From: Terasakiella brassicae
GTDB lineage: Bacteria; Pseudomonadota; Alphaproteobacteria; Rhodospirillales; Terasakiellaceae
DNA: 64,000 bases
Assembly: GCF_014641495.1 (NCBI RefSeq)
Contig: NZ_BMHV01000009.1
Location: 62,001-126,000 of the forward strand
Reading direction: 5' to 3'
Under the pieces are notes generated by a model. The model searched no databases and was not told where the DNA came from. It worked only from the letters and a program-made list of their open reading frames with translations. Below, piece by piece: positions 1 through 64,000 of the stretch (positions are counted from its first letter, which is position 1; every line of letters starts with the position of its first letter). A program made the translations under genes and the position numbers.

Positions 1-54
1 GCGGACCTGATTTTAAACGCTTTGCCCTATTTCAGCCGTAATGGTTTGAATAAT

Positions 55-69
55 ACGAATTGTATTCGT
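55..69. promoter_or_regulatory. small inverted repeat upstream of the DUF2946 gene
   Basis: Six-base arms ACGAAT and ATTCGT flank a TGT loop about 55 bases before the first gene. It is followed by a T-run near 73-79, so it could equally be a weak terminator of a gene lying to the left of the window or an operator. The sequence alone does not decide. Confidence 0.25.
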
Positions 70-122
70 CCTGTTTTTTTGATAGGTATATTAAAGTTTA
101 TAGTAGCTGGAATGTTTAGTCT

Positions 123-521
123 ATGAGTCACAAGCTGACAAAACTGATGAACGCGCTGCGTGTCGATATATCGGCACTGTTGCTGATTGCGTTCGTCTTT
201 CAGTTTGTCACGCCCGTTGTTGTTCTTGCCAGTGAATCACCTGCAATGGCTGAATTCGAATCGGCAATGCGCACCAGCATTTGCCGTGTTAATCTGGACA
301 ACGACCCGGACACGCCCAGCCATACAGACAATTTTGTCTGTGATTATTGCGTCCTTTGCCATCAGGATGCCACCCGGGATTTTGACCTCATTCTTCCCGA
401 AGTCGTACACTTCGACTTCCATATAGGTCCCCCCCAACTCAGCGAAGCAGTCGCATTCGGGCACCAGGCACTTTCGCATTACGCCCGCACGAAATCGCCG
501 CGCGCCCCTCCGCAAATATAA
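123..521 (+). CDS. DUF2946-like secreted/membrane-anchored protein
   Basis: A protein of 132 residues. A hydrophobic segment at about residues 18-37 looks like a signal peptide or anchor. A cysteine cluster follows (CDYCVLC, about residues 73-79), and the C-terminus ends in a RAPP-type motif. The hydrophobic start, CxxCxxC in the middle and RAPP end are the pattern of the DUF2946 family, small proteins often found beside copper or TonB-receptor genes. The cysteines suggest metal binding at the periplasmic face, which is inference. The gene stands alone and is closed by a terminator at 532-560. Its left-hand neighbour is outside the window, so a copper or TonB context cannot be checked. Function is unknown. 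Confidence 0.7.
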   Translation: MSHKLTKLMNALRVDISALLLIAFVFQFVTPVVVLASESPAMAEFESAMRTSICRVNLDNDPDTPSHTDNFVCDYCVLCHQDATRDFDLILPEVVHFDFHIGPPQLSEAVAFGHQALSHYARTKSPRAPPQI

Positions 522-531
522 GGTTTTTCGC

Positions 532-560
532 CCTCCCATAGGTGGGAGGCCCTTATTTTT
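532..560 (+). terminator. intrinsic terminator after the DUF2946 gene
   Basis: Seven-base perfect stem CCTCCCA/TGGGAGG with a TAGG loop, followed by CCCTTATTTTT. Confidence 0.75.
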
Positions 561-671
561 GCCACCTCAAAGGTACTTTCACCTATGTGATTTGTAAGAG
601 AGAGGGGTTTGATACCAACATTCCCCTCTTTTCTTGCCTCTTTTTGCAAACTGGTCCATTGTGCGCCCGTT

Positions 672-3176
672 ATGCAAATTGATACTTCTTCAGATGCCCG
701 TATTTCTGCGGTGCTTGGCCCTACAAATACCGGAAAAACCTATCTCGCCCTGGAACGTATGATGGCCCACGGCACCGGTATGATCGGCTTCCCTTTGCGC
801 CTTCTGGCGCGTGAAAACTACGATCGGGTCGTCAAAATAAAAGGGCCTGATCAAGTCGCCCTGATTACCGGCGAAGAAAAAATACTTCCCCCACATGCCC
901 GTTATTTTTTATGCACCGTCGAATCCATGCCTGTGGACCATACGGTTGATTTCCTCGCCATTGATGAAATTCAATTATGTGCAGACCCTGAACGCGGTCA
1001 TATTTTCACCGATCGCCTGATTAATGCCCGTGGGCAGGCCGAAACCATGTTTATGGGCTCGCAATCCATCGCCCCCTTGATCCGTCGTTTGATCCCTGAC
1101 GTCCAGTTTGATCAACGTCCCCGTTTTTCAAAACTGACCTATACCGGGTCAAAGAAAATTACCCGCCTGCCCAATCGTTCTGCCATTGTGGCGTTTTCTG
1201 CCTCCGAAGTGTACGCCATTGCCGAATTGATCAAACGTCAAAAAGGCGGGGCGGCTGTCGTCCTTGGTGCCCTCAGCCCACGCACCCGCAACGCACAGGT
1301 CGGACTGTATCAGGCAGGCGAGGTGGATTATATTATCGCCACAGACGCCATCGGTATGGGGTTGAACATGGATGTGGATCATGTCGCCTTTGCAGCCCTG
1401 TCCAAATTTGACGGACACCAGATGCGCAGACTGCAAGCCCCCGAACTGGCCCAAATCGCAGGACGGGCCGGACGTTACATGACAGATGGTACCTTCGGGG
1501 TGACGGCAGACTGCCCGCCCCTTGATCCTGAAATCATTGATCGGCTCGAATCCCATGAATTTGACAATATCGAACAGATTTACTGGCGCAATTCCCGCCT
1601 GCGTTTTACCTCGGTTGACACCTTGCAGATGGATTTGCGCCGCGCCCCACAAACACACGGATTGATCCGCCCGCGCATTCCCGAAGATGAAATCACGCTG
1701 GATTTTCTGTCCAAAAACCCGGATGTCATCAAATACGCCACACATCCCAAGGCCGTTAAGCTTTTGTGGGATGTTTGCCAAATTCCGGACTTTGCCAAGA
1801 CCTTGTCCGACAGTCACCCCCGCCTTTTGGGACAGATTTATCAACATCTTTCCACCCATAAAAATCTATTGCCAACCGATTGGGTTGCCGGACATGTCCA
1901 ACGTCTGGACCGTACAGACGGCGACATCGATACATTGACGCAACGCCTCGCCAGGATTCGAACCTGGACATATATTTCCCAGCGCAGCAAATGGCTGGTG
2001 GATCCACTTCATTGGCAAGATATCACCCGCCAAATTGAAGATAAAATATCCGATGCGCTGCATGAACAACTGACCAAACGGTTTGTTGATCGCCGGACCT
2101 CGGCTTTAATGAAAAAACTGAAAGACAAAGACGACCTGTTGGCAGCGGTGACCAAATCCGGGGACGTACTGGTCGAAGGTCATTTCGTCGGTCGCCTTGA
2201 AGGGTTTCATTTCGCCGCCGATGAAACCGACAACCCACATGCCAAGCGCGCCGTTAATGCCGCCGCCCTCAAAGCCTTGCGTCAGGAAATGGGTCGCCGG
2301 GTTGGCACGTTTGAAGATGAAAAAGACGAGGCTTTTAGCTTGCGTGACGATGGCTATGTTCTGTGGCGCGGCACACCTTGTGCCCGCCTTTATAAAGGCA
2401 GCGATGCCTTAAGCCCGCGCTTGGAGACCTTGGCATTCGATCTGATCGAAGACAGTTTGCGGGGTCGTGTCAGAAACCGCCTCACCAAATGGCTTGATCA
2501 TTATATCAAACGCACCCTAAAACCGTTATTGGATTTGGAAAAAGCCAAACTGAACGGACCGGCGCGTGGTGTTATCTTCCAGTTGCGCGAAGGTCTGGGC
2601 ACCTTGGCACGTAAGCAGGCCCGTGACCTGATCCGCGATATCGAAAGCAAAGACCGTAAAACCCTGCGCAAATACGGTGTGGTTATCGCCCGGCACAGTA
2701 TCTATTGCCCAAAACTGTTAAAGGCCGCTGCTGTGCGATTGCGTGCCGATTTATGGACCCTCTATCACCAACCCGACATTGCCCCGTTTTATCCCGCCAG
2801 CGGCCTGATGTCCTTTGAGGCCCAACCCGATACCCCGCGCCTGTTTTATGAACAGATCGGTTATCAAATGTACGGCACCCGCTGTTTGCGTGTCGATATG
2901 GCCGAACGCATTGCGGAATTGGCATGGGAAAAAACAAAAAAGGGATCAACAGATATCAATGCGGATTTCACCAGCTTGGCGGGCTGTTCTGCCACTGTTA
3001 TGTCCGATATTTTACGGCGCATGGGATATGATATTGAAAAATCCGCTGACACCCTTAAAGTCCAACGCAAGAAAGCCCATATAAAGAAAAAGACAAAGGC
3101 GAAGTCTGCACATCAAAAAACGGTTCGGATCGACCCGGATTCGCCTTTTGCCCAACTTAAAGACTGGAAGAAATGA
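672..3176 (+). CDS. Suv3-like superfamily 2 ATP-dependent RNA helicase
   Basis: Predicted ATP-dependent RNA helicase of the type related to mitochondrial Suv3, a helicase that acts in RNA turnover. From this start the Walker A motif GPTNTGKT lies at about residues 16-23, the DEIQ motif II near 98, and the motif VI region QIAGRAGRY near 260. A long C-terminal part ends in a lysine-rich tail, typical of the alphaproteobacterial members. The ATG at 672 was chosen because relatives start just before Walker A; a TTG at 609 would add 21 residues but sits only one base behind a purine-rich tract. The stop overlaps the next gene by four bases (ATGA), so the two are translationally coupled. Confidence 0.88.
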   Translation: MQIDTSSDARISAVLGPTNTGKTYLALERMMAHGTGMIGFPLRLLARENYDRVVKIKGPDQVALITGEEKILPPHARYFLCTVESMPVDHTVDFLAIDEIQLCADPERGHIFTDRLINARGQAETMFMGSQSIAPLIRRLIPDVQFDQRPRFSKLTYTGSKKITRLPNRSAIVAFSASEVYAIAELIKRQKGGAAVVLGALSPRTRNAQVGLYQAGEVDYIIATDAIGMGLNMDVDHVAFAALSKFDGHQMRRLQAPELAQIAGRAGRYMTDGTFGVTADCPPLDPEIIDRLESHEFDNIEQIYWRNSRLRFTSVDTLQMDLRRAPQTHGLIRPRIPEDEITLDFLSKNPDVIKYATHPKAVKLLWDVCQIPDFAKTLSDSHPRLLGQIYQHLSTHKNLLPTDWVAGHVQRLDRTDGDIDTLTQRLARIRTWTYISQRSKWLVDPLHWQDITRQIEDKISDALHEQLTKRFVDRRTSALMKKLKDKDDLLAAVTKSGDVLVEGHFVGRLEGFHFAADETDNPHAKRAVNAAALKALRQEMGRRVGTFEDEKDEAFSLRDDGYVLWRGTPCARLYKGSDALSPRLETLAFDLIEDSLRGRVRNRLTKWLDHYIKRTLKPLLDLEKAKLNGPARGVIFQLREGLGTLARKQARDLIRDIESKDRKTLRKYGVVIARHSIYCPKLLKAAAVRLRADLWTLYHQPDIAPFYPASGLMSFEAQPDTPRLFYEQIGYQMYGTRCLRVDMAERIAELAWEKTKKGSTDINADFTSLAGCSATVMSDILRRMGYDIEKSADTLKVQRKKAHIKKKTKAKSAHQKTVRIDPDSPFAQLKDWKK

Positions 3177-3553
3177 CAGAAACACTACGTGTTGATAAAT
3201 GGCTTTGGCAGGCACGTTTTTTCAAAAGCCGCACCTTGGCCGCAAAATTTGTTTCCGGTGGTAAATTGCGTGTCAACGGCACCGCCATTTCCAAGGCCCA
3301 CTATATGTTAAAACCCGATGATGTGCTGACATTCCCGTTGGGCCCTTATATTCGGCTGATTAAAGTCATCAAAATGGGAGAGCGGCGTGGCCCGGCACCC
3401 GAGGCCCGCACCCTTTACGAAGACTTGGACCCGCCCCAACCCAAACCAAAAATCGACAAACCCGCCAAAGTCGGTGAACGCGATGCAGGTGCCGGTCGCC
3501 CAACCAAACGCGAACGCCGCCAGATGGATAAGTGGCTGGCCGAAGCGGAATAG
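3173..3553 (+). CDS. hslR: S4-domain RNA-binding protein (Hsp15-like)
   Basis: A protein of 126 residues. The N-terminal S4 domain (about residues 5-65, beginning LRVDKWLWQARFFKSR) matches heat shock protein 15, which binds 50S subunits carrying stalled nascent chain-tRNA in E. coli. The C-terminal 50 residues are basic and proline-rich and end in a helical stretch. It overlaps the helicase stop by four bases, so both RNA-binding proteins are probably made from one transcript. The link between helicase and S4 protein recurs in alphaproteobacteria, as far as I know the group. Confidence 0.88.
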   Translation: MTETLRVDKWLWQARFFKSRTLAAKFVSGGKLRVNGTAISKAHYMLKPDDVLTFPLGPYIRLIKVIKMGERRGPAPEARTLYEDLDPPQPKPKIDKPAKVGERDAGAGRPTKRERRQMDKWLAEAE

Positions 3554-3574
3554 TCCCATCACGCGAGGCGGGCG

Positions 3575-3781
3575 CTATTTCCCGTCTTCTTCTTCGTTCT
3601 TTGTTTTAATACGAAAATAAATCGCCCCGGCAATCACAAGCACCCAAAGACTTATGCCGAACAGGCCGAGGCGTGCATCGGGGTCTTTTTCCAATACAAA
3701 TATGGAAAAAACCACACCTAACAAAAAGATGATCAGCGCAAAAACTGCCAAATCTGCTTTAAAATTCGGATTTTGTCTCAT
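3575..3781 (-). CDS. small two-helix membrane protein, unknown
   Basis: A protein of 68 residues with two hydrophobic segments (about 10-29 and 40-58), a short charged loop EKDPDAR between them and a charged tail KTKNEEEDGK. It is convergent with the S4 gene (21-base gap) and 15 bases downstream of the methyltransferase gene on the same strand, so probably in its operon. No family was recognised. Confidence 0.6.
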   Translation of the reverse strand: MRQNPNFKADLAVFALIIFLLGVVFSIFVLEKDPDARLGLFGISLWVLVIAGAIYFRIKTKNEEEDGK

Positions 3782-3796
3782 GGGTCCGGTATAACT

Positions 3797-4399
3797 TCAC
3801 TGGCGCTGAAAAACCAATGAAAAATTGTTTGCAGGCATCTCAACGACCTCTTGCAATGCAAGACCGTTTTTACGGGCCTCGGCATCAACCTCGCTGATAT
3901 CGCGCACTGCGAAACGGGGATCTTTCTCTTTCAGCCAATATTCAAATTCCATATTGCTGGGGGCGGTATGTTCCCCATTTCGCCGATAAGGCCCGTATAG
4001 ATACAGAAAACCGCCTTGCCGGATCAACGTCCCGGCTTTTTTCATTAACCCGATGGTCGCCTCCCACGCACTGATATGCACCATATTGATACATATCAGT
4101 GCATCCAATTCATTTTGGGGCCAATTGTCCTCTATTGTGGTATCCAACGACAAAGGGGGAAGAATATTTTCAAGTGCGTGATGATCCACCCAGCCCTGAA
4201 TACTTTTCAGACAAGCCGGATCAAGATCACTGGGTTGCCAAACCAGCCCCGGATAATGTTGTGCAAAATGAACAACATGCTCGCCGCTGCCGCTTGCAAT
4301 CTCCAAAACGCGTCCCGTATCGGGTAAAAACCGTTTTAGGACGGCTAAAATCGGACCCCGATTACGTGCAGTTGCGGGATAATTCAAACGGTGTGGCAT
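3797..4399 (-). CDS. DUF938-family class I SAM-dependent methyltransferase
   Basis: About 200 residues. After an N-terminal segment with ATARNRGPIL, motif I reads VLEIASGSGEHVVHF, the glycine-rich SAM-binding loop, and the acidic post-I residue follows in QPSDLDP. This layout is typical of the DUF938 group, whose substrate is not established. The ATG at 4399 is preferred: it has a GGAG Shine-Dalgarno about eight bases upstream, and the conserved N-terminus begins there; a TTG at 4453 would extend it by 18 residues. It is divergent from fdxA. Confidence 0.82.
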   Translation of the reverse strand: MPHRLNYPATARNRGPILAVLKRFLPDTGRVLEIASGSGEHVVHFAQHYPGLVWQPSDLDPACLKSIQGWVDHHALENILPPLSLDTTIEDNWPQNELDALICINMVHISAWEATIGLMKKAGTLIRQGGFLYLYGPYRRNGEHTAPSNMEFEYWLKEKDPRFAVRDISEVDAEARKNGLALQEVVEMPANNFSLVFQRQ

Positions 4400-4672
4400 T
4401 GGGGGAAGCTCCTTCTTTTTCAATAAGGTAGGAACTTTTACTTGGAGATGCAATGTTGTGATTGATTTTCACTCACACTCTGGATGCAAAAAAACGGGTA
4501 TCCACAATATTCATATGGTTGCTGTCTCCAAAGGATTGTGCTACCTCAATTCAACTATTTTGGGGTATGAGCCGATCATGTCCTTTGGGGAAGAAGATAT
4601 TAACGATTCGCTTTGTCCGCACGATTCGACAAACGGTTAAACCGGCCAAGCGATCAAAAAACGGAGATTCAA

Positions 4673-5008
4673 ATGACCTACGTTGTCGTGGAAAACTGTA
4701 TTAAATGTAAATACACCGACTGTGTCGAGGTCTGCCCGGTTGACTGTTTCTACGAAGGTGAAAACACCTTGGTAATCAACCCGGACGAATGTATTGATTG
4801 CGGCGTATGCGAACCGGAATGCCCGGCAGAAGCGATCTTGCCGGATACCGAAGACGGCATTGAAGACTGGCTGGAAATTAACCAGAAATTCGCAGAAGTC
4901 TGGCCGAACATCACAGCCAAGAAAGACCCGATGGAAAATGCCGATGCGGAAAATGGTCGCGCCGGTAAAAAAGCGGAACTGAGCGAAAACCCGGGCGCAG
5001 GCGACTGA
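4673..5008 (+). CDS. fdxA: seven-iron (3Fe-4S/4Fe-4S) ferredoxin FdxA
   Basis: A low-potential electron carrier of 111 residues. Cysteines at 9, 12, 17, 21, 25 and 40, 43, 46, 50 match the Azotobacter ferredoxin I arrangement, in which one set holds a 3Fe-4S cluster and the other a 4Fe-4S cluster. The C-terminal 50 residues are acidic and lack cysteine. The start is fixed by a GGAG ribosome site (ACGGAGATTCAA). A terminator follows at 5050-5080, and the CarD regulator gene lies next on the same strand, an order conserved in alphaproteobacteria. The redox partner is not shown here, though a ferredoxin-NADP reductase is encoded at 60.8 kb. Confidence 0.93.
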
Positions 5009-5049
5009 GCCAAGCACCTGTAATCTTTTACAGTTTCAGATTTCAAAGA

Positions 5050-5080
5050 CCTGCTTCTTCAGGAAAGAAGCGGGTTTTTG
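5050..5080 (+). terminator. fdxA terminator
   Basis: Ten-pair stem (CCTGCTTCTT with AAGAAGCGGG, one wobble) with a CAGGA loop, followed by five T. Confidence 0.75.
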
Positions 5081-5143
5081 TCATGTTTTTGTAACTTAGG
5101 TCTGTTTTTTTGACCAATCTTGTGGTATAACCATTGCCAACAG

Positions 5144-5169
5144 CCGGTTCCGTGCGGAGCCGGTTTTTG
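5144..5169 (+). terminator. terminator-like hairpin in the carD leader (first of two)
   Basis: A nine-pair stem, CCGGTTCCG with CGGAGCCGG (one G-U pair) around TG, runs straight into GTTTTTG. It lies 185 bases before carD. An extended -10-like TGTGGTATAAC sits just upstream at about 5121-5131 with no good -35. It may mark a short attenuated transcript or a small RNA end. Confidence 0.5.
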
Positions 5170-5242
5170 ACCGTCCAGAGTCTTATATCCCTGTCAAACT
5201 TTATGATGCTCAGGGCGGCCAACCAACCAAATATAGACAACC

Positions 5243-5290
5243 CGTTGTCATGTCGGCCCCTTCTGCTTAACCAAGCGGACGGTTTTTTTT
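5243..5290 (+). terminator. terminator-like hairpin in the carD leader (second of two)
   Basis: Seven-pair stem TCTGCTT/AAGCGGA (one wobble) with loop AACC, flanked by a possible outer CCGT/ACGG pairing, then eight T at 5283-5290. It is 64 bases upstream of the carD start and downstream of the fdxA terminator. Apart from these two hairpins nothing else is evident in the 346-base fdxA-carD gap. Confidence 0.5.
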
Positions 5291-5354
5291 GTCGCCGAAT
5301 TTGGGTTCCCCCCACCTGATGGGCTGTCTGTGTAAAGAGTAAGAGAGATAAGAA

Positions 5355-5861
5355 ATGGCTCAAAACCTACCGTTCGATTCTGGCGATTTTGTCGTATATC
5401 CGACTCATGGCGTTGGCCGCGTTGTGGGCGTTGAAACTCAGGAAATCGGTGGTCACGAACTCCAGTTATTTGTGATTACATTTGAACATGAACGCATGAC
5501 GTTACGCGTCCCTGTCGGCAAAATCAAAGCCGCAGGCTTACGTAAACTCAGCTCCGGTAAAATCATGGAAACAGCAATGACCACGCTGAAAGGCAAAGCC
5601 AAAGTCAAGCGCACCATGTGGAGCCGCCGTGCACAGGAATATGAAGCAAAGATCAACTCCGGCGATCCGGTTTTGATTGCAGAAGTTGTTCGCGATCTTT
5701 ATCGCAACGTCGGTCAACCTGACCAGTCTTTCTCCGAGCGCCAAATTTATGAAGCTGCGTTGGAGCGATTGGCCCATGAAGTTGCAGCCGTTGAAAACAT
5801 CGACAAAGATGCGGCAACCGAAAAGCTGGAAGACGTCCTTCAAAAAGAAAAAGCCGCTTAA
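5355..5861 (+). CDS. carD: CarD/CdnL-family transcription regulator
   Basis: A protein of 168 residues that begins with the CarD RNA-polymerase-interacting domain (about residues 8-65, FDSGDFVVYPTHGVGRVVG) and continues into a basic helical DNA-contacting region (about 70-165, with KVKRTMWSRRAQEYEAKI). Family members bind the RNA polymerase beta subunit and stabilise open complexes, notably at rRNA promoters. The start has the purine-rich AAGAGAGATAAGAA upstream. The gene is preceded by an unusual leader with two terminator-like hairpins and closed by a strong terminator at 5886-5925. Confidence 0.92.
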   Translation: MAQNLPFDSGDFVVYPTHGVGRVVGVETQEIGGHELQLFVITFEHERMTLRVPVGKIKAAGLRKLSSGKIMETAMTTLKGKAKVKRTMWSRRAQEYEAKINSGDPVLIAEVVRDLYRNVGQPDQSFSERQIYEAALERLAHEVAAVENIDKDAATEKLEDVLQKEKAA

Positions 5862-5885
5862 GCTTTACTTGCATATGACTTTATG

Positions 5886-5925
5886 AAAAGGCAGGATAGA
5901 TTATAAATCTTCCTGCCTTTTCCTA
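5886..5925 (+). terminator. carD terminator
   Basis: Eleven-pair perfect stem (AAAAGGCAGGA with TCCTGCCTTTT) around an A/T-rich loop. Confidence 0.8.
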
Positions 5926-5943
5926 TAGATAAAAGGGACGTGT

Positions 5944-6744
5944 ATGTCGCAAGACGGTAAATTTGCGAAGCTGACAGGTAAAAAACGGATTTGGGCTGTT
6001 GGTGCCATTCATGGTGAAGTCGACAAACTGAAAGCCCTTCATGGTCAATTGGCCAATCATTTCCTGCCCGGTGATGCCCTGATTTATTGCGGTAACATTC
6101 TGGGGCGTGGTCCCGATGTTGCCGGAACATTGAATGAAGTTTTAAATTTCCGCCGTCTTGTTATTTTACAGGAAGGTGCCGAAACCGATGACGTTGTTTT
6201 CCTGCGCGGCTGTCAGGAAGAAATGCTTTATAAAATGCGCCAGCTTCCCTTTGCCCGTGAACCGGAAGAAGTGTTGGAATGGATGTATAATCAGGGTGTA
6301 GAAAGCACCCTTCAGGCCTATCACACCTCCTGCGCAGAAGGGATCAAGGCTGCAAAAGGCGGCATGAGCGCCTTATCAGCCTGGACCAATGCGTTAAAAG
6401 AAACCATGCGCACGATGGATGGCCATGAACAATATATGGATGCCTTGAAACGGGCCGCCTATAGCGATGATAAAAAACTGTTGTTCGTCAACGCTAATGT
6501 TGTACCCGATATGCCGCTGGACGCGCAAACCGATGCTTTTTGGTGGGGCACGCAAGAATTTCGTGAACTAGACCACCCCTACAGCGGGTTTGAACGCACG
6601 GTCCGGGGCTATGACCACCGCCAAGGCGGTTTTCATATGGCCAAACACCAGCTTTGCATTGATAGCGGTTGCGGATTTGGCGGCAAGCTGAGCGGTGTCT
6701 GCTTTGAAGAAAACGGCGCCCTTGTGGAACGGATTGACGTTTAA
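5944..6744 (+). CDS. calcineurin-like phosphoesterase fold with degenerate active site (probable pseudoenzyme)
   Basis: A protein of 266 residues that follows the layout of PPP/ApaH-type metallophosphoesterases but with altered metal ligands. GDxHG has become AVGAIHGE (Asp lost, His kept); GDxxDRG has become CGNILGRGPD (both Asp lost, Arg kept); GNHE has become RGCQEE; HAG has become NANV near VVPDMPL; the C-terminal IDxG-GG element is kept as IDSGCGFGGKL. Inference: the fold is kept for binding or regulation while catalysis is probably lost. The start has AAGGGA seven bases upstream. It follows carD on the same strand after a terminator. The stop overlaps the convergent ABC-F gene in a shared TTAA. 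Confidence 0.7.
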   Translation: MSQDGKFAKLTGKKRIWAVGAIHGEVDKLKALHGQLANHFLPGDALIYCGNILGRGPDVAGTLNEVLNFRRLVILQEGAETDDVVFLRGCQEEMLYKMRQLPFAREPEEVLEWMYNQGVESTLQAYHTSCAEGIKAAKGGMSALSAWTNALKETMRTMDGHEQYMDALKRAAYSDDKKLLFVNANVVPDMPLDAQTDAFWWGTQEFRELDHPYSGFERTVRGYDHRQGGFHMAKHQLCIDSGCGFGGKLSGVCFEENGALVERIDV

Positions 6745-8540
6745 CCTGCCGATAATTCTTCCTGCAACATTTCCAGTTCCAGCCAGCGTTCTTCACAAGC
6801 CTCCAGTTCGGCTTGAACCACGCTTAGATCATCACTGGTTTTTTGGAATTTATCCGGGCTTTTGGCAAATAAATCCGGGTCCGCCATTGCGCGTTCCAAC
6901 TGTTCTTTCTCAGCCGTCAGTTTTTCCATCTTTTGCGGCAACATATCCAGTTCGCGCTGATCTTTATAACTGAGCTTGGCTTTCGTCTTTTTCGGTTGTT
7001 CTTTTGGTTTTTCTGCTGATTTCGCCTTTGCCTCTGTCACCGCTTTATCATCGGGGCGTTGGCGCAAATAATCTTCATACCCACCGGGGTATTCCTGCAC
7101 ATTTCCATTGCCTTCCACTGCAATGGTCGATGTCACAACCCGGTCCAGAAAATCCCGGTCGTGACTGACCAGCAACAAGGTGCCGTCATATTCAGATAGT
7201 ACTTCCTGCAACAGGTCCAGCGTTTCCATATCCAGATCGTTGGTCGGTTCATCCAAGACAAGGAAATTGGTCGGACTTGCCAAAAGCTTCGCCAGCATCA
7301 GGCGGTTTTTCTCCCCACCGGATAAGGCATGGATGGGTTGGCGGGCTTGACGTTCTTCAAACAGAAAATCACGCATATAAGTCACGACATGCTTGGGTTG
7401 ATCATGCACAATGATCTGATCCCCGCCCATATCGGCCAAATAATCCCACGGTGTCACATCTTTGGGCAAATTGTCGCGTTTCTGATCAAAATAAGCCGCT
7501 GTCAAATTGGTCCCGATACGAATATCGCCACTGTCAGGCTGTAATTGTCCCGTCAGCATTTTTAACAAAGTTGTTTTCCCCGCCCCGTTCGGGCCAATTA
7601 AACCGATTTTGTCACCGCGCATCACACGAATGGAAAAATCTTTGGCGATAATTTTGTCGCCAAAGGCCTTGGAAATTCCCTTGGCTTCAATCACCAACTT
7701 ACCGGAGCTTTCCCCACTATCGACTTTTAAATTCACCGTCCCTTGCACCTGAACGCGGGTGGCTTTTTGTTCACGCAGATCAGCCAGTTTGCGCACGCGT
7801 CGCATATTACGTTTGCGCCGCGCTGTGACGCCTTTCAACATATAACGTTCTTCTTCGGCAATCTGGATATTGATGCGGGTCAGTTCTTTTTCCTCATCCG
7901 CCAGAACCTGTTCAACCCATTCGTCAAAAAATTCATATCCCTGATCCGTCCTGCGTATTTTTGAACGATCCAGCCACAATAATTGACGGGACAGTTTACG
8001 TAAAAACGTCCGGTCGTGACTGATCATCATCATCGCGCCCCGGAAAGACTGCAATTCTTCTTCCAGCCATTCAATCGTCGGTAAATCAAGGTGGTTTGTC
8101 GGCTCGTCCAGCAGCAAAATGTCCGGTTCGGAAACCAGCGCACGGGCAATGGCAGCGCGTCGCCCCTCTCCACCCGATAATGTGGAGGTATCACGCGCCC
8201 CGTCCAGTTGCATGGCTTCCAGACAAATATCCACCCGGTGATATTCATCTTCATGGCGCAAACCCGCATGAACATAATCATGGACACTGACGCCTTCGGG
8301 CATGACGGGGTCTTGCGGCAGATAGGAAACGGTTACGCCGGGTTGGACAAACCGTTCGCCGTCATCGACTTCAACCAAGCCGGCGATAACTTTCATCAAG
8401 GTTGACTTACCCGAACCATTGCGCCCGACCAGACAGATACGATCCCCCGGTTGAACAGCACATTCCACCCCTTCAAAGACAGGACGACCGCCAAAGGTTA
8501 CATGTACATCGCGAAGTGTGAGAAGCGGAGGGAGCGCCAT
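6741..8540 (-). CDS. uup: ABC-F family ATPase, Uup-like
   Basis: A soluble protein of 599 residues with two ATP-binding cassettes and no membrane domain. Cassette 1 has GRNGSGKS near residue 39, LSGGEGRRAA and LLDEPTNHLDL; cassette 2 has GPNGAGKT near 318, LSGGEKNRL and VLDEPTNDLDM. A linker lies between them. The C-terminal 80 residues are a charged coiled coil beginning after the lysine-rich KEQPKKTKAK, which favours Uup over EttA or YheS. Uup proteins bind DNA or ribosomes and affect transposon excision and ribosome assembly. The start has AAGGATT upstream. It is convergent with the phosphoesterase-like gene. Confidence 0.88.
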   Translation of the reverse strand: MALPPLLTLRDVHVTFGGRPVFEGVECAVQPGDRICLVGRNGSGKSTLMKVIAGLVEVDDGERFVQPGVTVSYLPQDPVMPEGVSVHDYVHAGLRHEDEYHRVDICLEAMQLDGARDTSTLSGGEGRRAAIARALVSEPDILLLDEPTNHLDLPTIEWLEEELQSFRGAMMMISHDRTFLRKLSRQLLWLDRSKIRRTDQGYEFFDEWVEQVLADEEKELTRINIQIAEEERYMLKGVTARRKRNMRRVRKLADLREQKATRVQVQGTVNLKVDSGESSGKLVIEAKGISKAFGDKIIAKDFSIRVMRGDKIGLIGPNGAGKTTLLKMLTGQLQPDSGDIRIGTNLTAAYFDQKRDNLPKDVTPWDYLADMGGDQIIVHDQPKHVVTYMRDFLFEERQARQPIHALSGGEKNRLMLAKLLASPTNFLVLDEPTNDLDMETLDLLQEVLSEYDGTLLLVSHDRDFLDRVVTSTIAVEGNGNVQEYPGGYEDYLRQRPDDKAVTEAKAKSAEKPKEQPKKTKAKLSYKDQRELDMLPQKMEKLTAEKEQLERAMADPDLFAKSPDKFQKTSDDLSVVQAELEACEERWLELEMLQEELSAG

Positions 8541-8630
8541 CGGGAATCCTTAAAATGCCAGCAAGAATGCGGATATTCGAAAGCGCCGTTTTACAGTATT
8601 CGCTCAAATTACGAAATGATGAATTGCATA

Positions 8631-9374
8631 TTATATAGAAATTATAAGACCATCAAAGGCCGTCTGGTCTTCCATTTGCTTTTTTTGTGCCAGCGCATCA
8701 GGGCCAAGATGCGTTAAAACCAGATTGCGGGTGTTGAAACGATGTTTATTTTCCTGCAACGTCATATAGTCCATATGGAATTCACATTGCTGATCATACA
8801 GATAACATTCACATATAAACAGGTCGGAGAATTGCGCCGCCGTGACCAGATGATCCGTCCATCCCGTATCCCCGCTATAGACGATGGTTTTGCCTTCCAC
8901 CTCGAAACGGAGAATAAAATCATTTTCGTCCAGAAGGTGTCTCGCCTGAAAGGCCTGCACCTTGATCCCGTTCAATCCTTGCGGCTGTCCCAATTTCAGT
9001 TCAACAAAAAAGACATCAAAATCAATACCTTTATCCCAACAACCGGGATAAAGGGCGTTCATGGCCTCAATCACCCGTTTCTTAACCCCACGCGGGCCTG
9101 CAATAATCAAAGGGCGGGTTCGTTTGGAAACATAGCGCGCATCCATGAGGAAAAACACCACACCGGCAAAGTGGTCGCCATGAAGATGCGTTAGAAAAAT
9201 GGCTTCAATAGAATCCGGGTCAACGTTGAATTTTCGCATCGCGATCAAAGATGAGGCACCGCAGTCAATCAGGAAAGAGTTTTTCTGACCCAGCACATGA
9301 AAACATGTATTGAACCGTCCTCCTGTGCCAAAAGCATCACCGCTTCCGAGAAACTGTACATCAACCAAGCTCAT
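8631..9374 (-). CDS. MBL-fold metallohydrolase (RNase Z-like)
   Basis: About 247 residues. The zinc motif HLHGDH is at about residues 63-68 after a typical N-terminal VQFLGSGDAFGTGGR strand-loop, and YSGDTGWTD provides the later Asp. This resembles the short RNase Z-like/PhnP-like MBL hydrolases, so a phosphodiester substrate is plausible but not shown. The ATG at 9374 has AGGGAAG about ten bases upstream; a start at 9422 would add 16 residues with no family support. Confidence 0.82.
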   Translation of the reverse strand: MSLVDVQFLGSGDAFGTGGRFNTCFHVLGQKNSFLIDCGASSLIAMRKFNVDPDSIEAIFLTHLHGDHFAGVVFFLMDARYVSKRTRPLIIAGPRGVKKRVIEAMNALYPGCWDKGIDFDVFFVELKLGQPQGLNGIKVQAFQARHLLDENDFILRFEVEGKTIVYSGDTGWTDHLVTAAQFSDLFICECYLYDQQCEFHMDYMTLQENKHRFNTRNLVLTHLGPDALAQKKQMEDQTAFDGLIISI

Positions 9375-9520
9375 ATAAGCGACTTCCCTATACCCATGAT
9401 TTTTAAATCCAACACGACCCAACTTTTAAGTCAAGTCTCATACGCACTTTTGCCCTATTGTTCTTTGCCTTAAGGATGATTACTATCGTTTCAACTGAAA
9501 TTGACAACGAATGGTTAGCC

Positions 9521-10915
9521 ATGACCACTGCATACGGAACGATTGATCAGACCTTTTTAAACCAACTGCACACCCTGACGGACAAGGACCGGGTTTCCAC
9601 GTCGAAAGCCTTGTGTGAACAACATGGAACAGATGAGTCATACCATAAGGCGCAGGCCCCGGATGTGGTGGTCTTCACACTTTCCACAAAAGAAGTCTCC
9701 GATGTTGTCAAACTCTGTGCGAAACACAAGATCCCGGTCATCCCTTATGGAACAGGGACGTCACTGGAAGGCCATATAGCCGCCCTGCATGGCGGTGTTT
9801 GCATCGACCTGTCCCAAATGGATAAAATTGTCGAAGCCCGCCCGCAAGATATGGATGTCACGGTTGAAGCCGGTGTCACACGCAAAGCCTTAAACGAATA
9901 TCTGCGCGATACGGGTCTCTTTTTCCCCATCGACCCCGGTGCGGATGCCTCCCTCGGCGGTATGGCCTCGACACGGGCATCAGGCACCAATGCGGTGCGG
10001 TACGGCACCATGCGTGAAAACGTACTGGCCCTGACCGTGGTCACCCCGAATGGCGATATTGTAAAGACCGCCTCGCGTGCAAAAAAATCTGCCGCTGGAT
10101 ACGATCTCACCCGTCTTTATGTCGGGGCGGAAGGCACGCTTGGTATTATCACCGAAGTCACCTTGCGTTTATACGGCATCCCGGAAACCATCAGTGCTGC
10201 CGTCTGTCCTTTCCCCGGTCTGGAAGAAGCCGTCAATACGGTGATTTCCATTATTCAATGTGGTATTCCCGTTGCCCGGATGGAATTGCTGGACGACCGC
10301 CAAATGTATGCGGTCAACCAATATTCCAAACTGGATTACGAAGTGGCCCCGACCCTGTTTTTTGAATTCCACGGCTCCCCGTCATCCGTAGAAGAACAGA
10401 TTGAAATGGTCAAAAGCCTTGCCGAAGATTTTGGCGGAAAGAACTTCCAGTGGGCCAGCCAACTGGAAGACCGTGACCGTCTGTGGAATGCCCGCCACAA
10501 TGCCTATTATGCCGCGCTTGCCTTACGACCAGGATGTAAAGGGGTCTCTTCCGATGCCTGTGTCCCGATCTCACGTCTTGCCGAGGCGATCATGGCGACC
10601 AAACAGGATATTGAAGACTCGTTTCTTGATGGCACCATTGTCGGGCATGTTGGCGATGGTAATTTCCATACTTTATTCGCCTTTATGCCCGATGATGAAA
10701 AAGAATTGGCCGAGGCCAAACGCCTGAATGCCCGTATTGTGGAACGCGCCATTGCAATGGACGGGACCTGCACAGGTGAACATGGCATCGGGCATGGTAA
10801 AATGAAATATCTGGAAAGCGAATTCGGGGAAGCCGGTCTGGAAATCATGCGCAGTTTGAAAAAAGCACTGGATCCCGATAACATTATGAACCCTGGGAAA
10901 ATTGTCGCTCTATAG
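9521..10915 (+). CDS. FAD-linked oxidase of the GlcD/D-lactate dehydrogenase family
   Basis: About 464 residues. The N-terminal PCMH-type FAD domain includes IPVIPYGTGTSLEGHI and the AEGTLGIITEVTLRL stretch. The C-terminal FAD-oxidase domain ends with HVGDGNFHT and GTCTGEHGIGHGK. These are the marks of 2-hydroxy acid dehydrogenases such as cytochrome-linked D-lactate dehydrogenase or glycolate oxidase subunit GlcD. No glcE or glcF follows, so a stand-alone D-lactate-type enzyme is more likely. The ATG at 9521 is chosen; an ATG at 9476 is possible. The last 32 bases overlap the convergent gene. Confidence 0.85.
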   Translation: MTTAYGTIDQTFLNQLHTLTDKDRVSTSKALCEQHGTDESYHKAQAPDVVVFTLSTKEVSDVVKLCAKHKIPVIPYGTGTSLEGHIAALHGGVCIDLSQMDKIVEARPQDMDVTVEAGVTRKALNEYLRDTGLFFPIDPGADASLGGMASTRASGTNAVRYGTMRENVLALTVVTPNGDIVKTASRAKKSAAGYDLTRLYVGAEGTLGIITEVTLRLYGIPETISAAVCPFPGLEEAVNTVISIIQCGIPVARMELLDDRQMYAVNQYSKLDYEVAPTLFFEFHGSPSSVEEQIEMVKSLAEDFGGKNFQWASQLEDRDRLWNARHNAYYAALALRPGCKGVSSDACVPISRLAEAIMATKQDIEDSFLDGTIVGHVGDGNFHTLFAFMPDDEKELAEAKRLNARIVERAIAMDGTCTGEHGIGHGKMKYLESEFGEAGLEIMRSLKKALDPDNIMNPGKIVAL

Positions 10916-11786
10916 CCTTTTCCGCAAGGACTTTTTTGTAATAGTTCAGATATAAATCAGCAATTTTCCGGCTCTGATTCATAATTGCTTCATTGGTCCG
11001 TGAAATCACGATGAAATCAGATGTCTTTGCGCGCATGCTGTTGGCAATCGCCATCATCACGCGCTTCGGCGCGCGCCATTCCCGTTTTAATTCATTTAAC
11101 GCTTGAACAAACTCGGCTTCAGGCGGGGCGATAATATTAAAGGCCTCATTACCCACCATCAAATCCTCCAGAATTTGATCAAATTCCAGAATGGAACGGG
11201 CCAGCGCATTGCGGTTGATATTTGCCGATATCCCGTAGGAGGTCATGCAAAACTCCTTTGCCGCCCTTTGCGACAAGGTTGCCAGTTTGCCCGTTAAACG
11301 GACCATTTCCGCCGCTTCCGCTTCATCGGTTATCTGGCTGCGATAATAGTCGCCCAATTCCTCAATCAGCTTTAATGTCGGTAAATTAAAATCTTCGATC
11401 ATATTGACATCCAACCCCGGATGTTGCGGTGTCTGCGCCAACAGGTCTGAGGCAAACTTCAAACGCCCCCAGACCGGTGCCAAACGTTGCAACTGATCCA
11501 ACACCACAGTGTCGTTTGCCGGGGAAATGCCATATGCGCCATGCCCCTCTTTTAAAATCATCAGATTGGTATCAAACATTTCACGGCTTTGAACAAGGAC
11601 ATCACGGTGTTGTTCGGTTTCTGTAAACGTCCCGATAAAACAAGCCGCCTTCGCCAAGCGTTGCGTCAACATATTTTGAATCGCCACCAGATTTGTCTTG
11701 CGCAGCAATTCACCCGCATCCGCCAGTCCGGGGCGCGCAAAAACACAACACAGCAGTATCACTCCTATGGCAGTAATTTTTTTCAA
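10884..11786 (-). CDS. secreted PilJ/NarX-type sensor-domain protein (paralogue B)
   Basis: A protein of 300 residues with a signal peptide (residues 1-22, ending GLADA) and two copies of the helical domain found at the N-terminus of type IV pili methyl-accepting transducers (PilJ-N). Each copy carries its signature helix: MLTQRLAKAACF near residue 40 and LSQRAAKEFC near 175. No membrane helix, kinase or methyl-accepting domain follows, so it should be a free periplasmic protein. It starts with TTG, supported by GAGG six bases upstream. It is a paralogue of the next gene upstream (11885-12784) and probably in its operon (98-base gap). Its 3' end overlaps the oxidase gene. Confidence 0.75.
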   Translation of the reverse strand: MKKITAIGVILLCCVFARPGLADAGELLRKTNLVAIQNMLTQRLAKAACFIGTFTETEQHRDVLVQSREMFDTNLMILKEGHGAYGISPANDTVVLDQLQRLAPVWGRLKFASDLLAQTPQHPGLDVNMIEDFNLPTLKLIEELGDYYRSQITDEAEAAEMVRLTGKLATLSQRAAKEFCMTSYGISANINRNALARSILEFDQILEDLMVGNEAFNIIAPPEAEFVQALNELKREWRAPKRVMMAIANSMRAKTSDFIVISRTNEAIMNQSRKIADLYLNYYKKVLAEKAIERQFSQGS

Positions 11787-11884
11787 CCGATCCTCATCCT
11801 ATCGTTTGACGCTTTTCTCCCATTACCTCCCATAAAACACCAAAAAGGGAAATAGGAAAGGGAAACATTATTTTTAGTGTTATA

Positions 11885-12784
11885 TCATTCCTGTGGCGCG
11901 GCGGCATCTTTATAATACGCGACCAGCATCTGAACAACCTGATTGGCCTCGCGAAGTAAGGCTTCATTTGATTTGGCAATTTTTTCAAAATCAGATGTCC
12001 GCGCTTGAAAACCACTGGCAACCGCCAATAAAACACCACGTGGTGACTGCCAGTCGACTTTCATCTGTGACAATTCGTTGCGAATTTCCAATGTTGGAAC
12101 CGCCGAAATACCTTGGCGCGGATTTCCACTGCGTAAATCTTCAATCGCCGTATCAAAGGTATGTACCGTCTTGGCAAGGCTGGCCCTGTTTTGATCCACA
12201 TCAACGCCATATGTGATCAAGCAAAATTCCTTGGCCGCTTTTTGGATCAACATACGCTGACGCCCTGCAATATTTAAAACGCGGGCCTGCCCGTTCGCCA
12301 TTTGCTGACTGGAGGCATATTCCATTTCCATCATTTTTACGACCCGTTCGAACTGCCCCAAAGCCTCAAGGTTATATTGTGCGATTAAATCAACGCCCAG
12401 TCCCGGCAATGCTGCACTTTCCCCTAATAAACGGGCACCGAAATCCAGCATTTCAAGCACACTATCCAGTTGATCCAGTTCTTCACGAATCGCTTTATTA
12501 CTTTCAGGGAGGAAGCCCTCTTGCGAACGGCCATTTTTAAAAGCGTCATGACTGACCTTTAACAGATCCGCTGTTTGCAGCAGGATTTGACGATGCTGTT
12601 CCACATCACTGAAAGTCGCAATAAAACAGGCAGCTTTGGCAAGGCGTTGGCTCAACATCCGTTGACGTCCGGCCAGATCAATTTTTTGGGCCTGCATGCG
12701 CTCTGTTGTCTCTGCAAAGACCGGTACATAGGCAAAGGTCGATAACAAAGAAAAAACACTTCCAATCAGGATAAATCTACGCAT
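11885..12784 (-). CDS. secreted PilJ/NarX-type sensor-domain protein (paralogue A)
   Basis: A protein of 299 residues with a signal peptide (about 1-24, cleaved near VFAE) and two PilJ-N-type helical repeats, each opening with a close copy of the same motif: AGRQRMLSQRLAKAACF near residue 38 and AGRQRMLIQKAAKEFC near 172. The same helix in NarX and PilJ lies in the ligand-binding periplasmic bundle. As in its neighbour there is no output domain. Spacing and similarity suggest a tandem duplication. A ligand (nitrate-like oxyanion in NarX) cannot be assigned. Confidence 0.75.
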   Translation of the reverse strand: MRRFILIGSVFSLLSTFAYVPVFAETTERMQAQKIDLAGRQRMLSQRLAKAACFIATFSDVEQHRQILLQTADLLKVSHDAFKNGRSQEGFLPESNKAIREELDQLDSVLEMLDFGARLLGESAALPGLGVDLIAQYNLEALGQFERVVKMMEMEYASSQQMANGQARVLNIAGRQRMLIQKAAKEFCLITYGVDVDQNRASLAKTVHTFDTAIEDLRSGNPRQGISAVPTLEIRNELSQMKVDWQSPRGVLLAVASGFQARTSDFEKIAKSNEALLREANQVVQMLVAYYKDAAAPQE

Positions 12785-12877
12785 TAAATGGCCCCCGCCT
12801 TCTATAGGTTTAAAGATAAAAATATCCTATTTAAAAACCATAAGCTACTTCTGCGGTCCCATTTCTGCGTACAGGAA

Positions 12878-12911
12878 CGAGAAAAAGCCTGCACAAAGTA
12901 CAGGCTTCTCG
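12878..12911 (-). terminator. terminator downstream of the acyl-CoA transferase gene
   Basis: Stem AAGCCTG/CAGGCTT with outer CGAGA/TCTCG pairing. Read on the minus strand it ends in TTTTTCTCG. Confidence 0.7.
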
Positions 12912-12962
12912 TAAGTGGATACATTCAGACAGGCTATTACGCTTTTTAAACGCAAAGGTCGA

Positions 12963-14291
12963 TTACATCATCCCCATGCTATGCGCTTCTCTTGACAAAT
13001 CTTCGCGGAAATCGGGATGCGCAATATCGATTAAAGCCTTGGCACGTTGCTGCAAGGAACGCCCCTTCATATCGGCCACGCCATATTCCGTCACCACAAA
13101 TTGAACATCCATACGCGGGTCCGTCACGGCCCCGCCGGTCAAATGCGGCACAATCCGTGAAATGGTGCCTTTTTTGGCTGTGGAATGCAGCGCGATAAAG
13201 GATTTCCCCCCCGGTGACGCATAAGCGCCACGGACAAAATCCAACTGCCCCCCTGTGCCGGAGAATTGATGCCCGCCAATACTTTCCGAATTCACCTGCC
13301 CGGTAAAATCAACTTCAATGGCGGCATTTACCGAAATCATATTTTCATTCTTGCGAATGACGGACGGGTTGTTCACATAAGACACCGGATAGCCGACAAT
13401 TGAGGGGTTATCATCCATAAAATCAAACATATCCCGATCGCCAAGCGCCAATGTAAAGACATGTTTATAAGGCAATAATGTCTTGCGGCGACCGTTTAAA
13501 ACACCGCGCTTGATCAAATCCACCATCGGCGGTGAAAACAGCTCGGAATGCAGGCCCAAATCCTTATGACTGACCAATTGGCTCATAACCGAGTTCGGCA
13601 CCGCGCCGATCCCCATTTGCAGGGTCGCCCCGTCAGGGATGCGTTCGGCAATAAAATGACCTATTTTTTCATCTTCAACACTGCCGCCCCCGATAATAGT
13701 TTCCATCAAAGGCGGGCTATTTTCAACGATCATATCCACATCGGAAATATGCAATAAACATTCACCAAAGGATCGCGGCATGTTTTCATTGACTTCAACG
13801 ATGATCCGTTTGGCTTTGCGTACAACCGTTGCGCCGTAATCCGGGTTTGTTCCCAGACTGAAATGCCCGGACTTATCCATCGGGGATACCGTCACGACAA
13901 AACAATCCGGTGAAATCGACTCCGTCAACAAGCGGCCTGCCTGATGGAACAGACAGGGGACGAAATGCACCCATTCTTCCCCGACATCATAGCCTTGCTT
14001 GGCCAATTGACGATCATGGCTGCTCATAAACAAGGGATGAGGTTTAATGACCGGCATTAATTCCGGCACCAGCAGCGATTCGGTCGCCGCCGCACTGGCA
14101 TGCATATAATAAACATTCAGGTTGGTAAACCAGCCCTGCTTTGCCCGGCTGGCCACCGCCTCCATCAAGGCGGGCGGCATGGCAGCCCCCATCCCCAGAA
14201 TTAGATTGGAACGGTCTGCAATACTGGCGACCGCATCATGCGCCGTTGTTTTCTTGGCCTCATACATTTCCATATAGAACGACACGAACAT
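12963..14291 (-). CDS. acetyl-CoA hydrolase/CoA-transferase family protein
   Basis: A protein of 442 residues in the class I CoA-transferase family that holds acetyl-CoA hydrolases, succinyl-CoA:coenzyme A transferase and 4-hydroxybutyrate CoA-transferases. Visible family features are GMGAAMPPALMEAV near the N-terminus, QMGIGAVPNSV in the middle, and SESIGGHQFSGTGGQLDFVRGA, where the catalytic glutamate would lie ahead of the glycine-rich stretch. It probably moves CoA between short-chain acids. The ATG at 14291 has a GGGGG tract very close upstream; ATGs at 14273 and 14267 are possible. It stands as a single gene with its own terminator. Confidence 0.82.
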   Translation of the reverse strand: MFVSFYMEMYEAKKTTAHDAVASIADRSNLILGMGAAMPPALMEAVASRAKQGWFTNLNVYYMHASAAATESLLVPELMPVIKPHPLFMSSHDRQLAKQGYDVGEEWVHFVPCLFHQAGRLLTESISPDCFVVTVSPMDKSGHFSLGTNPDYGATVVRKAKRIIVEVNENMPRSFGECLLHISDVDMIVENSPPLMETIIGGGSVEDEKIGHFIAERIPDGATLQMGIGAVPNSVMSQLVSHKDLGLHSELFSPPMVDLIKRGVLNGRRKTLLPYKHVFTLALGDRDMFDFMDDNPSIVGYPVSYVNNPSVIRKNENMISVNAAIEVDFTGQVNSESIGGHQFSGTGGQLDFVRGAYASPGGKSFIALHSTAKKGTISRIVPHLTGGAVTDPRMDVQFVVTEYGVADMKGRSLQQRAKALIDIAHPDFREDLSREAHSMGMM

Positions 14292-14514
14292 ACCCCCTCA
14301 GGACATAAGAATAACGATAGTTGGTTTGGAGCATACACCAGCTTTTCGCAAGCGCAAAAAGAAAGTCTTTTTACATTCCATGATCTTATTAAATACGGAT
14401 ACGTAGATTCCCTAGAAACAAGGTGTTATATTTATCAACGAAACAGACAGGTTTTCTTTTTCTTTCAACCTGATGTTTCTTTAGGGTAGCCGAAAGGGGG
14501 CATAAGGCAAAACC

Positions 14515-17500
14515 GTGACACCATTTTCATCCGAACAAAACACAGGCAAACTTTATCAAAGAACCAAGAGCACACATATCCTTCTTGGCGGTCTGTTTCT
14601 GTGCTTGACGCTCTGGATCACGGGAAGTGTGTTCACTTGGCACAGCTATCAATCCGTTCTGGCACGTGCGGAAAATAATATTGCCAGTCTGGGAACACGA
14701 CTGGCACATCATACCTCGACATCCATCAAAACCGTTGATCTCGCCATCATGCGCACGGTCGGTCATTTTTCAAAGAATTGGGACACGCTCAAAAGTGCCC
14801 CGCCACAGGCGCATGATTTTCTCACAACCGCGTTTAGCGGCATGCCTCAATTGCGTGACATTATTATTCTTTCGGCGGACGGGAAAACCCTTTTAAACCA
14901 TCGATACGATTACACATATGCGGGTTCTGACCCAAACGACACCTTCCGCGTTCAAATGCTGCTCAACCCGGATCGCCGCTTACTGATTGACCGCTTGAAC
15001 AGTATGAAAACCATCGGGCTAAGCCGTCCTGTTTACGACTCTGTCGGTACATTGCAGGGATACGTTGTTGCCAAAATCCGTACCAGCTACTTAAAAGAAA
15101 TTTATCAAGTCGGCATGGATAACAACGAACATGATATCGCACTCTATAACAAAACGTCCCGGCTTTTATCCATCCCCGAGGTCATGGCTTTTCATCACGA
15201 TATCAGCGATTTATTTTCCCGCACAGAAAAGCAGTCCCTTCAAACCGAACGCAATCTGATAACGGGGCAGCAAAATATAAATACACGCACAAAAGTCCCC
15301 GATTACGATTTAATTCTGACCGTCGATATCGATGTCCAGAATATTATAAAGGCATGGAAACAGCAAACCATTGCCTATACCATTATCGGGGTGATTTTTT
15401 CCGCTTTGATCCTGATCTATGCCTTTTTGGTTCAGCGCGCTTTCAGTACCGTTCAGCTTGAAAACCTAAGGCGGCAAAAAACAGAAAATAGCCTGAAAAA
15501 GTTATCTCAAGCCATTGAACAAAGCCCGACCAGCGTTGTCATTACGGATGCAAAAGCTCGCATTGAATATGTCAATCCAAAATTCACTGCAGTTTCAGGC
15601 TACGCCCTTTCCGAAGTCATCGGCAAAAATCCAAAAATCCTCTCCGCCGCCACGGACATAAAGACCGATTACGCCGCAATGTGGGACACATTAAAACAGG
15701 GTAAGGATTGGCGGGGCGAATTTTGCAACCAGCGCAAAGATGGCAGGATCTATTGGGAAAGTGCCGCCATCAGTTCCATTAAAAATGAACAAGGAGACAT
15801 TACACATTTCCTTGCCGTCAAAGAGGATATTACAGAGCGCAAAAAAGCCGAGGACCAATTACAATTGGCTGCCGCCGTTTTCGAAGCCGCCTCCGAAGCC
15901 ATTATGGTCTGCAATGCCAATAACGTGATCGAAATCGTCAATAGCGCCTTTAGCGAAATCACCGGATATTCTGTCGAAGAGGCCACAGGGCAAACGCCCT
16001 CTCTCCTGAAATCAGGACGACATCAAGCTGAATTTTATCGCAGCATGATTGAAAAGCTCAACAAAATTGGCCGTTGGGAAGGGGAGATCTGGAATCGCCG
16101 CAAAAACGGCGAAGTTTACCCGCAATGGCTCTCCATCAAAACCATTCGCGATGAAACCGGTAAAATTCAGCGTTACATCAGCCTATTTAGCGATATTACA
16201 CTGCGCAAACGCAATGAAGAACGCATCCTTTATCAGGCCAATTACGATGCCCTGACCGGCCTGCCCAACCGCAGCCTATTTCTGGATCGCCTGCAACGTG
16301 CCATCATTCAGGCCGAACGCAGCGACACACAAATCGCCCTGTTATTTATCGATCTGGATCGATTTAAAAACGTCAATGACACATTGGGACACGCGTGCGG
16401 GGATCTTTTGCTACAAGAAGCCGCCGCCCGTCTCAGCGCCCTGGTGCGTCGTTCCGATACGGTGGCGCGGCTGGGCGGGGATGAATTCACCGTCATTCTC
16501 AGTGATCTCAGTGATTTTACTCAAATTGAGCATTTGGTCGAAAAACTCCTGAAAAGCTTGTCTGCACCTTACGATCTGGAACAACATGTCGCCTTTGTGT
16601 CCGCCAGTATCGGGATTACGATTTTCCCCAACGATGGGGCAAACGTTGAAGACCTGCTCAAAAATGCCGATACGGCCATGTATCAGGCAAAAGAAAACGG
16701 GCGCAATCTCAGCCAGTTCTTCACCACACAAATGAACGACGAGGCCAACGAACGCCGCGCCCTGGAAACCGCATTGCATCAGGCCTTGGAACGTGAAGAA
16801 TTTGTTCTTCACTACCAGCCGATTGTCGATGCCCGCACCAGCGAATTGGTCAGTTGCGAGACCTTGCTGAGATGGCATCAACCGGAACATGGCAACGTCT
16901 ACCCCGACAAATTCATCCCCTTGGCAGAAGACACCGGCCTGATCCTTCCAATCGGGGCATGGGTTTTGGAAAAAGCCTGTTTTGAAGCCGTCAATTGGGC
17001 GAAAAAAATTAAAAACCCGCCCAATATTTCCGTCAATATGTCGTCGCGTCAATTCCAGCGTACCGATGTGGTTGCTCTGGTCCGCGACACACTGCAAAAA
17101 ACGGGTTTGGACCCTCAACGCCTGACGTTGGAAATTACCGAAAGCCTTTTGATTGTTGATGACAAAAAAATCGTGCAGCAGCTCCATGACGTGCGCAAAC
17201 TCGGGGTTGGCTTGTCCATTGATGATTTTGGGACGGGGTATTCCTCGCTCAGTTATTTACGCCGCTTCCCGATCACAACCTTAAAAATTGATCGCGCCTT
17301 TATTCTCGATCTCACCACGGATGAGGAAGCGGCAGCCGTTGTCTCCGCCATTCTCTCTATGGCAAACAGTCTTCATATGAAAGTCGTCGCCGAAGGGGTT
17401 GAAGAACTTGAACAACTGAATGCCTTACGCGAAGGTGGATGTGATTATATTCAAGGGTATTACTACAGCCCGCCCGTCCCCATTGAGGCATTCCGCCTGA

Positions 17501-17538
17501 TGGTGCAAAAAGAAGGACCATTGGAACCCGATGAATAA
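14515..17538 (+). CDS. membrane PAS-PAS-GGDEF-EAL cyclic-di-GMP protein
   Basis: A protein of 1007 residues. A membrane helix (about 21-43), a periplasmic sensor region (about 45-285) and a second helix (about 286-308) precede two PAS/PAC domains (about 330-445 and 452-565), a GGDEF domain and an EAL domain. The cyclase motif GGDEF is intact at 654-658, with an RxxD inhibitory site (RRSD) five residues ahead. The EAL core reads ETL at 782-784, with LEITE, DDFGTGYSS and AEGVEE present, so phosphodiesterase activity should be kept. It could make or degrade cyclic di-GMP. It starts with GTG; AAGG lies seven bases upstream. It overlaps the next gene by eight bases. Confidence 0.9.
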   Translation: MTPFSSEQNTGKLYQRTKSTHILLGGLFLCLTLWITGSVFTWHSYQSVLARAENNIASLGTRLAHHTSTSIKTVDLAIMRTVGHFSKNWDTLKSAPPQAHDFLTTAFSGMPQLRDIIILSADGKTLLNHRYDYTYAGSDPNDTFRVQMLLNPDRRLLIDRLNSMKTIGLSRPVYDSVGTLQGYVVAKIRTSYLKEIYQVGMDNNEHDIALYNKTSRLLSIPEVMAFHHDISDLFSRTEKQSLQTERNLITGQQNINTRTKVPDYDLILTVDIDVQNIIKAWKQQTIAYTIIGVIFSALILIYAFLVQRAFSTVQLENLRRQKTENSLKKLSQAIEQSPTSVVITDAKARIEYVNPKFTAVSGYALSEVIGKNPKILSAATDIKTDYAAMWDTLKQGKDWRGEFCNQRKDGRIYWESAAISSIKNEQGDITHFLAVKEDITERKKAEDQLQLAAAVFEAASEAIMVCNANNVIEIVNSAFSEITGYSVEEATGQTPSLLKSGRHQAEFYRSMIEKLNKIGRWEGEIWNRRKNGEVYPQWLSIKTIRDETGKIQRYISLFSDITLRKRNEERILYQANYDALTGLPNRSLFLDRLQRAIIQAERSDTQIALLFIDLDRFKNVNDTLGHACGDLLLQEAAARLSALVRRSDTVARLGGDEFTVILSDLSDFTQIEHLVEKLLKSLSAPYDLEQHVAFVSASIGITIFPNDGANVEDLLKNADTAMYQAKENGRNLSQFFTTQMNDEANERRALETALHQALEREEFVLHYQPIVDARTSELVSCETLLRWHQPEHGNVYPDKFIPLAEDTGLILPIGAWVLEKACFEAVNWAKKIKNPPNISVNMSSRQFQRTDVVALVRDTLQKTGLDPQRLTLEITESLLIVDDKKIVQQLHDVRKLGVGLSIDDFGTGYSSLSYLRRFPITTLKIDRAFILDLTTDEEAAAVVSAILSMANSLHMKVVAEGVEELEQLNALREGGCDYIQGYYYSPPVPIEAFRLMVQKEGPLEPDE

Positions 17539-18151
17539 TATCATCCAGAAATGGAACGAAAAATACGCAGGCGAAGGTCTGGTTTTCGGCACCACACCGA
17601 ATGGTTTCCTTGTGGAAAATAGCCATCATTTCCCAAAGGGCGGACATATTCTTGCCGTGGGCGATGGGGAGGGGCGAAACGGTTTATGGCTGGCTGAACA
17701 AGGATTTAATGTCACCTCGATCGATGGTGCAGCCAATGCCGTGCGCAAAGCCCGGCAGCAGGCCGAGGAACGTCACCTGAGCACGCGTTTTCATGCTTTA
17801 TGCGCCGATTTGGAAAAATGGAACTGGCCGATTGGTAAATTTGACGCGGTTGCCTGCCTTCATCTTTATTTCACGCCCGATCAACGCCCGAAGATGCATC
17901 AAGCCATGATGAATGCCTTGATCAAAGACGGTCTTCTTGTTTTAGAAGTTTTTCATCCCGATCATGTCGGACGCGGCCTCGGTGGACCGTCCATGCGCGA
18001 GTTATGTTATACTGCCGTTGATCTGGCACATGATTTCAACCGATATAAGATCTTACATTTAGAAGAGTGTGAACGTGAAATTGCCCCATCCACCTTTCAT
18101 GAAGGCGGACAGGGCAAAGTCAGTCGGATCGTTGTCAAAAAACAAAGGTAA
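17531..18151 (+). CDS. class I SAM-dependent methyltransferase (TehB-like)
   Basis: A protein of 206 residues with SAM motif I as HILAVGDGEGRNGLWLAEQG, the acidic post-I residue in TSIDGA, and motif IV near FDAVACLHLYF. The N-terminal WNEKYAGEGLVFGTTPN is typical of the tellurite-resistance TehB/thiopurine-type group common in proteobacteria. The substrate is unknown. It starts inside the end of the GGDEF-EAL gene (eight-base overlap), so the two are co-translated, although a functional link is not evident. Confidence 0.82.
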   Translation: MNNIIQKWNEKYAGEGLVFGTTPNGFLVENSHHFPKGGHILAVGDGEGRNGLWLAEQGFNVTSIDGAANAVRKARQQAEERHLSTRFHALCADLEKWNWPIGKFDAVACLHLYFTPDQRPKMHQAMMNALIKDGLLVLEVFHPDHVGRGLGGPSMRELCYTAVDLAHDFNRYKILHLEECEREIAPSTFHEGGQGKVSRIVVKKQR

Positions 18152-18172
18152 CGCCCTAGCGTTCAAACCTTA

Positions 18173-19009
18173 TTATTCAGTATCTGCCGATGCATTCACA
18201 TGATGCACGACTTGTTGCGGGAAAGGAATGGAGATGCCGTTTTCATCAAACGCTTCCTTGATGCTTTTCGTCAAGCTCCAACGCACCCCCCAATAATCAG
18301 AGGCATTGACCCAAACGCGTACAATGATATTCACAGAACTGTCGGCCAAATCCCCAACCGCCAGTACAGGGGCCGGGTCCTGCTTGATACGATCATCCGC
18401 CTTTGCGAGTTCTTCGATCACTGCCATCGCCTTGTTGATATCATCATCATAGGCAATCCCCATCAACAGGTCGACACGGCGGGTGGCATGGGCACTATAA
18501 TTCAAAATGGCACTGCCCCAAACGCGTGAGTTCGGCAGCAGGATTTGCACGTTATCCCCGGTCGCCAACTCTGTGGTAAATAAAGATACACCTTTGACGG
18601 TTCCGCTTACCCCGCCGATATCAACAAACTGGCCCACCTTAAAGGGGCGTAAAAACAGGATCATAACACCTGCGGCAACGTTGCTGAGGGTCCCCTGCAA
18701 CGCCAAACCAATGGCTAGGCCGGCAGCACCCAACACAGCGATCAAACTGGTTGTTTCAATGCCGAATTTGTTCAAAACCGCCAGAACGGTAACGGCAACA
18801 ACAATATATTTGACCAAGGTGGCCAAAAAGCCTGCCAGCATTTCATCGACATTGGGGCTTTTCATCAACAGGTCGTGACATTTCCGCTTGGAATAGGCCG
18901 CAAACCAAAACCCGACGATTAAGATGATGATCGCCGCAATAACCTGCAAGCCATACATTGCGACAAAATCAATAACCGTTTGTACCGTCTGCTCTACAGA
19001 TTCGGACAT
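18173..19009 (-). CDS. small mechanosensitive channel, MscS family
   Basis: A protein of 278 residues with three N-terminal membrane segments (about 13-33, 56-78 and 82-110). The last is the pore-lining helix, GLAIGLALQGTLSNVAAGV, rich in Gly and Ala as in MscS. The cytoplasmic beta and alpha/beta domains follow, with RPFKVGQFVDIGGVSG. It would release solutes on hypo-osmotic shock. It is convergent with the methyltransferase gene. Confidence 0.9.
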   Translation of the reverse strand: MSESVEQTVQTVIDFVAMYGLQVIAAIIILIVGFWFAAYSKRKCHDLLMKSPNVDEMLAGFLATLVKYIVVAVTVLAVLNKFGIETTSLIAVLGAAGLAIGLALQGTLSNVAAGVMILFLRPFKVGQFVDIGGVSGTVKGVSLFTTELATGDNVQILLPNSRVWGSAILNYSAHATRRVDLLMGIAYDDDINKAMAVIEELAKADDRIKQDPAPVLAVGDLADSSVNIIVRVWVNASDYWGVRWSLTKSIKEAFDENGISIPFPQQVVHHVNASADTE

Positions 19010-19087
19010 TTTTCTATGCTCCAGATATTATCTATTTAGCCAAATATGCACACATCTTAAAAAAATAGAAAGATTAAAAAACAAATT

Positions 19088-19855
19088 TTACTGATGTTTA
19101 TTACCATCGTTTTCGTTGGGTTGAACCGTCAGATTTCCTTCGCTTAACCAAACGTTCATGCCTTTACGTACATTGTAAACTTTGGCATAGCCAAACCGTT
19201 GGGTCAATAACTGCGCCGCCGCACTGGAACGGTTTCCTGATCGACAGATCAAAATCACATCTTCATTGGGTTGTGCCAGTTTTTTCAATTCATTCGGGAA
19301 ATCCCGGTTAATTTTGCCATTTGCCATTCTAAAGGGCAGGAGGCGACTTCCCTCAATCACCCCCGTTTGTTTCCATTCCGCCGGGGTACGAATATCAATT
19401 AGCGTCACCCCTTTTTTCAACAGTGCTTTTAGCTCGGCATTATCAATATTTTTTAGCGGGGCATCTTTCACGCCGAGAAGCTCAATCTCAAAGCGTAATG
19501 TGGAATCGGGCGGAATAACATCGCCAACCCCACGCGATCCATAAGCCATTTCCGGCGGGATAATCAGTTCGCGTTTTCCACCAACCTTCATCCCCAGGAC
19601 GCCTTCTTCCCATCCCGGGATCACCTGACGTGCACCCACCGTAAAAGTAAAGGGGCGGCTGCGGTCATGGCTGGAGTCGAATTTTTTACCGTTCAAAAGC
19701 CATCCGGTATAATGAACAACGACCTGTTTTTCAGTTTCAACCTGATCACCGCTCCCTACTGTCAGGTCTTGTATTTTCAACTGGGAAGCGTAAGCCGTTG
19801 CACTGGCAATAAGTGTGACCATTAAAAAGCTGACACATTTTATGACGCTGCGCAT
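19088..19855 (-). CDS. periplasmic FKBP-type prolyl isomerase fused to a rhodanese domain
   Basis: About 255 residues. A signal peptide (1-23, ending ATAYA) is followed by an FKBP domain (about 26-128: VVVHYTGWLLNGKKFDSS, VIPGWEEGVLGMKVGGKR and AYGSRG are the fold's active-site strands). A rhodanese domain follows (about 133-247) with the cysteine loop CRSGNRS near residue 204 and DIRTPAEW upstream. The pairing would join prolyl isomerisation with a sulfur- or thiol-linked activity in the periplasm. I chose the ATG at 19855 because AGG lies nine bases upstream; an ATG at 19864 directly abuts that AGG. Both active sites look intact. Confidence 0.85.
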   Translation of the reverse strand: MRSVIKCVSFLMVTLIASATAYASQLKIQDLTVGSGDQVETEKQVVVHYTGWLLNGKKFDSSHDRSRPFTFTVGARQVIPGWEEGVLGMKVGGKRELIIPPEMAYGSRGVGDVIPPDSTLRFEIELLGVKDAPLKNIDNAELKALLKKGVTLIDIRTPAEWKQTGVIEGSRLLPFRMANGKINRDFPNELKKLAQPNEDVILICRSGNRSSAAAQLLTQRFGYAKVYNVRKGMNVWLSEGNLTVQPNENDGNKHQ

Positions 19856-20059
19856 ATTTCTCATCCTATCTTATGTAAACCCTTGGTCAATTAATACATT
19901 ATTACCCTCTGATATAAAAGGTATCTTTATCAATTCCATTACTTAATGCTTTTTTCCGCGCCTGCTTTTCTATATAAAAAAGGAAAGAGGGAAAGCGATA
20001 ATCGCTTTAAAAATCAATCTATAATTTCTAATGAAACCGATCATAAGGAAAGCCCCATC

Positions 20060-21064
20060 ATGGCGACGGGCACCAACACAGATATCTTTCATGCAATTCG
20101 ATCGCATGTAAAACAAACATTAAAAATGGCCGAAGCCCAGAGCAAAATCGCGGATGAGACCAGAGAGCTGTTATCCCAGCTTCTTTTAACCAGACGAGGC
20201 GATGGAGAAATTGTTCTGGATATGAGCGCATGGCAACGTTTAAAAGCCACGGATAACCAGTGGATGGACAAAGAACGCCACCAGCAAGACCGCTTCGTCA
20301 ATCCGACACGCCTGCCTCAATTGGTTCCCGGCCTTCAAGGATTATCCCCCACACAATATCTCAGTTTTGTCCAGCGTCCATTGGAACGCAATGGCGACAA
20401 TGGCGTACATCTATGTGCGCAAACACTGCGCTATTTTGAAAAATACAGTGATCGTGAAATGGCAAGTGAACGCAATAAATTGTTTGGGCGCTCCCAACGC
20501 TATATCGCCAAACTGTTACTCAACGAATTGCTTGCCAAAGAACATGGCGTTACAGACGAAAAAGAACTGGACAGCTTGCGAACTGCAACCCCGCCACAGG
20601 CGCAATTCGAATTGGCGGCAAAAGTTCTGGGCATTTCGACCGCACAAGTTATGAACCGGTTGTTTAAGTATGCCATTGCCTTGACCTTCATTGAAGCTAT
20701 TCAAAACAAAGCAAACCAAATTCATAGAGCGAAAACAAAGTTCGAAGGGCTGTTGCGGAAATTGGCCGCCAGCGAACCCGGCCCCACCGCCAAAACGCGC
20801 ATTAAAGAGATATATCTCGGCTTTCAAAAAGACCTGAAACTGATGTCACAGGAAATTGACGAAATAAATCAATTCCTGAACTCTTTAATCGTGAAAATGA
20901 AGAAAGAAGATTTTGACGAGCATTTTACCCGTTTTCATCGTATCGGCGCCCGCCTTGATGCCATCGCGTCACGCTGGGTCATTATTATGAACGAAGCCAA
21001 TAGCAACGATGCCCGTACGCCGGTGGAGAAAATTAAAGGAATGCACACGGTCTACACACATTGA
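20060..21064 (+). CDS. unrecognised helical protein
   Basis: A protein of 334 residues with no signal peptide or membrane helix. The sequence is mostly charged helix, including coiled-coil-like stretches (AEAQSKIADETRELLSQL near the N-terminus, and about residues 215-275). No catalytic motif stands out, and the family was not recognised. The ATG at 20060 is chosen because AAGGAA lies eight bases upstream. An open frame continues back to 19946 without ribosome-site support. It is followed by a structured region with a T-run (21133-21188) and then by a candidate small RNA. Confidence 0.65.
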   Translation: MATGTNTDIFHAIRSHVKQTLKMAEAQSKIADETRELLSQLLLTRRGDGEIVLDMSAWQRLKATDNQWMDKERHQQDRFVNPTRLPQLVPGLQGLSPTQYLSFVQRPLERNGDNGVHLCAQTLRYFEKYSDREMASERNKLFGRSQRYIAKLLLNELLAKEHGVTDEKELDSLRTATPPQAQFELAAKVLGISTAQVMNRLFKYAIALTFIEAIQNKANQIHRAKTKFEGLLRKLAASEPGPTAKTRIKEIYLGFQKDLKLMSQEIDEINQFLNSLIVKMKKEDFDEHFTRFHRIGARLDAIASRWVIIMNEANSNDARTPVEKIKGMHTVYTH

Positions 21065-21115
21065 TGCGACATCAAAACCTGTCCATATCGAAAAAAGCAC
21101 CCGAACACCACAACC

Positions 21116-21134
21116 ATAAGGTTGCAAACCTTAT
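21116..21134. repeat. perfect 8-base inverted repeat
   Basis: Arms ATAAGGTT and AACCTTAT around GCA. It lies 52 bases after the helical-protein gene and merges with the structured region that follows. It may be an operator or part of a transcript end. Confidence 0.45.
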
Positions 21135-21188
21135 ACGTGCAGCTACCATTGCAGCAACCCCTAAGGGATGATACGTATCTTTTTTTTC
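21133..21188 (+). terminator. possible terminator of the helical-protein gene
   Basis: Outer arms ATACGT (21133-21138) and ACGTAT (21173-21178) enclose CCC-TAA-GGG and are followed by eight T at 21180-21187. The long interior makes it a weak terminator call. Confidence 0.35.
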
Positions 21189-21225
21189 TAGAAAAATCAT
21201 ATAGTTCGGTTAATATAATAGACAT

Positions 21226-21380
21226 CTATTCCGCCGATCTCATCGGTCTGAAAATTGAAATCTTTGATTGATATTTTTAGGACTGATACCTTTTCGGGTT
21301 TATCCCGATCAGAGCGCCTAGAAGCTAGGGATAGCTTCTAACAAACTAAAAAGCCGGTCTTCGAGGCCGGCTTCTTTTTT
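21226..21380 (+). ncRNA. candidate structured small RNA
   Basis: About 155 bases with a series of stem-loops: CCGAT/ATCGG (21234-21246); CTGAT/ATCAG enclosing CGGG/CCCG (21283-21312); a nine-pair TAGAAGCTA/TAGCTTCTA hairpin with a GGGA (GNRA-type) loop (21319-21340); and a strong terminator (21351-21380). A perfect TATAAT lies at 21214-21219, giving a start near 21226, but the -35 region is not consensus. No open frame fits. No known RNA family was recognised. It could instead be the 3' region of the transcript from the upstream gene. Confidence 0.4.
21351..21380. terminator. bidirectional intrinsic terminator
   Basis: AAGCCGG with CCGGCTT, extended by three inner pairs over a TCG loop, then CTTTTTT on the plus strand. 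Read in reverse it can also end the minus-strand gene at 21386. Confidence 0.8.
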
Positions 21381-21385
21381 GCCTT

Positions 21386-21916
21386 TTATAATTTTCGTCC
21401 CAACTCCCGGATGGTTTCCTCGATATTCTGCCACGCTTCGCGAATGGCTTCATCCGCTTCATTCGAATACCCATCCTCAAAATAAGCTTTCAAGGCTTCG
21501 GACAATTCCAGCAACTTGTCTTTCTGATCGGCATTTTCCGGCTCGCCATCAATGGCGCGGTACATAAAATGGCAAAGTTCCTCGCGAATATCTTCAGAAG
21601 ACTTTTCACGGCTGGCAATTTCAAACACATGACAAAGCGTTGCAAAACGGGTTGCCGCACGGCGTTGTAAAGCATAGGCGTCATGCAGCCCGACCCGGCC
21701 CTGCAAATGAAGCTTTTCCTCATAAAGACGGGCATGATCCGTCTCGTCCGCCGTTATCATCGCGTTGTTGAATTCACTTTCCAGGCGCATCAGCTCAAAT
21801 TCCGTCCGCTTGACTTCTTCTGCTGCCCAATCCAGTTCTCTTTTAATTTCTGCAATCAAATGCTGATCTGTTGACATTCTGGTCATCCGTTCGTTATTTG
21901 CCCTCGTTTTTGCCAT
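21386..21916 (-). CDS. unrecognised helical protein
   Basis: About 176 residues, almost entirely charged alpha-helix. One stretch (ADETDHARLYEEKLHLQGRVGLHDAYA, about 54-80) and HVFEIASREKSSEDIREELCHFMYRA suggest a helical bundle. There is no signal peptide, membrane segment or catalytic motif. Three starts are possible (21943, 21916, 21877); 21916 has GGAAG about nine bases upstream. It is divergent from the short-chain dehydrogenase gene. Confidence 0.6.
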   Translation of the reverse strand: MAKTRANNERMTRMSTDQHLIAEIKRELDWAAEEVKRTEFELMRLESEFNNAMITADETDHARLYEEKLHLQGRVGLHDAYALQRRAATRFATLCHVFEIASREKSSEDIREELCHFMYRAIDGEPENADQKDKLLELSEALKAYFEDGYSNEADEAIREAWQNIEETIRELGRKL

Positions 21917-22012
21917 TCTACCAAACTTCCGATAGAAAATCATTACGATTGCCCTGCTCTATACAATGATTTAATCTGCAAAAATAAATATCAAATGAAA
22001 CAAAGGGTTCCC

Positions 22013-22741
22013 ATGTCACAACTCGCAGGAAAAACAATCATTATCACAGGTGCCAGCAGCGGTTTAGGGGAAGCGATGGCTCGCAAGTTTGCCCCCTTGG
22101 GTGCCAATCTCGTTCTGGGTGCACGCAGAGAAGATAAACTCGGCGCTCTCAGCGCGGAGCTTGGTGAAAACGTCCGTTTTATGAAGTGTGATGTCACCTC
22201 TTTCGACGATGTTCAGGCACTTGCCCAACTTGCTTTAGATGAATTTTCCACCATCGACATTTTAATTAATAACGCAGGCCTGATGCCGCTGTCCTTCTTC
22301 AGCGAGAAAAAACTTGATGAATGGAACCAGATGATCGATGTAAACATCAAAGGTGTTTTACATGGCATCGCCGCAGTAATTGATACCATGCAGGCCCAAA
22401 AATCCGGCCATATCATCAATGTTGCCTCTGTCGCCGGTCATGTTGTCACGCCGTCATCCGGTGTTTATGCCGCTACCAAATTTGCCGTGCGCGCCATTTC
22501 AGAAGGACTCCGTCAGGAATCCCGTGGGTTCTTGCGCACCACCATCTTATCCCCCGGTGCTGTTGAATCTGAACTGACACAAACGATCAGTAATGAAAAA
22601 ATTGCACAAGGCATTGATAAGCTCTATGAAGACGCCATTCGCGCAGAAGACATCGCCAATGCCTGTCTTTATGCCATCGAACAACCCGATGAAGTGGACG
22701 TCAACGAAATCATCATCCGCCCGACCAAGCAAAAACTGTAA
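22013..22741 (+). CDS. short-chain dehydrogenase/reductase
   Basis: About 242 residues of the classical SDR type: cofactor loop TGASSGLG (about 13-20), NNAG near residue 86, catalytic Ser in NVASVAG and YAATK (Tyr and Lys) near 151-155. Arginines after the first strand (GARREDK) favour NADP(H). The substrate is unknown; the closest general resemblance is to YdfG-like serine/3-hydroxy acid dehydrogenases. The ATG at 22013 has AAAGGG six bases upstream; a start at 21995 is less likely. Confidence 0.88.
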   Translation: MSQLAGKTIIITGASSGLGEAMARKFAPLGANLVLGARREDKLGALSAELGENVRFMKCDVTSFDDVQALAQLALDEFSTIDILINNAGLMPLSFFSEKKLDEWNQMIDVNIKGVLHGIAAVIDTMQAQKSGHIINVASVAGHVVTPSSGVYAATKFAVRAISEGLRQESRGFLRTTILSPGAVESELTQTISNEKIAQGIDKLYEDAIRAEDIANACLYAIEQPDEVDVNEIIIRPTKQKL

Positions 22742-22759
22742 ACTCTACCTATAAAAAAG

Positions 22760-22785
22760 CCGCCTGCACAAAAACAGGCGGTTTC
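22760..22785 (+). terminator. terminator of the SDR gene (first copy)
   Basis: CCGCCTG/CAGGCGG stem with loop CACAAAAA. The T-run after it is short (GTTTC). A near-identical hairpin recurs at 22951-22982. Confidence 0.6.
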
Positions 22786-22792
22786 AGACTGC

Positions 22793-22942
22793 TGACAAAG
22801 TGTTTTTAGTAAATAATTGACCAAAAGCCATCGTCCCGCACTTGATGCGGGATCCATTTAAAATCAATGGATTAGATATTACTCATTGGACAAAGATGGA
22901 TCCCCGATCAGGGTCGGGGATGACAGTTGAGGGGCTTTGTCA
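22793..22942. repeat. palindromic MITE-like repeat element
   Basis: Outer inverted arms TGACAAAG (22793-22800) and CTTTGTCA (22935-22942). Inner inverted arms of 27-28 bases lie at 22831-22857 and 22896-22923, each itself a hairpin built on CCCG...CGGG and ending in GGATCCAT. There is no coding potential. The layout is that of a dispersed palindromic repeat of the kind common in alphaproteobacterial intergenic DNA. Confidence 0.6.
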
Positions 22943-22950
22943 ATAACCTG

Positions 22951-22982
22951 AAGCCGCCTGCACAACAACAGGCGGCTTTTTT
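22951..22982. terminator. strong bidirectional terminator (second copy)
   Basis: Ten-pair stem AAGCCGCCTG/CAGGCGGCTT with loop CACAACAA, then six T. It serves the minus-strand binding-protein gene and is nearly identical to the hairpin at 22760. Confidence 0.8.
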
Positions 22983-22994
22983 ACGTTCCGTTCA

Positions 22995-24023
22995 TTACTG
23001 AGTTGAAAGCTTCAAGACCTGCGCTTTCATGCTACGTCCCAGATCATCCTGCAACGGGATCAAACCATTCTCGGTTAAATAGCCTTCTTCCCCGATTGCG
23101 GCCTCACTCATAAATTCTTTCAAAAACTCCCCGATTTGTGGCAAAGCTTTCATATGTTCCGTTTTCACATATAAAAACAAAGGCCGGGCCAATGGATACA
23201 TCCCGTCACGGATTGTTTCAAAGGTCGGGACCACGCCATCAATATTTAATGCTGAAATTAAACCACTGCGTCTTTCCAGCGCATTATACCCCAAAATGCC
23301 TAAAGCTTTCGGGTTGTTTGATAGTCTGCGCACGATCAAATCATCATCTTCGCCCGCCTCGATATAAACGCCGTCTTCGCGCATTTCACCACATACCGTT
23401 TTCCGGGTTGGCGCATTCAGTTTTTCGATATAATCAGACCCGCGACAGCCATTATTCATTACTTCTTCGACAAAGACATCACGTGTCCCTGATGTCGGCG
23501 GCGGACCAAAAAATTGAATGGGAACATCCGGCAAGGCGGAGTCGATATGCGACCATAACTTATGCGGATTGTCAACCAGTTGACCGTCAACGGGCAAGCG
23601 CTTTGCCAGTGCTTTCCACAAATGACGCCGCGTCAAATTAAAATCGGCGCTGTCTCGTGATTTTGCGATGATGATGCCATCCCAGCCGATCATAATTTCA
23701 GAAATATGATCAACTTTGTTATGGGCACAATCTCGAATTTCGCTGATCTTCATGCGCCGGGACGCATTGACAATATCCGGCGTTTCGATGCCGATACCGG
23801 CACAAAACATTTTGATCCCGCCACCGGACCCGGTCGATTCAACCACGGGTGATTCAGCCCCGGTTTTGCGATAGTATTTTTCAGCAACAAAAGCTGCAAA
23901 AGGAAAAACCGTTGAGGATCCTACAATACGGACTGCATTGCGAAATTCACTATTGGCGTTCCCTTGCCCCGCATTCAGAAGAATGCCAAAGCCGATCAGC
24001 AACGCAGAAACACGTTTCATCAT
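22995..24023 (-). CDS. PstS-like periplasmic substrate-binding protein
   Basis: About 342 residues. A signal peptide (1-23, ending NANS) precedes a phosphate-binding-protein fold: VRIVGSSTVFPFA near the mature N-terminus, ESTGSGGGIKMFC, SRRMK, PPPTSGTRDVFVEE and GILGYNALE match the oxyanion-binding loops of PstS-type proteins. No transporter genes adjoin it. It lies 52 bases after the HD-GYP regulator gene on the same strand, so it may belong to that signalling operon. The start at 24023 has AAGG about nine bases upstream. Confidence 0.82.
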   Translation of the reverse strand: MMKRVSALLIGFGILLNAGQGNANSEFRNAVRIVGSSTVFPFAAFVAEKYYRKTGAESPVVESTGSGGGIKMFCAGIGIETPDIVNASRRMKISEIRDCAHNKVDHISEIMIGWDGIIIAKSRDSADFNLTRRHLWKALAKRLPVDGQLVDNPHKLWSHIDSALPDVPIQFFGPPPTSGTRDVFVEEVMNNGCRGSDYIEKLNAPTRKTVCGEMREDGVYIEAGEDDDLIVRRLSNNPKALGILGYNALERRSGLISALNIDGVVPTFETIRDGMYPLARPLFLYVKTEHMKALPQIGEFLKEFMSEAAIGEEGYLTENGLIPLQDDLGRSMKAQVLKLSTQ

Positions 24024-24075
24024 ATTCAACTGCCTTATCATAATGATACTTGCAAAAGTAAATCTGGTGTGGATC

Positions 24076-25149
24076 TTACTCTTCTTCATCGGGGTGTTCC
24101 ACCCGCAATGATATGACATCTGGAATTATTTCGATAAACTGCTGTACCAATGAAGGATCGAAATGGCTGCCGGCATTGTCCTTTAAAAAGGAAATCGCTT
24201 TCTCCAGCGGCCAAGCCTCCTTATAGGGGCGCGTCGATGTCAGTGCATCAAACACATCGCAGATCGCGGCAATTCGCCCTTCAATCGGTATATCCGTACC
24301 GGAAATCGCATGGGGATAACCAGACCCATCCCATTTTTCATGGTGAGTGGCGGCGATAGATCGCGCCATTATAAGCATGGTCGAATCAAAATTCCCGATA
24401 ATATCTATACCTATTTCCACATGACTTTCCATTATGACGCGTTCTTCTGGCGTCAATCGCCCGGGTTTCAGCAAAATATAATCCGGGATACCGATTTTAC
24501 CGACATCATGCATGGGACTTGCTTGCAAAATCAGTTCTGCAAATTGTTCCCCCAATCCTGCCTTCAAGGCCAGCAAGCGACAGCTTTTACTCATACGCAC
24601 AACATGCGCACCCGTTTCATTATCACGGTATTCCCCCGCGCGCCCCAGCCGGCGCACCACTTCCAACTGTGTGCGATGGATTTCTTTGGTTCTGTTTTGA
24701 ACCTCAATTTCCAGATCATCGGCACGCAGGCGTTGGTTATAATAGAAAAAACGGGTTTCCAAGAGGTTATGGATACGTTGAAAAACTTCCCACGGCTGAA
24801 ACGGTTTTGTCAGGAAATCACGTGCCCCGGCTGCCAACGCCGCTTGGCGGGTTTCCATATCCGTTTGCGCCGTCAGGACCAAAATGGGTAAATAGTCATC
24901 ATTGCCAACAATTTTTTTCAAAGCCTGCATGACCTCAATACCATCCATAAACGGCATACGTATATCCAGCAGGATCATATCGACAGCTTCGTTTTGATAA
25001 ATATCGACGACCTCACGGGAATCTGTTGTCGAGAGAACGTTTCCATACCCTTCTTCTTCCAGTAATTGTTCAAGAAGCAGTACATTGGCCGGTTTATCAT
25101 CCACAACCAAAATACAACTGTCTTTAATTTTACCTATCATATCATTCAT
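24076..25149 (-). CDS. response regulator with HD-GYP cyclic-di-GMP phosphodiesterase domain
   Basis: About 357 residues. The receiver domain (about 10-130) has the acidic pair VVDD near 17 and phospho-acceptor Asp62 in LLDIRMP. After a helical linker, the HD-GYP domain (about 165-350) has HDVGKIGIPD at 214-223 and the GYP signature at 277-279 in HHEKWDGSGYP. Such proteins hydrolyse cyclic di-GMP to GMP. It overlaps the histidine kinase gene by eight bases, making that kinase its likely partner. Confidence 0.92.
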   Translation of the reverse strand: MNDMIGKIKDSCILVVDDKPANVLLLEQLLEEEGYGNVLSTTDSREVVDIYQNEAVDMILLDIRMPFMDGIEVMQALKKIVGNDDYLPILVLTAQTDMETRQAALAAGARDFLTKPFQPWEVFQRIHNLLETRFFYYNQRLRADDLEIEVQNRTKEIHRTQLEVVRRLGRAGEYRDNETGAHVVRMSKSCRLLALKAGLGEQFAELILQASPMHDVGKIGIPDYILLKPGRLTPEERVIMESHVEIGIDIIGNFDSTMLIMARSIAATHHEKWDGSGYPHAISGTDIPIEGRIAAICDVFDALTSTRPYKEAWPLEKAISFLKDNAGSHFDPSLVQQFIEIIPDVISLRVEHPDEEE

Positions 25150-27037
25150 GGTTTTTTCCCAGCCTTGAAATTGGCAACTGCACCCAGAAAGTTGTTCCTT
25201 CCCCGACAATGCTATTAAAACCGATGGTTCCTCCCATTGCTTCAACCAGTTGCTTGGTCAACGTGAGACCAATGCCTGTTCCTTCAATCCCGCTGGCCTC
25301 CGCCCCCAATCGGTCAAACGGTTTAAAAAGATGATTTTGTTTTTCAACAGGAATACCATTTCCGTGATCACTGATGCGAAATTCCGCCATGTCACCCCCG
25401 ATTTCAAAAACCCTGACATCAACAAAATGACCGGGACGATTGTATTTGATGGCGTTCGAGAACAGGTTTAACAAAACTTGCTTACAGCGCGTACGGTCAA
25501 CATTCACCGTTAAACCAACCGGACAGTCGATATTAAACGATACATCGCATTCTTCGGCCACATTCTCACTCAGGTCCAGACAATCATCCAGCACGCCTTG
25601 CACATCAACCGCTTCGATGGTCAAATGCAAACGTCCGGCTTCGATGCGGGCCAGATCCAATATCTCGTTAATCAAATCCATCAAATGATGGCCTGCGCTG
25701 ACAATTTGGTTGACCTGACGTTTCTGACGATCCCCCAAAGGGTGTTTGGTGCTCATGCCCAACAACTGCGCAAAGCCGAGAATAGCATTTAAAGGTGTGC
25801 GCAATTCATGGCTCATACGTGATAAAAATTCAGATTTGGCTTTATTGGCTGTATCCGCTGCAATACGCGCTGCCTTTAGCTCTTCAGCATAATGTTTTTC
25901 AGCACTGATGTCCTGTGTCACCCCCAGCATCCGCGTCGCATGTCCACTTTCATCACGCACCACATTACCCTGTTCGCGCACCCAACGAACATCCCCTGAG
26001 GGTAATTTTACACGATATTCACATTTCATTTCACTGGCATCACGTAAGCATTTGCGAATAGCATCTGTTAAAATGTGCAGATCTTCTTCTAATACCCAGT
26101 CTTCAAACCTTTCACGCCGTTCTTCCACCCCGTCATCTTTGAGGCCGTATAAGTGAAACATCTGCTCTGACCAGAACAGTCGATCTTCATCAATATGCCA
26201 GTCCCAGGTTCCCATTTTGGCGAACTGCTGGCTCATTTTCAGGCGTTCCTTGCTGATCCGCAAGGCGCGTTCCGCCCGGATACGCTGCGACACGTCACGC
26301 ACCGCGCCGACAAAAAACGTACCTTCCGGCAACTTTAATAAAGAAACAGACAAATGCATTTCAAACGTCTGACCATCAGCGCGTTTACCCATAACCGTAC
26401 GCCCCACCCCCATCACATGGGCTTCTCCGGTTTCCAGATATCGGGCAAGATATTCATCATGCTGGGAAGCATAAGGTTCCGGCATCAGCATGGAAACATT
26501 CTGGCCAACTACCATTTCCTTGCTATAGCCGAACATTTTTTCCGCAGCCGGGTTCAAATCTTTTACGATCCCGCCCGAATCGATTGTAATAATCCCTTCC
26601 AGCACCGTTTCGAAAATGGCACGGTGACGCAATTCACTTTTGCGCAAAGATTGTTCGGCAGCCTTTAATTCGGTAATATCGGTTAAATACCCGACAAGCC
26701 CGTCATAGTCACCGGCTTCGGTAGTCAGGGCGCGCATATCATCCAGAACCCAAAGATAGGTTCCGTCTTTCTTGCGCATCCGATATTCGTGCTTTTGTTG
26801 CCCTGTCTCAAATAATGCGGGAATTTTGGATAAAACATGCGGGAGATCATCCGGGTGGATAATCTCCCGTCGAAACATGGGGTTCTCGCTAAATTCCGCG
26901 ACATCCCATCCCAGCAATGGCGTAATATTCGGCGTGATGTAATCCACCGCGTCATCCCAATATCGGGCACAGTGATACATCACGGCCGGGCCGCGCTCCA
27001 TCACCGAACGAATATTACGATCATTTTGCTTTTCCAT
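25142..27037 (-). CDS. cytoplasmic PAS histidine kinase with FixL-type haem PAS signature
   Basis: A protein of 631 residues without membrane helices. It has three PAS/PAC domains (about 12-128, 135-255 and 265-385), then HisKA with SHELRTPLNAI (phospho-His at 410) and an ATPase domain with NLFSNAIKYN, DHGNGIP and GTGIGL. The middle PAS holds the FixL haem-pocket residues at exactly the FixL spacing: His193 (proximal ligand, in SQHDEY), Arg199 and Arg213 (in GVGR), equivalent to His200, Arg206 and Arg220 of Bradyrhizobium FixL. Oxygen or NO sensing is therefore predicted. It is coupled by overlap to the HD-GYP regulator gene. Confidence 0.88.
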   Translation of the reverse strand: MEKQNDRNIRSVMERGPAVMYHCARYWDDAVDYITPNITPLLGWDVAEFSENPMFRREIIHPDDLPHVLSKIPALFETGQQKHEYRMRKKDGTYLWVLDDMRALTTEAGDYDGLVGYLTDITELKAAEQSLRKSELRHRAIFETVLEGIITIDSGGIVKDLNPAAEKMFGYSKEMVVGQNVSMLMPEPYASQHDEYLARYLETGEAHVMGVGRTVMGKRADGQTFEMHLSVSLLKLPEGTFFVGAVRDVSQRIRAERALRISKERLKMSQQFAKMGTWDWHIDEDRLFWSEQMFHLYGLKDDGVEERRERFEDWVLEEDLHILTDAIRKCLRDASEMKCEYRVKLPSGDVRWVREQGNVVRDESGHATRMLGVTQDISAEKHYAEELKAARIAADTANKAKSEFLSRMSHELRTPLNAILGFAQLLGMSTKHPLGDRQKRQVNQIVSAGHHLMDLINEILDLARIEAGRLHLTIEAVDVQGVLDDCLDLSENVAEECDVSFNIDCPVGLTVNVDRTRCKQVLLNLFSNAIKYNRPGHFVDVRVFEIGGDMAEFRISDHGNGIPVEKQNHLFKPFDRLGAEASGIEGTGIGLTLTKQLVEAMGGTIGFNSIVGEGTTFWVQLPISRLGKNHE

Positions 27038-27139
27038 ATCGGGTTGAATTCACAACTTTTCTATTTCTTTACCTTTTTTCAACCCTGATTATAGAAGCAT
27101 ACATTAGCAACTTGCAATCAAACAATCGCAAGCCATGTC

Positions 27140-27676
27140 CTATTTGAGGTGTTCATTCAGACGCGGCATCAGTTCAACAAAATTACACGGATGCGTACGT
27201 GCATCCAATTGATGAACCAAAATATCGTCCCACGCATCTTTCACCGCGCCACTTGATCCCGGCAAGGCAAACATATAAGTGGCATTCAACAAGCCCGCCA
27301 TTGCACGCGACTGGATGGTTGATGTTTTGATCTTCTGATAGGAAATCCAGCGGAACACTTCCCCAAAACCCGGAATTTCTTTTTCGATAACCATACGGAA
27401 GGCTTCCGGCGTCACGTCACGTCCGGTCACACCGGTTCCACCTGTTGTAATCACCACGTCAATTTCCGGATTATCCGCCCAGACTTTAAGCTGGGCTGCG
27501 ATATCTTGCGCCTCATCCTTTAAAATCAGGCGTTCATAGACTTTATGCCCTGCACCTTCAATACGTGCCGCCAGCGTATCACCGGATTTATCGTTTTCAA
27601 ACGTGCGGGTATCTGACACGGTGATAATGGCAATATTCAAGGGCAGGAACGCGCGGTCCCCATCGATTTTTGACAT
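27140..27676 (-). CDS. moaB: molybdenum cofactor biosynthesis protein MoaB
   Basis: A protein of 178 residues with the MoaB/MogA fold. ITVSDTR near the N-terminus, [16 protein letters not shown] near residue 95 (the molybdopterin-binding loop) and [13 protein letters not shown] near the end are diagnostic. Proteins of this family adenylylate molybdopterin or are close paralogues of the enzyme that does. No other moa or moe genes are in the window. It lies 14 bases downstream of the lytic transglycosylase gene on the same strand. Confidence 0.9.
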
Positions 27677-27690
27677 GGGATTTCCCTTCG

Positions 27691-29490
27691 TTAATTACGC
27701 GCCACCTCAATTGATGACGGATCCTGACCTTTATAAATCGGCCATGCCCCGGATGCAATGGCATCTAGCGTATTGGATTTTTGTCCCATTCGGTCACGAT
27801 AGACCCATAAGTTGGTCAAAACACGCTCAATAAAAATACGCGTTTCACGAGATGGAATGCTTTCAATGAAAAGAAGCGGGTCATCATTATGTTTTACACC
27901 GCGTTTCCATTTATTCAGGTTACCCGGTCCACCATTCCATGCAGCTGTCATATGAAAAAGATCACCACTGACAACATCTTCTTCCAGCAACATTTTTATA
28001 TATTTCTGCCCCAAATGAATGTTGGTTTCCGGTTCAAATATCTTTTTGCTCCAACGCATGCGCCGATCACCGGCGACGAAACTGGCCGTTCCCGGCATCA
28101 ATTGCATCAGACCTTTGGCCCCGGCATAGGATTTTGCCTTGGGATTAAATCCCGATTCCTGACGCATAAGGGCGAAGATCAAGGCGCGGTCAACCTCATA
28201 GCCATTTTTGGGTTGCCATCTGGGCATGGGATACAAGGCCGCATCCGGTATTTTCACCCCATTGCGCACCAATTGCGCCCCCAGACGCATCGCAAAGGAT
28301 GGCATATTGCTGTAAAGGGCAACGCTCAACATGGCTTGGCGGGCTTGTGTATCGGCTTTTGAATAAGCTTTGCGGAATTCTTTTTCCGCCATTTCGTCTT
28401 GTCCAACCTGCAACAAAGCCAAGGCCCGACGACTTGGCTCCTGCATTTTTAAGGACGATAGAACATCATCGTTTAAAACGGGCAAGGTCCAGTCAAAAAC
28501 AGCTTCATACCCCAAGGCCCGATTGGCCAACAGCCCATAAAATGTGCGGGGGTATCCAGCAGCTTTATCCAGCCAGACATTGACCTTTTCCGGCTTGCGC
28601 TGCAACAAATAAGACCGCGCGGCCCAATAGGCTCCGGCAGAAACCATCCAGTCTGATGAATAGCCCGATGCACTGACCTTTTCAAAATGTGCAGCGGCCT
28701 GTTCCAGCTTGCCCATTCGCCATGAAGCTAAACCTGCAATCCAATGGGCACGCGGGATATATTTACCCGATCGTTTTACCGCCTTGGTTGCCCAGCTATA
28801 GGCCCAATCATCCAGACCATCGGCATAATAGCCCGCTGCCAGCCAAGTGCGCGCCTGATCCACTTGTCCCGGATGCAACAATTCATGCACTTCGCGGGTC
28901 TTCAACAGGTTTTTGACCGATTTGGTCCAGCCTTTGCGCGTATAGTAACGCATCTTGCGGGTATAGCCTGCCGCCTTGGCCGCCTTTTCCCGCGACAACC
29001 GTTTGCGTGGTGCATAAACCTTCTCCGCCACACCGGTTGAATCATAGCCGGATCCACTGAGATACTGCCCCGTTGGGCGTTTCGGGTTCAGTGCATTTTG
29101 CGGGCGCCGCTTCAAGGCCAGTTCATAAATGCGCTTGGCTTGCGGATGATCGCTATATTTTATAAGCCAGCGGCGTAATTCCTTATATCGTGAACGGTAC
29201 TTCGTCGGATGGAGATAACGTTGCGCTTCCACATGCCCCATCAAGGTCCGGTCCGTCACCTTGGCAATCAATGTGTCAGCTTTTTTCCAATGACCATCTT
29301 CTTGTACCTGGAAAATTTCTTGATACAACTTCAGATTTTTATCATCCAAAAGACGGATTTGGTCCCGTATATGATCGCCATCCTCAACTAAAGAGGCAAG
29401 TTGCACGTCCTCGGCCTGTGCCGTTTGTACACATACCGCCCCTAAAAACAAAGCAACCGCAAACAGACCACCTGCAAGCTTAGATACCAT
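27691..29490 (-). CDS. soluble lytic murein transglycosylase (Slt70-like)
   Basis: About 599 residues. A signal peptide (1-26, cleaved near AQAED) is followed by a long superhelical region of paired helices (about 40-420) and a C-terminal SLT goose-lysozyme-like domain (about 430-580). The catalytic Glu is in MRQESGFNPKAKS, followed by GAKGLMQLMPGTA and AAWNGGPGN. It cleaves peptidoglycan glycan strands to anhydro-MurNAc products, which could feed the AmgK/MurU recycling route encoded at 62-64 kb. The ATG at 29490 is chosen over a TTG at 29499. Confidence 0.9.
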   Translation of the reverse strand: MVSKLAGGLFAVALFLGAVCVQTAQAEDVQLASLVEDGDHIRDQIRLLDDKNLKLYQEIFQVQEDGHWKKADTLIAKVTDRTLMGHVEAQRYLHPTKYRSRYKELRRWLIKYSDHPQAKRIYELALKRRPQNALNPKRPTGQYLSGSGYDSTGVAEKVYAPRKRLSREKAAKAAGYTRKMRYYTRKGWTKSVKNLLKTREVHELLHPGQVDQARTWLAAGYYADGLDDWAYSWATKAVKRSGKYIPRAHWIAGLASWRMGKLEQAAAHFEKVSASGYSSDWMVSAGAYWAARSYLLQRKPEKVNVWLDKAAGYPRTFYGLLANRALGYEAVFDWTLPVLNDDVLSSLKMQEPSRRALALLQVGQDEMAEKEFRKAYSKADTQARQAMLSVALYSNMPSFAMRLGAQLVRNGVKIPDAALYPMPRWQPKNGYEVDRALIFALMRQESGFNPKAKSYAGAKGLMQLMPGTASFVAGDRRMRWSKKIFEPETNIHLGQKYIKMLLEEDVVSGDLFHMTAAWNGGPGNLNKWKRGVKHNDDPLLFIESIPSRETRIFIERVLTNLWVYRDRMGQKSNTLDAIASGAWPIYKGQDPSSIEVARN

Positions 29491-29640
29491 ATCTACCAAT
29501 CATCAAGAAAAAAGCCACTACATACAGTTGAATTCACCCACTTCACGTAACCATCTGATCCCTATGAAGAATTTGAACAAAAGCAACCACAGCGCAATAA
29601 ACTAATACATTTCACAGAAAACCGCAAGAAACGGCTGGTT

Positions 29641-30507
29641 TTATAATCCTGACAGCTTTTCCATTATCGTCAGCAAGTCCCCCCACGCCCTGCGTTTTTG
29701 CGCAGGTGAACGCAATAAATAGGCCGGATGAAATAAGGCCGTTGCCTGAATGGGGTGGGATAACCCCGGTGTGGAATGGGTAAACCAACGCCCGCGCAAG
29801 CGCGAAATTCCTTCGTGGTGTCCCAAGACAGCCTTGGCCGCCGCCCCACCCAAAAGAACGATCATTTTTGGATCAACCAGTTCGATATGGCGTTCGACAA
29901 ACGGCAGACACACCGCAATCTCGCTTAGGGTTGGATTACGATTGCCCGGCGGGCGCCAGAACAAAACGTTGCTGATATAAATTTTAGATCGGTCCCCAAC
30001 CGTTTCCTGCAAACCGCACGAATGCAACATGTGATCCAGCAATTTCCCACTTGCCCCGACAAAGGGGATGCCCTGTCGATCCTCGTCCGCGCCCGGTGCT
30101 TCACCAATAAACATAACGTCTGCCTTTGGATTCCCATCGGCAAAGACCGTATTCATGGCGGTTTTTTTCAAGGCACACCCGTCGAATGCCAAGACAGCCT
30201 CGCGCAGTTCATCAACGGTTTGCGCCTTACGCGCCATTTCCACCGCCGTATGCACCATTTCATCCGTTGCCTGCACAGTTTGCGGCGCAGGCGAGACAGG
30301 AGGCCGTCCCCCTTGTACCGGACGTGGCGCAGGAGATGCAGCTTGCATCTGTGTATTTTTACGGCGCTCGATCAAATCGGCACTGAGGGCATAACGATCG
30401 ATGGATTCGTCACCGATACATTCATCGACCCCCATTTCCACATACCATTTCAGCAAGGCTGCCGGGGCAAAAGGGTCCATATTTGTGCTGTCAGACTGTT
30501 GGTTCAT
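29641..30507 (-). CDS. family-4-like uracil-DNA glycosylase, incomplete Fe-S ligand set
   Basis: A protein of 288 residues. After a variable proline-rich N-terminus (1-95), the glycosylase domain shows [28 protein letters not shown] and a C-terminal LFHPAYLL, which are family 4 motifs. Family 4 enzymes hold a 4Fe-4S cluster with four cysteines. Here the CxxC-type site is CALK, the cysteine before RPPGNR is Trp (FWRPPGN) and only the later one (AVCLPF) remains, so the cluster is probably absent. It is divergent from the ETF-QO gene. Confidence 0.8.
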
Positions 30508-30654
30508 AGTGGATTACTAGCAAAGTTCGGATTATTTGAACAGAAAGGTTCACAAGTTCGTGCATTTTTTCTATGTTGCAATGCATAAAAGTGATAAGAA
30601 TGTTCGCTAGAAGAACAGTTCACACAGGAAACATCTTAGGAAGGAAGCCGGACT

Positions 30655-32304
30655 ATGGAACGTGAATCCATGGAATTTGACGTTGTAATCGTTGGCGGTG
30701 GCCCTGCGGGTCTGTCAGCGGCGATTAAACTCAGCCAACTTGCACAGGAACAGGAAAAAGAGCTGACGGTCTGTGTTGTGGAAAAAGGGTCCGAGATCGG
30801 GGCTCATATTCTGTCCGGCGCCGTGATTGAAACCGGCCCGCTGGAAACGCTTTTCCCCGATTGGAAAGAAAAAGGCGCGCCCCTGACAGTCGAAGCCAAA
30901 GAAGATGCCTTCCTGCATCTGTCGGAAAAAGGCGCTACCAAATTGCCGACCCCGCCGCAAATGCACAACCACGGCAACTATATTGTCTCCTTGGGCAATG
31001 TGGCGCGTTGGATGGGCGAACAGGCCGAAGAAATGGGCGTGGAAGTCTACCCCGGTTTTGCGGCTTGCGAAGTGCTTTATAACGAAGATGGTTCCGTTAA
31101 AGGGATTGCCACCGGCGACATGGGCCGTGAAAAAGACGGCTCCGAAGGGCCGAACTTCGAACCCGGTGTCGAACTGCACGCCCGCTACACTATTTTTGCA
31201 GAAGGCGTGCGCGGCTCCCTCGCCAAAGAAATCATGGTGAAATACGATTTGCGCAAAGACTGCGACCCGCAAACCTTTGGGATCGGTATCAAGGAACTGT
31301 GGGAAATCAAACCGGAAAACCATTCCGAAGGCCGCATCGTTCATACAACAGGCTGGCCGCTGGATAGCAAAACCTACGGCGGGTCTTTCCTTTATCATAT
31401 CGAAGACAATCAGGTTGCCGTCGGTTTTGTCGTCGGTCTGGATTACGCCAACCCGCATCTATCCCCATTTGATGAATTCCAGCGTTTCAAAACGCACCCG
31501 GAAATCCGCAAAACATTCGAAGGTGGTCGCCGCATTTCTTATGGTGCACGCGCCTTGAACGAGGGTGGCTTCCAATCCATCCCGAAACTGACCTTCCCGG
31601 GCGGCTGTCTGGTCGGTTGTTCCGCAGGCTTCCTGAACGTGCCCAAAATCAAAGGCACTCACAACGCCATGCAATCCGGGATCGAAGCCGCCAAAGCAAT
31701 TTTCGATCTCTGCACCAGCGAAGACGAAACGGTCAGCAACGAACCGGTTCAATATACAGCCAACATGAAAGCCTCTTACGTGTGGGACGAGTTGTACAAA
31801 GTACGCAACATCCGCCCAAGCTTTGCCAAATGGGGCTTCTTTGGCGGTCTGGTCTATTCCGGTTTCACAACTTATTTGACCGGTGGGCGCGAGCCTTGGA
31901 CCCTGCGTCATCCGCACAGTGACCATGACACCCTGAAACCCGCCGCCAGCATGCCGCGCATCGACTATCCGAAACCCGATGGTGTCATCAGCTTTGACAA
32001 GCTGTCTTCAGTCTTTATTTCCAACACGGCTCATGAAGAAAACCAGCCCTGTCACTTGAAACTGAAAGACGAAAGCATTCCGGTTTCTGTGAACTGGGCA
32101 AAATACGAAGGCCCGGAAGCACGCTTCTGTCCAGCCGGGGTTTATGAATATCTGGATGACGAAGAAAACGCAGGCCAGAAACGCCTGCAAATCAACTTCG
32201 CCAACTGCCTGCATTGCAAAACCTGCGATATCAAAGACCCGACCCAAAACATCAATTGGACCACCCCGGAAGGCACCGGTGGCCCCAATTATCCCAACAT
32301 GTAA
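30655..32304 (+). CDS. electron transfer flavoprotein-ubiquinone oxidoreductase
   Basis: A protein of 549 residues. The N-terminal FAD-binding GxGxxG motif is [16 protein letters not shown] (about 8-23). The ubiquinone and membrane-surface region is central. The C-terminal 4Fe-4S ferredoxin-like domain has [11 protein letters not shown] and [10 protein letters not shown], giving the four cluster cysteines. It passes electrons from ETF, reduced by acyl-CoA and amine dehydrogenases, to ubiquinone at the inner membrane. GGAAG lies about ten bases before the ATG. No etfAB is present here. A bidirectional terminator follows. Confidence 0.95.
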
Positions 32305-32326
32305 GTCTCGCACTTACGAAACGATA

Positions 32327-32362
32327 AAAATCCTCCGCGCTTTACGGCGTGGGGGATTTTTT
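32327..32362. terminator. bidirectional terminator between ETF-QO and the ABC permease
   Basis: Fourteen-pair stem (AAAATCCTCCGCGC with GGCGTGGGGGATTTT, some wobbles) and T-runs in both directions, between two convergent genes. Confidence 0.8.
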
Positions 32363-32367
32363 GTGCC

Positions 32368-33501
32368 CTAATCCAGTGTCCGGCGATAGCGCAGGATCGC
32401 AACAATAGTTATGGCCACCATAAAAACGAGCAAGGGCCAGAGGTGAGGCCAGATATCGCTGAACGCGCTACCTTTCAGCAAGATCCCGCGCGATATGGCA
32501 ATAAAATGGGTTGCCGGGATAATGTTACCGAGATATTGCGCCCATGTCGGCATTCCGAGGAAGGGAAACATAAAACCCGATAATAAAATCGATGGCAGCA
32601 AGATCATAATGGAAAGCTGCAAGGCTTGTGTTTGATTTTTTGCAGCTGCCGAAATTGTAAAACCCAGCGCCATATTGCAGGTGATAAAAACCGTCAACGC
32701 CGCAAACAGCAGCCATAAAGAGCCAACAATGGGCACGCCGAACATCAGTTTTGCCGCGATAATGATCAAGGCCGATTGGAAAAAACCGATCAAGATATAA
32801 GGCGTGATCTTACCCACCATCACTTCCAACGGGGAAACGGGCATGGCGAGCAGGTTTTCCATCGTGCCGCGTTCGCGTTCACGCGTCATTGCCAAGGCCG
32901 TCATCATAATCCCAGTCATGGTTAAAATAATGGCGATCAAGCCGGGTACGATATTATAACGGGTAAAACCTTCCGGGTTATAAAGACGATGGGCCATCAC
33001 ATTAAAAGCAGGCGGGGACTGTTTTAATTTTGCCAACGGCCCGCTAAGTTCCTCATTTAAAAGTCGTTGCATCATCCCGTTCGCCGCATTCAAGGCCCCC
33101 ACCGCTGCAACAGGGTCGCTGGCGTCTGCCTCAATCAAAATGTCAGGATGGGCGCCGCGCACAATATCACGTTCAAAATTTGCCGGAATACTCAGAACAA
33201 ACAAAACATCCCCGCGTTGCAAAAGGGCACGGCCTTCTTTGTCTGAATGAACTTCATAATCTATTGAAAAATATTGCGTATTTTTCAATCCCGCAACCAC
33301 CGCCCGCGCCATCGCACCATTGTCATAAGATATCACCGCAGTCGGCAGATGTTTCGGGTCCGTATTCAGCGCATAGCCAAACAGTAAAAGCTGCACAATC
33401 GGTATCATAATGATCATGCGCAACGTCACCGTATCGCGCCTGAGTTGGATAAATTCCTTCACAAGGACAGCGCCTGTGCGACGAAATGAAAAAAACATCA
33501 T
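32368..33501 (-). CDS. ABC-2 type exporter permease (YbhR/YhhJ-like)
   Basis: A protein of 377 residues. One membrane helix near the N-terminus (about 28-46, IIMIPIVQLLLFGYA) is followed by a large extracytoplasmic domain (about 50-180) and five more helices (about 185-375). This is the usual ABC-2 layout of YbhS/YbhR and DrrB-like drug exporters. It overlaps the ATPase gene by four bases. Only one permease gene is present, where E. coli ybhGFSR has two, so a homodimer is likely. Confidence 0.88.
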   Translation of the reverse strand: MMFFSFRRTGAVLVKEFIQLRRDTVTLRMIIMIPIVQLLLFGYALNTDPKHLPTAVISYDNGAMARAVVAGLKNTQYFSIDYEVHSDKEGRALLQRGDVLFVLSIPANFERDIVRGAHPDILIEADASDPVAAVGALNAANGMMQRLLNEELSGPLAKLKQSPPAFNVMAHRLYNPEGFTRYNIVPGLIAIILTMTGIMMTALAMTRERERGTMENLLAMPVSPLEVMVGKITPYILIGFFQSALIIIAAKLMFGVPIVGSLWLLFAALTVFITCNMALGFTISAAAKNQTQALQLSIMILLPSILLSGFMFPFLGMPTWAQYLGNIIPATHFIAISRGILLKGSAFSDIWPHLWPLLVFMVAITIVAILRYRRTLD

Positions 33502-34445
33502 CCGCCCTCCCCCTTATGTTGAAAGTTATCTTCCGCATCCGCCATATAGCGAATAAAGACATCCTCAAAAGATGGATTTTCTTGATGCCATTTATAGCCG
33601 GGATGTTCAAAATAAGGCGATAAAGCTGCTTTTAAACTGTCCGGGTCCGTGCCGCTGACGTGCAGACTATCCCCAAACGGGGCAACGGTTTTCACCGCTG
33701 CAATCTTTTGCAGAACGGCGGCTAAATCCATCAGGCGATCGCCTTGGACCACCCATGTATAAAGCCCGGCCCCCTTGATTACATCCTGCACCGATCCTTG
33801 TGTCACCAGTTTTCCGTAAGACATATAAATAATCGCATGGCAACGTTCGGCCTCGTCCATATAATGTGTACTGACCAAAACCGTCAGACCATTTGCCGCC
33901 AGTTTATGAATTTCATCCCAAAATTCCCGCCGGGCTTTCGGGTCCACACCTGCCGTGGGTTCATCCAGCAACAAAAGTTTCGGTTCATGCAGAATACAGG
34001 CCGCCAGTGCAAGGCGTTGCTTCCATCCCCCCGACAAGGCCCCGGCCAATTGATTTTGGCGCGTGTCAAGGTTCAGCTTAATTAAGGCTTCATCCACGCG
34101 TTTCTTTTTATGATCCAGCCCATAGATCGTGGCAACAAATTCCAGATTTTCCCGAATGCTGAGGTCTTCCCAAAAGCTGAACTTTTGCGTCATATAACCA
34201 ATGCGCTTTTTGATCTCCAAGGCTTGCGTACGAATATTATAGCCCAAGGCTTCGCCTTCCCCTTCATCCGGGGTGAGCAATCCACAAATCATGCGCAACG
34301 TTGTCGTCTTGCCTGAACCGTTTGGCCCCAAGAAGCCATAGATTTTCCCCTTGGGTACCTTCACATCAAAATGATCCACAACCAGTTTATCGCCAAACCT
34401 CTTGGTGAGGTTCCTGACATCAATGGCATATGACGGTGCGCTCAC
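33498..34445 (-). CDS. ABC exporter ATP-binding protein
   Basis: A protein of 315 residues with a single cassette: Walker A GPNGSGKTTT near 39, Q-loop MTQKFSFWEDLS, signature SGGWKQRLALA and Walker B LLLDEPTAGVD. The 90-residue C-terminal extension is typical of DrrA/YbhF-type exporters. E. coli YbhF carries two cassettes in one chain; this one carries one. Four-base overlaps with both neighbours show a tightly coupled operon of regulator, HlyD adaptor, ATPase and permease. Confidence 0.9.
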   Translation of the reverse strand: MSAPSYAIDVRNLTKRFGDKLVVDHFDVKVPKGKIYGFLGPNGSGKTTTLRMICGLLTPDEGEGEALGYNIRTQALEIKKRIGYMTQKFSFWEDLSIRENLEFVATIYGLDHKKKRVDEALIKLNLDTRQNQLAGALSGGWKQRLALAACILHEPKLLLLDEPTAGVDPKARREFWDEIHKLAANGLTVLVSTHYMDEAERCHAIIYMSYGKLVTQGSVQDVIKGAGLYTWVVQGDRLMDLAAVLQKIAAVKTVAPFGDSLHVSGTDPDSLKAALSPYFEHPGYKWHQENPSFEDVFIRYMADAEDNFQHKGEGG

Positions 34446-35392
34446 GACCCCAGCCCCAATTCAATGGTAACTGGCAATCCAACACGCAAAGCCTCATGGA
34501 ATTCTATCGGGCGAGCTTCCACCATGAAAACAAGTTTATCGCGCGATTCAACACTGAAAATCACCGGCGGCGTATATTCGCTTTCTTCAGCGATATGAGT
34601 GATACGCGCCGGATATGATTGATCACATCCATCACAAGAAACAGATACATTCTGCCCCATTTTCAAGGTGGCGACTTTTTCCTGCGAAACAAAAAATTTA
34701 ATTTTGATATTGGCGGGTGGTAAAAGCTTCACAACAGATTGGCCCGCCCCGACATATTCACCGGGGCGAAAAAAAACATCCATTACCGTTGCTTCAACAC
34801 CTGCCACAGGCGCAGCCTCTTGAAGCCGTTTTTCGATTTGTTTACTTTTCTGTTCTTCAATTTCCACGCTGGCACGTGCGGCTTCGATCCGGTCAATCCG
34901 CGCCCCAAGATTGGCAGCGGTGATTTGTGCTTTTACTTCTTCAACACGTGCTTTGGCCATATCCAATGCGGCGATAACATCATCACGCCGAGATAAGCTG
35001 ACCGCGCCTGTTTTGCTGAGCGGTATCGTGCGATTATAGTCTTTTTGCGCATTTTCCAGATTTGCGCGTGCTTGTGCCGATTGTTTAAAAAGAACCTCTA
35101 GTTCCTCGGGACGTTCTCCTTTCAACAGGTCGTTCAGTTCGGCCTGTGCACGATGTTTGGCCGCCACGGCACTGTCATATTGTGCCTGTAAATCAACCAA
35201 ATCCAGCGAAAATAAAGTATCCCCGGGCTTGACCGTTTGCCCTTCCACGACCCGCACCTTTTCTAGCAATCCGCTGCTGGTTGGGGCAATGGCAAGAAAA
35301 TCCCCTTCTACATAACCGGGGATGGTTTCTTTTTCAGGGGTACAGGCCGCCAAAACAAGCAAGCTCAGGAAAATCCAAAACGAGGTTTTCAT
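34442..35392 (-). CDS. HlyD-family periplasmic adaptor lipoprotein (YbhG-like)
   Basis: A protein of 316 residues. The lipoprotein signal LLVLAAC places the acylated cysteine at about residue 17. A biotinyl-lipoyl-like strand set (DFLAIAPTSSGLLEKVRVVEGQ) is interrupted by a long coiled-coil hairpin (about 75-200) and completed after it, the membrane fusion protein layout. It would bridge the ABC permease to an outer-membrane channel such as TolC. Its four-base overlaps put it second in the operon. Confidence 0.88.
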   Translation of the reverse strand: MKTSFWIFLSLLVLAACTPEKETIPGYVEGDFLAIAPTSSGLLEKVRVVEGQTVKPGDTLFSLDLVDLQAQYDSAVAAKHRAQAELNDLLKGERPEELEVLFKQSAQARANLENAQKDYNRTIPLSKTGAVSLSRRDDVIAALDMAKARVEEVKAQITAANLGARIDRIEAARASVEIEEQKSKQIEKRLQEAAPVAGVEATVMDVFFRPGEYVGAGQSVVKLLPPANIKIKFFVSQEKVATLKMGQNVSVSCDGCDQSYPARITHIAEESEYTPPVIFSVESRDKLVFMVEARPIEFHEALRVGLPVTIELGLGS

Positions 35393-36054
35393 GGTTCGTT
35401 TTTCCTATTCGCATCAAGGATGGCGTCCACATTGCGCAACACCATCGTTTTAATCGCGTCCATTTCACGTGGCCCATATTCTTGCCATCCGGTACGCCGC
35501 AACATTAATTCCTGATGGGTTTTAAATATGACAAATTGTCCCAAGATCGTATGGGTACATAAAATCGCCTCCTCACAGTCCGGTTTCCGACCAATTAAAA
35601 AGGCGGTCAGGTGCGTGAGAATTTCATGGGTCGGTTTCAGCATCTCGTCATAAAATCGATCAAAAACGGAAGACGGATGAATTTGTTCACGGATCATAAT
35701 CTCAACCATACTGGGCGAGGTCCGTTGACTGAGCAGAATATCAATAAAGCTGGTGATAAAATCATGCAAAAGGACGCGGGCCTGGACGCTCGTCAAATCG
35801 GTTTTATTCAACGCCTGAAAAATCTCTTTTGATTTTTCTTCCTGACGGGCCAGCACCGTGGAGATGATATGTTCGATCACCGCTTCGTAAAGGCCTTCCT
35901 TACTGCCGAAATAATACGGGATTGCGGATATATTGACCCCGGCCTCGTTGACCAGCATCCGGGTTGAGGCGCCATCAAAGCCATATTTGGCAAAGACCTC
36001 AATCGCCGCCTCCAGTAAACGGTTTGCGGTTGCTTTTGTTTTCTTATCTGACAT
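35389..36054 (-). CDS. TetR/AcrR-family regulator with CecR-like C-terminal domain
   Basis: About 221 residues. The N-terminal helix-turn-helix has AAIEVFAKYGFDGASTRMLVNEAGVN followed by IPYYFGSKEGLYEAV. The C-terminal domain resembles that of CecR (YbiH), which in E. coli controls the ybhGFSR exporter. It is first in an operon whose following genes encode the matching exporter, so it probably represses its own transcript in response to an exported compound. A perfect 12-base palindrome lies 54 bases upstream. ATG at 36054 is preferred to GTG at 36057. Confidence 0.88.
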   Translation of the reverse strand: MSDKKTKATANRLLEAAIEVFAKYGFDGASTRMLVNEAGVNISAIPYYFGSKEGLYEAVIEHIISTVLARQEEKSKEIFQALNKTDLTSVQARVLLHDFITSFIDILLSQRTSPSMVEIMIREQIHPSSVFDRFYDEMLKPTHEILTHLTAFLIGRKPDCEEAILCTHTILGQFVIFKTHQELMLRRTGWQEYGPREMDAIKTMVLRNVDAILDANRKNEP

Positions 36055-36107
36055 CACATTCTCACTTCTTTCTGCCCCATAAGAATGCCACCAATATAAT
36101 AATTAAG

Positions 36108-36119
36108 TCAATCGATTGA
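36108..36119. promoter_or_regulatory. palindromic candidate operator for the TetR-type regulator
   Basis: TCAATCGATTGA is a perfect palindrome, extended by AA/TT with one mismatch per side. On the minus strand it contains a TTGACT that could be a -35 element. Its position between the TetR gene and the Lrp gene suits autoregulation, as is usual for the family. Confidence 0.5.
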
Positions 36120-36141
36120 TTTATTTTTTCTTTAAAAATCT

Positions 36142-36609
36142 CTATTGAGTTTCTGAAATTTCAGGGAAAACGTGACCTTGCTTCACAACACTATAGGCGA
36201 AGCTTGTATCGATGGAGGCAATGCCCGGTACATTATGTAAGGTTTCGCGTACAAAAAATTCATACGCATCCAGATCCTGACAGACGACCCGCAACAGATA
36301 ATCCGACCCGCCCGTCGTAATATAACAATCCATAATTTCCGGGATCATTTTCACACGTTGTTCAAAAGTGCGCACCGCTTCTGTATTGTGGCGTTCCAAT
36401 CGAACTTGAATAAAAACCGTCAGGGGCAAGCCATAGGCCTTTTGATCGACAAGCGCGGTATAGCCCTTAATCACACCTTGTTTTTCCAACAACCGCAGGC
36501 GGCGCAGGCAAGGTGACGGGGACAGATTGACCTTTTCCGAAAGTTCCTGATTGCTCAATCGTCCATTTTCCTGAAGAACCCTGATGATTTGAACGTCTTT
36601 GGCATCCAT
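36142..36609 (-). CDS. mdeR: Lrp/AsnC-family regulator, probable MdeR
   Basis: A protein of 155 residues. The N-terminal helix-turn-helix (about 1-60, DVQIIRVLQENGRLSNQELSEKV and SPSPCLRRLRLLE) is followed by an AsnC ligand/oligomer domain (about 65-145, with IPEIMDCYITTGGSDYLLRV). It is divergent from the methionine gamma-lyase gene. The same arrangement is known in Pseudomonas putida, where the Lrp-like MdeR activates mdeAB. The symbol rests on context. Confidence 0.82.
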   Translation of the reverse strand: MDAKDVQIIRVLQENGRLSNQELSEKVNLSPSPCLRRLRLLEKQGVIKGYTALVDQKAYGLPLTVFIQVRLERHNTEAVRTFEQRVKMIPEIMDCYITTGGSDYLLRVVCQDLDAYEFFVRETLHNVPGIASIDTSFAYSVVKQGHVFPEISETQ

Positions 36610-36620
36610 TTGTCATTTCC

Positions 36621-36670
36621 TTTGGCAGAAACTGCTAATTTTAATATTTATATTAGATGTATTTGGCAGA
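36621..36670. promoter_or_regulatory. repeated TTTGGCAGA motif in the mdeR-mdeA intergenic region
   Basis: TTTGGCAGA occurs at 36621-36629 and again at 36662-36670, 41 bases apart (about four helical turns). The first copy overlaps a GCAG-AAA-CTGC palindrome at 36625-36635. This suits an Lrp-type protein that binds several phased sites; the assignment is inference. Confidence 0.4.
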
Positions 36671-36738
36671 TAAAACCACCATATAAAGAATATTATATCA
36701 TCCAATACGTTACATAAAATGAGTTGGAGGAAATCACC

Positions 36739-37926
36739 ATGACCAAACAGGATGCAGGCTTCGCCACACGGGCCATTCACAATTTTTACGACCCTCTTCA
36801 AAATGAAGGGGCTTTAACGCCGCCGATCCATCTGACCTCCACCTTTGCCTTTGAAACTGCAGAAAGCGGCGGGCGACGATTTGCAGGCGAAGAAGCCGGT
36901 TATATTTATTCGCGCATTTCCAACCCGACATTGGATATTCTGGAAAAACGCATGGCTGATCTGGAAGGCGGGGAAGCCGCCATTGCCACCGCCTCCGGCA
37001 TGGGGGCGATTACCTCTGTTCTCTGGTCTTTTTTGCAGCCCGGTGATGAACTGATCGTTGATAAAACCTTATATGGCTGCACCTTTGCCTTCATGCGTCA
37101 CGGGTTATCGCGCTTCGGTATTGACGTTTCCTATGTTGATCTGACCGACCCGGCCAATCTGGTTGAAGCTATTTCCCAAAAAACCAAAATTGTCTATTTC
37201 GAAACGCCTGCCAACCCGAACATGCGTTTAATCGACATTGCCAAAATTGCCGATATTGCCAAACCGTTTGAAGCCCGCGTGGTTGTTGACAACACTTACG
37301 CAACGCCATATTTGACCCGCCCGATCGAACTGGGCGCCGACATTGTTGTCCATTCTGCCACAAAATATCTCGGCGGGCACGGGGATGTGGTCGCCGGTCT
37401 TGCAATCGGATCACAAGAAGATATGGAAGTCACCCGTCTCGTCGGCATGAAAGATATGACCGGGGCCGTCATGGCGCCCTTTAACGCGATGCTGGTCATG
37501 CGGGGGCTGAAAACACTTTCCCTGCGCATGGATCGTCATTGTGAAAATGCCCATGCCATTGCACAAATGCTCGCGCATTCTCCGGCTGTTCAATCCGTCT
37601 ATTATCCGGGATTAGAAACCGACCCGCATCACGAACTCGCCAAAAAACAAATGGCAAACTTTGGCGGCATGATCGCCTTTGAACTGGTCGGTGGTTATGA
37701 AGCCGGGATCACTTTGATGAACAAACTTAAGATGATCCATCGTGCGGTTTCGCTTGGGGATGCAGAAACCTTGATCCAGCATCCGGCCTCCATGACCCAT
37801 TCGACTTACACGCCTGAAGAACGCGAAGCGCATGGCATTTCAGAAGGTCTGGTTCGTCTTTCTGTCGGCCTTGAAGATATTGAAGATATCCGCGCTGATC
37901 TTGAACAAGCCATGAGTGGTTTATAA
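36739..37926 (+). CDS. mdeA: L-methionine gamma-lyase
   Basis: About 395 residues, PLP-dependent Cys/Met metabolism family. It cleaves methionine to methanethiol, ammonia and 2-oxobutyrate. PLP-binding Lys209 is in SATKYLGGHGD. The active-site cysteine typical of methionine gamma-lyases rather than cystathionine enzymes is present at residue 114 (LYGCTF). GFATRAIH, YSRISNPT and the C-terminal SLGDAE-LIQHPASMTHS stretch match the Pseudomonas putida enzyme closely. The start is set by TTGGAGG eight bases upstream. mdeB follows after 27 bases. Confidence 0.93.
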   Translation: MTKQDAGFATRAIHNFYDPLQNEGALTPPIHLTSTFAFETAESGGRRFAGEEAGYIYSRISNPTLDILEKRMADLEGGEAAIATASGMGAITSVLWSFLQPGDELIVDKTLYGCTFAFMRHGLSRFGIDVSYVDLTDPANLVEAISQKTKIVYFETPANPNMRLIDIAKIADIAKPFEARVVVDNTYATPYLTRPIELGADIVVHSATKYLGGHGDVVAGLAIGSQEDMEVTRLVGMKDMTGAVMAPFNAMLVMRGLKTLSLRMDRHCENAHAIAQMLAHSPAVQSVYYPGLETDPHHELAKKQMANFGGMIAFELVGGYEAGITLMNKLKMIHRAVSLGDAETLIQHPASMTHSTYTPEEREAHGISEGLVRLSVGLEDIEDIRADLEQAMSGL

Positions 37927-37953
37927 ATAACGCAAAAGAAACAGGAGGGCCTC

Positions 37954-40308
37954 ATGCCGACAGACATTCAACATCTCAAGACCATCGAACAACGTCTTTT
38001 ATGGTTATCCCACTGGATGATCCATAATGCCAACAACCTGCGTCTCAAGGAAGATGGTCTGAAAGTCGGTGGGCATCAGGCATCCTCGGCTTCTTGTGTA
38101 TCCATCCTGACCGCCCTTTATTTCGCCACCTTAAAACCCCAAGACCGCGTGGCAGTGAAACCCCATGCTTCCCCCATTTTTCATGCCATGCAATATCTGA
38201 TGGGCCATCAGGATTTGGAACGCATGAAAAACTTTCGCGGATTTGGCGGTGTGCAATCCTATCCGTCCCGAATCAAAGATATCGACGATGTTGATTTTTC
38301 CACAGGTTCCGTTGGCTTAGGGGTTGCCATCACCACCTTTGCCTCCCTCGTTCAAGATTATATTCAGGCTAAAAAATGGGGCAAAGACCTACCTTTAGGT
38401 CGCATGATCTCGTTGGTGGGTGATGCGGAAATGGACGAAGGCAACATTTACGAAGCCCTGCAAGAAGGTTGGAAACACGATCTGCGCAATTGCTGGTGGA
38501 TTGTGGATTATAACCGTCAATCACTGGACGGTGTCGTTTCTGAAGGATTATGGGAACGTATCATCGGTGTGTTTTCTTCCTTTGGCTGGGATGTCGTTAA
38601 AATCAAATATGGCATCTTGCAGAAAGCCGCCTTTCAAAAACCGGGCGGGGACCAACTCAAAGACTGGATTGATGCCTGTCCCAATCAACTTTATTGCGCG
38701 CTGACCTATCAAGGCGGTGCCATCTGGCGCAAACGCCTGTTGGACGATTTGGGCGATCAAGGCGATGTCTCTGCCCTGATTGACAGCTACAGCGACAAAG
38801 AACTCGCTGAGTTGATGGAAAACCTCGGCGGAAACTGCGTTGAAACCATGACGAACGCCTTTGGGGCCATCGACCATGACCGCCCGGTATGTTTTCTCGC
38901 CTATACGGTTAAGGGTTGGGGAACCCCGCTGGCCGGACATAAGGACAATCACGGCGGTTTTATGAACAAGACACAAATGGCGGCTTGGCAAAAAGACATG
39001 GGCGTACCTGAAGGGCAGGAATGGGATAAATTTGCCACGGTTGAAAACAGCAAGGATTTACAAGCCTTTCTCGATCAGGTTCCCTTCTTTTCCAAAGGTC
39101 TGCGCCGTTACAGCGATAAAATAATCGATGCACCCATGATCACGGTTTCAACGGATCGTGAAATTTCCACCCAAATGGCTTTTGGTAAAATTCTAGATGA
39201 AATTTCAAAAAGCGATACGGAACTGGCAGAGCGCATTCTGACCACCTCCCCCGATGTCACAGGGACGACAAACCTGGGGCCGTGGGTCAATCGTCGCGGA
39301 TTGTTTCATCGTCACGCCTTGGAAGATACTTTCCAGACGGAAAAAATCCCCTCTACCCAGAAATGGGCGTTCAACAAAGATGGGCAACATATTGAACTCG
39401 GCATTGCAGAAATGAACCTGTTTCTGCTGTTGGGCGCTGCGGGGCTGTCCCATTCCTTGTTCGGCAAACGCCTGCTGCCGATCGGGACAGTCTATGACCC
39501 GTTTGTTTGCCGGGGATTGGATGCGTTAAATTACGCCTGCTATCAAGATGCCCGTTTTATGATTGTCGGCACACCGTCCGGGATCACACTGGCCCCAGAA
39601 GGTGGAGCGCATCAATCAATCGGCACCCCCTTAATCGGCATGAGCCAAGACGGTTTGGCAGCATTTGAGCCGGCCTATATGGATGAACTGTCCGTCATTA
39701 TGAATTGGGCCTTTGCCTATATGCAAAAAGATGGCGAAGGCGACCCGAATGAACGCACATGGCTGCGCGACGAAACCGGGGGCTCTGTCTATCTGCGCCT
39801 GACCACCCGCTCGATTGAACAACCGGCCAAGCGTCTGGATGATGATTTCAAACAAGGCACCATTGACGGGGCCTATTGGTGGCGCAAACCCGGCCCCAAT
39901 TGTGAATTGGTCATCGCCTATCAGGGGGCGATTGCCCCCGAAGCCCTAGAGGCCGCCGGTTTCCTTGCCGCCCAACGCCGCGATATCGGGGTATTAGCCG
40001 TCACTTCTGCCGACCGGCTCAACGCCGGGTGGACAGCAGCACAAAGAGACCGTGCGCGTGGCAATCAAAACGCCACCTGCCATGTGGAACGTTTGCTGGG
40101 CGATTTACCCAGACATTGTGCGATCTTAACTGTTATCGACGGACATCCGGCAACTCTATCGTGGTTGGGTGCTGTTGCCGGTCATCGCACCATCCCACTG
40201 GGTGTTGAACATTTCGGACAGACCGGAACCTTGCAAGACCTTTACAAACATTACGGCATTGATCGGGAAGGCATTATTCAACAAGCCCTCGGTGCCTTGC
40301 CACGTTAA
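37954..40308 (+). CDS. mdeB: AceE-like 2-oxoacid dehydrogenase E1, probable 2-oxobutyrate dehydrogenase MdeB
   Basis: A protein of 784 residues related to the homodimeric pyruvate dehydrogenase E1 (AceE, about 890 residues) and to transketolases. The thiamine diphosphate motif runs from VGDAEMDEGN to DYNRQSLDG at about residues 152-192. KVGGHQASSAS near the N-terminus and GIAEMNLFLLLGAAGLS mark the second active-site half. In Pseudomonas putida the paired mdeB product acts on 2-oxobutyrate formed by MdeA. Strong AGGAGG ribosome site. No E2 or E3 genes adjoin, so it must share a complex encoded elsewhere. Confidence 0.88.
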   Translation: MPTDIQHLKTIEQRLLWLSHWMIHNANNLRLKEDGLKVGGHQASSASCVSILTALYFATLKPQDRVAVKPHASPIFHAMQYLMGHQDLERMKNFRGFGGVQSYPSRIKDIDDVDFSTGSVGLGVAITTFASLVQDYIQAKKWGKDLPLGRMISLVGDAEMDEGNIYEALQEGWKHDLRNCWWIVDYNRQSLDGVVSEGLWERIIGVFSSFGWDVVKIKYGILQKAAFQKPGGDQLKDWIDACPNQLYCALTYQGGAIWRKRLLDDLGDQGDVSALIDSYSDKELAELMENLGGNCVETMTNAFGAIDHDRPVCFLAYTVKGWGTPLAGHKDNHGGFMNKTQMAAWQKDMGVPEGQEWDKFATVENSKDLQAFLDQVPFFSKGLRRYSDKIIDAPMITVSTDREISTQMAFGKILDEISKSDTELAERILTTSPDVTGTTNLGPWVNRRGLFHRHALEDTFQTEKIPSTQKWAFNKDGQHIELGIAEMNLFLLLGAAGLSHSLFGKRLLPIGTVYDPFVCRGLDALNYACYQDARFMIVGTPSGITLAPEGGAHQSIGTPLIGMSQDGLAAFEPAYMDELSVIMNWAFAYMQKDGEGDPNERTWLRDETGGSVYLRLTTRSIEQPAKRLDDDFKQGTIDGAYWWRKPGPNCELVIAYQGAIAPEALEAAGFLAAQRRDIGVLAVTSADRLNAGWTAAQRDRARGNQNATCHVERLLGDLPRHCAILTVIDGHPATLSWLGAVAGHRTIPLGVEHFGQTGTLQDLYKHYGIDREGIIQQALGALPR

Positions 40309-40311
40309 CGC

Positions 40312-40353
40312 AAAAAAACGGGCCTCTGCATTCAAACAGAAGCCCGTTTTTTT
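40312..40353. terminator. mdeAB terminator (bidirectional)
   Basis: Long stem with A-run and T-run: AAAAAAACGGGC paired with GCCCGTTTTTTT and inner TCTG/CAGA. It also serves the convergent stress-protein gene. Confidence 0.85.
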
Positions 40354-40393
40354 GGACGTTTCCTTAAATTAGAACAAGGAAACTTATTATTTT

Positions 40394-41209
40394 TTAGTGA
40401 GACATCAAAACCGGAACGGTCATATGTTTGAGGATTTCACGCGTATTGCCACCTTTTAACATATGTGACACACCGTAATGACCATGTGCCCCCATGACAA
40501 TCAGGTTCGACCCTTCATCTGCGGCATGGGAAAGAAGCAAATCAGTCACGCTGGCCCCTTCCTGTTTGTCACGAACCGCCACCGCATTGATGTTGTATTT
40601 TTCCAAATGGGCAACCAGATCATCCGCATCCGGGCGCTTCACGCCTTCTTTCTGAATGGCATAAATTTCGACAACTTCAGAACCCGTCATCATAGGGATG
40701 GAATCATTTAACGCACGTGCAGACTCGCGCCCGCCATTCCAGGCCACCAGACAACGCGACCCGACTTTGGGGAATTCCCCGGCAAACGGGATAACCAGTG
40801 CCGGGCGACCACTGTGAATGATCACATTTTCGGCCAGATCGGACGGAATCCCCTTATAGTTCACAGACCAGTCATATTGACCAAGAACGGCAATATCACT
40901 GGTGCGCGCCGCCCATGTAATCGCCTGAATAACTTGTGCATGAGACGTACACAGCACATTCTTGGCTGTGCAAGGCACACCGGCTGCATCGGCTTCTGCT
41001 AAAAAGGTTTTTTCAGCTTCATCGGCCAAAGCGCGCAATTTATCTCCCACTGGATGGCGTCCGAGAATAGCCGACATTTCCGGGTCGGTTTGACAGAACA
41101 AGGCTGTCACGTGCCCGTTTCCATCTTTCGCCAAATCCAAAGCGATCTTGACACGTTTTGCGCATTGCTCCGTTGCATCGAGGTGCAATAAAATATGCTT
41201 GAATGGCAT
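40394..41209 (-). CDS. universal stress protein with two UspA domains
   Basis: A protein of 271 residues in two tandem Usp domains (about 1-140 and 150-271). The first opens MPFKHILLHLDAT and the second carries the nucleotide-binding GAHGHYGVSHMLKGGNTREIL near the C-terminus, the G-2x-G-9x-G-(S/T) pattern of ATP-binding Usp proteins, though the final residue differs slightly. Probably a cytoplasmic ATP-binding stress protein. Confidence 0.88.
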   Translation of the reverse strand: MPFKHILLHLDATEQCAKRVKIALDLAKDGNGHVTALFCQTDPEMSAILGRHPVGDKLRALADEAEKTFLAEADAAGVPCTAKNVLCTSHAQVIQAITWAARTSDIAVLGQYDWSVNYKGIPSDLAENVIIHSGRPALVIPFAGEFPKVGSRCLVAWNGGRESARALNDSIPMMTGSEVVEIYAIQKEGVKRPDADDLVAHLEKYNINAVAVRDKQEGASVTDLLLSHAADEGSNLIVMGAHGHYGVSHMLKGGNTREILKHMTVPVLMSH

Positions 41210-41419
41210 GAGTTCTAAACCTTCCCTGAATTGCCTTATAAATTTCGTTCATTCTGCCTACCATAGCTCTGTATGAGAGTGGCGGATTTTTCCATTTTTT
41301 CCAAGCTTTTACTGAAATTTAACAAGAGCTTAACATTTCTTTGCAATTGCGTGTCGACAATAACTCTTTGAATGTGGCAATACTGGATATTGATATTCAA
41401 AACACACGGGGTAAATGAC

Positions 41420-41854
41420 GTGACGGCTTTTGTAAATGACGCGGCCCTCTTTACGGTGAGCCAGAAAGCGATTCTGAAAGATAAGAAAGGTCGCATTTTG
41501 ATGATGGAAAAAACAGGTAAAAGCCATTGGGATCTACCCGGTGGCAAACTGGACGAAGGCGAGGATATGGTCGCCGGTCTGGAGCGTGAAATCATTGAAG
41601 AAACCCACCTGCACAAAGTCCACGTTGGTCAAATCATTTACGCAGGGCGACGCAGTTTTGAAGAAGCCGGCAAACCGGAACGTGTTATATTATTCTATCT
41701 TTGTGAATGCGATCAAAAATTCGAAAAAATCAAGCTGTCCGACGAACACAATGAGTGGCGCTTATTAAGTGCCGACGACATCAAGGATCAAAAGAAATAC
41801 GAAATCAATCCGGTTGTTCGCGCTGCCCTGAAAATTGCTTTCGCACTCAAATAA
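41420..41854 (+). CDS. Nudix hydrolase
   Basis: About 145 residues from a GTG start with GGGG eight bases upstream; an ATG at 41372 lacks a ribosome site. The Nudix box is GKLDEGEDMVAGLEREIIEE, matching G(x5)E(x7)REUxEE. The glycine near its end is His (THL in place of xGU), a mild departure. These enzymes hydrolyse nucleoside diphosphates linked to another group; the substrate is unknown. The next gene begins 31 bases later, and the two may be co-transcribed. Confidence 0.82.
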   Translation: MTAFVNDAALFTVSQKAILKDKKGRILMMEKTGKSHWDLPGGKLDEGEDMVAGLEREIIEETHLHKVHVGQIIYAGRRSFEEAGKPERVILFYLCECDQKFEKIKLSDEHNEWRLLSADDIKDQKKYEINPVVRAALKIAFALK

Positions 41855-41885
41855 AAGTCCACTTCCATTTCGGGGGAACGTTGCC

Positions 41886-42398
41886 ATGTCCAATATGATG
41901 GAAATCGAACGTAAATTTCTGGTCACCGGTAACGGGTGGAAGAATGAAGCCCGTGCCAAAAAAATCTCGCAAGGCTATATCAGCAAAGACAATCAGTGTG
42001 TGGTGCGTGTGCGCAGCAAGGGTGATAAATCTTTCCTGACCATCAAGGCTGATCGCGGCGATATCCAGCGCCTTGAATTTGAATATGAAATCCCACACGA
42101 AGACTGCGCCATGATGCTGGATCAATTATGCGGCGATGCCATTTCCAAAACCCGTTACACCTTTGACTATGCGGGGAATACGTGGGAGATTGACGAATTT
42201 CACGGGATCAATGACGGCCTGATCATGGCTGAAATTGAACTGGACACACCGGATCAGGCATTTGAAAAACCGGACTGGGTGGGACCGGAAGTCAGTAAAG
42301 ATGAACGATTTTTCAATTCCTATATTGCTGAACATCCCTTTTCCACATGGGGGGTGAGCTTTGGCGACCTTGTAAGCAAATTTCAAGCCAAGGAATAA
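41886..42398 (+). CDS. CYTH-domain (triphosphate tunnel) protein
   Basis: A protein of 170 residues with the complete CYTH signature EIERKF (ExExK) at residues 6-11 and the alternating basic and acidic strands VRVRSKGDKSFLTIKAD, EFEYEIP and MAEIELD that build the tunnel. Members of this size are often inorganic triphosphatases. The start has GGGGGAAC seven bases upstream. The family typically needs Mg2+ or Mn2+ bound by the acidic strands, which are present. Confidence 0.88.
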   Translation: MSNMMEIERKFLVTGNGWKNEARAKKISQGYISKDNQCVVRVRSKGDKSFLTIKADRGDIQRLEFEYEIPHEDCAMMLDQLCGDAISKTRYTFDYAGNTWEIDEFHGINDGLIMAEIELDTPDQAFEKPDWVGPEVSKDERFFNSYIAEHPFSTWGVSFGDLVSKFQAKE

Positions 42399-42493
42399 CA
42401 TCTGCATTTTAACACCGTAAACCATCCCTTAACTCTCTTGATCTAGACTCTGTCACAACTCCGACTCTATCTATGGACCAAGAGAGACACGAG

Positions 42494-44863
42494 ATGGCCC
42501 GAACCATGACAAAATCGCAGCGCACACCCTTATTACCCGCAGGTGCCAAAGAATTTTTGGTAAAACGCACAATCGAATTATGCGGCCTCCTGTTAGGGGC
42601 TTGTGCGATTATGCTTGCGCTGATCCTTGCCAGCTACACACCGGGTGATCCGTCGTGGAACAGTGCCTCTCCCCATGAAGTGCAAAACCTCATGGGAGCG
42701 ATTGGTGCCTATCTGGCTGACATAATGGTGCAATCTTTTGGGCTGGCCTGTGCGGTCCCCGTTCTGGTCCTGTTTTCTTGGGCGTGGCGCATCACGTCCA
42801 AACAGATGGTTTCAAACCTGTGGATGCGCTTGATCATACTTTGCAGCGCCGCCTTTTTGCTGTCCATCACCCTGAACGCCGTTCCAACACCTGATACATG
42901 GCCGCTACGCAGCGGTTTAGGCGGTGTCGCAGGGATGATCTTAACCCAGCGTCTCGTCTCCTTTCTCACATGGATCGGGGTGCCCGATCTTGCCCTCATT
43001 AAATTGGGAATTGCCCTGTTTTGCGGGATTTCCGGTGTTCTATCCCTCCTTTACGGTCTCGCCTTATCGCGTTCTGAATGGACACAAGTCGGTCAAGGTG
43101 TCGGCAGTGTCGCCAAGGGAACATTGCAAGGATCCGTTGTTGCCGTTCGCAAAGGCGTTGGTGTCCTGCAACGCACCAAACTGGAAGACATGATCAAAGA
43201 GGAAAGCGGAATTGAAGACGAAGAACCCGTCTTAAAACGCAAGCGCAGTGCCAAAAAAATCAAGGCACCGGAAGAAGATGTCTCGCTGCCCAAAAAATCA
43301 CAGAAAGCCAAACAACAAACGCTTGTCCTTTCGCCAGACAGTTACAATTTTCCACCTCTCGATCTCTTAACCGAAGCCACCCCGGCCCAAAAGGCCGCCG
43401 GTAAAATCGATCGTGCTGCCCTTGAACATAATGCCGAACTGCTGGAACAGGTTCTAGAAGACTTTGGCGTAAAAGGGGAGATTGTCGAAGTCCGCCCCGG
43501 TCCTGTGGTTACCCTTTATGAACTGGAACCGGCCGCCGGGACCAAAACATCGCGTGTTATTTCACTGGCTGATGATATCGCCCGGTCCATGAGTGCAATT
43601 TCCGTTCGCATCGCGGTTGTCCCGGGGCGCAGTGTCATCGGTATTGAACTGCCCAACGCCAAACGCGAAACCGTTTATCTGCGCACCCTTTTGGAATCTC
43701 CCAGCTTCGATAACCCGAAAGCCTCCCTCAACATGGCCTTGGGTGTGGATATCGGCGGATCACCCGTCATGGCGGATCTTGCGCGCATGCCGCACCTTTT
43801 GGTCGCCGGGACAACCGGTTCCGGTAAATCCGTTGGGGTCAACACTATGATCCTGTCCATGCTTTATCGGATGACACCGGAACAATGTAAGTTCATTATG
43901 ATTGATCCGAAAATGCTGGAATTGTCCGTTTATGATGGTATCCCGCATTTATTGTCCCCGGTTGTCACCGAACCGGGCAAAGCCGTCATGGCGTTGAAAT
44001 GGTGTGTACAGGAAATGAACGAACGTTACCGCCTGATGTCAAACCTTGGGGTGCGTAACATTTCCGGCTATAACGCCAAACTGGAAGAAAGCCGCAAAAA
44101 AGGCGAAGTCCTCACCCGGCGTGTTCAAACCGGATTTGACCCGGAAACCGGCAAGCCGATTTTTGAAGAACAGCCGTTGGATATGGACGCCCTGCCGTTC
44201 CTTGTCATTATCGTCGATGAATTCGCCGATTTGATGTTAATGGTCGGTAAAGAAATCGACGCCTGCATTCAATCGCTTGCCCAAAAAGCCCGTGCCGCCG
44301 GTATTCATTTGATCATGGCAACCCAGCGTCCGTCTGTTGACGTGATGACCGGGACGATCAAAGCCAACTTCCCATCGCGGATCAGCTTCACCGTTACCAC
44401 CAAAATCGACAGCCGCACCATTCTGGAAAGCCAAGGGGCGGAACAGCTGCTTGGGATGGGCGATATGCTGTTTAAACCGGGCGGCGGGCAAATCTCGCGG
44501 GTTCACGGCCCCTTTGCCTCGGATGAAGAGGTTGAAGAAGTCGTCAATCACCTGAAAAAACAAGGCGAACCCAAATATCTCGATGCAGTCACCGAAGAAA
44601 GTGACGAACCCATCGACGGCCTTGTCATGCCCGCCGGCAGTGTGGGTGGCAACACCTCCAGCGGGGATGCACTTTATGATCAAGCCGTTCAAATTTGTAT
44701 TCAGGATGGCAAAGCCTCTACCAGCCACATTCAACGCCGTCTCAGCATCGGTTATAACCGGGCGGCCCGCATCGTTGATCAAATGGAAGAAGACGGCATC
44801 GTCTCTGCCCCTGATCGGGTTGGTCGTCGTAAAATTCTCGCCGGGAAAGACGGTGTTGAATAA
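42494..44863 (+). CDS. ftsK: DNA translocase FtsK
   Basis: About 789 residues. Four membrane helices (about 25-200) anchor it at the septum. A short charged linker (about 225-290) leads to the motor, with Walker A GTTGSGKSVG near residue 442 and Walker B VIIVDEFADLM. The C-terminal gamma winged-helix domain (about 720-785, SHIQRRLSIGYNRAARIVDQMEEDG) reads KOPS-type polar sequences and activates XerCD at dif. The linker is much shorter than in E. coli, as usual in alphaproteobacteria. ATG at 42494 is preferred; 42473 is possible. Confidence 0.95.
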   Translation: MARTMTKSQRTPLLPAGAKEFLVKRTIELCGLLLGACAIMLALILASYTPGDPSWNSASPHEVQNLMGAIGAYLADIMVQSFGLACAVPVLVLFSWAWRITSKQMVSNLWMRLIILCSAAFLLSITLNAVPTPDTWPLRSGLGGVAGMILTQRLVSFLTWIGVPDLALIKLGIALFCGISGVLSLLYGLALSRSEWTQVGQGVGSVAKGTLQGSVVAVRKGVGVLQRTKLEDMIKEESGIEDEEPVLKRKRSAKKIKAPEEDVSLPKKSQKAKQQTLVLSPDSYNFPPLDLLTEATPAQKAAGKIDRAALEHNAELLEQVLEDFGVKGEIVEVRPGPVVTLYELEPAAGTKTSRVISLADDIARSMSAISVRIAVVPGRSVIGIELPNAKRETVYLRTLLESPSFDNPKASLNMALGVDIGGSPVMADLARMPHLLVAGTTGSGKSVGVNTMILSMLYRMTPEQCKFIMIDPKMLELSVYDGIPHLLSPVVTEPGKAVMALKWCVQEMNERYRLMSNLGVRNISGYNAKLEESRKKGEVLTRRVQTGFDPETGKPIFEEQPLDMDALPFLVIIVDEFADLMLMVGKEIDACIQSLAQKARAAGIHLIMATQRPSVDVMTGTIKANFPSRISFTVTTKIDSRTILESQGAEQLLGMGDMLFKPGGGQISRVHGPFASDEEVEEVVNHLKKQGEPKYLDAVTEESDEPIDGLVMPAGSVGGNTSSGDALYDQAVQICIQDGKASTSHIQRRLSIGYNRAARIVDQMEEDGIVSAPDRVGRRKILAGKDGVE

Positions 44864-44900
44864 AAAGGCGGGTTCTTGCCGATCTTATGATGTTTCAAGA

Positions 44901-44929
44901 TTGACTCAAGGGGTCGTTTCCTGTACTAC
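44901..44929 (+). promoter_or_regulatory. sigma70-type promoter of rplY
   Basis: TTGACT (44901-44906) and TACTAC (44924-44929) with a 17-base spacer. It predicts a start near 44936 and a leader of about 70 bases before the L25 gene. Confidence 0.5.
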
Positions 44930-44941
44930 CCGCCCACTTAC

Positions 44942-44970
44942 GTTGCTGGCACCCCTGGAGGCTAGGCAAC
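44942..44970 (+). promoter_or_regulatory. hairpin in the rplY leader
   Basis: GTTGC (44942-44946) pairs with GCAAC (44966-44970), with an inner CCC-TGGA-GG-type pairing. It has no T-run, so it is not a terminator. It may be an autoregulatory site for the RNA-binding protein L25, which is a guess. Confidence 0.35.
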
Positions 44971-45004
44971 AACCAAATGTAACAAGATTTTAAGGAATAA
45001 GTTT

Positions 45005-45625
45005 ATGAGCTATGTTCTGAACGCACAAAAGCGCGAGACAGCCGGCAAGGGGGCAGCCCGCGCAATCCGTCGTGAAGGCCTCGTACCGGCCGTTATCTAC
45101 GGTGACAAAAAAGACCCTGTCAGCATTTCCCTGAGCCCGAAAGAACTGTGGCTGCAACTGCACACAGGTCAAACTTTCTTCGCTTCCACTGGTGAAATCC
45201 AGATCGGTAAAACCAAAGAAACTGTCATTTGCCGTGATGTTCAGTTCCACCCGGTCACAGATGCACCGATGCACGCCGACTTCCTGCGTTTGGCAAAAGA
45301 CGCGTCCATCGTTGTTGCGATCCCGGTTACTTTCGTAAACGAAGAAAAGTCCGATGGTATCAAACGTGGCGGCGTTCTCAACGTTGTACGTCACGAGATC
45401 GAATGTGAAGTTCCGGCAAATGCTATTCCGGAAAGCATCGAAGTTGACCTGACGGGTACTTCTGTTGGGGACTCTATCCACATTTCCGCAGTTACCCTGC
45501 CCAAAGGTGTTGAGCCGACCATTACAGACCGTGACTTCACTATCTGCTCTATCGCGGCACCGTCTTCTGGTGAGAAAGCAGCAGTGGAAAGCGAAGACGA
45601 GTCTGAAGAAGAAGCTGAAGCATAA
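45005..45625 (+). CDS. rplY: 50S ribosomal protein L25, long (TL5/CTC) form
   Basis: A protein of 206 residues. The N-terminal 5S rRNA-binding domain (about 1-95) opens with [26 protein letters not shown], and a C-terminal beta domain (about 100-190) is the CTC extension. The tail is strongly acidic ([12 protein letters not shown]). The shorter E. coli L25 lacks the second domain. AAGGAA lies close upstream of the ATG. pth follows 11 bases later, the usual pairing. Confidence 0.95.
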
Positions 45626-45636
45626 GGCAACTTCCT

Positions 45637-46326
45637 ATGATTTTGTTGGTCGGACTAGGCAACCCCGGTGGGAAATACGCCAAAAACCGACACAACATCG
45701 GGTTTATGGCGCTGGACGAAATCGTTCGGCGCCATTCCTTTGGGCCGTGGCGTTCCAAATTTCAGGGCCAAATGTGCGAAGGCACCATCGATGGCACCAA
45801 AGTCCTCGCCCTGATGCCTGAAACGTTTATGAATGAGTCAGGCCGTTCGGTCAGCGCGGCGGCACGCTTTTACAAAATTGCCCCCGAACAGACCGTTGTC
45901 CTGCACGACGAACTTGATCTCGCCTTCACAAAAATCAAAGTTAAAATTGGTGGTGGTCACGGCGGCCATAATGGCCTGCGTTCCATTGATGCCCATATGG
46001 GTAAAAATTATAAACGCGTGCGCTTAGGGATCGGTCATCCCGGTTCCAAAGAAAAAGTCCACGGATATGTTCTCGGTGATTTTGCGAAGGCGGAAGAAGA
46101 CCCCCGCGATAAAATGCTGGATGGGGTTGCCCAGCACATCGGTCATGTCATCAACGATGCAGATACGGAATTTATGAACCGTTATGCCCTTGGGATGCGC
46201 CCGCAACGCCCCAACAAACCGAAGACGCCCACACAAGACAGCGCACAATCGTCTTCGGTCAAAAATGCAAATAATGACGACAACAACGACTCCCCTTTTG
46301 CTGTTTTAAAGAAGCTGACAGAGTAG
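45637..46326 (+). CDS. pth: peptidyl-tRNA hydrolase
   Basis: A protein of 229 residues that releases tRNA from peptidyl-tRNA dropped off the ribosome. Catalytic residues are present: Asn and His in [16 protein letters not shown] (His20) and Asp in HDELDL near 93. [12 protein letters not shown] is the conserved substrate loop. The C-terminal 45 residues are an extra polar, asparagine-rich tail beyond the core fold of about 185 residues. Probably co-transcribed with rplY. Confidence 0.95.
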
Positions 46327-46444
46327 TTCATCTTCTTTTTTGCCCGCTTGCCTCGCAAAACAGGACGTTTGGCTTGACCTTTCGTGCGTGGCGCGCTATC
46401 CGCATTGCCAACGGTTTTTCTATTTTTTCTTGGGATGAACTCCA

Positions 46445-47548
46445 ATGGGTTTTAACTGCGGTATCGTCGGCCTGCCTAACGTCGGCAAATCAACCTTGTT
46501 TAACGCGCTGACGTCAACAGCAGCAGCCGAAGCGGCCAACTTTCCGTTTTGTACGATTGAGCCAAACTCCGGGCGGGTTGGTGTGCCTGATGAACGCCTT
46601 AACAAACTGGCCGCGATTGCCGGGTCCGGTAAAATCATCCCGACACAACTGGAATTCGTCGATATCGCTGGCTTGGTGCGCGGTGCGTCCAAAGGCGAAG
46701 GACTGGGCAACCAGTTCCTTGGCAATATCCGCGAAGTTGATGCCATCATCCACGTCCTGCGCTGTTTCGAAGATGAAAACATCACCCATGTCGATAATTC
46801 CATCGATCCTTTGCGTGATGCGGAAACCGTTGAAACCGAATTGATGCTGTCGGACTTGGAAAGTCTGGAAAAACGTGAACAAGCCCTGATCAAAAAAGCA
46901 CGCGGTCAAGACAAGGAAGCCAAAGCGACACTGGAACTGGTTGGGCGCTGCCTTGAAGTCTTGCGCGAAGGTCAACCGGCCCGCATTGTCGAGCGCCGCG
47001 ATGACGAAGAGGAAAAACTCTTCCAGATGCTGCAATTGCTGACCTCCAAACCCGTCCTTTACGTCTGTAACGTCGAAGAAGACAGTGCGGCAGAAGGCAA
47101 TTCCATCTCAGCCAAAGTTTTCGAAAAAGCTGCCGCCGAAGGCGCGCGCGCCGTTGTGATTTCTGCCCAAATCGAAGAAGAAGTTTCCAAACTGGATAGC
47201 GACGAAGAAAAGGCAGAATTTCTGGAAAGCCTCGGCCTTGAAGAAACCGGCCTCGCCCGCGTCATTCGTGAAGGCTACAAACTTCTGGAACTGCTGACCT
47301 TCTTCACCGTTGGCCCGAAAGAAGCCCGCGCCTGGACCGTCCAAGCCGGGGCCAAAGCACCGCAAGCCGCAGGTGTTATCCATACGGATTTCGAACGCGG
47401 CTTCATTAAGGCCGAAACCATCGCCTATGATGACTATATCGCCTGTAACGGTGAAACCGGGGCCAAGGAAAACGGTAAAATGCGTCAAGAAGGTAAGGAA
47501 TATGTGGTGAAAGACGGCGACGTCTTCCACTTCCGCTTCAACGTGTAA
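46445..47548 (+). CDS. ychF: ribosome-binding ATPase/GTPase YchF
   Basis: A protein of 367 residues, the usual length. P-loop GLPNVGKSTLFNAL at the N-terminus and switch sequence NFPFCTIEPN are followed by DIAGLVRGASKGEGLGN. A helical domain sits in the middle and a C-terminal TGS domain (about 280-365) ends VKDGDVFHFRFNV. YchF (OLA1 type) prefers ATP and acts in ribosome function and stress response. It follows pth after 118 bases on the same strand and is closed by a strong terminator. Confidence 0.95.
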   Translation: MGFNCGIVGLPNVGKSTLFNALTSTAAAEAANFPFCTIEPNSGRVGVPDERLNKLAAIAGSGKIIPTQLEFVDIAGLVRGASKGEGLGNQFLGNIREVDAIIHVLRCFEDENITHVDNSIDPLRDAETVETELMLSDLESLEKREQALIKKARGQDKEAKATLELVGRCLEVLREGQPARIVERRDDEEEKLFQMLQLLTSKPVLYVCNVEEDSAAEGNSISAKVFEKAAAEGARAVVISAQIEEEVSKLDSDEEKAEFLESLGLEETGLARVIREGYKLLELLTFFTVGPKEARAWTVQAGAKAPQAAGVIHTDFERGFIKAETIAYDDYIACNGETGAKENGKMRQEGKEYVVKDGDVFHFRFNV

Positions 47549-47564
47549 ATCGACATCATACCCC

Positions 47565-47594
47565 AAAAGGCTCCCCTCCATCGGGAGCCTTTTG
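47565..47594 (+). terminator. ychF terminator
   Basis: Perfect stem AAAAGGCTCCC/GGGAGCCTTTT with loop CTCCATC. Confidence 0.85.
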
Positions 47595-47797
47595 TGTTTC
47601 TACGAATCCACATGAAACTCGTATAAATTTCTACCAAACACGCTGTTCCTGTAAAGAAAGCCCTTTCAAAGCAGCGCAAAGAACCTCACATCCCGAAAAA
47701 ATTTCATACACCAGACTTACGTTGAATGCAGGCTAAGCACCTGAGGGGACAGACTCTTTATTTAACAGCTCTAAAAAGACAACTTAAAAGTCGCCCT

Positions 47798-47808
47798 TGG
47801 TAATACCA
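47798..47808. promoter_or_regulatory. TGGT-N3-ACCA site upstream of acnB
   Basis: TGGTAATACCA is a perfect 11-base palindrome of the form recognised by many FadR-subfamily GntR regulators (for example PdhR- or LldR-type). It lies 40 bases upstream of the predicted -35. The remainder of the 407-base ychF-acnB gap holds only the promoter and a short leader. Confidence 0.35.
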
Positions 47809-47847
47809 GAGGCAAGGTTTTCTGCGCGTTTTCAAGGGTTTAGAGAC

Positions 47848-47876
47848 TGGACAAACGATCGCGTTTGTGGTGTAAA
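47848..47876 (+). promoter_or_regulatory. sigma70-type promoter of acnB
   Basis: TGGACA (five of six) and TGTAAA with a 17-base spacer. It predicts a start near 47883. The leader of about 73 bases contains a small CCGC/GCGG hairpin at 47902-47914. Confidence 0.45.
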
Positions 47877-47955
47877 TAGGCCACGTTTTTTATGAGGAAC
47901 TCCGCTTTAGGCGGGCTTTCTCCTTATTCACTCTTGCATAAGCGGAGGTAGTTTA

Positions 47956-50541
47956 GTGCTAGAAGAATATCGCAAACATGTCGAGGAGCGTGCAGCTCTT
48001 GGCATTCCACCCCTGCCGTTGTCGGTTGAACAAACTGAAGCGCTTGTTGAATTGTTGAAAAACCCGCCGGCAGGTGAAGAAGACACACTGGTTGATCTTC
48101 TGACACACCGCGTCCCGGCTGGCGTTGACGATGCAGCGCGCATCAAAGCCGGTTTTCTGGCACAAGTCGCCAAAGGTGACGTTTCCTGTTCTTTGGTTTC
48201 CAACGTCAAGGCAACAGAATTGCTGGGTACTATGCTCGGCGGGTTCAACATTGAACCGATGATCGCCCTTCTGGACGATGCTGAAGTGGGCGAAACAGCC
48301 GCAGAAGGTCTGAAAAAGACCCTGCTGGTTTTCGATTACTTCTTCGACGTCAAAGAAAAAGCCGATGCCGGTTCTGTAAATGCAAAAGCTGTTCTTCAAT
48401 CCTGGGCGGATGCGGAATGGTTTACGTCCAAACCGGAAGTCGCTGAAAGCATGAAGCTGACTGTGTTTAAAGTCACAGGCGAAACCAACACGGACGATCT
48501 GTCCCCGGCACCGGATGCGTGGTCCCGCCCCGATATTCCGTTGCACGCCCTTGCCATGTTGAAAAACCCGCGCGAAGGCATCACACCGGAAGAAGCAGGC
48601 GTACGTGGTCCGATCCAATTCATCGAAGACCTGAAAGCCAAAGGCAATCTGGTTGCTTATGTCGGTGACGTTGTCGGGACTGGGTCTTCACGTAAGTCTG
48701 CAACAAACTCCGTTCTGTGGTGGACAGGTGAAGACATTCCGTTCGTGCCGAACAAACGTTTCGGCGGTGTCTGTCTGGGCAGCAAAATTGCACCGATCTT
48801 CTACAACACAATGGAAGATGCCGGCGCATTGCCGATCGAACTTGACGTCAACGAAATGAACATGGGCGACGAGATTGAATTGCGCCCGCTTGAAGGAAAA
48901 GCTTTGAAAGACGGTAAAGTTATTGCCGAATTTAAAGTAAAATCCGAAGTGATCTTCGACGAAGTTCGCGCCGGTGGCCGTATTCCGTTGATCATTGGTC
49001 GCGGCCTGACCGCACGTGCACGCGAAGCCTTGGGTCTGGAACCGTCTACCTTGTTCCGTACACCGGTTGAACCGGAAGACACAGGCAAAGGTTACACACT
49101 GGCGCAGAAAATGGTCGGTAAGGCCTGTGGCTTGGAAGAAGGCAAAGGCATCCGTCCGGGTACCTATTGCGAACCGAAAATGACCACTGTGGGTTCACAG
49201 GATACAACAGGTCCGATGACCCGTGACGAACTGAAAGACCTGGCTTGCCTCGGCTTCTCTGCCGACCTTGTTATGCAATCTTTCTGTCATACCTCTGCTT
49301 ATCCGAAACTGGTTGACGTGAACACTCACAAGACACTGCCCGATTTTATCGAGACACGTGGCGGTGTGGCGCTTCGCCCACAAGATGGAGTTATTCACAG
49401 CTGGCTGAACCGCCTTCTGTTGCCTGATACAGTTGGGACAGGTGGCGATAGCCATACCCGCTTCCCGTTGGGGATTTCCTTCCCGGCCGGTTCCGGTCTG
49501 GTTGCTTTTGCGGCTGCGACAGGCGTTATGCCGTTGGATATGCCGGAATCTGTATTGGTTAAGTTCACAGGGAAACTGCAAGAAGGCATTACGTTGCGCG
49601 ATATGGTTAACGCCATTCCGTTCTATGCCATCAAAGAAGGCCTGCTGACGGTTGAGAAAAAAGGCAAGAAGAACATCTTCTCTGGTCGTATTCTCGAAAT
49701 CGAAGGCTTGCCCGACCTGAAAGTCGAACAAGCCTTCGAACTGTCTGATGCCTCTGCTGAGCGCAGTGCGGCTGGCTGTACCGTTCACCTGAACGAAGAA
49801 CCGATTATCGAATATATGCGTTCCAACATCACCCTGATGAAGTGGATGATCGCGGAAGGCTACCATGATGAGCGCACTCTGAAGCGCCGTATCGAAGCAA
49901 TGGAAGCTTTCATTGCCGATCCGAAGCTGATGAAGCGTGACGAAGATGCAGAATATGCAGCCGTTATCGAAATCAACATGGACGATATTAAAGAACCGAT
50001 CGTGGCTTGCCCGAACGACCCGGATGATGTGAAAACATTGTCTGACGTTGCCGGTCAGAACATCGATGAAGTCTTTATCGGGTCCTGTATGACCAACATC
50101 GGTCACTTCCGCGCTGCCGGTAAGGTTCTGGACGGTTTGTCCGATCTGCCGACCCGCCTGTGGATTGCACCGCCGACCAAGATGGACGCCGCAATTCTGA
50201 CCGAAGAAGGCTATTATTCCATCCTTGGTAAAACAGGCGCGCGTATGGAAACACCGGGTTGCTCCCTCTGTATGGGGAACCAGGCACAAATCCGCAAAGG
50301 GTCTACGGCGATGTCTACATCCACCCGTAACTTCCCGAACCGTCTGGGCATTGATACCAACGTTTATCTGGGTTCTGCCGAGTTGGCCGCTGTTTGCGCG
50401 CAAATCGGTAAAATCCCGTCAAACGAAGAATATCAAGCTAAGGTGAAGGCTGTGAACGAAAAAGCAGATGACGTTTATCGTTACATGAACTTCGACCAGA
50501 TCCCGGCTTTTGTTGAAAAAGCGGCAACGGTTGATGCCTAA
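47956..50541 (+). CDS. acnB: aconitate hydratase B
   Basis: A protein of 861 residues that interconverts citrate and isocitrate in the TCA cycle; AcnB-type enzymes also act on 2-methylisocitrate. The N-terminal HEAT-like domain begins [21 protein letters not shown]. The swivel domain follows, then the Fe-S domains with cluster cysteines in [11 protein letters not shown] and [12 protein letters not shown]. The start is a GTG, fixed by GGAGG eight bases upstream. It is a single gene with its own promoter and terminator. Confidence 0.96.
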
Positions 50542-50566
50542 GCATTAATTTGTACAACATCTAAAC

Positions 50567-50600
50567 TCCCCGTCAGAGCAATCCGGCGGGGATTTTTTTT
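50567..50600 (+). terminator. acnB terminator
   Basis: TCCCCG/CGGGGA stem with a long loop, followed by eight T. Confidence 0.75.
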
Positions 50601-50607
50601 ATGTGTA

Positions 50608-51219
50608 TTATTGTGTGAGTTCTTTCAATACCTCAAGAGACGGGGCAAATCCCGCGTCAGCCGCTTTTTCCAGCCAGTAAAAGCCTTGTTGTTTGTCCAC
50701 AGCAACCCCGACCCCGCGCAAGTAGGCCAGCCCCAGAATATGCATGGCCTTTGGGTATCCGGTTTTTGCCGCCTGTTTAACATAACGAATACCGATGTTC
50801 GGATTGGCTTTGATCCCGATACCGGAAATATAAATCTCGCCCATTCGTAACATGGCGTAATGGTCCCCGGCTTTGGCCGCTTTATCAAACCAGCCGCGTG
50901 CAAGGTTCAGGTTGGTTTTACCATTCAGGCCATCCGCATGAATACGCCCCAGCACCACCATCGCCGGGGCATGATCTTGTCGGGCAGACTTATGAAACCA
51001 GCGCATCGCCGTTTCAATATCTTTTGGTACACCTCGTCCCTGCATATGCATGGTGCCGATCCAGTAATCCGCCACCGGATTTCCCGCCCGCGCATATTGA
51101 TGAAATTCGCGCAAGGCATCTTCGTTGCGCCCTTCCTGTACCGCACGAATGGCATCTTCCATACTGGCAAAGGTGGGATGCGAGAAAACGACTAAAATCA
51201 GTAAAAAAACAAAGCGCAT
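50608..51219 (-). CDS. Sel1-repeat secreted protein
   Basis: A protein of 203 residues with a signal peptide (1-18, ending FASM) and about five Sel1-like repeats of 36 residues; two examples are ADYWIGTMHMQGRGVPKD and AMHILGLAYLRGVGVAVD. These alpha-helical solenoids mediate protein contacts, often in envelope or signalling complexes. Partner unknown. Convergent with acnB. Confidence 0.88.
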   Translation of the reverse strand: MRFVFLLILVVFSHPTFASMEDAIRAVQEGRNEDALREFHQYARAGNPVADYWIGTMHMQGRGVPKDIETAMRWFHKSARQDHAPAMVVLGRIHADGLNGKTNLNLARGWFDKAAKAGDHYAMLRMGEIYISGIGIKANPNIGIRYVKQAAKTGYPKAMHILGLAYLRGVGVAVDKQQGFYWLEKAADAGFAPSLEVLKELTQ

Positions 51220-51301
51220 TTTGGATCAACCCCTTGCACAAAGCTTACATCCCCGCCAATATCAAGTAAATGTCGCATTCACAAAAAAACAGGGTTCAAA
51301 A

Positions 51302-53134
51302 ATGGGTTTGAAAACAGCCGCTTTTGCCGGACTAATTGGATTGACCGTCACGTTTAACGCATGGGCGAGCGAACCAAAACACGCCGTTGCCATGCATGGT
51401 GATATTAAATATGGCCCCGGTTTCACCCATTTTGATTATGCCAACCCCGATGCCCCAAAGGGAGGGAATTTACGTCTTGCGGCACTGGGATCCACATTTG
51501 ATACCTTCAACCCCTTTACCTTAAAAGGCAACAGTGCTGCCGGGGTCGGCATAGTCTATGACTCGTTAACCCAGCGTTCCTTGGATGAACCCTTTAGCGA
51601 ATATGGCCTTTTGGCGGAAACAATTGAAATACCCGAGGATCGATCCTCCGTTACATTCCATCTACGCCCCCAAGCCAAATGGCATGATGGCAAACCTGTC
51701 ACGGCTGAAGATGTGGTGTTCAGTTTCAACACCCTGTTCGAAAAAGGCCACCCGCAATATCGGTTCTATTACGGCGATGTCGCCAAGGTCGAAGCCCTGT
51801 CTGAACGCACTGTCAAATTCACCTTTAAATCGGCAAAAAACCGCGAACTGGCCATGATTGTCGGGCAACTTCCTGTTATACCGAAACATTACTGGCAGGA
51901 TAAAGACTTCGAAAAAACAACGTTGCAGCCACCCTTAAGCAGCGGTCCCTACCGTGTCAAATCGTTTGAAGCTGGTCGCAACGTGGTTTATGAACGCGTC
52001 AAGGATTACTGGGGCAAAGACCTTGCCGTCAATGCCGGGCAAAACAATTTTGACGAAATCCGTTATGATTATTATCGTGATGCAACCGTTGCGGTTGAAG
52101 CCTTTAAAGGCGGTGCCTTTGATTATCGATACGAAAACATCGCAAAGAACTGGGCAACTGCCTATGACATCCCCGAAGTCAAAAACGGTCTGATTGAAAA
52201 ACTGCGTTTCAACCATAGTGTTGGGGCAGGCATGCAAGCCTTTGTCTTCAACATTCGCCGTGACAAGTTTAAAGACCCCTTGGTCCGCGAAGCCTTGGCC
52301 TATGCCTTTGATTTTGATTGGGCCAATAAAAACCTGTTTCATGGTGAATACAGCCGGACCAAAAGCTATTTTGCAAACTCCGAATTGGCCTCACGCGGAT
52401 TACCGACAGGACGCGAATTGGAAATTCTGGAAAAATATCGCGGGCGCGTGCCCGATGAAGTGTTCACAAAAACATACGAGCCACCAAAAACAGATGGTTC
52501 AGGTAATATTCGGGGAAACCTGAAACAAGCCGTCACCTTGTTGAAAAAAGCGGGCTACGTCATTAAAAATCGCAAACTGGTCAATGCCAAGACGGGCGAA
52601 CAACTCAGTTTTGAATTCCTGCTACAGGCCGGTCCCACATGGGAACGTATTGTCCTGCCGTTTAAGAAAAATCTCGAACGCTTGGGTATTGAGGTCAGCT
52701 TGCGTATGGTTGATACCGCGCAATATAAACAGCGCACGGATACCTTCGATTATGACATGGTTGTTGATGTCTTCGGCCAAAGTCAGTCACCGGGCAACGA
52801 ACAATATAGTTTCTGGTCCAGCAAAACCGCAAATCAACCCGGTGCGCGTAATTCCATTGGGATCAGCAATGATATTGTAGACGAATTGGTTGAATTGGTC
52901 GTCAACGCCCCCAACCGCGAAGAGTTGGTCATGCGCACACGCGCCTTGGACCGGGTTCTTTTATGGGGACATTACGTCATTCCCAACTGGCATCTGAAAA
53001 GTGCCCGCATCCTGGCATGGAACAAGTTTAGCCGCCCTGATACCTACCCGAAATACAGCCCCGGCTATGACGCATGGTCCTTCTGGTGGCTGGATAAAGA
53101 CAAAGAAAAAACCCTTGCAAATAAGCGCAAGTAA
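51302..53134 (+). CDS. extracellular solute-binding protein family 5 (YejA-like)
   Basis: About 610 residues. A signal peptide (1-21, ending NAWAS) precedes a family 5 oligopeptide-binding fold: KHAVAMHGDIKYGPGFTHF and YANPDAPKGGNLRLA at the mature N-terminus are characteristic of YejA and microcin C-type peptide-binding proteins, with WHDGKPVTAEDVVFSF in domain I. No yejBEF-like permease or ATPase genes follow, so it is an orphan here. The ATG at 51302 places the signal peptide at the N-terminus. Confidence 0.88.
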   Translation: MGLKTAAFAGLIGLTVTFNAWASEPKHAVAMHGDIKYGPGFTHFDYANPDAPKGGNLRLAALGSTFDTFNPFTLKGNSAAGVGIVYDSLTQRSLDEPFSEYGLLAETIEIPEDRSSVTFHLRPQAKWHDGKPVTAEDVVFSFNTLFEKGHPQYRFYYGDVAKVEALSERTVKFTFKSAKNRELAMIVGQLPVIPKHYWQDKDFEKTTLQPPLSSGPYRVKSFEAGRNVVYERVKDYWGKDLAVNAGQNNFDEIRYDYYRDATVAVEAFKGGAFDYRYENIAKNWATAYDIPEVKNGLIEKLRFNHSVGAGMQAFVFNIRRDKFKDPLVREALAYAFDFDWANKNLFHGEYSRTKSYFANSELASRGLPTGRELEILEKYRGRVPDEVFTKTYEPPKTDGSGNIRGNLKQAVTLLKKAGYVIKNRKLVNAKTGEQLSFEFLLQAGPTWERIVLPFKKNLERLGIEVSLRMVDTAQYKQRTDTFDYDMVVDVFGQSQSPGNEQYSFWSSKTANQPGARNSIGISNDIVDELVELVVNAPNREELVMRTRALDRVLLWGHYVIPNWHLKSARILAWNKFSRPDTYPKYSPGYDAWSFWWLDKDKEKTLANKRK

Positions 53135-53150
53135 TAGGGATTATTCCCTA
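53135..53150. repeat. small inverted repeat after the binding-protein gene
   Basis: TAGGGA and TCCCTA around TTAT, overlapping the end of the gene by no coding bases. It has no T-run on the plus strand; possible weak transcript end or operator. Confidence 0.3.
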
Positions 53151-53188
53151 AAAATGTAACATGACTTTGCTATCATACCCGCTAAAAT

Positions 53189-53205
53189 GTTACACTCTTG
53201 TGACA
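53189..53205. promoter_or_regulatory. PHO-box-like repeat upstream of the CHAD gene
   Basis: On the minus strand TGTCAC and TGTAAC recur exactly 11 bases apart, the spacing of a PhoB box (CTGTCAT-N4-CTGTCAT). Match to the consensus is only partial (5/7 and 4/7). An inverted TGTAACA copy lies at about 53155-53161. Confidence 0.25.
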
Positions 53206-53227
53206 TGCAGAGGGGAAAGGCGGGACA

Positions 53228-54844
53228 ATGATCGTAGAAACCAGATACTACGCACTTGGAAATGAACATAGCGCGCAGGAATGGAGCAGCATCGTTGCAA
53301 CCTTGGCCCAAGGACAAAAGTCAGGGGAACAGGTGGTTGAACAAACCTATCTTGATACCTTTGACTGGGCCTTGTGCCGTAACGATATCTCATTCATCTA
53401 CGAACAAACCGATGCAAGCCATTTACGGATCATGACTGATCAACGAGGGGTAAAAACACCAGCCCCTCAAACCGTCGAACACCTTCCGGTCTTTCCTGAC
53501 GATATCCCCGCTGGAAAGATGCAAAAGACCATTGCCAAAATGGTTGGGTTACGTGCGCTTATCCCCTTGGCGCAGCTTAAATCCGAACAGATCATTATTC
53601 ATGTCGAAGATAAAAAAGGGCGTGTGCGTATCCGTCTTGTTGTTGAAGTCAACTTCCAACGCCCGGCCCCCCGGCGTAAAATGCTGGAATTGGGCTGTCG
53701 TCTGCGTATTGAATGTCTGAAAGGATACGAAAAAGATTTCGCCAAAACCTTACCCCGTTTTGCAGGACTGACACCGTCCAGTCAGAAAGTCTTTTTTGGA
53801 CAAATCATGGAAAATATCGGGAAAACTCCGATGGATTATTCCAGTAAATTAAAGATCAAGCTGGACCGTGATATGCGTGCCGATGAGGCCTTGAAGACCA
53901 TTCTAAAAGACCAACTTGCACAAATTGAAACCAACATTGACGGCACCATTGCCAACACCGATACGGAATTTTTACATGATTTGCGGGTTGCCGTTCGCCG
54001 TTCGCGCAGCGCCCTCAGTCGCTTGAAAGGGGTTCTTCCCCCCAGTATCCAAGATCGTTTTTCACAGGAACTGGCGTGGATCGGTTCCATCACAACCCCG
54101 GTGCGTGATCTGGATGTTTATCTTCTGGATTATCCGAAATACCGGGACCAGCTTTCCCCGCAACAACAGGAAAACCTGCAACCCTTATATTACTTCCTGT
54201 TAAAACAACATGAAATGGCCCGCCACGAACTGATTGACAACCTCAACAGTCGTCGTTTTCGCGATTTTTTGGTGAAATGGCGGGCCTTTTTGGACAAACC
54301 GGTCCCCCAACGTCCCAGTGCCCCGGTTGCCGCACAGGAAATCGGTACCATTGCCGACAAACGTATCTGGAAAACCTATACCCGCGTTATCGCAGAAGGC
54401 AGCGCGATTCACGAAGACACCCCGGCCGCAGCCTTACATGATTTGCGCAAAACCTGCAAAAAACTGCGTTACCTGTTAGAATTTTTCGCCAGTCTTTACC
54501 CTGCAAACCAGGTCAGTGAATTGGTCAAAACATTAAAAGGCTTGCAGGAAAACCTCGGTGATTTTCAGGATTTGGATGTGCAGGCGGGAAAATTACATGA
54601 TTTCTCGGCTCAGATGATGCAGGACGGCGAAGATCGACCGCAAGTCTTCATGTCAATGGGGGTCCTGGTTGAAGGTTTTATGAGCAAAAAAGAAATTGTG
54701 CGCACTGAATTTGCCGAACGCTTTGCCTCTTTTTCCTCAAAAGCCGTTGAAAAAGACTTCCGCCAATTGGTGAATAAAGACAAAGCAGGCAAACAGAAAG
54801 TCGCCCTGAAGGCCCATATCGAAAATGACGAGACGGTTTCTTAA
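53228..54844 (+). CDS. CYTH-CHAD domain protein
   Basis: A protein of 538 residues. An N-terminal CYTH-like domain (about 1-205) is followed by a CHAD domain (about 220-520) with the two conserved histidine helices HDLRVAVRRSRSALSRLK and LHDLRKTCKKLRYLLEF. CHAD domains bind polyphosphate. The CYTH signature is degenerate: ExExK is VETRYY, so the catalytic Glu and Lys are replaced by Arg and Tyr. The domain probably binds rather than hydrolyses. Its stop overlaps the convergent gene in a shared TTAA. Confidence 0.88.
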   Translation: MIVETRYYALGNEHSAQEWSSIVATLAQGQKSGEQVVEQTYLDTFDWALCRNDISFIYEQTDASHLRIMTDQRGVKTPAPQTVEHLPVFPDDIPAGKMQKTIAKMVGLRALIPLAQLKSEQIIIHVEDKKGRVRIRLVVEVNFQRPAPRRKMLELGCRLRIECLKGYEKDFAKTLPRFAGLTPSSQKVFFGQIMENIGKTPMDYSSKLKIKLDRDMRADEALKTILKDQLAQIETNIDGTIANTDTEFLHDLRVAVRRSRSALSRLKGVLPPSIQDRFSQELAWIGSITTPVRDLDVYLLDYPKYRDQLSPQQQENLQPLYYFLLKQHEMARHELIDNLNSRRFRDFLVKWRAFLDKPVPQRPSAPVAAQEIGTIADKRIWKTYTRVIAEGSAIHEDTPAAALHDLRKTCKKLRYLLEFFASLYPANQVSELVKTLKGLQENLGDFQDLDVQAGKLHDFSAQMMQDGEDRPQVFMSMGVLVEGFMSKKEIVRTEFAERFASFSSKAVEKDFRQLVNKDKAGKQKVALKAHIENDETVS

Positions 54845-56373
54845 GAATATTCCTCTCTCAAGGTCGTTTGAACCGTCTTTAAAACCTGTTGCCAATTGCC
54901 AAATTCCTGCTGGCGGAACAGACGGATACTGTCATACCAATAACTGTGCGTTGTCTCTTCCTGCCAGCGCCAATCCGCACATTGATCCAGCAACAACCAC
55001 ACCGGCTTGCCCATTGCCGCCGCCAGATGGGCAACGGCTGTATCCACACTGATCACCAGATCCAATTTGGCAATTAACGCGGCTGTATCCCCAAAATCCT
55101 GCAGACGATCTGTCACATCAATCAAATGGTCGCCCTTGGGCAGTGGGGCGTTTGCATCCACCTGTAAAGAAACCCAATCCAGATGCGCCAATGTAAACAG
55201 ATCGGCAAACTGGCCCAGATCAATAGATCGCAAGTGATCTCGCAAATGTGCCGCCCCCCCGTGCCATGCAAAACCGATCTTGGGTTTCTCATTTGTCTGC
55301 AAACCTTGAAATCCGTCATAAGGCGCGCGTAAATATCCCTCACGGTGAGGCATACGTTGCACGCTGATATCCATAAAGATTGCCAAATCCATCAGATAAG
55401 ACTGGTAATCGAAAGCATTCGGGTTTTCCACCGTTTCACAGACCGTAATTTGCGGGATAGATTGCGCAATCAAACGGCATAAACTTTTGCGACACAAAAA
55501 AGTGACCTTCGCCCCACGTGCCGCCAGTTCAATAAGAAAACGTGAAAACTGAATAACATCGCCTGCACCCTGCTCGCAATAAACCAGAATATCTTTGTCT
55601 GTAATCTCTTCTCCGTTCCATACAGGAACACGGCTTTCAGGACTCGAATTTGAAATTTTCACACCGTCATAACGCACACGATATTTTTGAAAGCCTTCTT
55701 TCAAACGGCCCTGTTTCAGCAAAACATGGGCATCGCGCAAGGCCAATTGTTGATTATTCACACCATAGGCTTTGGCCAGATTTAGAAAATGAGCCGCCTT
55801 GTCAAACTCGCCGATCTCTTCAAAGAAAACGTGTAAATGCAGGTAACTTTCCCCATGCATGGGATCCAGTGACAAGGCACGAAAATAAGAGGAAATGGCA
55901 GCACGTGGATTGCCACTATCGCGTTGTGCCGCGCCCAAAACCCGCCAAATTTCAACCCGCTCCGGGTCGTCCTTTAAAGAACGTTGCGCACATTGCAGGG
56001 CCGCCACATAGTTTTTTCCCATGTAAAAGACAACAGCCAAATCCCCCCAGTACTGTGGACTTGCAGACGTTTTATCTTCCAACCGGGCCAAAAACGGGCG
56101 CACCTGTGCCGTCTCGCCGGTTTTTGCCAGCAGATAGCACATAAAGGCCATCGTTTCGCACGTTTCATTCCCGGCAGACAAAAGCCGGTTTGTCATCTCA
56201 AACGCGCGTTGATTATCGCCTTCGACATAAGTCAATCGGGCGTGTGCCAACAAAACATGCACGTTGTCTTGTGGCAACTTCATCAATAAATTACGTGCAT
56301 CCTGTACTTGTCCACGGCTTAGACAGGACAAGACATAGGCAATCGCTTCGCTGAGTGTCAGTTCTTTTTTCAT
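54841..56373 (-). CDS. TPR protein with C-terminal glycosyltransferase-9-like domain
   Basis: About 510 residues. TPR repeats cover about 5-215 (for example RVEIWRVLGAAQRDSGNPRAAISSYFRALSLDP). The C-terminal half resembles GT-B heptosyltransferase-like domains, with ILVYCEQGAGDVIQFSRFL, KIGFAWHGGAAH and DLVISVDTAVAHLAAAMGKPVW. In alphaproteobacteria such proteins often take part in surface or flagellar glycosylation, but nothing adjacent shows this. The ATG at 56373 is preferred to a TTG at 56397. Confidence 0.82.
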   Translation of the reverse strand: MKKELTLSEAIAYVLSCLSRGQVQDARNLLMKLPQDNVHVLLAHARLTYVEGDNQRAFEMTNRLLSAGNETCETMAFMCYLLAKTGETAQVRPFLARLEDKTSASPQYWGDLAVVFYMGKNYVAALQCAQRSLKDDPERVEIWRVLGAAQRDSGNPRAAISSYFRALSLDPMHGESYLHLHVFFEEIGEFDKAAHFLNLAKAYGVNNQQLALRDAHVLLKQGRLKEGFQKYRVRYDGVKISNSSPESRVPVWNGEEITDKDILVYCEQGAGDVIQFSRFLIELAARGAKVTFLCRKSLCRLIAQSIPQITVCETVENPNAFDYQSYLMDLAIFMDISVQRMPHREGYLRAPYDGFQGLQTNEKPKIGFAWHGGAAHLRDHLRSIDLGQFADLFTLAHLDWVSLQVDANAPLPKGDHLIDVTDRLQDFGDTAALIAKLDLVISVDTAVAHLAAAMGKPVWLLLDQCADWRWQEETTHSYWYDSIRLFRQQEFGNWQQVLKTVQTTLREEYS

Positions 56374-56404
56374 AAGGGCCAGCTTAGCCGATTTCAATCA
56401 AAAG

Positions 56405-56435
56405 AAAAGGCTCCTGCATCAACAGGAGCCTTTTT
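56405..56435. terminator. bidirectional terminator
   Basis: GGCTCCTG/CAGGAGCC stem with loop CATCAA and flanking A- and T-runs, downstream of the minus-strand CoA-ester lyase gene. Confidence 0.8.
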
Positions 56436-56456
56436 AAATCAGATATATAAAGCGAT

Positions 56457-57338
56457 TTAAGCGCCAGCTTCCATCTTCACAATTGCTTCTGCCTGTGCCA
56501 CCACTTGTTTTGCGGTAACCACATGCAGGTTTTCAATCAGTTTGCCATCCACGACGACCACGCCTTTGCCTTCTTTTTCCGCATCCGCATGGGCGGCAAT
56601 AATCTTTTTGGACCATTCCACTTCCGCATCGGACGGACCAAAGATTTCATTGGCTTTTGCAACTGTTTTCGGATGGATCAACGTTTTCCCGTCAAAGCCG
56701 AGCTCTTGGCCCTGCTTGCAATGTTCCACAAAACCTTCATCATCGGACAGATCCAGATAAACACCGTCCAGAATTGCAATACCGGCAGCGCGGGCGGCCA
56801 AAATACAAACGTTCAAAGACATCATAAAGGGCAGCCGCATCGGGGTATGGGCACAGCGCAATTCTTTCGCCAAATCCGAGGTTCCCATCACGAAACCGCC
56901 CATACGATCGGTCGAATCGGCAATTTCTTCGGCATGCAGCATACCGCGCGGGGTTTCCATCATGCACCAGATTTTCATCTCGGCAGGGGCACCGGCGCCA
57001 TCCATGATCGCTTCGACCTGACGAACCGTGTCTGCGCTTTCCACCTTCGGCAATAAAATCGCATCCGCACCGGATGTAGAAGCCGCAACGATATCGTCAT
57101 AGCCCCACGGCGTGTTTAAACCGTTTGTCCGGATAAGAATTTCACGCATGCCGTAGCCGCCTTCTTTGACGGCATCTACAATTTGTTGGCGCGCGACTTC
57201 CTTGGCATCCGGGGCGACGGCATCTTCAAGATCAAGGATCAAACCATCAGCGGGAAGGGTACGCCCCTTTTCCAGTGCACGGGCATTAGAACCCGGCATA
57301 TAGAGGACACTACGACGAGGACGTGCTGTTGCAGCCAT
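56457..57338 (-). CDS. CoA-ester lyase of the HpcH/CitE family (malyl-CoA lyase-like)
   Basis: About 293 residues, TIM-barrel lyase. RRSVLYMPGSNARALEKG near the N-terminus binds CoA. LILDLEDAVAPDAK and the later MMETPRGMLHAEEI supply the metal-ligand Glu and Asp, and FDGKTLIHPKTVAKAN lies near the end. Relatives cleave malyl-CoA, citramalyl-CoA or citryl-CoA to a CoA ester and an oxoacid; which one cannot be told from sequence alone. AAAGGAA lies nine bases before the ATG at 57338. Divergent from pdxY. Confidence 0.85.
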   Translation of the reverse strand: MAATARPRRSVLYMPGSNARALEKGRTLPADGLILDLEDAVAPDAKEVARQQIVDAVKEGGYGMREILIRTNGLNTPWGYDDIVAASTSGADAILLPKVESADTVRQVEAIMDGAGAPAEMKIWCMMETPRGMLHAEEIADSTDRMGGFVMGTSDLAKELRCAHTPMRLPFMMSLNVCILAARAAGIAILDGVYLDLSDDEGFVEHCKQGQELGFDGKTLIHPKTVAKANEIFGPSDAEVEWSKKIIAAHADAEKEGKGVVVVDGKLIENLHVVTAKQVVAQAEAIVKMEAGA

Positions 57339-57470
57339 TGGACTATTTCCTTTGCAGTTAAGTTTTCTGTTATTTCGCAATTGCGGAAAAATATAAACAA
57401 AAGTTTCTCATTGGCAAGCCCGCATGATGGGGTATAACTGCAAGAAAACAGCCTAAAAGAATGTAAGCGT

Positions 57471-58322
57471 ATGAGCATCTTATCAATTCAATCCTCTGTC
57501 GCCGTTGGTCATGTCGGAAATTCGGCTGCCGTCTTTCCCTTGCAACGCCTTGGTTTTGAAGTCTGGGCCGTCCCGACTGTTTTGTTCTCAAACCATCCGG
57601 GTTACGATTCCCATGCCGGTGCTGCGGTTCCCATTGAAACCATGCGTGCGATGGTCGACGGGATCGACAATCTGGATCATTTCGCCCATTGCGAGGCAAT
57701 CTTATCGGGCTATCTTGGCAACGTAAAAGCCGGGCGATTCGTCCTTGAAACGGTTGAACGCATCAAAGGTATTAACAAAGACACCCTTTATTTTTGTGAT
57801 CCTGTGGTTGGCGATATGACACGCCGCCTCTATGTCAAAGATGAAGTCGCGGCCTTTGTTCGCGATGAATTAGTCCAGCATGCGGATATTCTCGCCCCTA
57901 ATGCTTTTGAACTGAAATACCTCAGCGGGCGTTCGCAAGAGACCTTAAGCGATGCCATGTTTGCGGCAGATGCCCTGCGCGCACGCGGGCCAAAAACCAT
58001 TTTAATCACCTCGTTGCGCGGGCGAAAAGGCAACACCCCAACCCTGTCCAATGTCATTGTCAGTGACCAGGGTGCCTGGCGTGTCACCGTTCCACAACGG
58101 GCCTTGCGGGCAAAAGGCACCGGCGACACCTTCGCCGCCCTGTTTCTTGCCCATCATTTGCGCGGTGAAACAGCGCAGCAGGCATTAGAACTGGCAACCT
58201 CGACCCTGTACGGTATTATCGATGACACACTGCGCCATGATAGCGACGAACTCCGCCTGATTGACGCCCAAGCCGAATATCTCCACCCCAGTTTTTATAT
58301 TGATGCCGTCAGGATCGGATAA
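57471..58322 (+). CDS. pdxY: pyridoxal kinase PdxY
   Basis: A protein of 283 residues of the ribokinase-like fold. SILSIQSSVAVGHVGNSAAVFPLQRLG at the N-terminus, FCDPVVGD in the middle and KGTGDTFAALFLAHHL with the catalytic Asp are the PdxY/PdxK signature. It phosphorylates pyridoxal to PLP, the cofactor that MdeA needs, though the two loci are separate. The stop codon directly abuts the cobU start, so the genes are probably co-transcribed. Confidence 0.93.
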   Translation: MSILSIQSSVAVGHVGNSAAVFPLQRLGFEVWAVPTVLFSNHPGYDSHAGAAVPIETMRAMVDGIDNLDHFAHCEAILSGYLGNVKAGRFVLETVERIKGINKDTLYFCDPVVGDMTRRLYVKDEVAAFVRDELVQHADILAPNAFELKYLSGRSQETLSDAMFAADALRARGPKTILITSLRGRKGNTPTLSNVIVSDQGAWRVTVPQRALRAKGTGDTFAALFLAHHLRGETAQQALELATSTLYGIIDDTLRHDSDELRLIDAQAEYLHPSFYIDAVRIG

Positions 58323-58817
58323 ATGATTACACTTGTTTTAGGTGGCGCACGATCCGGGAAATCGGCTTATGCAGAAAAAATAATCGAGGATTTAGGCGGT
58401 GGGACCTACCTTGCCACCTCGCGCGTTTGGGATGCGGAAATGGCGGAACGGGTGCAAATTCATCAGGCCCGGCGCAACGATCTATGGCACACCATTGAAG
58501 AACCGGTCGCAATTCACGACATCATAGCCAACACAGACAAACCCCTGCTCGCCGATTGTCTGACCTTGTGGCTGTCCAATCTGATGGAGATGGAAGCCGA
58601 TATCGATCAGGAAACCGAACAGCTTTGTCGTGCCCTGAAAATGGCAAAACAGGACATTGTACTGGTATCCAATGAAGTTGGACTGGGCATTGTGCCCGAT
58701 AATGCCTTGGCGCGAAAATTTCGTGATTTGGCAGGCAAAATTAATCAAACGGTAGCGCAAACCGCCGATCGTGTGATATTTGTCGCAGCCGGACTTCCCC
58801 TCATCATGAAAGAATAA
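58323..58817 (+). CDS. cobU: adenosylcobinamide kinase/guanylyltransferase CobU
   Basis: A protein of 164 residues. P-loop GGARSGKSAYAE (about 7-18), ATSRVWDAEMAERVQIHQARR with the guanylylated histidine, and LLADCLTLWLSNLM are all CobU/CobP features. It acts in nucleotide loop assembly of cobalamin. No other corrin genes are in the window except the CobW-type GTPase three bases downstream. Confidence 0.93.
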   Translation: MITLVLGGARSGKSAYAEKIIEDLGGGTYLATSRVWDAEMAERVQIHQARRNDLWHTIEEPVAIHDIIANTDKPLLADCLTLWLSNLMEMEADIDQETEQLCRALKMAKQDIVLVSNEVGLGIVPDNALARKFRDLAGKINQTVAQTADRVIFVAAGLPLIMKE

Positions 58818-58820
58818 CCC

Positions 58821-59888
58821 ATGAAAATACCTGCAACTGTCATTACCGGTTTTTTAGGCGCCGGTAAAACCACCTTGATCCGCCATCTGTTGGAAAATGC
58901 CAATGGTAAAAAAATTGCGTTGGTGATTAACGAATTCGGTGATTTGGGTGTTGATCGCGAAATGGTTAAAGGGTGTGGCATTGCAGGCTGTGAAGACGAA
59001 GATGGCAACGACAATGTAATTGAACTGGCAAATGGGTGTATCTGCTGCACTGTCGCGGATGAATTTCTGCCAACGATGGAAGCCCTTTTGGAACGCGACA
59101 ATCTGCCGGACCATATTGTCATTGAAACCTCTGGCCTTGCCCTGCCCAAACCGCTGGTCAAAGCGTTCAATTGGCCCGAGATTAAAACCCGTGTAACCGT
59201 GGATGGTGTGGTCACCGTCATTGATACCCATGCCGTTGACATGGGGCGTTTTGCCGATGATGAAGCCACCATACAAAAGGTTCGTGAAAGCGATGAAAGT
59301 CTGGATCACGACAACCCGTTGGAAGAATTGTTCGAAGACCAGTTGCAATGCGCCGATATGGTCTTGCTGAACAAAACCGATCTTGTCGAAGCTACACGCC
59401 TGACAGAAATTAAATCCGATTTACAGGCCCGCGTGCGTGACCATGTCAAATTTATTGAAACCGATCATGGTCAGGTTGACCCGGCCATCCTGTTGGGGTT
59501 GGATGCGGCGGCGGAAGACGACTTGCATCATCGCCATTCCCATCACGAACACGATGACCACGATGATGATGACGACCATGACCATCATCACGACCACAGC
59601 CATGATGAATTTGAAAGTTTCTCTGTCTCGCTTGGTCCGATTGCAGACCCGGTCGATCTGGAAAACAAATTGCTGGCGCTTGTCGATGCCCATGATATTT
59701 TGCGGATCAAAGGCTTCCTTGATGTCCCCGGTAAACCGATGCGCCATGTCGTGCAGGGTGTAGGACCGCGTTTCCAACGCTATTTCGACCGCCCGTGGGC
59801 AAATGACGAACCGCGCACCAGTCAACTTGTGATTATCGGAAAGCATGGGCTGGACAAAACAGCTATTGAAGAAGCCCTTGCGTCATAA
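58821..59888 (+). CDS. CobW-family (COG0523) metal chaperone GTPase
   Basis: A protein of 355 residues. Walker A TGFLGAGKTTL (about 8-18), the metal-binding CxCC motif in NGCICC (about 73-78), and guanine-specificity LNKTDLV (about 183-189) define the family. A histidine- and aspartate-rich loop (about 236-264, some 30 residues) likely buffers Zn2+ or Co2+. A CobW C-terminal domain follows. The name CobW is historical: many members serve zinc. The gene lies three bases after cobU, which favours a cobalt role here. Confidence 0.88.
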   Translation: MKIPATVITGFLGAGKTTLIRHLLENANGKKIALVINEFGDLGVDREMVKGCGIAGCEDEDGNDNVIELANGCICCTVADEFLPTMEALLERDNLPDHIVIETSGLALPKPLVKAFNWPEIKTRVTVDGVVTVIDTHAVDMGRFADDEATIQKVRESDESLDHDNPLEELFEDQLQCADMVLLNKTDLVEATRLTEIKSDLQARVRDHVKFIETDHGQVDPAILLGLDAAAEDDLHHRHSHHEHDDHDDDDDHDHHHDHSHDEFESFSVSLGPIADPVDLENKLLALVDAHDILRIKGFLDVPGKPMRHVVQGVGPRFQRYFDRPWANDEPRTSQLVIIGKHGLDKTAIEEALAS

Positions 59889-59994
59889 GCAAAAACAGTC
59901 ACCTTATCCTATTAGATAAATTACAAAAAAATGTAACAAATGGTAGAAATGTCTATCATATGGAATCTATCTAAACAGGCTACAGGTCAAATAT

Positions 59995-60798
59995 TTGCGT
60001 TTAAAAGGTATCTTCGTTTCTGCAATTTTTCTGTTTTTTTCCGCTGGAACATATGCAAATGAAATCACATCCATTCATTTGCCGGAAGGCGTTCTGGCGG
60101 AAAAAACGGCGATTGGCTATATCGGTGCCTTCCCGGATATTTTAAACGAGGCCGCCCGAAGGCTGAAACGTCCAGTTGCCCTTTATGCCGGGCCGTGGAT
60201 ACGTTCACAAAAAAATGCACAACGCATCCCCGGAGCCGCCATAGCCCCGTTGACCCGTGTCCCGGAACGCGAAGATCAGTATGTCTGGGTAGAAGAAATT
60301 CTTCCGCTGAACCTCACCTTCCTGATTATGAGCGGCACAAACACCCAATATCAGAAGATGGACGACCTGATTGGAAAACGCATTGGTGTCTTGCGCGGAT
60401 CTGTTGCCGATGTCATCACGCGTAACCTGCCGGAGCTGCGCAAATATGTTGTGTTGTCCTCAACCGGTGAGTCGTTGAGCAAACTCTTGCAACATGGTCG
60501 GATCGACGGTTGGTTGATTTGGGACATCTACGGGCTGGAAAATATGCGCAGGCTTAATCTGGAACCCTTTATCAAAACAACTTTTTCCTATACCGTTGGC
60601 CCCCTTTATCTGGCAACAAACCCAAGCGTCAGTATAAAAGAAGTCCAACTCTGGCAACATACCCTTCGCGAGATGAAACAGGACGGAACCATTGCCAGAA
60701 TTATCCGCCAGCATTACGGCAACAAAATTGTTGCCGCCCTCAAAACAACACCGCCTTATTCGCCGGGTACACCAACAGACGTCGAATATTCAAAATGA
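59995..60798 (+). CDS. periplasmic solute-binding protein, family 3-like
   Basis: A protein of 267 residues with a signal peptide (1-21, ending AGTYA). The fold is type II binding protein: IGAFPDILNEAARRL, RVPEREDQYVWVEEILPLN, LIGKRIGVLRGSVAD and GTIARIIRQHYG match the amino-acid-type SBP_bac_3 family. The start codon is TTG; the next ATG would remove the signal peptide, so TTG is well supported. No transporter genes adjoin. The 3' end overlaps the convergent reductase gene by 43 bases. Confidence 0.8.
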   Translation: MRLKGIFVSAIFLFFSAGTYANEITSIHLPEGVLAEKTAIGYIGAFPDILNEAARRLKRPVALYAGPWIRSQKNAQRIPGAAIAPLTRVPEREDQYVWVEEILPLNLTFLIMSGTNTQYQKMDDLIGKRIGVLRGSVADVITRNLPELRKYVVLSSTGESLSKLLQHGRIDGWLIWDIYGLENMRRLNLEPFIKTTFSYTVGPLYLATNPSVSIKEVQLWQHTLREMKQDGTIARIIRQHYGNKIVAALKTTPPYSPGTPTDVEYSK

Positions 60799-61772
60799 AG
60801 TTCTTCATCAGGATATGCGTAAGCATGGGCGGAGCGTGCCGCCATTGCCGCTTCGGAAAAACCGCATAAAATCAGTTTGAGCTTGTTTTCATACGTCACA
60901 ATATCGCCCACGGCATACACCCCGGCCAAGCTGGTCGCCATAGATGTTGGATGGACACTGAGATGTTTTTTATCCAGTTCCAGTTCCCATTCTGCAATCG
61001 GGCCCAGATTTTGCGACAAACCGTAGAAGGCCAGCATGACATCAGCGCCGAGGTCGCGCGTATTACCGTCGAAATCTTTGACAACAACGGCCCTTAACTG
61101 ATCCCCATCACCTTTCAATCCGTCCAATTGATAAGGAACAACCAATTCGATTTTGCCATCTGCGGCCAATTGTTGCATCTGGGAAACACTTTCCGGCGCC
61201 GCGCGAAATTTCGGGCGGCGATGAACAACCTGCACGGATTTCGCAACATCGGCCAAAGACAGTGCCCAATCAACCGCACTGTCACCACCGCCAGCAATCA
61301 CGATGCGTTTATCGCGGAAATCCTCGCGTTTACGCACCATATAAAAGATGGATTTTCCTTCATATTGGGTCAACCCGTCCAGCGGCGGACGGTTTGGGCC
61401 AAACGCCCCGACACCGGCGGCAACGATAACCGCCTTGGCGTTGATTTGTGTCCCTTTGTCGGTTTCCAGATTAAAACTGCCATCTTCCTGCTTTTCAAGT
61501 TTGCTCACTTGTTGCGAAAGATGATAAACCGGATTGAAAGGAGCCGCCTGTTCTTCCAGCTTGTTAATCAGATCACCGCCTGTAATGGACGGATGGGCGG
61601 GAATATCATAAATTGGTTTTTCCGGGTACATGGCCGTACATTGCCCACCGATCATGTCCAGCGCATCAATAACATGGCAGTTCATTTTCAGCATACCACA
61701 TTCAAACACGGCAAACAGTCCGGTCGGGCCTGCGCCGATGATGGCAACGTCAGTTTTCTGCATCTCAGTCAT
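60756..61772 (-). CDS. ferredoxin-NADP reductase, thioredoxin-reductase-like type
   Basis: A protein of 338 residues. FAD motif VAIIGAGPTGLFA (about 8-20), the TrxR-like IGGQCTAMYPEKPIYDIPA segment and NADPH motif VIAGGGDSAVDWALSL near residue 155 define it. The CxxC of thioredoxin reductase is absent, as in FNR type 2. It passes electrons between NADP(H) and ferredoxin (FdxA is a candidate partner). Overlaps the convergent binding-protein gene. Confidence 0.92.
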   Translation of the reverse strand: MTEMQKTDVAIIGAGPTGLFAVFECGMLKMNCHVIDALDMIGGQCTAMYPEKPIYDIPAHPSITGGDLINKLEEQAAPFNPVYHLSQQVSKLEKQEDGSFNLETDKGTQINAKAVIVAAGVGAFGPNRPPLDGLTQYEGKSIFYMVRKREDFRDKRIVIAGGGDSAVDWALSLADVAKSVQVVHRRPKFRAAPESVSQMQQLAADGKIELVVPYQLDGLKGDGDQLRAVVVKDFDGNTRDLGADVMLAFYGLSQNLGPIAEWELELDKKHLSVHPTSMATSLAGVYAVGDIVTYENKLKLILCGFSEAAMAARSAHAYAYPDEELHFEYSTSVGVPGE

Positions 61773-61855
61773 TGATTTTAACCTTTTAAGAATTTACGAA
61801 CCAATTGGCCCTAAAATGCGATGAAAAAGAGGCCGAAGTCTAGTATTAAGTTGCC

Positions 61856-62317
61856 ATGAAAATAGAAATCAAAAACCAAAACGAAACCGAAGAAATTGCC
61901 CAGCGCCTTGCTGCCATTGCCCAACCCGGTGATGTAATCGCGCTGCATGGGGATTTAGGGGTTGGGAAATCCGTCTTTTCGCGCGCCTTTATCCGCGCCA
62001 TGACCACCCCGGATGAAGAAGTCCCCAGCCCGACATTTACCCTCGTTCAAATCTATGAGACCGAGGCATGTGAGCTTTATCATTTCGATATGTATCGCCT
62101 TGATGCCCCCGAAGACGGTTTAGAACTGGGGATCGAGGAAGCCTTTGGCGATGGGATTTCATTGATCGAATGGCCCTCCAAACTGGGGGCGTATCTGCCG
62201 TGGGATTGCCTAAACATCAAAATTTCCCATAACCCGGCAGACCAAAACGCCCGGCATTTTGAATTTTCGTCACAAGGTCGCTGGATCGAGCGCCTCAAGG
62301 AGATTGCCCTTGTCTGA
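61856..62317 (+). CDS. tsaE: tRNA threonylcarbamoyladenosine biosynthesis ATPase TsaE
   Basis: A protein of 153 residues. Walker A HGDLGVGKSVFSRAF and the conserved SPTFTLVQIYE and YHFDMYRLD are typical. TsaE powers the TsaD-TsaB complex that forms t6A37 in ANN-decoding tRNAs. It overlaps amgK by eight bases, the usual alphaproteobacterial order with amgK and murU. Confidence 0.93.
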   Translation: MKIEIKNQNETEEIAQRLAAIAQPGDVIALHGDLGVGKSVFSRAFIRAMTTPDEEVPSPTFTLVQIYETEACELYHFDMYRLDAPEDGLELGIEEAFGDGISLIEWPSKLGAYLPWDCLNIKISHNPADQNARHFEFSSQGRWIERLKEIALV

Positions 62318-63317
62318 TCGCCAAAAATTACGCCAACGTTTTTTAGAAGAAAACGGATGGGGCGGCGTGGATTGTCCCTTGCTGGCCGGGGATGCCTCTT
62401 TTCGCAAATATTACCGTTTAAACCGCAATGACCAACAAGTCGTTTTAATGGATGCGCCTCCGCCACAGGAAAATGTGCGCCCCTTTGTGAAGATCGCCAA
62501 TTTTTTGGTCGACCACGGCTTCAGCGCACCACGTATTCTGGCAAAAGATTCCAAAAACGGCTTTTTGTTGATCGAGGATCTCGGCGACGATACCTATACT
62601 CGGCTCTTGCAAAACGGCGCGGATGAACGACAACTTTATAAACTAGCCACCGACGTGCTGGTTGAATTGCACAAAGATGTCGCAGAACTGCCCGACGATA
62701 CCCCTGAATATGATCACGAATTACTGACGACTGAAGCTCTGCTTTTACCTGACTGGTGGATGAAAGCCGCCTTTGGCGACACTTACGTCAACGATGATAT
62801 GCGCGAAAGTTATATTAAGGCTTGGCAACCCTGTTTTGATTATCTTCAAGATCAAAAGCAGGTTCTTGTGCTGCGCGATTATCATGTCGACAATCTGTTG
62901 CTGCTGCCGGGTCGCCATGAATGGGCGGCTTGCGGATTACTGGATTTTCAGGATGCCGTTCTAGGGTCCGGTATTTATGACCTGATGAGCCTGCTCGAAG
63001 ATGCCCGGCGCGACATAAAACCGTCACTCATTGAAGAAATGAAAATGCGCTATACTCGCGCCTTCCCGGAACTGGAACCGGAAGAATTCGATACCGTCTT
63101 CGCAATTTTGGGGGCGCAACGCCATGCCAAAGTTATCGGTATTTTCGCCCGCCTGTGCATGCGTGACGGCAAACCGATTTATCTGCAACATATGCCGCGT
63201 GTCTGGCGTTTGTTGGAAAGGTCACTCAGGCACCCAATGCTGAAAGACGTCAAAACGTGGATCGACCAACATGTCCCCAAAGAAGCCCGAGGAATTCCCG
63301 CATGTCTGAACACATAA
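62310..63317 (+). CDS. amgK: anomeric sugar kinase AmgK (phosphotransferase fold)
   Basis: About 335 residues. Aminoglycoside-phosphotransferase fold: ASFRKYYRL and LIEDLGDDTY in the N-lobe, catalytic VLRDYHVDNLLLL (Asp in the HxD-like position) and LLDFQDAV for metal binding. AmgK phosphorylates MurNAc and GlcNAc at the anomeric position in peptidoglycan recycling. A TTG start inside the end of tsaE is supported by AGGAGA eight bases upstream. murU starts inside its end. Confidence 0.88.
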   Translation: MSDRQKLRQRFLEENGWGGVDCPLLAGDASFRKYYRLNRNDQQVVLMDAPPPQENVRPFVKIANFLVDHGFSAPRILAKDSKNGFLLIEDLGDDTYTRLLQNGADERQLYKLATDVLVELHKDVAELPDDTPEYDHELLTTEALLLPDWWMKAAFGDTYVNDDMRESYIKAWQPCFDYLQDQKQVLVLRDYHVDNLLLLPGRHEWAACGLLDFQDAVLGSGIYDLMSLLEDARRDIKPSLIEEMKMRYTRAFPELEPEEFDTVFAILGAQRHAKVIGIFARLCMRDGKPIYLQHMPRVWRLLERSLRHPMLKDVKTWIDQHVPKEARGIPACLNT

Positions 63318-64000
63318 CTTCCGGCATGGTTCTGGCGGCGGGATTAGGCACCCGAATGCGTCCCTTAACGCTGCATACGCCCAAACCCCTGATCAAGGTG
63401 GCCGGGCGGACAATGGCGGACCGTGCCTTGGATCGATTGAAAGAAGCCGGTGTCACCCATGCCGTCCTGAATATCAGTTACCTGGGCGAACAAATCGCTG
63501 CCCATTTCAAAAATCGCACAGACATGAATATCCAGCTTTCAAACGAAGACGAACCGTTGGAAACAGGGGGCGGTGTGCAAAAAGCCCTGTCCTTGTTAAA
63601 AGGAACTGCCTTTTTTGTCCTGAATGGGGATGCCGTTCTCTTAAACGGACCAACCCCGACCCTGCGCCGAATGAAAGATTTCTGGAACGCAGCGGATATG
63701 GATGTGTTGTTGCTTTTGCTCCCCAGTGCCAAGGCCATCGGGTACAGTGGTCCCGGTGACTTTACGCTGGACAACCGTTCCATCCCGGCCTTTCGCGAAG
63801 AATGCAAGACCGCCCCTTACGTCTTTAGCGGGGTACAGATTTTGGCACATAACACGTTTGACAACCGCCCAAGAGGCAAATGGTCCTTGCGTGAAATCTA
63901 TCAGGATGCGATTACCAAGGGCCGGGCGCGTGCCCTTGTGCATGATGGCGATTGGTTACATGTCGGAACACCGGAAGGGCTGGAAGTTGCCGAAGATTAC
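63302..64000 (+). CDS. murU: N-acetylmuramate-1-phosphate uridylyltransferase MurU (3' partial)
   Basis: At least 233 residues; the frame is open to the window edge and no stop is seen. The nucleotidyltransferase signature VLAAGLGTRMRPLT and PKPLIKV is present, and LNGDAVLL supplies the metal-binding Asp. It makes UDP-MurNAc from MurNAc-1-phosphate, the step after AmgK. ATG overlaps the amgK stop by 16 bases. The gene order tsaE-amgK-murU supports the assignment. Confidence 0.9.
   Translation, partial: MSEHITSGMVLAAGLGTRMRPLTLHTPKPLIKVAGRTMADRALDRLKEAGVTHAVLNISYLGEQIAAHFKNRTDMNIQLSNEDEPLETGGGVQKALSLLKGTAFFVLNGDAVLLNGPTPTLRRMKDFWNAADMDVLLLLLPSAKAIGYSGPGDFTLDNRSIPAFREECKTAPYVFSGVQILAHNTFDNRPRGKWSLREIYQDAITKGRARALVHDGDWLHVGTPEGLEVAEDY

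Follow-up and report, generated by a model that had tools for sequence, protein, structure and literature searches.

The gene at 5944-6744 (plus strand) of the window, the 64,000-nucleotide stretch of Terasakiella brassicae DNA that we analysed, raises the question of what a metallophosphoesterase-type protein does once it no longer has a complete metal site. The open reading frame is real, complete and intact, as originally predicted, and encodes 266 amino acids that align along their length with PPP/ApaH-type phosphoesterases. A ribosome-binding-like AAAAGGGA, read from the sequence itself, lies upstream of the gene at 5931-5938 (plus strand), and the frame shares its last four bases with the end of an ABC-transporter ATPase gene that runs towards it (6741-8540, minus strand). 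The named orthologues are that of Terasakiella pusilla (DSM 6293; L033), which is 73% identical to the window protein, and those of two metagenome-assembled genomes (L031 and L032).

Against Pfam, the window protein matched no family at E ≤ 1 and did not reach the gathering cut-off of PF00149 (Metallophos); against NCBIfam it gave sub-threshold matches only, those to the ApaH and PrpA/B models being weak and far under their cut-offs (best ApaH, E 4.2e-7, 29.5 bits where the cut-off is 176). Two other members of the family described below gave no NCBIfam match at E ≤ 0.01. Among the Pfam matches of 30 order-level members, Metallophos_3 was the commonest (6 members, best E 0.0039) and PF00149 was absent, whereas all three paralogues scanned matched PF00149. 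A PDB search with a 30-member profile returned the ApaH-like entry 2qjc (E 2e-6), and aligning the family profile to a separately aligned profile of 15 paralogues (hhalign) gave a probability of 99.9 and an E-value of 5.8e-33 over 224 columns, which bears out both the PPP/ApaH homology and the order of the motifs. The AlphaFold model, built from four sequences only (the window protein and L031-L033), was too poor to be used by itself, with a mean pLDDT of 55; Foldseek on this model placed ApaH 2dfj on top (E 3.8e-3, TM 0.33), with no match at E ≤ 0.001. The window family is homologous to PPP-type bacterial phosphatases and ApaH-like enzymes (PrpA/PrpB, ApaH, PrpE) along most of its sequence and has their motifs in the same order, but its metal site, catalytic His and WIR Arg are replaced.

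To score the metal site we used positions 21, 23, 51, 90, 183 and 223, which we take to be the ligands by assignment from PPP enzymes. The window protein keeps one of these six and has replaced five; the catalytic His, the WIR Arg and the Asp at the second place in GDxxDRG have been replaced too. All the motif positions lie on the plus strand. In the former GDxHG (6004-6012) the Asp has become Ala21 and His23 is kept; in the former GDxxDRG (6094-6108) the first Asp reads Asn51 and the second Gly54, and Arg55 is kept; in the former GNHE (6211-6219) the Asn and the catalytic His have given way to Cys90 and Gln91, and Glu92 is kept. The former metal-ligand His of VHAG is Asn183 (6490-6492), Trp200-Trp201 are followed by Thr203 in place of the former WIR Arg (6541-6552), and the former VHGH (6604-6612) reads Arg221, Gly222 and Tyr223, the last of which stands where the ligand His was lost. 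The original prediction, in which Asp, Asp, Asn and His ligands read Ala, Asn, Cys and Asn, was right on all four (Ala21, Asn51, Cys90, Asn183), and its list lacked Gly54, Gln91, Thr203 and Tyr223. The His, Arg and IDxG-GG elements that it described as remaining are found as His23, Arg55, Asp240 and Gly246-Gly247.

We then asked how widely these replacements are shared. Of the 60 relatives searched, which include the source genome, 32 have an orthologue of near full length (E ≤ 1e-57); two further partial matches, in G055 and G024, stand outside every member count. In a draw of 385 genomes from the class, an orthologue was present in 134 (E ≤ 6e-49), the next match following at E 3.2e-20, and none was found in the other 251. 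These 134 correspond to the 130 class-only members of our set together with those of G000, G022, G026 and G033. Within a draw of 398 genomes from the phylum, the best match beyond the class reached E 8.3e-17. Two more orthologues (G762 and G794) are outside the member counts, and two rows identical to others (L034 to L001, L035 to L013) were dropped. The aligned set comprises 162 distinct members, each from a different genome and spread over 78 genome-family codes, together with the 15 paralogues, which were hand-picked from the weaker matches in the 60-relative and 385-genome searches. Beyond the genus but within the order, members are 39-50% identical to the window protein. A plasmid tblastn search gave 47 records, all below 60% identity (24.7-28.1% among the matches listed, 30 of the 47), and a scan of viral contigs for more relatives confirmed none. 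Among the open-access literature matches listed, no title dealt with this family.

No full ligand set occurs in any of the 162 distinct members, in which the maximum is three of six (none kept in 19 members, one in 70, two in 68 and three in 5), whereas all 15 paralogues examined have six of six. Because Asp is never present at position 21 (A105/S46/C5/P4/T1, one gap) or at position 51 (Asn 154, Gly 7, Ser 1), against six ligands in every paralogue, the loss is not a matter of chance. The remaining ligand positions vary more: His23 is retained in 134 members, position 90 is most commonly A79/S25/Q15/C12/G11, with Asn in 4, position 183 reads H76/N43/S30/A8/P5, and position 223 holds F68/Y62/H7. 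Because 76 members keep His183 and 4 keep Asn90, the Asn183 and Cys90 of the window protein are variants of its lineage, superimposed on a loss that the whole family shares.

In a tree of 45 diversity-picked members and the 15 paralogues, built without eleven active-site columns, the family forms one side of a branch with a support of 100/100, in a bootstrap that is not fully settled. The replaced residues therefore mark a distinct conserved clade, as had been proposed. Close homologues with full ligand sets, which would have spoken against the proposal, were sought in the 60 relatives and the 385 class genomes and were not found; full sets occurred in the 15 weaker matches whose motifs were read, beyond the gap in E-values that bounds the orthologues. 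Because the members form one clade, we infer a single ancestral loss of the metal site, provided that the root lies outside the family.

Within the genus, dN/dS of the gene was 0.044-0.141 in 8 of 15 pairs (dS was not estimable in the other 7), and that of carD, its upstream neighbour, was 0.009-0.024 in 15 pairs. Nearly the whole profile is covered in one stop-free frame in 159 of the 162 members, the three that fall short being L149, L157 and L159. These frames and the low dN/dS exclude decay, which agrees with the original reading of selection instead of decay. With its catalytic residues gone across the whole conserved clade and purifying selection acting within the genus, the family qualifies by its sequences as one of pseudophosphatases.

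We regard a scaffold- or adaptor-type pseudophosphatase family of the Alphaproteobacteria, in which the fold has been kept as a binding module, as the best explanation, with a probability of roughly one half. The sequences show that ligand loss is family-wide, that the family is one clade, that selection within the genus is purifying and that gene order is conserved; judged by its residues, the protein very probably has no phosphatase activity. Because the same losses are seen in relatives that are kept intact across many alphaproteobacteria, the function is probably one of binding and not of catalysis, a role in binding proteins in particular being evenly balanced. Of the original prediction, the non-catalytic role under selection is supported, and the specific binding or regulatory function remains conjectural. 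In such a scheme, the two-metal site of a PPP-type metallophosphoesterase would have been lost in the ancestor of the family, the fold would then have been retained as a binding module, and the resulting scaffold or adaptor would bind a protein partner, possibly within a transcription-control neighbourhood (CdnL/CarD, often RpoH).

Phosphatase folds that are re-used without catalysis are already known. In the B subunits of replicative DNA polymerases, an inactivated calcineurin-like phosphoesterase domain serves protein binding; we liken them to the window family by general description, and their subfamily and context differ from it. VPS29, a component of the retromer, is eukaryotic and comes from another branch of the superfamily. 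According to one report, its fold, which is related to that of phosphatases, serves as a scaffold that does not depend on metals (PMC3101248). The likeness is in the mode of use, for which VPS29 is a precedent, and VPS29 differs in that weak metal binding persists. The family described here is bacterial, is present in about one third of the sampled class genomes, has no Pfam or NCBIfam model above cut-off for the members scanned, and usually adjoins the gene of a transcription regulator that acts globally and is itself controlled in ways not fully explained. The label 'metallophosphoesterase' on its protein would mislead.

That regulator gene is carD/cdnL (5355-5861, plus strand; Pfam CarD_TRCF_RID and CarD_C), the product of which ends in KEKAA, and the next gene upstream encodes the ferredoxin FdxA (4673-5008, plus strand; NCBIfam FdxA_Protbact, E 2.5e-47). 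The ATG of fdxA at 4673 sits inside an ORF listed from 4613. A DUF938 gene (3797-4453, minus strand; Pfam E 1.4e-70) lies between an S4-domain gene and fdxA. Linkage to carD, which had been suggested as a check on the original prediction, is kept: in 138 of the 162 family loci, and in 73 of the 78 genome-family codes, carD is the direct upstream neighbour, with the same orientation and no more than 600 bases away. In the remaining 24 loci, carD lies elsewhere in the stretch in 4 and is absent from it in 20, of which one is at a contig end and two have just 1.5 kb of upstream sequence. Family loci contain fdxA in 117 of 162 cases by tblastn and in 112 by clustering, and rpoH lies downstream in 50, in one of them on the opposite strand. 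In member L064 (G396), for which an in-frame TAG was reported, carD is about 1.4 kb off, and the stop-free frame corresponds to positions 2-252 of the 262 in the profile.

Between carD and the pseudophosphatase gene of the window lies a terminator-like hairpin with a weak T tail (5885-5922, plus strand; -22.3 kcal/mol, z -6.6), and each of the six loci of the genus (L001-L006) has the same pattern between these two genes. Across the family, terminator-like hairpins were found in 50 of 133 carD gaps, 5 of the 138 having been omitted for length, compared with a mean of 1.2 and a highest count of 4 in 20 shuffles. Because the window hairpin has little T tail past its own stem and is not listed in a consensus scan of 4500-6900, in which no promoter-like sites were found either, transcription termination there is likely but not certain. 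The stable hairpin here and those in the other gaps reduce the carD link to conserved gene order, and a shared operon, which the adjacency might suggest, is unsupported.

The linkage may be no more than a gene order passed down by descent (fdxA-carD-X-rpoH) that means nothing for function, with the pseudophosphatase acting elsewhere. We consider this somewhat short of even odds, and it is compatible with any other reading. Besides the hairpins, it gains from fdxA, which has the same gene order, and from genomes without the family. In 30 family-negative genomes, hand-picked from the class draw, carD was present in 27, which indicates that CarD does not need the pseudophosphatase. In 10 of these 27 carD loci (L185, L187, L193-L196, L198, L201, L202 and L205) rpoH comes after carD, which looks like the fdxA-carD-X-rpoH order with its pseudophosphatase gene lost, and the whole-family profile found no trace of it in the 27 loci (best E 1.7). 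Family-positive and family-negative loci together indicate that the gene either sits in this order or is absent from it. Nor did CarD co-vary with the family, as no column separates family-positive from family-negative genomes. A purely inherited order is harder to reconcile with an adjacency that persists in nearly all genome-family codes despite only 39-50% identity of the proteins beyond the genus. A functional tie of the pseudophosphatase to CdnL or RpoH, which are candidates from gene order alone, is less likely than not.

The conservation of individual columns bears on the best explanation, for which conserved replacements speak and against which drifting positions count, and on a different reading, in which the protein is a metal-independent ligand sensor: its remodelled site (Asn51, Gln91, Arg221, Trp200 and Glu92) would bind some small molecule (a nucleotide, perhaps, or another phospho-compound) and would signal via a change in shape. 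These residues are well conserved, in the 83rd to 99th percentile of columns. Trp200 (159 of 162 members) ranks in the 99th and the invariant Glu92 (162 of 162) in the 97th, Asn51 shares the 93rd with Gly54 (161 of 162), and Arg221 and Gln91 follow in the 90th and 83rd. Ala21 (75th), Asn183 (71st) and His23 (64th) are intermediate, and position 223 (49th), position 90 (40th), position 203 (29th) and Arg55 (17th) drift. Arg221, present in 151 of 162 members where 14 of 15 paralogues have His, could hold an anion without metals. Two arginines conserved in the paralogues are not maintained, however: Arg55 is found in 51 of 162 members, against Asp, Asp and Arg of GDxxDRG in 15 of 15 paralogues, and Arg at 203 in 0 of 162 against 15 of 15. 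The one pocket that the conserved residues would have in common is putative, and we consider a sensor unlikely.

A changed enzyme, in which His23, His183, Asn51 and Glu92 are remnants that bind a metal or serve a different reaction, is less probable still. Exactly His23 and His183 are kept in 62 of 162 members, and His223 in addition in 5, which speaks for such an enzyme. Set against this are the 19 members without any ligand and the 70 with a single one, and the position of the catalytic His, which is Gln in 150 members and His in 2. Because shared chemistry would require a more constant set of residues, these counts disfavour it.

A pseudophosphatase gene next to carD also invites comparison with the turnover of CdnL. 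Clearance of CdnL by ClpXP in Caulobacter depends on SpoT, and the authors of that work suggest that an adaptor sensitive to (p)ppGpp may take part (PMC11034885). Passages of two further papers mention no neighbouring phosphatase gene (PMC5324124, PMC6994171). The window CarD (5355-5861) ends in Ala-Ala, like the degron for ClpXP reported in Caulobacter CdnL. Such an ending is commoner at family-positive loci (124 of 142) than at family-negative ones (16 of 27; Fisher p 0.0012), a difference to which we attach little weight because ancestry is not controlled. That the pseudophosphatase is a missing regulator of the housekeeping transcription factor CdnL (CarD), and possibly of RpoH as well, acting for instance as a (p)ppGpp-sensitive adaptor for ClpXP, would be a long shot; if Caulobacter does not have the gene, the protein cannot be the CdnL adaptor there.

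A decaying pseudogene or artefact, to which the missing catalytic motifs and the one member with an in-frame TAG could point, is refuted by the conservation of 162 distinct members in one clade, 159 of them near-full and stop-free, at low dN/dS, and has a negligible chance of being correct. Elsewhere in the window, two adjacent minus-strand ORFs of 300 and 299 amino acids (10884-12784) look like a tandem duplication and have QRLAKAACFI and AAKEFC in common.
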